Shown here in pieces: positions 1-33,585 of a stretch of DNA of 33,585 nt. The DNA is from an uncultured Flavobacteriales bacterium (GTDB lineage: Bacteria > Bacteroidota > Bacteroidia > Flavobacteriales_D > Sanyastnellaceae): the NCBI GenBank assembly GCA_938085105.1, contig CALKGK010000095.1, forward strand, positions 1 to 33,585. The letters run 5' to 3'. The notes under the pieces were generated by a model. It saw nothing but the letters and a program-made list of their open reading frames with translations. It made no database searches and had not been told where the DNA came from. The translations under genes were made by a program, and so were the position numbers. How positions within the stretch are numbered: the stretch's first letter is position 1; each line of letters opens with the position of its first letter.

Positions 1-1667
1 AGCCAGATTCCACTGCCTGTATCCATTTGGATGAAGTTGATGTGGTTGCTCCCAAACCCTCCAGGGATGCTCACGTTCTTGAGACCGCCTTTCTGAAGCA
101 CGTCCAAGCCACTTTCTGTGCCAATCCAAGCCCTGCCCGAATCGTCCAATTCCAAACAATAAACGCTGTTGTCTGCCAAACCTTCTTCCTCACCCACATG
201 TTGCAGGGTTCCGTTGTGCTCCAAAATGTAGATTCCGCGATTGCTGGCGGTCCAAGTTCTCCCTTCATCGTCAAAGGCAATGCTTCTTACTTTTACCTTG
301 GGATGGGCTTCTACTTGCACCAATTTTCCACGCTCATCCAAATAACAGAGCCCACGAGCGGTTCCAATGTAGAGCCGACCTTGGTGTTCCTCCAAAGCAA
401 GCACCTGATTGTGGGGTAATCCTTCTTCGGTGGTCCAATACTCAGGGTCATCCGGGTTTTTGAAGAGTCCGCCCGAAGATCCAAAATACACGGTTCCGTC
501 GCTGCTCAAAATGCTGCACCAAATTCTAGAATTCCGCAGTTTGCTTTGTCCTCCAGCATCCCAATAATCCCTCCATCTTCCTTCAGGAGTGCGCATGCTG
601 AGTCCGCTGTCATAGGTGGAAAACCAGGTGTTTCCTTGCGGATCTTTGAGCACGTCCATCACGATGTTTCCAGCCATGCCGTCCTCGGTGGTGAAAGTAC
701 TGAAGGCTCTTCCGGTGAATTTTTGAATGCCAGCACCATTGGTTCCAATCCATAGGTTTCCTTCGCGATCTTCTTTCAGTGCTCGCACGTCGTTGGTGGC
801 CAAACCTTCTTTTTCGGTGTAGATGTCCAAATTCCCTTGGTCTTGAAGGTGAAACAGGCCGTCCCTGCTTTTGATCCAGGTACCGTCATCCCCCAAAAAC
901 AAACCGGTAAAATTGAAGCCTTCGCCCAAAAGCGGGTGCTCATTGGGGATGATGGCGGCTTGTCTATTTTTTGGTCCGGATTCAAGAAGGAGGTCGAAAT
1001 CCAGGCTAATCAAGCCTTTTCCGATGCTGGTGAGGAGCAGGCGCTTATTTCCTTGAAACTCAGCATCCATGAGGTTTGCCCCCAGATCTTTGTTGGAAAT
1101 GAGCTTTTCAATCCCTTTTTCCGTCCACAGAAACAGCCCACTCTTCGCGCACACGAGCATTCCTTGATCGGAGATGAGTATGCGTTTGATGTGCAAGCGT
1201 TGTTCTTCCCAGTGATCCAATACGGTCTGGTAATTTTGTCCATCCCAAGAGAGCAAGCCGCGTTCGGTGGCCACCATCAAAAGGCCTTCATGCTCCATGA
1301 GGTGGTTCACTTGTGTTGATGCCAGTGCGCTATCAAAGGGTGATCGTGTGAATTTCCGACCGTCAAAAAAGGTGAGTCCTCCAATGCTTCCAAATACGAG
1401 ATCCCGATTTTCCGCTTGAAAAATGGTGTTGACTTGGTTGTTCAGGAGTCCGTCTTGCTTGGAAAAGTTGGTGAATTTTTGTCCGTCAAAACGACTAACC
1501 CCTCCCAAGGTTCCGATCCATAAATACCCCAGGTGGTCTTGTTCAATGGCGCGAACTTGACTTTGGGCCAATCCTTCGGAGGTGGACCAAGAGAGGAAAC
1601 CAAAACGTTGAGCTTGAAGGGGAATGCAAAGCCAACAAGCAAGAAGAAGGCAGTAGAGTTTTTTCAC
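1..1667 (-). CDS. Two-component regulator propeller sensor, partial (runs off left edge)
   Basis: The protein is secreted or periplasmic at its N-terminus and is probably the sensor of a LytS/LytTR-type system. After a GTG start it reads MKKLYCLLLACWLCIPLQAQ, a clear signal peptide. The rest is a series of about 40-residue propeller blades with the Reg_prop signature, for example DHLGYLWIGTLGGVSRFDG near the start, EGNLWIGTNGAGIQKFTG in the middle and SGRAWIGTESGLDVL near the edge. The frame stays open to base 1, so about 555 residues are visible. The transmembrane segment and kinase part expected for this family lie outside the window, so kinase activity is inference. The GTG start overlaps the TGA stop of the upstream response regulator by 4 bases (GTGA), which implies translational coupling and partnership. 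A non-kinase propeller protein is the alternative. Confidence 0.85.
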   Translation of the reverse strand, partial: MKKLYCLLLACWLCIPLQAQRFGFLSWSTSEGLAQSQVRAIEQDHLGYLWIGTLGGVSRFDGQKFTNFSKQDGLLNNQVNTIFQAENRDLVFGSIGGLTFFDGRKFTRSPFDSALASTQVNHLMEHEGLLMVATERGLLSWDGQNYQTVLDHWEEQRLHIKRILISDQGMLVCAKSGLFLWTEKGIEKLISNKDLGANLMDAEFQGNKRLLLTSIGKGLISLDFDLLLESGPKNRQAAIIPNEHPLLGEGFNFTGLFLGDDGTWIKSRDGLFHLQDQGNLDIYTEKEGLATNDVRALKEDREGNLWIGTNGAGIQKFTGRAFSTFTTEDGMAGNIVMDVLKDPQGNTWFSTYDSGLSMRTPEGRWRDYWDAGGQSKLRNSRIWCSILSSDGTVYFGSSGGLFKNPDDPEYWTTEEGLPHNQVLALEEHQGRLYIGTARGLCYLDERGKLVQVEAHPKVKVRSIAFDDEGRTWTASNRGIYILEHNGTLQHVGEEEGLADNSVYCLELDDSGRAWIGTESGLDVLQKGGLKNVSIPGGFGSNHINFIQMDTGSGIW

Positions 1668-2422
1668 AATTGCGCAATTCGATCGAGGAAAACGGACAAT
1701 TTACGTCGTGAAATCGGAATTTCAGTGGCATCACTCATTACGGCGATGTTTCCGTCGGTCCGCTTGAATTCGCTGAGGTGATGTGCAAAGTTGATGATGT
1801 GTGAGCGGTGGGTTCTGAAGAAAATGAGTTCGCTCAACTTGTCTTCAAAAAGCTTGATGTTCTTACTGGAAACCAGTCGTTTGTTGTTCACCAAAAAGAC
1901 GGTGGTGTAGTTGTCAAAGGCTTCGAGGTGAATGATGTCTTCACTTTTTACAATGGCCAATCCGTCGCTGGTGGGAATGGCTGTTTTTTCTGAAGCGATG
2001 GAGGAGAGGAGGCGTTCGATGCGATTGTCGCTGCTTTTCGATCCTTTTTTCAGTGCGATAAAGTTAACTGCTTTTTTCACCGCTGCTTGCAAATCATCGA
2101 TGTTGATGGGTTTTTCGAGGTAGTCGATGGCCTGTACCTTCAAAGCCTTCATGGCGTGCTCCCCGTGGGCGGTGGTGAAAATGACGGCAAAGTTGCGATC
2201 GTCGAAGTCTTCAAGAAAAGCAAAACCGTTTTTTCCGGGCATCATGATGTCGAGAAAAACCAAATCGGGCTGATGTTCTTCCACCAATTTTTGCGCTTCG
2301 TTGGCACTGGAGGCCAAGGCCAGTATTTCTACTTCCGGACAAAATTCTTCCACCAAGATTTGAAGGTTTTCCTGGGCGTGGGATTCGTCGTCGATGATGA
2401 GTGCGCGCAATTTGTCTGGCAT
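1664..2422 (-). CDS. LytTR-family response regulator (RR1)
   Basis: This is a two-domain DNA-binding response regulator of 252 residues. The receiver domain (about 5-120) has the acidic pocket D11/D12, phosphoacceptor D58 in FLDIMMPG, the switch T83/T84 and K104 in YLEKPI. The C-terminal LytTR domain (about 150-250) carries the typical FFRTHRSHIIN stretch. LytTR regulators bind short direct repeats in promoters when phosphorylated. The gene ends inside the start of the propeller sensor (4-base overlap), so the two are almost certainly translated together. A paralogue lies 139 bases upstream on the same strand. An AGAGGA ribosome binding site sits before the ATG. The target genes cannot be told from the sequence. 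Confidence 0.93.
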   Translation of the reverse strand: MPDKLRALIIDDESHAQENLQILVEEFCPEVEILALASSANEAQKLVEEHQPDLVFLDIMMPGKNGFAFLEDFDDRNFAVIFTTAHGEHAMKALKVQAIDYLEKPINIDDLQAAVKKAVNFIALKKGSKSSDNRIERLLSSIASEKTAIPTSDGLAIVKSEDIIHLEAFDNYTTVFLVNNKRLVSSKNIKLFEDKLSELIFFRTHRSHIINFAHHLSEFKRTDGNIAVMSDATEIPISRRKLSVFLDRIAQL

Positions 2423-2561
2423 GGTTCCTCTTCAGATTGATTTGGGGGAAAATACAAACTTTAACTCCAGTTTTTATCTAACAGATTTGAACTCACCCCT
2501 TCGTTGATTGAAATGGGGTCTTTGTCGATTCTTCGGTAAAAGAAGTATTGAAGGATTTCGC

Positions 2562-3347
2562 CTAGTGCATTGATTTTACCTTCTTCAGGAAGATGGGAAG
2601 TCGGGCTCGTGCAATGGGCAAGCGCGATCCATCACTCATCTCCGCAAAGGCCCCGTCTTGATTGTCGTAAGCCACCAAATGCTGAAGTTGGATGATGTGA
2701 GACTTGTGGATTCGAAGGAAGGCATCTTCCCCCAGCAGCTCTTCAAAGGACTTCAAGGTTTTGGTGTCCAAATAGCGGTCGCCATCTTTAAAATGAAGCA
2801 AGGTGCAATTTCCTGAAGCCTCCAGTGAAATGATGTTTTTGCTCTCAACAATTCGAAAACCTTTGGAATGAAAGAGGGTGATGCGTTCGGGTGCTCTCTG
2901 GTTTTTCGCCGTGTCTGGAACCCGTCTGAGTCCTTCAAAATAGGTTTGAAAAGCGCCATCATCTTGGGCAAAGTAGCTTTGGTATTCGCTCAGTTTTTTT
3001 GTGGCTGAAAGCAAATCATCGATGTCGATGGGCTTGAGGATGTAATGAACGGCATTGGCCTGAAACGCGCGAATGGCGTAGTCTTTAAAGGCAGTGACGA
3101 AGACCACCTGAAAGTTGGGGTTTTCGATGGATTCGATCAAGTCAAAACCTTCCGCTCCTGAGGGCATGCGAATGTCCAAGAACAAAACATCGGGTTTGAG
3201 CTCTTCAATGAGCATGCGGGCCTGCTTGGGTCCATCTGCCTGACCCACCACTTTGAGTTCGGGACAAAATTCACCTATGAGCATTTGAAGATTTTCGCGT
3301 GCGTGATACTCATCATCCACAATTAAAGCGCTCAGAACTTGACTCAT
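2562..3347 (-). CDS. LytTR-family response regulator (RR2)
   Basis: This is a paralogue of the next gene on the strand. Counting from a TTG two codons upstream, it has receiver residues D13/D14, phosphoacceptor D60 in FLDIRMP, T87 and K107 in ILKPID, and a C-terminal LytTR domain with FLRIHKSHIIQ. Both regulators share the motif EFCPE after the first helix, which suggests a duplication. I chose ATG 3347 over TTG 3353, because TTG 3353 lies inside a TACATTTG box at 3351-3358 on the same strand. No sensor gene is adjacent to this regulator, so it may share the propeller sensor or respond to a distant kinase. The divergent neighbour at 3446 starts about 100 bases away. Confidence 0.92.
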   Translation of the reverse strand: MSQVLSALIVDDEYHARENLQMLIGEFCPELKVVGQADGPKQARMLIEELKPDVLFLDIRMPSGAEGFDLIESIENPNFQVVFVTAFKDYAIRAFQANAVHYILKPIDIDDLLSATKKLSEYQSYFAQDDGAFQTYFEGLRRVPDTAKNQRAPERITLFHSKGFRIVESKNIISLEASGNCTLLHFKDGDRYLDTKTLKSFEELLGEDAFLRIHKSHIIQLQHLVAYDNQDGAFAEMSDGSRLPIARARLPIFLKKVKSMH

Positions 3348-3445
3348 GCTCAAATGTACAGCAGAAAATTTAGAGTGTTTGTAACCTCCGTGGGAAAGTT
3401 GGCGTAAAGGTTGACAGCCAAAACTTACATAAAACCAAAGATGTT

Positions 3446-3703
3446 ATGCGATTCTTCAACTTCTTCAACCGTCCGAAACTCAGTCTTACACCTGATCAGC
3501 AATTCTTGGAGGTGAATTATTTGCCGCAATCGGAAAAGCCATTGTATGACATTTGCGACGAGTCTGGAAGAATCATCAAAACTGGAAAGTTGAGGCACGG
3601 AAAAATGCAGGTATTGGTTTCAGACCTCCTCAGTTCAGTCTACATCTTTCTGATTCTCGATGGGGATGAAATCAAGCAACAGCGCTTCGAGATTTCTCGC
3701 TAG
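3446..3703 (+). CDS. Small protein resembling a standalone T9SS type A sorting tail
   Basis: This 85-residue protein has no signal peptide and no recognisable catalytic domain. Residues about 30-85 follow the pattern of the type A C-terminal domain that directs cargo through the type IX secretion system: LYDICDESGRIIKTGKL, then a valine-rich strand, SDLLSSVYIFLILDG, and a final basic QQRFEISR. In cargo proteins this beta-sandwich follows a large secreted domain. Here only about 25 residues precede it (MRFFNFFNRPKLSLTPDQQF). The upstream 92 bases hold no frame that could be a lost cargo part. It lies alone between divergent RR2 and convergent aspS. It could be a genuine small intracellular protein with this fold, or a leftover of a larger gene. 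Confidence 0.65.
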   Translation: MRFFNFFNRPKLSLTPDQQFLEVNYLPQSEKPLYDICDESGRIIKTGKLRHGKMQVLVSDLLSSVYIFLILDGDEIKQQRFEISR

Positions 3704-3727
3704 CACTGTTTCCCACTTCATTTTAAA

Positions 3728-5485
3728 TTATTCTTCTTCTTTGGATGTTGTTGCCAAGAAAAGCTCGTCCAATTGAGTTTGATCAATGGGTGCAGGAGCA
3801 TCAATCATCACGTCTCTACCGCTGTTGTTTTTTGGGAAGGCAATGAAATCTCGGATGGAATCGCTTCCGCCAAAAAGACTGCAAAGACGATCAAACCCTA
3901 AAGCAATTCCGCCGTGTGGAGGAGCTCCGTATTCAAAAGCATTCATCAAAAATCCAAACTGGGCTTGGGCTTCTTCCTTCGTGAATCCAAGCAAGTCGAA
4001 CATGCGTTGCTGTATTCCGCGATCGTGGATACGAATAGAACCACCACCAATTTCAGTACCGTTGATGACCATGTCGTAAGCATTGGCTTTTACCTCACCA
4101 GGATGGGTTTCTAATTGACCCAATTGCTCTGGTTTTGGCGAGGTAAATGGGTGGTGCATGGCGTGGTAGCGCTCACTTTCTTCGTCCCATTCAAGCAAGG
4201 GGAAATCCAATACCCAAAGTGGAGCAAACACTTTTGGATCGCGCAATCCGAGCTGGTCGCCCATGTGCAAACGCAATTCGTTCATTTGCTTGCGCACCTT
4301 GTCTGTTTCACCCGAAAGAACTAAGATCAAATCGCCTTTCTCAGCATCAGCATGATTGGCCCAAGCTTGGAGGTCTTCCTGCGAGTAAAATTTATCTACG
4401 CTCGATTTGAAGCTTCCGTCTTCATTGCACTTGCAGTACACCATTCCTTTGGCACCCACTTGCGGACGCTTGACAAAATCGGTGAGGGCATCGAGTTGTT
4501 TTCTTGTGTAATTGGCTGCACCCTTGGCCACGATTCCCACCACCAATTCGGCAGCATCGAAAATTGCGAAGCCTTTGTTTTGGGTTACTGGGTTCATGTT
4601 GACGAACTCCATTCCAAAGCGGATGTCTGGCTTGTCTGAACCGTATTTCTCCATCGCATCATCGTAGTACATGCGCGGAAAATCCTGGATTTCGTGGTCC
4701 AAAACCACTTTGAAGAGATGGCGCACCATGCCTTCGAAGGTGTTCAAGATGTCTTCCTGTTCAACAAAAGCCATTTCGCAATCGATTTGCGTGAACTCGG
4801 GCTGACGATCGGCACGCAAGTCCTCATCTCTAAAGCACTTCACAATTTGGTAGTAGCGGTCGAAGCCCGACACCATCAACAATTGCTTGAAGGTTTGAGG
4901 GGATTGGGGGAGGGCGTAGAACTGACCAGGGTTCATTCTGCTGGGCACCACAAAATCGCGGGCACCTTCTGGGGTAGACTTGATGAGGTAAGGCGTTTCC
5001 ACCTCAACAAACTCGATGCTGTCCAAATACTTTCGGGTTTCGATGCTCAAGCGGTGACGCAACATCAATTTGTTCTTCACCGGCTTTCTACGCAAATCCA
5101 AGTAGCGGTATTGCATGCGCAAATCGTCGCCCCCATCGGTTTTGTCTTCAATGGTAAAAGGTGGGGTTTTACTCTCGTTGAGCACCTCCAATGCGTTGAC
5201 CAAAATCTCGATATCGCCCGTAGCCATGCCGTCGTTTTTGCTTGAACGCTCAATCACTTCCCCTTGGATTTTAATCACAAACTCTCGTCCCAGCTTTCGC
5301 GCTTTTGTGCAGAGCTCAGCGTCAGTGTCCATATTGAAGGCCAATTGGGTTATTCCGTAGCGGTCTCTGAGGTCAACAAAGGTCATTCCTCCGAGGTCTC
5401 TAGAACGTTGAACCCATCCGCTAAGTGTAACGTTTTCTCCGATGTTTGAAGCTCTTAAAACTCCACAATTGTGCGTGCGATGCAT
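3728..5485 (-). CDS. aspS: Aspartate--tRNA ligase
   Basis: This cytosolic enzyme charges tRNA(Asp) with aspartate using ATP. It is 585 residues long, normal for the bacterial type. An N-terminal OB-fold anticodon domain ([21 protein letters not shown]) precedes the class II core: the flipping-loop segment STPEGARDF, motif 2 [14 protein letters not shown] (about 218-231), the bacterial GAD insertion, and motif 3 GIALGFDRL (about 526-534). A longer frame opens with GTG at 5506, but family members start near the residue encoded by ATG 5485, and a promoter-like TATCTTCG box covers 5506-5513. I therefore chose 5485. The gene is monocistronic and convergent with the small protein at 3446-3703. Whether it also charges tRNA(Asn) cannot be decided here. 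Confidence 0.97.
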
Positions 5486-5505
5486 GGTGTTTGATTTTGT
5501 GCGCA

Positions 5506-5513
5506 CGAAGATA
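5506..5513 (-). promoter_or_regulatory. Likely -7 box of the aspS promoter
   Basis: On the minus strand these bases read TATCTTCG, one mismatch from the Bacteroidota -7 consensus TAnnTTTG. The box ends 21 bases before the chosen aspS start. A clear -33 TTTG is not present. It covers the alternative GTG start and argues against it. Confidence 0.5.
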
Positions 5514-5621
5514 CGATTCGTAATTTGAAATTGGGCTGTGAGGTGTTAGGGATGTGTTTGTGAAAGTAGATGTTTAATGACAATTGATCTTTTTTGATTT
5601 TCTTCCAACCCTATCCGCTTT

Positions 5622-5641
5622 ATTTATTTGATCAAATAAAT
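5622..5641. repeat. Perfect 20-bp palindrome
   Basis: The bases ATTTATTTGATCAAATAAAT equal their own reverse complement. It lies between the aspS start and the 3' end of the broken helix-turn-helix gene. Perfect palindromes of this length are typical operators for dimeric repressors, but an AT-rich site could also arise by chance or act as a weak bidirectional terminator stem. No T-run follows it. Confidence 0.6.
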
Positions 5642-5668
5642 GGTCATTGATAATTTCGTTTGATGCCA

Positions 5669-5890
5669 TTAGTAAAGGGATTTGGAATTGAGAACATGCG
5701 TCTTGGTTTTTGTTATTTCCCTTTTTAATGGGGTGAGCAAGTCCATTTCTTTCAAGACTTTCAAAATGGTATCCACTGTGAAATTTTTTCCGAGTTCTAA
5801 GTTCTGTATTGTCGTTCTAGAGACATTCAATGCATCTGCTAATTGTATCTCAGAGCCTTTTGTAATAATATGTGTTTCATAATTCTTTTG
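5669..5890 (-). pseudogene. HipB-like XRE helix-turn-helix remnant lacking a start codon
   Basis: The frame encodes 73 residues with a clear Cro/C1-type helix-turn-helix: QLADALNVSRTTIQNLELGK followed by NFTVDTILKVLKEMDLL, the usual helix 2/3 and the helix after the recognition unit. This form is typical of HipB-like antitoxins. The first helix is missing or degenerate (KNYETHIITKGSE). No ATG, GTG or TTG precedes the domain in frame, because the frame is closed directly upstream by TAA at 5891-5893, the stop of the preceding small ORF. No HipA kinase follows. It is most simply a decayed antitoxin gene. Use of an ATT start or stop readthrough is possible but unlikely. Confidence 0.6.
5839..5880 (-). 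repeat. Imperfect direct repeat, copy B
   Basis: It begins ATGAAACACAT on the minus strand and reads MKHILLQKALRYN before a stop. It is clearly related to copy A at 6053-6094, which starts the small ORF. The first 11 bases are identical and the following bases about two-thirds identical. It overlaps the helix-turn-helix remnant in another frame. Confidence 0.6.
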
Positions 5891-6094
5891 TTACTGTCCT
5901 TTATTGTCTTCACCCGTTTCTTGATCGAGTTTCTTAGTGCTTTGAGCTTTAAAATCTTCTGCAAAAATTAATGGTAATTTGTTAAGTGGATTAAACCAAA
6001 ATCCTTCAAATGGATTGTAAATGTAGTCCTTGGGAGGTGTAATATCTTTTCGTTTTTTGTATTCAAAAGCTCTATTTAGTAAGATGTGTTTCAT
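5891..6094 (-). CDS. Small hypothetical protein of 67 residues
   Basis: I do not recognise this protein. From ATG 6094 it reads MKHILLNRAFEYKKRKD, then an aromatic-rich centre (DYIYNPFEGFWFNPLN), then a polar acidic tail. It has no signal peptide or membrane segment. A TTG at 6115 in the same frame could extend it by seven residues, but ATG 6094 has a purine-rich stretch just upstream. Its stop directly abuts the HTH remnant in the same frame, so the two may once have formed one protein or an operon. The organised aromatic centre argues mildly for a real gene. It lies in an island unlike its neighbours, perhaps laterally acquired. Confidence 0.35.
   Translation of the reverse strand: MKHILLNRAFEYKKRKDITPPKDYIYNPFEGFWFNPLNKLPLIFAEDFKAQSTKKLDQETGEDNKGQ
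6053..6094 (-). repeat. Imperfect direct repeat, copy A
   Basis: This is the 5' end of the small ORF, with minus-strand bases beginning ATGAAACACAT. Copy B lies 214 bases downstream on the same strand. Confidence 0.6.
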
Positions 6095-6560
6095 TTTTTC
6101 AAGTTTTAACTTCAATTGTGGCTACAACAAGCGGCTATGAGCAATTACTCATATACCCAATACCCACACCCATCCCACCAGCCACAAAACCAGCAGTTAA
6201 GCGAAGATTAAACGTTTAATTCTGCGGCTAGCGTCACTCCCCTTCATCAAAAAGCAAAGCAGCACGAAGCACCAGACAAACGGCCATCACCCAAAAAACA
6301 AAACCTCATAAAGCTCTTTTAGAAAGCAAACCCTACAGAAAAGAAAGGGTGCATCATTGCGGGAGACTCAGAAGATCTTGCGCTTGCCGATAGCGTTGGA
6401 GGAAGTTAGGAAGATTTTGTGAAAGTGCTTATGTGATGGAGGAAGATTTTTGGTTTCCTCGCTGAACTCCAATAACTAATGCTGCTCAAAGGTCTGCAGT
6501 AGTTGAGTCATGAAAGCCGCGAGCAGCAGGAGCTGGAGATTTGACAGAACTTAACACCAC
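6095..6560. other. Gene-poor stretch with two short palindromes
   Basis: I see no credible coding frame here. The stretch holds a hairpin TATGAG-CAATTA-CTCATA at 6136-6153, next to GGCTACAACAAGCGGC, and a perfect 14-base palindrome ATTAAACGTTTAAT at 6207-6220. The A/C-rich run at about 6150-6330 is biased on one strand. Nothing else is recognised. Confidence 0.5.
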
Positions 6561-6586
6561 TTGAGAACAAATCTCTGCTAACTTTG
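6561..6586 (+). promoter_or_regulatory. Promoter of the bacilliredoxin gene
   Basis: TAACTTTG at 6579-6586 matches the -7 consensus TAnnTTTG exactly and ends 23 bases before the start codon. A TTG at 6561-6563 with a 15-base spacer is a weak -33 candidate. Confidence 0.6.
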
Positions 6587-6608
6587 TGGTTCTTAAAAAT
6601 AGATAGTT

Positions 6609-7019
6609 ATGTATCCTCCAGAATTAGTTGCTCCCATGAAAGCGGAGCTTGCGGATGTTGGTTTCAACCAGCTATTCACCGCAGAAGAAGTTGACGCAGC
6701 CTTAAAACAAGAAGGAACTACTTTGGTAGTGATCAATAGTGTATGTGGTTGTGCGGCGGGAAGTATGCGTCCGGGAGTTAAACTCTCATTGGAAAGCGAC
6801 AAATTGCCAACCCACTTGAACACCGCTTTTGCTGGTGTTGATGGTTCTGCAGTTGAGCGAGCTCGTCAGTACATGTTGCCTTACCCTCCTTCTTCACCGA
6901 GCATTGCTTTGTTTAAAGATGGGAAATTGGTGCACATGATTGAGCGTCACCACATCGAAGGAAGAACAGCACAAATGATTGCTGATAACCTCAAAGCAGC
7001 TTACAGCGAATTCTGCTAA
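6609..7019 (+). CDS. BrxA/BrxB-family bacilliredoxin
   Basis: This is a 136-residue cytosolic thioredoxin-fold protein of the YphP/YqiW (DUF1094) family. The signature is VINSVCGCAAGSMRP with the redox pair C46-G-C48, preceded by MYPPELVAPMKAELADVGF, the usual N-terminus, and followed by SPSIALFKDGKLVHMIERHHIEGR. Family members remove bacillithiol from oxidised protein cysteines. Bacillithiol is known in many Bacteroidota, so the role is plausible, but none of its biosynthesis genes are in this window. The gene is alone, with its own -7 box upstream and an intrinsic terminator 25 bases downstream. Length is normal for the family. Confidence 0.95.
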   Translation: MYPPELVAPMKAELADVGFNQLFTAEEVDAALKQEGTTLVVINSVCGCAAGSMRPGVKLSLESDKLPTHLNTAFAGVDGSAVERARQYMLPYPPSSPSIALFKDGKLVHMIERHHIEGRTAQMIADNLKAAYSEFC

Positions 7020-7043
7020 GTCTTTTTGATTAAGATTTTTATG

Positions 7044-7078
7044 AAAAGTCACTTCTCATTTGGGGGGTGACTTTTTTT
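7044..7078 (+). terminator. Intrinsic terminator of the bacilliredoxin gene
   Basis: A 9-bp stem (AAAAGTCAC with GTGACTTTT) around a 14-base loop ends in a run of seven T. Confidence 0.85.
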
Positions 7079-7206
7079 GTGTGCTTGATGAGAGGGGTGG
7101 TGGTTTTTTTTAGGTTGATGATTCCTTGGGAGTGGTTTTTTGGGAGGATTATTGTGCGTTCACAAAGGGAGCGTAGCTATTCACAAAGTGGTGATGGAAA
7201 GGCTTG

Positions 7207-7234
7207 TTTGGCTGATGCTGCGGCGATACATTTG
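7207..7234 (+). promoter_or_regulatory. Promoter-like pair upstream of the non-coding stretch
   Basis: TTTG at 7207-7210 and TACATTTG at 7227-7234 are separated by 16 bases. Both match the Bacteroidota consensus exactly, but the spacer is short. Confidence 0.4.
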
Positions 7235-7253
7235 TTACGCTGGTAAGGTGAGC

Positions 7254-7290
7254 GGGGGTGGGGGGACTAGGGTGGGGCCCGCGAGGGCCC
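7254..7290 (+). other. G-quadruplex motif followed by GC hairpin
   Basis: Four G-runs (5, 6, 3 and 4 G) with loops T, ACTA and T lie at 7254-7277. They run into GGGCCC-GCGA-GGGCCC at 7275-7290, a 6-bp stem with a GCGA loop. The G-richness is exceptional within this window. Confidence 0.6.
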
Positions 7291-7297
7291 GGTGTGT

Positions 7298-7328
7298 TTT
7301 GGCCTTTTTAAGGCGGAAGTTACCTTTG
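7298..7328 (+). promoter_or_regulatory. Consensus promoter without an assigned gene
   Basis: TTTG at 7298-7301, a 19-base spacer and TACCTTTG at 7321-7328 fit the Bacteroidota primary sigma consensus in both boxes and in spacing. The predicted transcript would start near 7335 and run towards the 3' end of the glycosyltransferase gene. Confidence 0.55.
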
Positions 7329-7585
7329 CAAGGTTCGCTTTGCCTTTTTGAGGTGTTTTCGTAACGGACTCAAGGGTTTATTTAAATACAAGTCGTCACC
7401 ATCACCCCAAAAACCATCCCTTTATTACCATCCATCAAAGCATACCAACATCAATGTTATTTGGAAGGAAAATGGCTATCCGACCTTAACTCGATTTCCC
7501 ATCACCAGCCAAGATTCCTTCAGCCCGAGAAAAAAGATCCATCCCTCTTTTCATCAAGCCTACTTTCTTCGACCTTGATCAATCC

Positions 7586-8320
7586 TTATTTATAGACCTT
7601 TCTACTAAAGAGGTTGTACTTCAAAATGCAGTAAATCGCTCGGAAACCGTCCTTCCAACCAATTTTCTTTCCTTCAGCGTAGGTTCTTCCGTAGTAGGAG
7701 ATGCCCACTTCGTAGATGCGAATGTTTTCTACCCTGCTCAACTTTGCGGTAAGTTCTGGCTCAAATCCGAAACGTTTTTCCTTCAAAAGGAGCTTTTTGG
7801 CGATGTCCAAACGAACCAACTTATAACAGGTTTCCATGTCGCTCAAGTTCAAATCGGTGAACATGTTGCTGAGGAAGGTGAGAAATTTATTCCCGATGGA
7901 GTGCCAAAAGAAAAGAATTCGGTGTGGGTTTCCACCAATGAATCGAGAGCCGTAAACCACATCGGCCTGATCCATAAACACGGGTTTGATGAGGTCGTTG
8001 AATTCATCGGGATCGTATTCAAGATCGGCATCTTGCACCACAAAATAATCGCCGGAGGCCAACTCGATGGCTTTGTGGATGGCGGCACCCTTCCCTTGAT
8101 TGTATTCTTGGGAGAAAAAGGAAATTTTCTGTTCGGGGTGATCCTTAATGTAGGCTTCCACCAATTCTTTCGTCCGGTCTTTTGAGCAGTCGTTTACAAT
8201 GACCAATTCTTTTTCGATGTTGTGATCGAGCTGTACCTGGTTCAATCGTTCCAAGATTGGAATGATGGTGGCCTCTTCATTGTAGGCGGGGATGAGAACG
8301 GATAAGGTTTTCAACTGCAT
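7586..8320 (-). CDS. Family 2 glycosyltransferase (polyprenyl-phosphate sugar synthase-like)
   Basis: This is a 244-residue GT-A fold enzyme that transfers a sugar from a nucleotide donor, probably to a polyprenyl phosphate or a cell-surface acceptor. From ATG 8320 it starts MQLKTLSVLIPAYNEE, the classic GT2 entry. It has the nucleotide-binding segment VIVNDCSKDRT, the metal-binding D97-A-D99 in VVQDADLEYD, and the acceptor-side region DMETCYKLVR. It has no transmembrane segments, unlike many bacterial relatives. The open frame extends 55 codons further, but that part looks unlike GT2 and contains a -7 box at 8339-8346 just before ATG 8320, so the short start is preferred. It is divergent from the MuiA-like gene. 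Donor and acceptor are unknown. Confidence 0.92.
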   Translation of the reverse strand: MQLKTLSVLIPAYNEEATIIPILERLNQVQLDHNIEKELVIVNDCSKDRTKELVEAYIKDHPEQKISFFSQEYNQGKGAAIHKAIELASGDYFVVQDADLEYDPDEFNDLIKPVFMDQADVVYGSRFIGGNPHRILFFWHSIGNKFLTFLSNMFTDLNLSDMETCYKLVRLDIAKKLLLKEKRFGFEPELTAKLSRVENIRIYEVGISYYGRTYAEGKKIGWKDGFRAIYCILKYNLFSRKVYK

Positions 8321-8338
8321 GAGCGTTTTTTGGAAAGA

Positions 8339-8346
8339 CAAATATA
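8339..8346 (-). promoter_or_regulatory. -7 box of the glycosyltransferase promoter
   Basis: The minus strand reads TATATTTG, an exact TAnnTTTG match ending 19 bases before ATG 8320. No clear -33 element is visible. Confidence 0.5.
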
Positions 8347-8499
8347 GAATTTGCTTGAAGAACGGAGAGCGGATTGTTGGAAAGGTGTTGAAGGCCGACT
8401 TTTCTTGTCTTCCCGAGACGGGATGAAATTTTTTGAAAAAAGATTGAACCTTTTTTATGAAAGCGTGTACGGGGGTGCATCTCAATAAAAAATTAGATC

Positions 8500-10488
8500 A
8501 TGAAACGAATCCTATCCATCATCACCATCTGCATTCTTAGCCTCACCACTTTTGGCAAAGACAATGAAATTAAGCTGAGCAGCAGCATTCAAGAAGTGAC
8601 CGTTTTCCAGCAAGGCGCCCAAGTTACGCGGGTGGCACGAGCAAACATTCCTGTGGGCACGCACGCGCTCATTTTTGAAGGTTTATTCACTGGAATTGAT
8701 CCCGCACAACTGAAAGTAACGGGCGAGGGCGATTTTACCATCTTGTCCATGAACCACGAATACCACACCGATACCATCGCAGGTTGGAACGGTGAAGAAC
8801 AACGCAAACGACTCCAAAAGGAGCGCGCGGCATTGAGCGAGGAAATTTCCCGAGAGAATGGGTGGCTAGACATCTACAATCGCGAGGAAACGATGCTCTC
8901 TCAGAATCAAGTTTTCGGAACCAAAGAAGAGGGTGTTGATCTCGATAAATTGAAAGCAGCGGCCGACTTTGTTCGTCAGCGTTACATCGATATCCGACAA
9001 CAGCGCTTGGCCATTCAAGACCGTGTCGCAACCCTCACGGCCAAAATTGCCGAGATTGATTTGGAATACAGCCTAATTCCCCCGATTCAAACCAAGCAAG
9101 AACTCCGCATGATTGTGCGCGTGAAGGCCAAAAAGGCAGAGGTGGCTACCTTCAAACTTCAATATCAAGTGAACAACGCGGGTTGGTATGCGGGCTACGA
9201 TGCACGTGTGGCGAGCATTGATCAGGACCTCCAGTTGGATTACAATGCTTTTGTATATCAGACTTCCGGGGAAGACTGGGAAGACATTGAACTGGTGATT
9301 TCAACGGGAACTCCTCGCCAAAACAAAAACAAACCAAAATTGAGTCCATGGCAATTGGGTCAGGCTTCACAACCCGTAGTGCAGCCCAATCACGGCAATC
9401 ACTTGCAATTGAATTCAGGATTGAAGAATGCCACTTGGAACCCCAATGTGCGTCAAGTAAGCGGTGTAGTGATGGATCATAACGGACGTGCGCTCTCCGG
9501 GGCGAGTGTTTCTCTCGGAGGAACCAACACGGTGGTGAGCACGAATGCTTACGGACAATATTCAATCAATATTCCAGTCAACTATGGAGTATTGCATTTC
9601 ACCTATCCGGGTGCCATCACTCAAACTTTCAATGCGAGTGGAAACACAATGAACATCTATTTACAGACTTCCAACGGACAAGCTAACAATGGGGTGACCA
9701 TCCAGCATGACGAAGTGAGAATGGCTACCTTGGACGTCGCTGAAGTTCAAGTATTGAGTCATGCCCCAGCAGCCACTTTGAACAACGAAGGAGCCTTGTT
9801 TTCTGGTCGGAATAGAAACAAGCAAGATCAGGCGATGGAAGAAGAGCGCTTCACTTTTGCGAGTGTTCAAGTGGCCTATACGCCAACACAAACGCAATTC
9901 AAGATTGACGCCAAATACAGCATTCCTTCTACGGGGGCAAAATATGCGGTGCAGGTAAGTAGCTTTGATTTGGATGCCGATTACCTCTATCAATGCGTAC
10001 CGAAGATGGACCCAACAGCATACTTAACTGCCCGATTGACGGGTTGGGAAGATTTGAATCTGCTCTCTGGAAACATGAATGTTTACTTCGAAGATACCTA
10101 CGTGGGTCAATCGCAACTGGATTTGTCGCACTTGGAGGATACTTTGAACATTTCACTTGGTCCAGACAAAAACATCCACGTGAAGAGAAAAAGCATCAAG
10201 TCAGATCAAAAGGACCAGATGATTTCGGGTAAAACAAAAGATACACGTGCTTGGGACATCGTGGTATTGAATAAGAAGCGTTCCGACATCAACATCCGCA
10301 TCGAAGATCAAATTCCAGTAACCTCCAACGAAGAGATTGAAATTGAAGTGGAGAGCATCAGCGGTGGTTCTTTAAGCGAAGAGAGTGGAATCATTGTTTG
10401 GGATTTCAGTATCAAATCCAACAAGGAGAAGAGCCTTACACTGAAATATTCGGTAAGGTATCCCAAGGAGTTTGTGGTGAAACTCTGA
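8500..10488 (+). CDS. MuiA-family DUF4139 protein with inserted carboxypeptidase-regulatory-like domain
   Basis: This 662-residue exported protein has a signal peptide (MKRILSIITICILSLTTFGK). A DUF4140-like N-terminal beta domain follows (about 27-95), then a charged coiled-coil (about 97-190) and a long DUF4139 domain to the C-terminus (about 205-662). The name comes from a family member linked to mucoidy; the molecular function is unknown. Within DUF4139, residues about 317-389 (VRQVSGVVMDHNGRALSGASVSLGG...) form a carboxypeptidase regulatory-like beta-sandwich, common in Bacteroidota cell-surface proteins. The C-terminus lacks an obvious T9SS tail, so a periplasmic location is likely. A terminator follows 23 bases downstream. 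It shares a divergent start region with the glycosyltransferase. Confidence 0.9.
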   Translation: MKRILSIITICILSLTTFGKDNEIKLSSSIQEVTVFQQGAQVTRVARANIPVGTHALIFEGLFTGIDPAQLKVTGEGDFTILSMNHEYHTDTIAGWNGEEQRKRLQKERAALSEEISRENGWLDIYNREETMLSQNQVFGTKEEGVDLDKLKAAADFVRQRYIDIRQQRLAIQDRVATLTAKIAEIDLEYSLIPPIQTKQELRMIVRVKAKKAEVATFKLQYQVNNAGWYAGYDARVASIDQDLQLDYNAFVYQTSGEDWEDIELVISTGTPRQNKNKPKLSPWQLGQASQPVVQPNHGNHLQLNSGLKNATWNPNVRQVSGVVMDHNGRALSGASVSLGGTNTVVSTNAYGQYSINIPVNYGVLHFTYPGAITQTFNASGNTMNIYLQTSNGQANNGVTIQHDEVRMATLDVAEVQVLSHAPAATLNNEGALFSGRNRNKQDQAMEEERFTFASVQVAYTPTQTQFKIDAKYSIPSTGAKYAVQVSSFDLDADYLYQCVPKMDPTAYLTARLTGWEDLNLLSGNMNVYFEDTYVGQSQLDLSHLEDTLNISLGPDKNIHVKRKSIKSDQKDQMISGKTKDTRAWDIVVLNKKRSDINIRIEDQIPVTSNEEIEIEVESISGGSLSEESGIIVWDFSIKSNKEKSLTLKYSVRYPKEFVVKL

Positions 10489-10511
10489 TTGATCGGATAG
10501 ATCGCAAACAA

Positions 10512-10546
10512 AAACGGGAAGCATGGTTCATCCATACTTCCCGTTT
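10512..10546. terminator. Terminator hairpin after the MuiA-family gene
   Basis: A 10-bp stem (AAACGGGAAG with CTTCCCGTTT) extends after one mismatch by ATGG/CCAT. It is followed by a T/A-rich stretch (ACCTTTTATTT) rather than a pure T-run. It may work on both strands. Confidence 0.75.
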
Positions 10547-10588
10547 ACCTTTTATTTAAAAACTGCCAACTTTCCCGCTACTTGAGCC

Positions 10589-10614
10589 GCTGCTTGAGCG
10601 GAGCCGAAAGCAGC
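10589..10614. repeat. Hairpin repeat, copy 1
   Basis: The stem GCTGCTT/AAGCAGC encloses GAGCGGAGCCGA. The same core with different stem bases recurs at 10640-10665 and, in related form, at 33189-33250. Confidence 0.65.
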
Positions 10615-10639
10615 TTAACTTGATCGAAAGCAGCTAACC

Positions 10640-10665
10640 GATGGCTGAGCGGAGCCGAAGCCATC
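10640..10665. repeat. Hairpin repeat, copy 2
   Basis: The stem GATGGCT/AGCCATC encloses the identical core GAGCGGAGCCGA. It overlaps the stop codon of the amidohydrolase-like gene by two bases and could protect or end that transcript. Confidence 0.65.
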
Positions 10666-11962
10666 ACTCATACTTCGCCTTATACTTCCGATAAAGCAAT
10701 TTCTGGCGGTTATCAAGATCAATCCCTCTTCCTGAAATACAAGCAAAAACGATGTTGTTGCTCATCATGTCCAAAGCGTCGCCGTCCGAAACAATAATGG
10801 TGGCATATTTCCCCACTTCCAAAGACCCTACGCGATCATCAATGCCCAAGATTTTTGCCGCACTGAGGGTGATGCTCATTACGGCTTGTTCGTAGGTGAG
10901 TCCGTAAGCAGCGGCAGTTCCTGCGTAAAAGGGCAGGTTTCTTGTCCCCATTTGTTCCATGTCTCCGCTGTTCTGAAGGCAAAAGAGCACTCCTTCGTCC
11001 GACAATAATTTCGGGAGCTTGTAGGGAAGGTTGACGTCGTCTTCTGCATACTCAGGAAGTTCGTGCACACGATAAAGCATCACGCTCACTTGGTTGTCGC
11101 GAAGCAAATCGGCTGCCATCCAAGCGTCATAGCCTCCAACAATGCAAAGGCGCTCAATTCCGAAATCGCGTTTGAGTTGAACGGCTTCCACCAATTGCTT
11201 GTAGTCGTTGGCATGAACATAGAGGCAAAGCTCACCGTTAAAGAGTCCGCGCATGGCTTCATACTTCAAATCCTTGATGGTTCCATTGCCTTTGGAGTAG
11301 GCTTCACTTTCCCTGAAAAAGCGTTGAATTTCGTGCAGTTGTTGCTCATAGCTTTTGCGAAGCGTTACTGCTGCTTTTCCTTGTTGTTCGTGTACGTGGT
11401 GCATTCGGGGCCAATTCATGTGCACACCGTCGGTCATTTCCATGGCAGCATCTTCCCAGTTCCAAGCATCAAACTGCACAATGGCAGAGCTTCCACTGAT
11501 CATTCCTCCGCGGGGTGTAATTTGCCCCATCAAAACCCCGTTCGAGCGCACGGTTGGGGTGATGTCAGACTCCGTATTGAAGGCAATCACGGCCCTTACG
11601 TTGGGTCGGAAGGTCCCAATTTCATACTGATCACGGGTTGCTCTCACTGCGCCAATTTCTTGAAGTCCGAGCGTGGAGTTGGGAGCGATAAATCCAGGAT
11701 AGATGTGCTTCCCTTTGGTGTCGATTACCTCGTCGTAATTGTCGCTTTTTGCTTTTAGGGCTGAACCTACAAAAGTGATAATTCCGTTTTCATAGCCGAT
11801 GGCTGCGTCTTGAATCACGTCCCCATTCCCCAAGTGTGCCGTGCCGCCAAGCAGAAGGGTTTTTCCTTCGTGTTTGGGTGCCGGACTGTTTTGGTCTTGT
11901 GCGAGGAGAATACTGCTGCAAGAGAGGAGGGCGATGCTGAGTGTTAAAATGGCTTTCTTCAT
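10664..11962 (-). CDS. Amidohydrolase-family protein lacking metal ligands
   Basis: This 432-residue exported protein has the amidohydrolase composite-domain layout: N-terminal strands (TLLLGGTAHLGNGDVIQDAAI), IDTKGKHIYPGF, a barrel, and the C-terminal LGIDDRVGSLEVGKYATIIVSD. The metal-binding HxH that normally follows PGF(I/V)D is replaced by APNST (about residues 88-97), and the late catalytic aspartate position reads NSGD. It probably does not hydrolyse substrate and may serve as a partner subunit. The N-terminus MKKAILTLSIALLSCSSILLAQDQ is a signal peptide. ALLSC could be a lipobox, but the hydrophobic core continues past the cysteine, so ordinary cleavage after LLAQ is equally likely. 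It starts 3 bases after the stop of the 1022-residue gene, so the two are one operon. Confidence 0.87.
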   Translation of the reverse strand: MKKAILTLSIALLSCSSILLAQDQNSPAPKHEGKTLLLGGTAHLGNGDVIQDAAIGYENGIITFVGSALKAKSDNYDEVIDTKGKHIYPGFIAPNSTLGLQEIGAVRATRDQYEIGTFRPNVRAVIAFNTESDITPTVRSNGVLMGQITPRGGMISGSSAIVQFDAWNWEDAAMEMTDGVHMNWPRMHHVHEQQGKAAVTLRKSYEQQLHEIQRFFRESEAYSKGNGTIKDLKYEAMRGLFNGELCLYVHANDYKQLVEAVQLKRDFGIERLCIVGGYDAWMAADLLRDNQVSVMLYRVHELPEYAEDDVNLPYKLPKLLSDEGVLFCLQNSGDMEQMGTRNLPFYAGTAAAYGLTYEQAVMSITLSAAKILGIDDRVGSLEVGKYATIIVSDGDALDMMSNNIVFACISGRGIDLDNRQKLLYRKYKAKYE

Positions 11963-11965
11963 GGT

Positions 11966-14900
11966 CTAGTATTCTTCAAGAATGGTGTCACAATGGTTGT
12001 GTTGGTGCACGTGCTTGCTCGGAGTGCGGCGTTTTCCTCCTCCATTTTCTGAAACCAACATTTTTTGAATGATTCGGGCGCGCTCTTTTTGGATGTAGTC
12101 CTTTTTGGCTTGATCCTCCTCAGCGTTCCAATAGCAGATGCCTTCAATGAAGGTCTTTTCTGCTTTTGCATAGATGCTCATGGGGTGCTCAGACCATATC
12201 ACGATGTCGGCATCTTTCCCCACTTTGAGTGAACCCATGCGGTCGTCCAAATGCAACAATTTTGCTGGGTTGAGGGTCACGAACTTGAGGGCTTCTTCTT
12301 CGGGGACGCCACCGTACTTCACGGCTTTCCCCGCTTCTTGATTGAGTCGTCGCGCCATCTCAGCGTCGTCCGAATTGAATGCCGTAACAACTCCCTGTTC
12401 CCAAAGGATGGCTCCGTTGTATGGAATGGCGTCTTTTACTTCAAATTTGTAAGCCCACCAATCGGAAAAGGTAGAACCACCGGCGCCGTGTTCGCGCATT
12501 TTATCGGCCACTTTATAGCCTTCAAGTATGTGCGTGAACGTGTTTAAGGTGAATCCCATGCTGTCTGCCACGTGCATGAGCATGTTGATTTCGTCTTGGC
12601 GGTAACTGTGGCAAGTGATGAATCGTTCTCGGTGGAGAATCTGAAGCAAAACTTCGAGTTCAAGATCGGTTCGTGGTTTGGCGGGAACTTGTCCTTTTCT
12701 TCGGGCTTTTCTACTGAGGGTTTTCAATTCCCGGTCGTAGTTTTCCCAAGCCATTCCGTATTCTCTTGCTCGGATGAATTCGTCGTAAAACACTTGTTCT
12801 ACACCCATTCGTGTTTGAGGGAAGCGTTCGGTTTGATAATCGCCCCAGTTGCTTTGTTTCACGTTTTCCCCAAGTGCAAACTTGATAAAGGGAGCTGCGT
12901 CCCACATCACCATTTCTTCCGGAGATGCACCCCACTTCAATTTGATCAAGGCGCTTTGTCCGCCAATGGGGTTGGCCGATCCGTGAAGCAATTGAGAACA
13001 GGTTACCCCACCTGAAAGCTGGCGATAAATGTTGATATCTTCAGAGTTTACACTGTGCTGAATGCTCACTTCGGCGCTACTGGCTTGCGTTCCTTCATTC
13101 ACCCCACGAGAAATGGCGATGTGTGAATGTTCGTCAATGATCCCTGGGGTAACGTGTTTGCCCTTAGCGTCGATGACTTCGATTTCAGGAATGTTCTTGC
13201 CAAAGACTTCGTTGAGGTTGATGGATTTACCCACTGCAGCAATTTTACCGAGGTGCATCAAGAGTTGAGCGTCTTCCAAGATTCCTTCCTCTTCATTGGT
13301 CCACAAGGTTGCATTCTTGATGAGCACGGTTTTGAGTTCGGGTCGTTTTGGAGATCCATAGGCGACGAAGGGATAAATCAACTCACCCATGTTTTCTTCA
13401 CCTTGGCTCTCTGTGCTGCCTTCCTTGGCTTGCGGAGCTTCAAATTCGCTTTGTTTCACTGCCATCCAGTCTTTCCAAGAACCGTCGGGGAATTGCACTT
13501 TTCCATCCCAAATCCGACTTTCGGCATGAACAATTCCGCTAAAAAAGAGGGTTCCATCTAAGCCAAAATGATCTCCTTTGGCGTTCATGCTCAATTGGTG
13601 TTGTTCTTGGGTGATGTTAAGTTCGACGCTTGCGCTATCAGCATCAATAACCAAGATCTTTCCTTTGGGTTTGCCTTGTTTTCCGGTGATGCTCAAGGGG
13701 TAGAGTTTTCCGTTGATGTTGAAGTTGTACTCTCCACGAACGTCCACAAGCAAACGATCTTGAACACGTTCTACTTCACCTTGAATCCACACTTCGAGCA
13801 ATTCACTTTCGTCGTCAAAAAGGTTTTGGCTCATCACCAAAAAGTTGGCTTCTTTTCCAGCACTCAAGTCGCCCACAAAAGAGGTGGCATTGAGGAATTC
13901 TGCCGGACGAGAACAGAGTGCCTTCATCGCTTCTTCTTCACTCAACCCATGACTTACTGCTTGTCGCAAATGCTTAAAAAAGGTGTCCGAGTTGCACCCT
14001 TTGGAAGTGATGCAAAAAGGAACACCTGCCGCTTCGAGTCGGGCGAGGTTGCTTGGTGCGAGTTCCCAATGTTTGAGTTCTTGAAGTGAGATCATTCTTG
14101 CGAGGTACGGGTCGCGAACATCAAATGCGATAGGAAAATCAATCGGGACGATGAGCATTCCTTCGCTTGCTTTGATTTCATCAATTCGTTGGTACTCGTC
14201 TCCATTTCCAACAAAGGCAAATTGCATGTCGAACTCATCACCAATCCGATCCGCTCTTAAAATGTCCAGTTTTTCTCTAGTGTCGAAAATCAGAGGCAAG
14301 TCCAAAGAGCGTCCGAGCGCTTCTAAACTCAGGTTACGTTCGTTTTTATCGGGTGTATTTTCATACCAATCGAGGTCGTAAAAGGTTTGGCGCAGCAAGG
14401 CAATGGCTCCCATCAAAGAACTTGGGTAGTCTTGTTCACTGCTTCCTTTACTGAAGGAGAAGTGGGTGGCGCCTTCGCTCAATAGGAGGTTTCGATTCGT
14501 TTGGTTTCCAAGGGTGATGAGTGCTGATCTACCCCGCGCAATTCCGTCGTGATGGTGGGTGAGCACGGTTCCAAATCCCATTTGCTTGAGTTGATTGGCC
14601 TGTTCTTCGTTGATTTTGAAGGCTTCGGCTGCGGAGAATTCCGGACGAATGGCTTCGTTCCAACCAAAAGCACCTTTTTCGCTTCGTTCGATGTGCGGTT
14701 CTCTGCTCCATTGGCGTCTTTTCACTTCTGGCATCCCGTAATCCGACTCCAAATCAATGAAGGCCGGATAAACGTGTGCTCCACCAAGATCAATGATTTC
14801 GCATTGTTGAGGAGCATCAATTTTTTCGCCAATGGCAAGGATTTTTCCATTTTGAACGAGCATTTGTCCGTTCGGGAAGTCGCTTTCTCCCGCAGTATGG

Positions 14901-15034
14901 AAGTGGGCATTGATGTAAAGACTGCTCACCACCTTTTTCTCCACTGTTCCGTTCATGGGGAAAGTGCTTTGGGCATAGATCGCCGTGGAGGCGCAGAGCA
15001 GGCAGAAGCTCAGAGTTAGAATCCATGTTTTCAT
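11966..15034 (-). CDS. Tandem amidohydrolase: inactive N-terminal half fused to active C-terminal half
   Basis: This secreted protein of 1022 residues from ATG 15034 has signal peptide MKTWILTLSFCLLCASTAIYAQ. A first amidohydrolase unit (about 35-430) has YPAFIDLESD where HxH is expected. A linker domain (about 435-540) follows. A second unit (about 565-1005) keeps the metal site: DEHSH (H636, H638), CHSY (H809), THILEG (H835) and NSDD (D889), and ends with the typical MGSLKVGKDADIVIWSEHP. Relatives include imidazolonepropionase-like and dipeptidase-like exported hydrolases; the substrate is unknown. The frame could start 13 codons earlier at a TTG, but the signal peptide begins at 15034. It is co-transcribed with the ligand-less 432-residue gene and divergent from nfu. 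Confidence 0.9.
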   Translation of the reverse strand: MKTWILTLSFCLLCASTAIYAQSTFPMNGTVEKKVVSSLYINAHFHTAGESDFPNGQMLVQNGKILAIGEKIDAPQQCEIIDLGGAHVYPAFIDLESDYGMPEVKRRQWSREPHIERSEKGAFGWNEAIRPEFSAAEAFKINEEQANQLKQMGFGTVLTHHHDGIARGRSALITLGNQTNRNLLLSEGATHFSFSKGSSEQDYPSSLMGAIALLRQTFYDLDWYENTPDKNERNLSLEALGRSLDLPLIFDTREKLDILRADRIGDEFDMQFAFVGNGDEYQRIDEIKASEGMLIVPIDFPIAFDVRDPYLARMISLQELKHWELAPSNLARLEAAGVPFCITSKGCNSDTFFKHLRQAVSHGLSEEEAMKALCSRPAEFLNATSFVGDLSAGKEANFLVMSQNLFDDESELLEVWIQGEVERVQDRLLVDVRGEYNFNINGKLYPLSITGKQGKPKGKILVIDADSASVELNITQEQHQLSMNAKGDHFGLDGTLFFSGIVHAESRIWDGKVQFPDGSWKDWMAVKQSEFEAPQAKEGSTESQGEENMGELIYPFVAYGSPKRPELKTVLIKNATLWTNEEEGILEDAQLLMHLGKIAAVGKSINLNEVFGKNIPEIEVIDAKGKHVTPGIIDEHSHIAISRGVNEGTQASSAEVSIQHSVNSEDINIYRQLSGGVTCSQLLHGSANPIGGQSALIKLKWGASPEEMVMWDAAPFIKFALGENVKQSNWGDYQTERFPQTRMGVEQVFYDEFIRAREYGMAWENYDRELKTLSRKARRKGQVPAKPRTDLELEVLLQILHRERFITCHSYRQDEINMLMHVADSMGFTLNTFTHILEGYKVADKMREHGAGGSTFSDWWAYKFEVKDAIPYNGAILWEQGVVTAFNSDDAEMARRLNQEAGKAVKYGGVPEEEALKFVTLNPAKLLHLDDRMGSLKVGKDADIVIWSEHPMSIYAKAEKTFIEGICYWNAEEDQAKKDYIQKERARIIQKMLVSENGGGKRRTPSKHVHQHNHCDTILEEY

Positions 15035-15039
15035 GCCAA

Positions 15040-15047
15040 CAAATGTA
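15040..15047 (-). promoter_or_regulatory. Possible -7 box very close to the amidohydrolase start
   Basis: The minus strand reads TACATTTG, an exact consensus match. Only 5 bases separate it from ATG 15034, so a transcript from it would be almost leaderless. A TTTG lies 23 bases further upstream. Confidence 0.3.
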
Positions 15048-15063
15048 GCAATAAGAACATCTA

Positions 15064-15096
15064 TTGCAGGCAAATGTTAGTCAATCATTACCTTTG
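15064..15096 (+). promoter_or_regulatory. Promoter of the nfu gene
   Basis: TACCTTTG at 15089-15096 matches the -7 consensus exactly and ends 15 bases before ATG 15111. TTG at 15064-15066 lies 22 bases further upstream. The box overlaps the alternative GTG start at 15096 and so decides for ATG 15111. Confidence 0.55.
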
Positions 15097-15110
15097 TGAA
15101 AAATTCCATC

Positions 15111-15761
15111 ATGAGCACAAGAAAGATCATCCCAACAGCAGTTTATGCTGAAATGACCCCAAACCCGGCGGTAATGAAATTTGTTGCCGATCGCTGGCTA
15201 ATTGCCGATGGTTTGCAGGTGGAGTTTTCGTCCAAAGAACAGTGTCAAGGAGCTGCTCCTTTGGCTGAAGAACTCTTTAATTTTCCTTTTGTTAATGCGG
15301 TGTTCATTAGTGGAAACTACGTGGCCGTTACAAAAGACGAGTCTTTGGGCTGGGAGATGATTGTACAACAGCTAAGAGAGTACATTCGGGAGTGGTTGTT
15401 GGAAAACGAAATTGCTGTAAGTCATGTGCCGGAAGGCTTGGAAGCGGAGATGCCTGGAGCAGAAGCGGGTGCATTGGGTTTGACCCAAGAGCAGAAGGAC
15501 TTCATTCAGAAAGAAGACATTTCTCCATCCGAATTCGATGAAGAAATTCGCTTTTTGTTGGATGAATTCGTTCGTCCGGCAGTGGAACAAGACGGTGGAG
15601 CTATTGATTTCACCGCATACAAAGAAGGAAAAGTTTATGTCCAACTGAGAGGAGCTTGTTCTGGTTGCCCAAGCAGCATGCAAACCCTCAAAGGAGGAAT
15701 TGAAAATTTGTTGAAATCAAAAATACCTGCTGTAGAGGAGGTTATTGCTCAAGAAGCCTAA
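15111..15761 (+). CDS. nfuA: Nfu-type iron-sulfur cluster carrier protein
   Basis: This 216-residue cytosolic protein carries Fe-S clusters to target enzymes. An Nfu N-terminal domain (YAEMTPNPAVMKFVADRWL, about 12-95) is joined by an acidic linker to a NifU-like C-terminal domain (about 140-216) with RPAVEQDGGAIDF and RGACSGCPSS, where C183 and C186 bind the cluster. This two-part layout is the normal form in Bacteroidota. The E. coli NfuA N-domain is unrelated, so the symbol is used in the broad sense. The frame also opens at GTG 15096, but that codon lies in the promoter box. The gene ends 4 bases before the DUF3050 gene, so the two form an operon. Confidence 0.93.
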   Translation: MSTRKIIPTAVYAEMTPNPAVMKFVADRWLIADGLQVEFSSKEQCQGAAPLAEELFNFPFVNAVFISGNYVAVTKDESLGWEMIVQQLREYIREWLLENEIAVSHVPEGLEAEMPGAEAGALGLTQEQKDFIQKEDISPSEFDEEIRFLLDEFVRPAVEQDGGAIDFTAYKEGKVYVQLRGACSGCPSSMQTLKGGIENLLKSKIPAVEEVIAQEA

Positions 15762-15765
15762 ACTT

Positions 15766-16551
15766 ATGGAAAGTGCCTTGTTGGAAGTTAGAGGGATTGA
15801 AAGTATCAATCAAAAAGTAAAATCTTTGCGCGATGCATTGAGTCCGCACCCCATGTATCGAAAGTTGAAGGATGTTTCTGACCTCCGCCTGTTCATGGAA
15901 CAGCATGTTTTTGCGGTGTGGGATTTTATGTCTTTGCTCAAAGCGCTTCAACAAGAGCTCACCTGTACCCAAGTACCATGGATGCCCAATCATCACCCAG
16001 AATTGGCACGATTTATCAATGAGATTGTTCACGGTGAAGAGAGTGATGTGGATGAAAGTGGCACTCCAAAAAGTCATTTCGACATGTACCTCGAGTCCAT
16101 GGAAGAAGTGGGAGCCAACACCGCCCAAATCAAATCCTTCCTCGCGCATTTAGGAGAGGGCATTTCTGTAAAAGAGGCTTTAACAAAAGTACAAGCTCCG
16201 CAAAATGTCTGCGACTTCGTAAATTATACTTTCGACGTGATTGAAAGCGGAGAAGCGCATAAAATTGCTTCGGCCTTTACTTTTGGAAGGGAAGATTTGA
16301 TTCCAGACATGTTTGAAGCCATTATTCGAGACGGACAAGAACAAGGAAGCTTGGGGTCGGCCAACAAATTGCTGTACTATTTGCATCGCCACATAGAAAT
16401 TGATGGCGATGAACACGGACCGCTTTCGCTTAAAATGATTGCTACCCTTTGTGGTAATGACCAAAATAAGTGGGAAGAAGCTGAAGAAACTGCTTGTGCT
16501 GCATTGAAGCAACGCATTGCCCTTTGGGACGGACTTGCCGCGGCGCTTTAG
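15766..16551 (+). CDS. DUF3050 protein with heme-oxygenase-like fold
   Basis: This 261-residue all-helical cytosolic protein belongs to the DUF3050 family, placed in the heme oxygenase/TenA fold group. Typical stretches are MEQHVFAVWDFMSLLKALQ (about 44-62), NHHPELARFINEIVHGEESD (about 75-94) and LHRHIEIDGDEHGPLS (about 206-221). The spaced residues H47, E86, H89, H209, E211, D213 and H217 resemble the ligand set of heme-oxygenase-like diiron oxygenases, which is inference. Function is unknown. ATG 15766 is preferred to TTG 15745, which overlaps nfu. The close link with an Fe-S carrier fits an iron enzyme. The gene's stop overlaps that of the convergent repressor gene by 4 bases. Confidence 0.88.
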   Translation: MESALLEVRGIESINQKVKSLRDALSPHPMYRKLKDVSDLRLFMEQHVFAVWDFMSLLKALQQELTCTQVPWMPNHHPELARFINEIVHGEESDVDESGTPKSHFDMYLESMEEVGANTAQIKSFLAHLGEGISVKEALTKVQAPQNVCDFVNYTFDVIESGEAHKIASAFTFGREDLIPDMFEAIIRDGQEQGSLGSANKLLYYLHRHIEIDGDEHGPLSLKMIATLCGNDQNKWEEAEETACAALKQRIALWDGLAAAL

Positions 16552-17327
16552 TTCGTTCTTTGATCGATGCTTTCTTTGAGTTCGCTCAACTTTATCCGAA
16601 TATCTTCCAGCGCGGAAGTGTGCATCGTTTCCACCGGGAATTCGAATGAGACGTGCGCTGTAGCTTGCCAGACCTCAACCACTTCGGACCACGGTAAATC
16701 ATAAGCCTCAAAAAGGGCATTGTTTGAAATCATGGTGAATTGGGAAGCCTGTTTGTTTCGCTGAATCCGTTTGAAGACGATGCCATCATCCTTGGTGAGC
16801 ACCACATAACTGCGGTTGTTTCCAACGCTGTTCCAATCTTCCACAAAAGAACAAATCACGTACGCCCCGGAAGGAATGGGCAGCATGCTGTCTCCCTCAA
16901 TTTGAAATGCTCGGTAGCTTTTGTCTTGTGCCAATTCTTTGATTGGCAGTGCGAAACGGGGGAGTTGTGCAATGAAATCCACGTCGCCATATCCTCCCAA
17001 ATACCCAGCTGCAGCTTTGGTAGGTACGAGAGTGATCAATTCGTTATCGCTCTCACGATCTACGGTAATGGGCAAAACTTTGATGGGTGAGGGAAGAAGT
17101 GAAGCTGATGAAGCAGTACTTTTCACCTTGGAAGAAAGTACGAGTTCATCCAGACTCAAATTGAAAAACCGAGACAAAAGAACGAGGGTAGAAAGTTTGG
17201 GTTCTGCTCGGCCTTCTTCATAAGCTCCAATCACGGAACGATTGACTCCCACGCGCTCCGCTAATTGCGCCTGAGTAAGCTTTTTCTCCTTTCGAAGTAT
17301 CTTTAAATTCTGAGCCAAATTCGTCAT
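16548..17327 (-). CDS. XRE-family repressor with S24 (LexA-like) peptidase domain
   Basis: This 259-residue DNA-binding regulator starts at ATG 17327. The Cro/C1 helix-turn-helix is LTQAQLAERVGVNRSVIGAYEEGRAEP (about 17-43). A Ser/Ala-rich linker follows, then a S24 domain (about 100-250) with the predicted self-cleavage site A107-G108 in KAAAGYLGG, serine S147 in EGDSMLP and lysine S24 partner K186 in VFKRI. Proteins of this layout repress genes until self-cleavage, often under DNA damage; related Bacteroidota copies are also chromosomal housekeeping regulators. No prophage genes are near. A TTG at 17354 could add nine residues. The upstream AT-rich region with ATAATTGCTA and AGTGATAATT is a candidate self-operator. 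Confidence 0.9.
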   Translation of the reverse strand: MTNLAQNLKILRKEKKLTQAQLAERVGVNRSVIGAYEEGRAEPKLSTLVLLSRFFNLSLDELVLSSKVKSTASSASLLPSPIKVLPITVDRESDNELITLVPTKAAAGYLGGYGDVDFIAQLPRFALPIKELAQDKSYRAFQIEGDSMLPIPSGAYVICSFVEDWNSVGNNRSYVVLTKDDGIVFKRIQRNKQASQFTMISNNALFEAYDLPWSEVVEVWQATAHVSFEFPVETMHTSALEDIRIKLSELKESIDQRTN

Positions 17328-17457
17328 AATTGCTAAAATAGTGATAATTCTCAAATGGTGAGCAAGCTTCGGTGTGTGTCTTGTTTGTTCGAAATGAGGT
17401 TTTTACGTCATTCTTTTGTATCTTCTGCCACGCTAGTTTCAACCTTAGCTGTGCATT

Positions 17458-19761
17458 ATGACCAACTCAAACACTTCACTTCTGCTGAATGCGGTACTTC
17501 GTGCCTGTGTTTTGTGTTCTTTGGTTTTCGGTTTCTCTTCAATGATGCATTTGAATGCGCAGTGTACCCAAAACACCCTCACTTTTACCATGTTTGATTC
17601 CTTTGGCGATGGCTGGGATGGGGCACAATATACCCTCTCAGATCAAGCTTCAGGAATTGTACTCTACACCGGCACCATGCTCACTGGAGCTACGGAAACA
17701 GTGGTCTTTTGTTTGCCCGACGGATGCTACGATTTGAATGTCACTCCAGGCATTTTCCCAGGGGAGGTTTCTTGGACGCTCGCTGGAAGTGATGCTGGAA
17801 CGATAAGCGGTATCCCAGGAAGCAGCGTTTTTTCTGTGAACGATGCAAGTTGTTCTGGTGGTGGAAATTGTCCTGATCCCTACACGTTCATTGCACAAGG
17901 AGGGACCTTCGATTTTGAGATTTCTTGGGCGATGTCCACAGACGATGGGCCGGTAGCCAGCGGTTTCGCAACTCCAAGTACGCCCGTTTGCCTTGAGGAT
18001 GGCTGCCTCTATTTGGAGCTTTTTGATTCTTTTGGGGATGGATGGAATTATGCCAACTACACCTTACTCGATCCGCTGGGGAGTATAGTAGCAACAGGAA
18101 CAATGACGATGGGTGCCTATGAATTCATTGTGATTGAAATTGGCAATGCAGATTGCAACATTCCCGACCCGCCAGACGTCATTCAAGTTGAGTCAGGAAA
18201 CCTTACTCCGCAAGCCCTCATATCAGATGTATTCTTGGGAGATTGTTTGTCTGCAAGCAACATCCAATATTCTGGAGACTTGAGCGCTATCGGCACTTTT
18301 TCTCAAGGTTCTTCCATCGGTATTGAAGAAGGAATTATCCTGAGCAGCGGAAATGCCATGGACGCAGAAGGTCCAAACTTGAGCGGCAGTAGCGGTACTG
18401 GGTTTTACACGGCGGGCTTGGACTTACTCGATGATATTGCTGATAATTTTACTTCTGATGCAGCCATTTTTCAATTTGACTTTGTGGCACAAACAGACGG
18501 TGTAAGTTTCACCTATGTTTTTGCCTCAGATGAATATCCTGAATTTGTTTGTGGAACGGTGAACGATGCTTTTGGCTTTTTTGTTAGCGGACCAGGATAT
18601 GCCCCCAACACCAACATTGCAACGGTTCCTGGAACGACGGACCCGGTAACCATTAACAATGTAAACAACAACGGAGACGCATGCCCGCCCTACTACGGTG
18701 CGTATTACAACGACAATTTAATGGGTACTGCTCATGAGTTTGACGGATACACGGTTCCGCTCACAGCGAACATTGTGACGGAGCCCTGTGCCACCTATCA
18801 AATCATCATTGCGGTGGCCGATGCTGGAGATGCGATTTACGACTCTGCCGTTTTTTTGGAGGCCGAAAGTTTCACTGCTGGTGTTGATGTGGGCGTGACT
18901 GCGGCGGCTTCTTTAGGTCAGAGTAATCCTGGGAATTGTGAGGAGAGCGGTTACTTTTTCTTCGTGAACAATGGAGACGACTTTTCCGAGGAGGTCACCC
19001 TAAATTACTCCATTTCAGGGTCTGCTGTAGATGGTGGTTTAATCGATCCCATTCCTTCAAGCATTACATTCCAACCGGGGGAATTGTTGATTCAGCTTCC
19101 TGTTTCGTCCATTGCAGGATCCTTGGGCTTGAGTCCGGAATCCGTTACCATCACCATGGACCCGAGTCAGGGTTGTTCTTGCTCGGTGGAGCAGATGCAG
19201 AGTACTTTGTATCTCTGTTCTGCCTTAATGCTTCCGGTGGAGGGTTTGACCTTCGACGCGAACTATCGTGCTTTAAATGATGAGGTCTTGTGCACTTGGA
19301 GCACGGAAAGCGAACATCAAAGCAGGAATTTCGAACTGGAACATTCCCTTGATCTTGTGAATTGGTCTTCGCTCGGAGTACTGGAGGCGGCGGGAAACAG
19401 TTTGGAAAGAAGAGAGTACCGCTTCAGCCATAAAAATCCCACTGAAGGACGCTTGTATTACCGTCTGAAACAGGTTGATATCAATGGGGATTATAGCTAT
19501 TCCGATGTTCGAACGGTCAATAAAATGCGGATTTCTTCTTTCAACCCGATTCAACCGAATCCCAATGGTGGAAGGTTTTATTTAAGCCGAAGTGAAGCCG
19601 ATGAGCTGGTGTTGAGGAACGCCTTGGGTCAACTGGTTCCTTTTATTTGGAGTGAAGACGGAAACCTCGAGCTCACTGATGCATTGCCTGGTAATTATAT
19701 TCTCGAACTTAAATCAAAAGAAGGTGAAATCTTGGGTAGGTTTCGCTGGATGGTGCAATAG
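17458..19761 (+). CDS. Secreted choice-of-anchor L protein with T9SS-type tail
   Basis: This 767-residue exported surface protein begins with a signal peptide ending HLNAQ (about residue 35). Two related beta domains each start with the motif FDSFGDGW (residues about 46-53 and 188-195) followed by a YTL strand and a GTM turn, an internal duplication. A choice-of-anchor L domain follows (about 250-480), including FTYVFASDEYPEFVCGTVNDAFGFF. The C-terminal about 75 residues (FNPIQPNPNGGRFYL ... LPGNYILELKSKEGEILGRFRWMVQ) fit a T9SS type A sorting domain. It is probably carried across the outer membrane and anchored or released. Ligand and function are unknown. It is divergent from the S24 repressor and 76 bases from the metalloprotease gene. 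Confidence 0.88.
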   Translation: MTNSNTSLLLNAVLRACVLCSLVFGFSSMMHLNAQCTQNTLTFTMFDSFGDGWDGAQYTLSDQASGIVLYTGTMLTGATETVVFCLPDGCYDLNVTPGIFPGEVSWTLAGSDAGTISGIPGSSVFSVNDASCSGGGNCPDPYTFIAQGGTFDFEISWAMSTDDGPVASGFATPSTPVCLEDGCLYLELFDSFGDGWNYANYTLLDPLGSIVATGTMTMGAYEFIVIEIGNADCNIPDPPDVIQVESGNLTPQALISDVFLGDCLSASNIQYSGDLSAIGTFSQGSSIGIEEGIILSSGNAMDAEGPNLSGSSGTGFYTAGLDLLDDIADNFTSDAAIFQFDFVAQTDGVSFTYVFASDEYPEFVCGTVNDAFGFFVSGPGYAPNTNIATVPGTTDPVTINNVNNNGDACPPYYGAYYNDNLMGTAHEFDGYTVPLTANIVTEPCATYQIIIAVADAGDAIYDSAVFLEAESFTAGVDVGVTAAASLGQSNPGNCEESGYFFFVNNGDDFSEEVTLNYSISGSAVDGGLIDPIPSSITFQPGELLIQLPVSSIAGSLGLSPESVTITMDPSQGCSCSVEQMQSTLYLCSALMLPVEGLTFDANYRALNDEVLCTWSTESEHQSRNFELEHSLDLVNWSSLGVLEAAGNSLERREYRFSHKNPTEGRLYYRLKQVDINGDYSYSDVRTVNKMRISSFNPIQPNPNGGRFYLSRSEADELVLRNALGQLVPFIWSEDGNLELTDALPGNYILELKSKEGEILGRFRWMVQ

Positions 19762-19837
19762 TGTGGTGCTTGTGTGAATACTGAAGATGAACAATTCCAA
19801 GCTTTTGCCGCTTATAACGTATTGACCTTAAAACCAA

Positions 19838-21988
19838 ATGCTTGCCATGACAATTAAACAACAACTATCCACGCTGCTCTTTTTTCTTATTGCCATTCCT
19901 TCTCTTCAAGCTCAAATTGTTTGTGGTTTGGGAGATTACCAGCATCAAGCTTGCGAACATGGCCTCCAAGGAACCGGCATTGATGAGTTCAGTTTTGTTC
20001 CACCTCCGGCCGATTTTGACCCGAATGGAGAGCGAGCGGTTGTGATTAACGTGAACTACAATAATTTTCCTGCCAATGCCCAAGCAGCTTTCGATTATGC
20101 GGTAGACATTTGGGCTTCGACACTCACTTCTAGTGTGCCCATTGTTATTGATGCCAATTGGCAATCCTTGAGCGGTGGAACATTGGGCTTCGCTGGGGCA
20201 CAAAACCTCTTTCGAAATTTCCCAGGCGCTGAACAAAGCAATACCTATTATGCCGCGGCACTCGCCAATAAATTGAGAGGAACGGATAATGCTGCCGGAC
20301 AAGGAGACATTACCTGTACTTTCAATAGTAACTTCAATTGGTATTTTGGAACGGATGGAAATACGCCCGGCGGCCAGTACGACTTTGTAACGGTTGTGTT
20401 GCACGAGTTGTGCCACGGATTGGGCTTTTTTGGAAGTGCTTCGGTGAGCGGAAGCCAAGGGTTTTTGGAAATCAATAATGACCCTGTGATCTACGACACC
20501 TTTGTGGAGTTGAACAATGGTACGGACCTCACCTCTTTGAGCAATGGTTCGACGGCGTTGGGAGACGCACTCACGGGCAACAACCTCTATTGGAACGGTA
20601 TTGAAGGAGTGGCAAGTAATGGGGGAACCCGACCAAGAATGTATGCTCCCGGTACTTTTGCTAGCGGATCGAGCTATTCTCACCTCAACGAAAACACCTA
20701 CACTCCAGGAAACGCTAATTCTCTGATGACCCCATTTTTAGGTACTGCCGAGGCCAATCACAATCCAGGTCCTATCGTGCTTGGGATTTTTGAAGACATC
20801 GGATGGACCCTCGGAAATGAGTGCTTATTGGAAAGCGTGAGTTTGATAAATGTGGGAGAATGCAACCCGACGCTGAATCGTTACGCGGCTCAAATTGAGG
20901 TGACTTATACTACTCCTCCACCATCAGGTTTATTGAGCGTTAATGGGAACTTGTACACCGTAACTGGGAGTCCGCAAACAGTGAACATCGGAAATTTGGT
21001 GGCCAACGGGCAAAATGTGGATGTCACGGTGTTTTTCACCATCGACCCGGACTGCAGCATCTTTGAAAACAACCTTTGGCAAGCGCCATCAAACTGCTGC
21101 CAAGACCCGCGTTTGTCTGAAGTAAATCCAGATAACGAGACCATCACCATAACCAATTACGGAACCTGCAACATCAACCTTGCTAACCATCGCTTGAGTT
21201 CAGGTGGAAGCAATGTCAATATCAACAACCTCAACGTGGTGAGCGGAACTTTAATCGTGAACCCCAATGCTTCGGTCACCCTCTCGTGGACCGCTTGGAA
21301 CCCGCCGGTTGGAGGAATAGATTTGGCCTTGTATTCTCCTTTCCCCGACCTAAACAATCCAGAAGACATGTTGGATTTCATGCAATTTGGTAGTGGAGGA
21401 AATGGAAGAGAAAGCGTAGCCGTTGCCAAAGGAATTTGGGGTGCAGGCGATTTTGTGAGTGGATTGTCGCCCTTCAATTACATTGGAGATGGGGATCAAA
21501 ATGGAGTTGCCTTCTGGGAAGGGGCGAGTCCTCCGTGCAGCTTGAATTTGCTCACAACAGGAGTTCAAAGTGCCTGCGATCCTCTGAGCAATACTTACAC
21601 TCAAGCCTTGCTTTTTACCTTTGAAGAGGCCCCGGAAGGGGGGCAGCTCACGGTGAACGGCCAAAATTTCGACTTCAGCACTTCTCCGGCGATCATTAAC
21701 TTATTGGATTTGGTTTCGGATGGAAACACTCAGAATGTAAACGCGTTCTTTAGCGATGAGCCAACATGCGCTTTTTCTGCGAATTCGGTATTTATAGCGC
21801 CAAGCTCATGCTTTTGTCCACGCGATTTGAACCTCGACGGACAAGTAGATGTGCAAGACCTTTTGGTGATTTTGGCTGAAATCGGATGTACCACAAATTG
21901 CAGCGCAGATCTCAATAACGACGGCAGCGTAGGAAGCAGCGATGTTTTGATATTTTTGCCTGACTATGGAACGGTCTGCCCACAATAA
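19838..21988 (+). CDS. Secreted zinc metalloprotease-like protein with dockerin-like C-terminus
   Basis: This is a 716-residue exported protein (MTIKQQLSTLLFFLIAIPSLQAQ signal; ATG 19847 is an alternative start). The peptidase-like domain (about 30-330) has VVLHELCHGLGFFG, with H189, E190 and H193. The eleventh position of the metzincin-type motif, usually His or Asp, is Gly199, so the third ligand is uncertain. Two repeats of about 75 residues (LLSVNGNLYTV... and QLTVNGQNFDF...) surround a lamin-tail-like domain (about 425-560). The last 60 residues hold two calcium-loop motifs, DLNLDGQVDVQDLL and DLNNDGSVGSSDVL, as in dockerin type I, in place of a T9SS tail. The target is unknown. Confidence 0.85.
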   Translation: MLAMTIKQQLSTLLFFLIAIPSLQAQIVCGLGDYQHQACEHGLQGTGIDEFSFVPPPADFDPNGERAVVINVNYNNFPANAQAAFDYAVDIWASTLTSSVPIVIDANWQSLSGGTLGFAGAQNLFRNFPGAEQSNTYYAAALANKLRGTDNAAGQGDITCTFNSNFNWYFGTDGNTPGGQYDFVTVVLHELCHGLGFFGSASVSGSQGFLEINNDPVIYDTFVELNNGTDLTSLSNGSTALGDALTGNNLYWNGIEGVASNGGTRPRMYAPGTFASGSSYSHLNENTYTPGNANSLMTPFLGTAEANHNPGPIVLGIFEDIGWTLGNECLLESVSLINVGECNPTLNRYAAQIEVTYTTPPPSGLLSVNGNLYTVTGSPQTVNIGNLVANGQNVDVTVFFTIDPDCSIFENNLWQAPSNCCQDPRLSEVNPDNETITITNYGTCNINLANHRLSSGGSNVNINNLNVVSGTLIVNPNASVTLSWTAWNPPVGGIDLALYSPFPDLNNPEDMLDFMQFGSGGNGRESVAVAKGIWGAGDFVSGLSPFNYIGDGDQNGVAFWEGASPPCSLNLLTTGVQSACDPLSNTYTQALLFTFEEAPEGGQLTVNGQNFDFSTSPAIINLLDLVSDGNTQNVNAFFSDEPTCAFSANSVFIAPSSCFCPRDLNLDGQVDVQDLLVILAEIGCTTNCSADLNNDGSVGSSDVLIFLPDYGTVCPQ

Positions 21989-22805
21989 AACATTCAACAT
22001 TTCTTGGTCGAAACCAGGAGATGAAGCCCTTTGGAACTTGCGGACTGGGGATGAAAAAAACGACCCTATTCCCTTGCTCATTCACGGTTTTTTAGAAAAC
22101 AAAAACATGTGGGAAGGTTTGCTGGCAGATCACCAGGTGGGCCTTCTTCTCGAACTTCCTGGTCATGGAGGTGCTCCTTCGTTTTGGGGAGAAGCTAAGA
22201 TGAGCTCCATGGCGGAGTCGGCTTGGGATGAACTACTTGTTGACTTTGATGAGGAACAAAAATTTGTGCTTTGCGGACACTCCATGGGCGGATATTTTGC
22301 CTTAGCCATGGCAAAGATTCACCCCGAAAAAGTAGCTGAAATCATCCTTTGGCAATCCACCTATAAAGCCGATAGTGAAGAAAAGAAAGTCCAACGAGAC
22401 CGAGCCATTGAAGCGGTGGAGCACAACAAGGAAAGGTACGTCAGCGGAATGATCAAAGCACTGTTCTCAGAAGAAAACCAAGTGAGGTGTGCGGTGGATA
22501 TTGCTAAAGCAGTTGAAGAGGCAAAACAAATGAAGTATCAAGATATTCAGTTCAGCTTACTCGCTATGAAGAACCGCGAAGATTCAAGTGCTTTTTTGAA
22601 GTCATCGGGAATCAAGTGCAGTCTTATTCACGGTGAGCTCGACCCGCTTTTTCCTTTAGAACGACAAAAAGAGGAAGCAGCTTGGATTGCGGCAGAAAGA
22701 CTTGTTTCGGTAGCGTCTTGCGGACACATGATGCACATCGAAAATCCTGAAAGCGCTCGGAGCATCCTTGCGTCTCTTTTACCATCATCCATCAACAAAA
22801 AGTGA
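21966..22805 (+). CDS. Alpha/beta hydrolase
   Basis: This is a 279-residue cytosolic alpha/beta-fold hydrolase with no signal peptide. It has the oxyanion-loop motif LLIHGFLENKNMW (H40-G41), nucleophile elbow GHSMGG (S106), acid D226 in GELDPLFP and histidine H254 in SCGHMMHIENP. It resembles small ester or lactone hydrolases of the MhpC/BioH kind, but the substrate cannot be named. Its start overlaps the last 23 bases of the metalloprotease gene in another frame, so translation is probably coupled. No other start in frame fits the fold: the next ATG falls after the oxyanion motif. Confidence 0.92.
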   Translation: MERSAHNKTFNISWSKPGDEALWNLRTGDEKNDPIPLLIHGFLENKNMWEGLLADHQVGLLLELPGHGGAPSFWGEAKMSSMAESAWDELLVDFDEEQKFVLCGHSMGGYFALAMAKIHPEKVAEIILWQSTYKADSEEKKVQRDRAIEAVEHNKERYVSGMIKALFSEENQVRCAVDIAKAVEEAKQMKYQDIQFSLLAMKNREDSSAFLKSSGIKCSLIHGELDPLFPLERQKEEAAWIAAERLVSVASCGHMMHIENPESARSILASLLPSSINKK

Positions 22806-22844
22806 AGACCTCGATGTGGGCTTTCAAGACTAATTGAAAAGCAA

Positions 22845-22876
22845 TTTGTTTGCACATCTTTCCTTGCATAACTTCA
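22845..22876 (+). promoter_or_regulatory. Candidate porU2 promoter
   Basis: TAACTTCA at 22869-22876 is two mismatches from the -7 consensus. TTTG occurs at 22845 and again at 22849, giving spacers of 20 or 16 bases. The leader would be about 40 bases. Confidence 0.4.
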
Positions 22877-22922
22877 CTCTAATGGATTGCAACAAAGCGG
22901 AATATAACAGACCTTAGTCACC

Positions 22923-25900
22923 ATGCGGAATACGAGCTTTTTCCTTCTTTTCATATCGCTTTTTGCCTTGGTTTTTTCTGTCCAAGCGCAAATAGGGAAT
23001 GAATGGATTGACTATGGTGCTCAGTATTGGCACTTTCCCGTTTCACAAGATGCCGTTGTTCGTTTGAGTTACCAAGACCTTCAAGGGGCGGGTTTTCCCA
23101 TTGGCGGACTCAGTAGCGATGAAATTCGACTGCATTCAAGAGGGGAAGAACAAAGGATTCAGTTATTTGATGGGGGAGATGGAAGTTTTGACCCGGGGGA
23201 TTATCTCTTGGTCTTTGCGGAAAAGAACGACGGTTGGCTCGACCGAGAACTCTACCAATCGCCATCCGATCAAAACAACCCGCATTACAGCAATTTCAAC
23301 GACACGGCTAGAGTGTATGTGAGCAAGTCCTCAGGTCCGGCTCCCCTTCGCACAGCAATTTATTCGACCACTACTCCCATTGAAAATCTGCCGAGCATCA
23401 ATTATGCATTGAGCAAGAGTTTGGGGTCTTATCACGACAGCTATTTTTTCGGAGTACAGGACCAAAACGGTTTCGCCCTTCCTTGGTACCAAGAAGCGGA
23501 AGGCTGGTATGATACCCGATTTGGGAAAGGACAAACGAGGGACAAGGACTTAGCCACTCCCAACGCCTATCAAGGAAATGACGCTCCCATGCCTAAAGTA
23601 AAGGCGATCTCGGCGAGCGCATCTTTGGCCACGGGCATTTGGAATCACCACCTTCAAGTAGGTTATGGGAGTCCGTTTGTGCCCGTAATCGACAGCGTGT
23701 ATTACGGATATCAGCTCAATAATTTTGGTTTTGACTTGCCAAGTCAAGATTTGGGAGCAACTACGCGCATTACCCATCGTTCCGTGGACGACCTTGGTGT
23801 GGCGACGGATTACCACGTCATTTCCAACATTGAAATTACGTATCCCAGAACTTTGGATTTTGGCAACGACCTGGAAGCAACATTCAGCGTTCAGAGTCCG
23901 GGAGGAAACGAAGCGGTACTGAACATTGCGGCTTTTGGCGGATCTCAACCGCGGTGTTTTGTGCTTCAGGAGAATGGCTTCCGATGGGAACTACCTTTGG
24001 TTCAAAATGATGGTGCATGGCAAACCATTGTGCCATTTGATGGTGGAAACAGTGCCAACATCTTGCTGGTAGACGAAAGCCTCTTCAATGCTCAACCGTC
24101 CTTAGCTCCTGTGAGTTCAAGCGGTTTTTTCACCAATTACCTTTCCACCCCTCTGGACAGTGCCATGGTCATCATCACCCATTCGAGCTTGCTTACTTCG
24201 GCGAACAATTATGCCTCGTACAAAAACAACACAGGCCTGCCTTGCTTATTGGTTGATGTGAACGAGCTCTACCATCAATTTGCTGCTGGGATTTACAAAC
24301 ATCCCTTGAGTATTCGAAGGTTCTGCGATGCTTTGTTGAGCACCTGGTCGTCTCCACCAAGTCACCTCTTCCTCTTGGGTAAAAGCATCCATGAGATGAA
24401 CATCAGTTCTACGGTGGGAGCGCGAAACAATGAAGATAAATATGCCCGAAATCTCGTTCCAAGCTACGGTCATCCCACTTCCGATTTGGCATTCACCGCA
24501 GGTTTGAATGGAACGCTCTTTGAAGCAGCCATTCCTACAGGTCGACTAGCTGCTGCAAACAATGAGGCGGTGTTTGACTATTTGAATAAGGTCATTGAAT
24601 TCGAAAGCGCCGAACCCCAAGCTTGGATGAAAAATGTGCTCCATTTTGGTGGTGGAGGAAATCAATTTGAACAATCCTTGTTTCGCGGATACCTCCAAAA
24701 TTATGAGAACATCGTGGAAGATGTTTGTTTTGGAGGAGATGTGTTTTCCTTTTACAAAAGCAGCACCGATCCCATTCAAATCAGCGTTTCAGACAGCATA
24801 CAACTCTTGATTGAAGAAGGAGTATCGCTCATGACTTTTTTCGGACACGCTTCAAGCACAGGCTTTGATGTGAATATCGACAGTCCTGCCAGCTACGACA
24901 ACCAAGGCAAATACCCCCTCTTGATTGGAAACAGTTGTTACACCGGGAACATCCATTTATCTCAAGGGCTAAGTACCAGCGAGGAGTTTGTGCTTGCTCC
25001 AAATGCTGGGGTTATTGGCTTCATCGCGAAAGGAGATTTGGGCTTGCCCTCGTATTTGAACATCTGGACCAACAGCTTCTACGATCAGATTTTCAGAAGC
25101 AGTTATGGGGAATCCATCGGTCAGTGCATGCAAGGAGCGGTACAGGCGTTTCAAGGGAACTTTCAAAACCTCTATTCCGAGAATGCAGCCTTGACTTTTG
25201 CCCTTCACGGGGATCCTTCCCTTGTATTGAACTCCTGGCCCAAGCCCGACCTCGTTCTCGCCCCCGAAAACGTTTCTTTTGTTCCAGAGAATCTGAATTC
25301 TGCCTTGGAAAGTTTTGAAGTGCATGTGGACATCACCAACATCGGTAAGCTCATAGAATCGGGTTTCGGCGTTGAACTTAAAAGGCATTTTCCCGATGGA
25401 AGCGATACCTCCATTTTTATGAATGTGGATCAAATGGCTTTCCAGAATGAACTAGTTTTCACCCTACCTTTGGATCCCTTGCGCGGATTGGGCATCAATA
25501 CCTTTGATGTGTTTGTTGACCACCCCTCCATCCAAGTAGACGAGCTTGAAAATGTAGCCAATAACATCGTTCAAGGGAAGTCGGTCAATATTACTTCTGG
25601 CAGTGTTTTTCCTGTTTACCCCTATAATTTCAGCATCATCCCCAACGGTCCTGACGGATTTTATGCTTCTACTGGAGATTTACTGAGTCCGCTGAAACCT
25701 TACCGCTTCCAACTTGACCGCAGCCGTGATTTTGCCGGAGATGATCTGGTAGAGGAAGTCCTTTTTGCTGAAGGTGGATTGATTGCTTGGGAGCCGAACG
25801 TAGCGTGGGAAGAAGGAGTGTATTATTGGCGATGCAGTCCAGACAGTAGCAACGAGAATGGATTCGATTGGCGACATGCCAGCTTTGAGATTTTAGATGA

Positions 25901-27947
25901 GGAGCGAGGATGGGGGCAGGCCGATTTCGAACAATTCACGCAAAACCCACGAAGTCAACTGTCTGAAAACACACCCAATGAAACGCTGGATTTCTTTTCT
26001 CAGGAAGTTCCTTTAAAGGCCAGTGTTTATGGCACGCCGGGCAATACTTTTGAATCTTCAGCCACCCGCTACCAGATTAGCGGACAAGTCATGGAATACG
26101 CTGGATGTGGAGGAACGCCCGCGCTTCATGTGGCCGTGATGGACAGCAGCACGCTCATTCCGTGGGCAAGCAATTATGATAACACCTATCCCGAAAATGA
26201 TTTTGGCAACGTCATCGCCTGCGCCAACGCTCGTCAACGACCAGAGAATTACTTCATCTTTCGCCAAAACAGCAGCGAGCAAATGCAGGGAATGGTGAAC
26301 ATGATTGAGAATGAAGTAGAAGACGGACATTATCTCCTCATTTACACTTGGCAGCACGTTGATTATGACGCTTGGGACACCAATGCACCTGAAGTATATG
26401 AACTTTTTCAGGATTTGGGAGCAAATCAGGTAGGCCTGGGCCAAGATTCGGTGCCCTTCATTTTCTTCATGGAAAAGGGAAATCCTGAGAGCATCATTGA
26501 AGTGGTGGGGAGCAGCATTGATGCGTACATCGAGCTGGAGGCCAGCATGACGGGGAGTTTGGGTTCGGGAAGCATGCAAACTCGAGCTTTGGGCGTGTCT
26601 TCCATTTGGGAGCGATTTGAGTGGGAAGCAACGGGTGAAACCAATGATGAACTCCTCATTCATTTGCAGGGCCGAAGCGATAACAACCCGAGCATAGATG
26701 TGGCTGACTTTTCTGAGTTGAGTGGCGAATTGAATGAACTCACTTCTTTGGTGGACGGAAACGAGCACCCCTACATTGAGATTGATGCCGTTTTGCGCGA
26801 TGAAGAAGACCAAAGTGCCCCACAACTCCAACATTGGCGACTCATTGGTAATCACGTTCCAGAATGCGCTTTGAACGCTTCTGAAGGCTTTTATTTCCCG
26901 AAAGACACCATCATGGAGGGAGAAGAAATGGTACTGTGTGTAGCGGTGAGCAATGCTGGAGAACTGCCCATGGACTCCATCTTGATGAGCTATACCATTG
27001 AGAAGAACGGACTCATTCGTCAGGAAAAACGCTACCGTCTCGATTCTCTTTTGGTGGGAGAACACCTGCTGGACACCGTTTACCTCAGCACCACAGATTT
27101 GATAGGGGCGCACACCTTGAAAGTGGAAGCGAACGCCTTCAACCCGGAAACTGGACAGTACGATCAATTGGAGCAATACCGATTCAACAATCAATTTCAG
27201 CTCAATTTTGTTGTGCAGGACGACCGGATCAATCCACTTTTGGAAGTGACTTTTGATGGACGACGGATTCTGAACGGAGACATTGTGAGCGCCCAACCGC
27301 TGATTCGGGTGAGTTTGGATGACGAGAATCCCTACTTGATCATGAATGAACTGAGCGACACTTCAAGTTTCAAAATGTATGTGCAGGACCCTAGCGGAGT
27401 GCAAAGCCCCGTCTTTTTTGCCAACGAAGAAGAAGTATTGTGGATTCCGGCAGAGAACGACAATAAAGTGGCTTTTGAATACCGACCACAGTTCACACAA
27501 GATGGTAGCTATCGTTTGCTCGTTCAAGCTCAAGATAAAAGCGGAAACAGCAGTGGTGATTTGGATTACGTGATTGATTTTGAAGTCATCACCGAAAGCG
27601 GCATTACCGACGTTCTCAACTACCCGAATCCCTTCACCACGAGAACTCAATTTGTTTTCACCCTAACAGGAGCTGTACCGCCCGATGAAATCTACATTCA
27701 GATCATGAACATTAGCGGACGAGTAGTGCGTGAGATTCGAACAGAAGAATTTGGTCCCATGGTGATTGGTAGAAATCGCAGTGAATATTGGTGGGACGGA
27801 AGGGACCAGTATGGCGACCCCTTGGCCAATGGAGTGTACCTGTATCGCGTGATAGCCAAGCAACAAGGCAAGGTAGTGCAGCACCGCGATTCCGCAGCAT
27901 CACCCTACTTCAATAAGGGCATCGGGAAGATGTATTTGATGCGCTGA
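22923..27947 (+). CDS. porU2: Type IX secretion system sortase-like protein PorU2 (C25 gingipain family)
   Basis: This is a 1674-residue exported cysteine-peptidase-like protein. It has signal peptide [23 protein letters not shown], an N-terminal PorU-like beta region, and a C25 catalytic domain (about 410-770) with the His in [11 protein letters not shown] (H642) and the Cys in [11 protein letters not shown] (C672), 30 residues apart as in gingipains and PorU. A long series of beta domains follows. The C-terminus ([16 protein letters not shown] ... [21 protein letters not shown] ... GKMYLMR) is the FlgD-like ending typical of PorU2. PorU removes sorting tails and attaches cargo at the cell surface. 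PorU2 is a family name by similarity, and its own role is less clear. The choice-of-anchor L protein 3 kb upstream is a possible client. Confidence 0.92.
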
Positions 27948-27977
27948 GCCCGGCGTTTTTCGTTCAGAACATTTCCG

Positions 27978-28010
27978 TTTGCGCATCCCCCCATTTTCGT
28001 GGTATCTTTG
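27978..28010 (+). promoter_or_regulatory. Promoter of the acyl-CoA carboxylase gene
   Basis: TTTG at 27978-27981 and an exact TATCTTTG at 28003-28010 are separated by 21 bases. The -7 box ends 18 bases before the start codon. Confidence 0.65.
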
Positions 28011-28027
28011 AGTCCCATTTACAGCAC

Positions 28028-29569
28028 ATGAGCGAAAAATTTGAATCACTAGAACGAAGAACTGAGGAAGCCAAATTGGGCGGAGGTCAGCAAAGAATTG
28101 ATGCCCAACACGGCAAAGGAAAACTCACAGCGCGCGAGCGTTTGCACTTTCTTTTGGACGAAGGAAGCTTTGAAGAAATCGGGATGTTGGTGACCCACAG
28201 AAGTACCAACTTTGGTTTGGATAAGCAGAAGTTTCTGGGTGATGGAGTAGTGACCGGTTACGGAAAAGTCAACGGACGACTTGTTTATGTTTTTTCTCAA
28301 GATTTCACCGTTTTGGGAGGATCACTCGCGGAAGCACATGCCACCAAGATTTGTAAGATCATGGACTTGGCCGCACAAAATGGAGCTCCTGTTATCGGAC
28401 TCAATGATTCAGGCGGTGCGCGTATTCAAGAAGGGGTAGTTTCCTTGGGAGGGTATGCCGATATCTTTTACCGCAATGTTCAAGCGAGTGGATTGGTGCC
28501 TCAGCTTTCTGCCATTATGGGACCTTGTGCCGGTGGAGCAGTTTATTCTCCCGCTTTAACCGATTTTATTTTTATGGTTGAAGGAACGAGTTACATGTTT
28601 GTTACTGGTCCGAACGTCGTAAAAACCGTTACCCACGAAGAAGTGAGCAGCGAAGAACTTGGAGGGGCAAGCACCCATAGCACAAAATCTGGAGTAACGC
28701 ATTTCTCGTGTGCCAACGAAATTGCATGCATTGAAGCCATGAAACAAGTGTTGAGCTACGTTCCTCAAAACTGCGAAGAAGAAGCGCCATCCGTCCCTTA
28801 TACTGGGGGTGATGAGAGCAGAGCAGCTTTGGACAGCATCGTACCGGATAATCCAAACCTGCCTTACGACATCAAGGAGGTGATTCAAAACACGATCGAT
28901 GAAGGTTCATTCACCGAAGTTCATGCTCAGTATGCAGAAAACATGGTGGTGGGTTTTGCCCGTTTGGCCGGAAAGAGCATTGGGATTGTGGCTAATCAAC
29001 CCGCTTATTTGGCAGGAGTATTAGACATTGACGCATCCAACAAAGCAGCGCGTTTTGTTCGTTTCTGTGATGCCTTCAACATTCCACTTTTGGTTTTTGA
29101 AGACGTTCCTGGATTCTTGCCTGGAACCGATCAAGAATGGAATGGAATCATTAGCAACGGAGCCAAACTATTGTACGCATTCAGTGAAGCCACCGTGCCA
29201 AGAGTAACGGTCATCACCCGAAAAGCCTACGGAGGTGCTTATGATGTGATGAACTCCAAACACATCGGCGCAGACATGAACTTCGCTTGGCCTGGAGCAG
29301 AGATTGCCGTGATGGGAGCCAAGGGAGCCGCTGAAATCATCTTTAGAAAAGAAATCAAAGCTGCAGACGACCACGAAGCCAAGTTGAAAGAGAAAGAAGC
29401 CGAATACGCTGAACTCTTCGCGAATCCATACAATGCTGCGGCTCGGGGTTATGTGGATGAGGTGATCAAGCCCCATCAAACTCGAGAAAAACTGATCAGG
29501 GCCTTCGAAATGCTCAAAAACAAGGTGGTTCAAACTCCAAAAAAGAAACACGGGAACATTCCTTTGTAG
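28028..29569 (+). CDS. pccB: Acyl-CoA carboxylase beta chain (propionyl-CoA carboxylase type)
   Basis: This 513-residue cytosolic carboxyltransferase subunit moves a carboxyl group from biotin to an acyl-CoA, most likely propionyl-CoA giving methylmalonyl-CoA. It is a tandem crotonase-fold protein. The N-half has [10 protein letters not shown] (127-136) and [12 protein letters not shown] (165-176), forming the first oxyanion hole. The C-half has [25 protein letters not shown] and [12 protein letters not shown]. Length matches the family (about 510). The biotin carboxylase and biotin carrier subunits are not in this window. It has its own promoter and a strong terminator about 150 bases downstream. 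The substrate could instead be another short acyl-CoA. Confidence 0.93.
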
Positions 29570-29715
29570 GGCATTTGGTTTTCAGTGGCTTAGAAAAAAA
29601 ATGGGTTTTTCTTCCCAAAAAGTGGAACCCTTTTAAGCTTTGGCCGTTAAACCTTAATGTAAGTTCTCATGTAGAGATATTAGATAGTTTAATTGTTTTC
29701 ATTTATTTACCAAAG

Positions 29716-29742
29716 AAGGTTGTCTAACGAGACAACCTTTTT
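29716..29742 (+). terminator. Strong intrinsic terminator
   Basis: A perfect 10-bp stem (AAGGTTGTCT with AGACAACCTT) with loop AACG runs into five T. It lies 147 bases after the carboxylase stop. The stretch between (29570-29715) holds no coding frame and no other clear element. Confidence 0.9.
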
Positions 29743-29812
29743 GGTTTTCTATCCATTCCATCTCAGACGCTTATCCTTCCAGAGAACTTCTTCCCTTGTG
29801 TTTTTTTAGCGC

Positions 29813-29840
29813 TTTGGTGACACAACAAATCTTATCTTCG
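29813..29840 (+). promoter_or_regulatory. Candidate promoter of the redoxin gene
   Basis: TTTG at 29813-29816 and TATCTTCG at 29833-29840 (one mismatch) have a 16-base spacer. The leader would be about 38 bases. Confidence 0.5.
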
Positions 29841-29884
29841 GTGGTTGTATTTGATTGAAACACGAAACACTTTAAATTCTTATT

Positions 29885-30529
29885 ATGAAAAAGAACTTAT
29901 TCATCGCGGGTGCCTTGATGATGGCCCTTATTGGATCTGCGTTCATGGCCAACAAAGCCGAGCCAGTTAATTTAGAAATTGGAAGCAAAGCTCCGATGGC
30001 GGATGCGAAAATGGCCAACATCGATAACAGCATGCACAGCCTTGAAAGCCTGAAAGGCGAAAACGGATTGTTGGTTGTTTTTTCTTGCAATACTTGTCCG
30101 TTCGTTATCGGAAGAGAAGGCAAATCTGAAGGTTGGGAAGGAAGATACAACGGTTTGCACGAGCAGGCAGAAGCTTTGGGTGTAGGAATGGTTTTGATCA
30201 ATTCCAACGAAGCAAAGAGAGAAGGAGACGATTCCATGGGAGCGATGAGCAAGCATGCAAAAACAGTGGGTTACACTATGCCTTATCTTGTGGACGAACA
30301 GCACAAATTGGCAGATGCCTTTGGTGCGAGAACCACACCTCATGTGTACCTCTTCAACAAAGACCTGGAATTGGCCTACAAAGGTGCGATTGATGATAAT
30401 GTGGACAGTGCGAAGGAAGTGAAAGAGCACTACTTGAGCAATGCAATGATGAACATGGTGAAAGGCAAAAAAGCCAAGCCGGAAAGCACAAAGCCTCTTG
30501 GTTGCAGCATCAAGAGAGTAGAGAAATAA
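29885..30529 (+). CDS. Exported thioredoxin-like (redoxin) protein
   Basis: This 214-residue protein has signal peptide MKKNLFIAGALMMALIGSAFMANKA. The redoxin domain (about 30-180) begins EIGSKAPMADAKMANIDN and carries the redox motif C68-N-T-C71 in VVFSCNTCPFV, then the cis-proline region RTTPHVYLFNKD. A conserved ending GCSIKR gives a third cysteine, C207, a regular feature of this subfamily. It probably oxidises, reduces or senses thiols in the periplasm; the substrate is unknown. It stands alone between its own candidate promoter and an intrinsic terminator. The terminator overlaps the stop of the convergent TM2 gene. Confidence 0.9.
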   Translation: MKKNLFIAGALMMALIGSAFMANKAEPVNLEIGSKAPMADAKMANIDNSMHSLESLKGENGLLVVFSCNTCPFVIGREGKSEGWEGRYNGLHEQAEALGVGMVLINSNEAKREGDDSMGAMSKHAKTVGYTMPYLVDEQHKLADAFGARTTPHVYLFNKDLELAYKGAIDDNVDSAKEVKEHYLSNAMMNMVKGKKAKPESTKPLGCSIKRVEK

Positions 30530-30551
30530 ACAAGACTTCATTCTTGAATCA

Positions 30552-30586
30552 AAAGCGGTGTTCCCAAACGGGACGCCGCTTTTTTT
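30552..30586 (+). terminator. Terminator between redoxin and TM2 genes
   Basis: The stem AAAGCGG...CCGCTTT with an inner CCC/GGG around AAAC is followed by seven T on the plus strand. It overlaps the last codon of the convergent gene and could also slow minus-strand transcription. Confidence 0.85.
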
Positions 30587-30971
30587 ATTCACTCCAAAGG
30601 AAGATCGTGTCCTTATTGTAATAAACGGAGAGGTCTTTGGCACTGAGAATGAGCATCAAATCGATGATGGGCAACACCCCTAAACCTCCTCCTAAAGTGA
30701 GCGTGTAGAATACCGGAACTTTTGCACTTGTCCCCAAGTAAATGCGGTGAGCGGCAAACGGACCCATCAACACGGTGAGTGCAGCTGCTACGGCTTTGGG
30801 ATTTTCTTCCCATTGGGCTACTTGTTGCGCTTTGTTTTTCTTCAACAATCCCTTTCCCGCTTGAAAAACTTCCTTCAAAAAGCGCAACTCTTGGTGTCCA
30901 CCACGCTGCTGAGCCTTTCCGAAAAACGAAAAAGTCAGTAGAAAAATCACAGAAAGAAGCCAGTGTTTCAT
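30585..30971 (-). CDS. TM2 domain membrane protein
   Basis: This 128-residue protein starts at ATG 30971 with a signal peptide or signal anchor (MKHWLLSVIFLLTFSFFGKAQ). A basic segment (KEVFQAGKGLLKKNKAQ) and a C-terminal TM2 domain follow: two hydrophobic helices around MGPFAAHRIYLG and LGGGLGVLPIIDLMLIL. Such proteins sit in the inner membrane. The function of bacterial TM2 proteins is not established. An ATG at 30992 would add seven residues before the signal but fits less well. It converges on the redoxin gene. Confidence 0.85.
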   Translation of the reverse strand: MKHWLLSVIFLLTFSFFGKAQQRGGHQELRFLKEVFQAGKGLLKKNKAQQVAQWEENPKAVAAALTVLMGPFAAHRIYLGTSAKVPVFYTLTLGGGLGVLPIIDLMLILSAKDLSVYYNKDTIFLWSE

Positions 30972-31104
30972 TGCCGCTAAAATAGGATGCAAGAAGATAG
31001 CTCAGCATCAAAGCGAGGATATTTTTTCACGAAGACTTTTTGGAAGCTTATAAAAGCTGTTAGTCTTGGCAGTAAATGTCGGATTGATTTTGAAAAGTGA
31101 GATC

Positions 31105-31133
31105 AAAAAAAAAGCCCTCTGTCGTAGAAGGCT
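31105..31133 (-). terminator. Terminator downstream of queA
   Basis: On the minus strand AGCCTTCT pairs with AGAGGGCT (one G-T wobble) around ACGAC and runs into nine T. It lies about 185 bases after the queA stop. The intervening 31134-31317 contains no gene; a small stem GTTGC-TTGC-GCAAC on the minus strand is the only structure noted. Confidence 0.75.
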
Positions 31134-31317
31134 ATCTTTTAAATGTAAATCCGTTTTCGTGCAAAAGAAATGTAAAGTGAAACACCCGAGTGAGCGTCTC
31201 AGTTGCGCAAGCAACGTCAACTGGCGAAGCCTCTCAACAGGATTCGGTTCTCAAGCAATACAAATCGCCGTCTTCTCAAAGCCGATCGGAGCGTTGAACG
31301 ATGACGGACAATTAAGT

Positions 31318-32367
31318 TTAGAGGATGAGCATGGCATCTCCGTAAGCGTAGAAACGGTATTTTTCTTTGATGGCGGTTTGGTATGCTTCCATGATCAAAT
31401 CATAACCTCCAAAAGCAGCGGCCATCATCAAAAGGGTCGACTGTGGTGTGTGGAAGTTCGTGATCATGCTATCAGCAATTTTAAATTCGTATGGTGGAAA
31501 GATGAACTTGTTGGTCCACCCGTCATACGGCTTCAAACGTTGGTAAGTAGAAACGCTTGATTCAATGGTACGCATTGCTGTTGTCCCTACCGCACAGACT
31601 TTTTTACGATTGTCTTTTGCTCGATTTACAATGTCTGCAGTGGCTTGGGTAACAAAAGCTTGCTCAGAATCCATTTTGTGTTTCGTGAGGTCTTCCACTT
31701 CTACTGGACGGAAAGTACCTAAACCAACATGCAATGTTACTTCGCTGAACTCAATTCCTTTGAGCTCCATTCGCTTCATCAATTGCTTAGAGAAGTGCAT
31801 ACCTGCGGTTGGAACGGCTACTGCACCTTCTTCTTTGGCAAAAATGGTTTGGAAACGCTCTTCATCTTCAGGCTCAACCTCACGGTCGATGTATTTCGGA
31901 AGTGGCGTTTCGCCCAACTTGTAGATGGTTGCTTTAAATTCTTCGTGTGTTCCATCAAAAAGGAAACGCAAGGTTCTACCGCGAGAAGTGGTGTTATCAA
32001 TCACCTCAGCAACGAGTTCGTCGTTTTCACCGAAGTACAATTTGTTACCAATTCTGATCTTACGCGCTGGATCCACCAATACATCCCACAACAAGGATTC
32101 GCGGTTCAATTCTCTTAACAAGAAAACTTCGATGGTAGCTCCGGTTTTTTCTTTGTTACCATACATTCTCGCTGGAAAGACTTTGGTGTTGTTCATCACC
32201 ATGACATCTTCTTCTTCGAAATAGTCAAGAACGTCTTTGAACAACTTGTGCTCGATTTTCCCAGTGGCACGGTCAATCACCATGAGCCGAGACTCGTCTC
32301 TGTTCTGGGTTGGATGTTGAGCGATGAGCTTTTCGGGAAGTTCAAATTTGAATTGGGATAGTTTCAT
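31318..32367 (-). CDS. queA: S-adenosylmethionine:tRNA ribosyltransferase-isomerase
   Basis: This 349-residue cytosolic enzyme of queuosine synthesis moves the ribosyl part of S-adenosylmethionine onto preQ1 in the tRNA wobble position, giving epoxyqueuosine. Family signatures run along the whole length: [12 protein letters not shown] at the start, [48 protein letters not shown], and the C-terminal [21 protein letters not shown] and [11 protein letters not shown]. Length is normal. It lies 55 bases after truB on the same strand, and both act on tRNA, so they form a tRNA-modification operon. A terminator follows about 185 bases downstream. Confidence 0.97.
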
Positions 32368-32422
32368 ATATCAATCGGTATGATCTTGTGCACAAAAGGG
32401 AGCAAAATTACGAAAAACGGCG

Positions 32423-33169
32423 CTATTTTACTAATCCTTCTTGTGGCAGGGGGTCGATGCTGGCAATCCTGCTTTGGAAGTGTTCGATGGTCATGCCGTC
32501 TTCCATATTAAACTGTCCACTTTCCGTTCTTCTCAGTGCTTGGAGGTAGGCACCGCTGCTCAGTGCTTTGCCAAAATCATGCGCCATGGAACGAATGTAA
32601 GTTCCCTTACTGCACTGAATTTTAAAATCAACTTCAGGAAGGGCAATGCGGGTGAGTTCAAATTGCAAAATGTCTACCTCCACGGGCTTCAATTCAATTT
32701 CTTTTCCGGCGCGTGCGGCTTTGTATGCACGCTGACCATCTACTTTTTTGGCCGAAAAAATGGGGGGTGTTTGCTGAATTTTCCCGGTCATGTTTTGGGC
32801 TGCTTCGCGAAGCAGGTCTTCAGTGATGTGATCAATCGGGAAATTCGCATCCACTTCGGTCTCTAAGTCAAAACTCGGTCGGGTGGCCCCAAGGTGAAAG
32901 GTGCCTGTGTAGGTCTTAGCGTCTGCGGTGAAATGTTGGATTTCTTTGGTCATCTTCCCCGTGCAAATCACCAACAAGCCCGTTGCTTTTGGATCAAGGG
33001 TTCCTGCATGGCCCACTTTTATTTTCCGAAATCCAAGTTGTTTTCTGATGATGTACCTCACTTTATTGACCACGTCAAAGGAGGTCCAGTCGAGGGGTTT
33101 GTCCATAAGAAGAATACATCCTGTTCGGAAGTCTTCTGCGGTAGAAAAGGTGTTTGGTTTTGGAAGCAT
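32423..33169 (-). CDS. truB: tRNA pseudouridine(55) synthase
   Basis: This 248-residue cytosolic enzyme makes pseudouridine at position 55 of the tRNA T-loop. It has GCILLMDKPLDWTSFDVV, the catalytic motif GHAGTLDPKATG with D59, the PPIFSAKKVDGQRAYKAAR segment and the GTYIRSMAHDFG segment. It is shorter than the E. coli protein (about 314) and lacks the C-terminal PUA part, as is common in Bacteroidota. A near-consensus TATCTTTC lies only 4 bases before the ATG. Hairpin repeats follow upstream at 33189-33250. It is the first gene of a pair with queA. Confidence 0.96.
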   Translation of the reverse strand: MLPKPNTFSTAEDFRTGCILLMDKPLDWTSFDVVNKVRYIIRKQLGFRKIKVGHAGTLDPKATGLLVICTGKMTKEIQHFTADAKTYTGTFHLGATRPSFDLETEVDANFPIDHITEDLLREAAQNMTGKIQQTPPIFSAKKVDGQRAYKAARAGKEIELKPVEVDILQFELTRIALPEVDFKIQCSKGTYIRSMAHDFGKALSSGAYLQALRRTESGQFNMEDGMTIEHFQSRIASIDPLPQEGLVK

Positions 33170-33188
33170 GGGCGAAAGATAAGGAGAA

Positions 33189-33250
33189 GCTTCGACTCCG
33201 TTCAGCTACCGGATACGGTTCTGCTCAGCTACCGGCTTCGACTTCGCTGA
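33189..33250. repeat. Tandem repeats related to the 10.6-kb hairpin family
   Basis: TCAGCTACCGG occurs at 33202-33212 and 33225-33235, exactly 23 bases apart. CTTCGACTCCGTTCA at 33190-33204 is echoed by CTTCGACTTCGCTGA at 33236-33250. The reverse complement of this core is near-identical to GAGCGGAGCCGAAGC in the hairpins at 10589-10665. Confidence 0.6.
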
Positions 33251-33397
33251 TATTCTGGATTTGACTTGGTTGAGGTGTGGAGGTCATCATCTCTTATGCT
33301 GTAGCGTTCTTTTGACAGAGGTAACTTCGAGTGCTTCGAGGCTTCTTCCTTCAAAAGAGAAATAATGCCTATTTTCACCCTCCTAAAGTGAAAAGAA

Positions 33398-33585
33398 ATG
33401 AAAAACTACGCACTTCTGTTCTTACTTGTCTTCATCGGCTTAGCCTCCTGCACCTCCCGTTCAGACAAAGCGGCGGCTTACAACGACAGCATCATCGAAA
33501 AACAAACAGCGGTGATTCTCGCTTTTGACCAACTCGATGCGGCCATGACCGATTTGAACGAGGAAGAGATGTCTGCAGATTATCT
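33398..33585 (+). CDS. Putative lipoprotein, partial (runs off right edge)
   Basis: The first 62 residues are visible. MKNYALLFLLVFIGLASC is a lipoprotein signal with lipobox LASC and the modified cysteine at residue 18, so the product should be a membrane-anchored periplasmic or surface lipoprotein. A helical, acidic segment follows (YNDSIIEKQTAVILAFDQLDAAMTDLNEEEM). I do not recognise the family from this much. It is divergent from truB. A weak -7-like TATTTTCA lies at 33370-33377. Confidence 0.8.
   Translation, partial: MKNYALLFLLVFIGLASCTSRSDKAAAYNDSIIEKQTAVILAFDQLDAAMTDLNEEEMSADY

Follow-up and report, generated by a model that had tools for sequence, protein, structure and literature searches.

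A putative secreted metallo-hydrolase of Bacteroidota with one metal-competent and two metal-less amidohydrolase units

Two adjacent genes in a 33,585-nucleotide stretch of DNA from an uncultured Flavobacteriales bacterium (contig CALKGK010000095.1; the whole stretch is called the window here) encode three amidohydrolase-type units, and only one of these has a full set of metal ligands. Our preferred reading, to which we assign a probability of roughly 0.64, is that the gene products form a secreted (probably periplasmic) hetero-oligomeric metallo-hydrolase with one type of catalytic unit and two types of non-catalytic unit. The C-terminal unit of the large protein (C) would carry the metal site and do the chemistry. 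The N-terminal unit (N), which is fused to C in the window, and the separate small protein (S) would be paralogous, non-catalytic units, probably descended from one partner that was already metal-less. Most likely, they hold the active unit in a working assembly and border the entrance to its active site; we thus infer an assembly or gating role for them. The direct observations behind this reading are the loss of the ligands and its fixation, the N-C-S gene order, the occurrence of N and C both fused and as separate genes, the co-retention of the genes, the conservation of S, and the confident folds of C and S.

Organization of the gene pair

A preliminary description of the window, made from its letters, claimed three amidohydrolase-type units in two genes with a 3-base gap. 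The open-reading-frame (ORF) list agrees, and Pfam places an amidohydrolase domain above cut-off in both proteins. The two motifs that it cited, YPAFIDLESD in the N half and YPGFIAPNST in the small protein, were both found. The parts of the pair are as follows.

10664..11962, minus strand: small gene, 432 residues (S unit), degenerate amidohydrolase (ORF list, Pfam, alignment to 3ooq)
11963..11965, no strand: inter-gene gap of 3 bases (ORF list)
11966..15034, minus strand: large gene, 1022 residues, comprising N unit, beta domain and C unit (ORF list, Pfam, AF2 model)
13745..14935, minus strand: N unit, residues 34-430, probable degenerate amidohydrolase unit (ligand alignment, secondary structure)
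13400..13744, minus strand: beta domain between the N and C units, residues about 431-545 (strands of the model; boundaries approximate)
12110..13357, minus strand: C unit, residues 560-975, metal-competent amidohydrolase (3ooq match, VIA-align)
13121..13129, minus strand: H636-S637-H638, the HxH metal motif (131/131 C units)
12941..12943, minus strand: K698, candidate bridging (carboxylated) Lys (130/131 C units)
12608..12610, minus strand: H809, metal ligand place (131/131 C units)
12530..12532, minus strand: H835, metal ligand place (131/131 C units)
12368..12370, minus strand: D889, catalytic/metal Asp place (131/131 C units)
11969..12109, minus strand: C-terminal tail, residues 976-1022, with the conserved C1015 (130/131)

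Translation of the large protein from the ATG at 15034 yields 1022 residues; an alternative TTG at 15073 would add 13. Its beta domain, which has eight strands at residues 434-530 in the AF2 model, evolves fast (mean pairwise identity 0.273). A search with the large protein at E 0.001 returned no further copy in its own genome. Signal-like N-termini, recognized by eye only, suggest secretion, and the complex would probably be periplasmic.

Around the pair, the window holds the following.

8500-10485, plus strand: DUF4140/DUF4139 protein with a carboxypeptidase-regulatory-like domain inside the DUF4139 stretch, convergent with the small gene
15096-15758, plus strand: Nfu/NifU-type scaffold protein, divergent from the large gene
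17458-19758 and 19838-21985, plus strand: two large ORFs (767 and 716 residues) with no Pfam match at E 1e-4
22923-27944, plus strand: 1674-residue protein with a Peptidase_C25 (gingipain-type) domain

A DUF3050 open frame follows the Nfu/NifU-type gene and overlaps it slightly.

Fold and family membership

By fold, and by its HxH motif, two further His residues and Asp, the C unit is a member of the amidohydrolase superfamily. The small protein has the superfamily fold and lacks the metal ligand set. For both, the PDB yielded a single sequence match below E 1e-10: 3ooq (E 3.5e-48 for the C unit, 4e-23 for the small protein), the solved structure of an amidohydrolase from Thermotoga maritima MSB8 that we take to be locus TM0814. 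This protein resembles the C unit in its five ligands and Lys; it differs from the set in the window in having a single, active unit.

The AF2 models of the large protein (pLDDT 88.2, pTM 0.86) and of the small one (pLDDT 90.7, pTM 0.89) were compared with 3ooq using VIA-align. The C unit superposed with a Z of 47.3 and an rmsd of 1.9 over 373 residues, the small protein with a Z of 44.6 and an rmsd of 2.4 over 355. In the large model, this comparison extends mainly over residues 566-974; the N unit is tied to the other units by sequence similarity and by a similar secondary structure. A pTM of 0.86 for a chain of 1022 residues suggests that its halves have a defined packing in the model.

Metal ligands of the three units

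The aligned segment of 3ooq served as the frame for reading the ligand places. Assignment of a unit to C, N or S used profiles built from the window's lineage, and the ligands were not a criterion. In the window, the C half keeps H636, H638, H809, H835 and D889 along with K698, which presumably bridges the metals by analogy with the rest of the superfamily. The five places are occupied by E96, D98, D251, G276 and K345 in the N half, with T174 at the Lys place, and by N95, T97, H250, G276 and S332 in the small protein, with Q163 at the Lys place. Because the small protein retains the third His (H250), it is ligand-poor rather than ligand-free.

The same division holds among relatives. Within the window's lineage, each of the five ligands is present in all 131 distinct C-unit sequences, and the Lys in 130. 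The commonest residues in 107 N-unit sequences are Tyr (63) at the first place, Ser (35) or Asp (34) at the second, Glu (33) at the third, Gly (90) at the fourth and Asp (44) at the last; in 127 S-unit sequences they are Asn (111), Thr (97), His (104), Gly (124) and Ser (55). In a broader set of 160 units, the five ligands plus Lys occur in 61/61 active-type units and in 0/99 N-type or small units. The latter comprise 56 S units (22 S1, 13 S2, 21 S3) and 43 N units (22 N1, 21 N3); the ligands of the three-gene N units (N3) are read from low-identity alignments, mostly 21-26% to the N unit of the window. The earlier claim that only the C half keeps the HxH, two later His and the Asp is thereby upheld, and the ligand loss in N and S is a conserved rule that goes beyond chance. 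The fourth ligand is replaced by Gly in 21/22 N1, 15/21 N3, 21/22 S1, 10/13 S2 and 19/21 S3 units.

Might N and S be active enzymes after all, using another mechanism or another metal site? The S unit of the window's lineage does have well-conserved His residues at 43, 181, 250 and 300, and the N unit of one locus (L160) retains HSH at the first site. At its other ligand places, however, this same N unit carries D, G and E, and at the Lys place Ser; the conserved His residues of S are mostly absent from S2 and S3. In the fused-lineage N unit, the only acidic, His, Lys or Cys residues conserved at 85% or above are D82, E132, H160, D163, D220, E267 and D305; the conservation check found in it no HxH-like cluster and no conserved His/Asp/Glu set resembling a metal site. 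As to ligands supplied from other positions, a point that the preliminary description itself had raised, the outcome is divided: N offers no conserved residues that resemble a site, and the four His residues of S in the window's lineage leave room for one. Overall, we consider it quite unlikely that N and S are catalysts of another kind.

Two Cys residues of the C unit show a tendency to be present together. C808 (12611-12613), immediately before the ligand H809, is Cys in 127/131 sequences, and C1015 (11990-11992), in the C-terminal tail of the active unit, in 130/131. All 110 fused open frames (107 distinct) have a Cys in the last 40 residues. Among 43 trio C units, counted with the tail as the last 60 residues and with relatedness uncontrolled, 33 have both Cys residues, four have neither and six have one only; judged by the tail, those lacking both are the group of L149, L150, L156 and L160. 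A disulphide, or a tail lying over the active site, would be our guess.

Conservation of the gene set across genomes

The phylum was sampled with 296 genomes of at least 90% completeness, and the counts below rest on these; figures for strong matches are among the matches listed. At E 0.001, S was matched in 196/296 genomes and C in 198/296. About a third of the sampled genomes had neither, which makes the system dispensable in the phylum. The relatives G028, G029 and G035 gave no match. Among the matches listed, 155 genomes had a strong match to C or S, and both were present in 155/155. This figure combines 142 genomes with both listed and 13 with one listed, the partner in the latter being taken from per-genome best E-values (S, 9.2e-32 or better; C, 6.3e-79 or better). 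One genome, G046, has a C match and only a weak S match; the rest of this locus, past residue 844 of the large protein, is masked sequence.

C and S lie within 3 kb of each other in 122 of the 142 genomes with both listed (644 bases at most). In two of the other 20, they share a contig at distances of about 1.0 and 1.4 Mb; in the remaining 18, they are on separate draft contigs. The non-catalytic partners are conserved alongside the metal-competent unit in Flavobacteriales and beyond. Relatives with the two genes apart, the counter-case named in the preliminary description, do exist (20/142 genomes); as each of them keeps both genes, they count against linkage rather than against partnership.

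The order of the genes is also fixed. In 104/110 loci of the fused form (101/107 distinct, the window included), the large gene is followed on its own strand by the small one. The other six have the full large gene but lack the small one: three of them (L081, L137, L100) end within 915 bases downstream, and no small gene was found within 2.5 kb in L124 or within about 8 kb in L072 and L085. Of 32 loci centred on the small gene, six were repeats; a C unit lies within 1.5 kb in 24 of the other 26, and not within that distance in L053 and L058. The window's lineage has N and C in one fused gene; elsewhere, N, C and S are encoded by three separate genes. Where there is a separate trio-type C gene, the order is N-C-S on one strand in 21/21 fetched loci, and the open frames touch or overlap in most of them (two larger gaps measure 442 and 981 bases). 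On a plasmid of Hymenobacter volaticus (L187, NZ_CP095062.1), the set is distributed over several frames, whose annotations are those of separate genes, amidohydrolase or hypothetical.

That N and C are fused in some genomes and lie in the same order as separate genes elsewhere, and that both genes are retained in the 20 non-adjacent genomes, makes a physical complex of the large and small proteins likely. The further suggestion of the preliminary description, that the dead units shape substrate or present it to the active one, is more conjectural. It could be asked whether N and S might instead be separate binding proteins, in which the old pocket has become a ligand-capture site and which act beside the enzyme without a stable complex. 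The conservation of residues on the pocket side of S in the window's lineage (N95 in 111/127, H250 in 104/127, H300 in 121/127) would suit such a function. These residues are not common to S3 or S2, so that no common ligand is indicated, and the N-C fusion, the fixed gene order and the co-retention all speak against free-standing binding proteins. We judge this alternative unlikely, and prefer the hetero-oligomeric enzyme.

Constraint on the metal-less units

Comparison of the window with its congener L004 gives pN values of 0.204 (N), 0.096 (C) and 0.087 (S); the synonymous sites are close to saturation or past it, so that ratios are rough. Mean pairwise identity, taken over 67 large and 57 small proteins, stands at 0.676 for C, 0.507 for S and 0.438 for N, the least conserved of the three units. 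Judged by these comparisons, strong purifying selection acts on the dead small unit, which in the pair of window and congener is as constrained as C.

This constraint bears on a further account of the locus, namely that ordinary tandem paralogues are drifting apart with no functional tie, their adjacency being mere inertia. Tandem duplication is common, and N does evolve fastest. Simple drift would, however, have to accommodate the co-occurrence in 155/155 genomes, the 20 non-adjacent genomes that retain both genes, the strong constraint on S, and the recurrence of the same trio in different gene arrangements. We find it highly improbable, and a functional tie between the units remains our interpretation.

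Simpler forms and origin of the set

Simpler relatives of the set were found. In 12 fetched Bacteroidota loci with a more distant active unit, a dead partner adjoins it in 11; in the twelfth (L173), the contig ends. Three of these genomes (G069, G122, G330) have a trio as well. The two-gene form also occurs in two Alphaproteobacteria, Qipengyuania (L183) and Novosphingobium (L184); in each, the second gene has lost the ligands. Acetoanaerobium, Nonomuraea and Monoglobus (L185, L186, L188) encode the active unit, and about 4 kb of flanking sequence on each side of it showed no second one.

A FastTree phylogeny of 160 units (373 columns, rooted on 3ooq) supports the N clade at 1.0, S1+S3 (the S units of the trio) at 0.986, N+S1+S3 at 0.999, and C1+C3 (the C units of both trio forms) at 1.0; the split of all dead from all active units has a support of 0.744. 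An unfinished IQ-TREE tree, which carries no support values, has the same bipartitions. The grouping of N with the S units of the trio (0.999) implies that a partner already dead was probably duplicated, and the fourth-ligand Gly shared by most dead units is what would be expected if the loss predates the duplication. The simplest history is thus probably loss in a partner followed by duplication of that partner. Independent loss in N and S was also considered; this grouping and the shared Gly disfavour it, and the deepest split is weak (0.744).

The history of the fusion is less clear. The fused N units all fall in one clade (1.0, FastTree). Among the C units, those of the fused genes in L149, L150, L156 and L160 diverge earlier than both the remaining fused ones and those of the three-gene form. 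There may have been one fusion with later fission, or other histories may apply.

A broader scheme of accretion can be sketched. A single active enzyme would have gained an obligate partner, a paralogue that had lost its metal; the dead partner would then have been duplicated into two specialised non-catalytic subunits of a secreted holoenzyme, one of which was fused to the enzyme in some lineages, with the dead pockets serving as docking or gating sites that choose the peptide-like substrate for the one live site. Taken as a whole, this scheme is speculative, and we hold it doubtful.

Substrate leads

What might the enzyme hydrolyse? Family models were consulted and given up as a source, as no NCBIfam cut-off was reached among the best 25 of 70 families for the large protein or among the best 25 of 35 for the small one. 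The large protein scored below the equivalog cut-offs of XaaProDiPepCaul (57.4 vs. 500 bits) and hutI (72.9 vs. 298.15). After 3ooq, isoaspartyl dipeptidase and a prolidase are among the closest folds, but the scores of adenosine deaminases and other members are almost as high. Gene neighbours were likewise dropped as a guide to function: apart from the set itself, open-frame families of at least 180 residues each reach at most 21 of 80 named loci. In Qipengyuania (one locus), a peptide MFS transporter gene lies before the pair and a gene for an FKBP-type prolyl isomerase after it. Peptide hydrolysis is a weak lead, coming from one plasmid locus. Our best guess for the substrate is a small peptide or an N-acyl amino acid; from the fold neighbours and the one transporter locus, a small peptide seems a possible but tentative choice, which we hold at somewhat less than even odds. 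Another candidate lead for function is a preprint on a metallo-bile-salt-hydrolase (PMC13081902).

Comparison with known systems and significance

Active and dead paralogues are encoded together in the window, as a hetero-oligomer of enzyme and pseudoenzyme would require. Among the PDB matches were dihydropyrimidinase-related proteins (CRMPs), which are amidohydrolase-fold proteins that form non-catalytic oligomers; they differ from our set in being eukaryotic, in belonging to another branch and in having no catalytic unit encoded alongside. Dihydroorotase also belongs to the amidohydrolase superfamily, and the fold of M16 metallopeptidases is unrelated to it.

Three described systems offer parallels. 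In the metformin hydrolase MetCa/MetCb, paired paralogues comprise one metal-binding protein and one pseudoenzyme; each alone is inactive, and together they are active as a heterohexamer (PMC11271267). This pair differs from ours in belonging to the ureohydrolase superfamily and in having one dead partner. In the aspartate transcarbamoylase of Pseudomonas aeruginosa, an inactive dihydroorotase homologue (pDHO) is necessary for the activity of the complex (PMC7053772). The active partner there is a transcarbamoylase, not an amidohydrolase paralogue. In two-part M16 metallopeptidases, the active-site residues typically reside in one half, and both halves are essential (PMC12731061); these enzymes have one dead half, not two.

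We found no description of the present set in the open-access literature. Enzyme/pseudoenzyme pairs are known; here, the steps toward one seem to persist side by side in living genomes. The forms seen are an active unit for which no partner was seen, an active unit with one dead unit, and an active unit with two dead units, either in three genes or, by fusion, in two. Because these forms coexist, the proposed history, in which loss was followed by duplication and, in some lineages, fusion took place, is testable. The reading advanced here would also provide a hypothesis of function for many Bacteroidota proteins that are annotated merely as amidohydrolase, the dead members of which would be misnamed enzymes.
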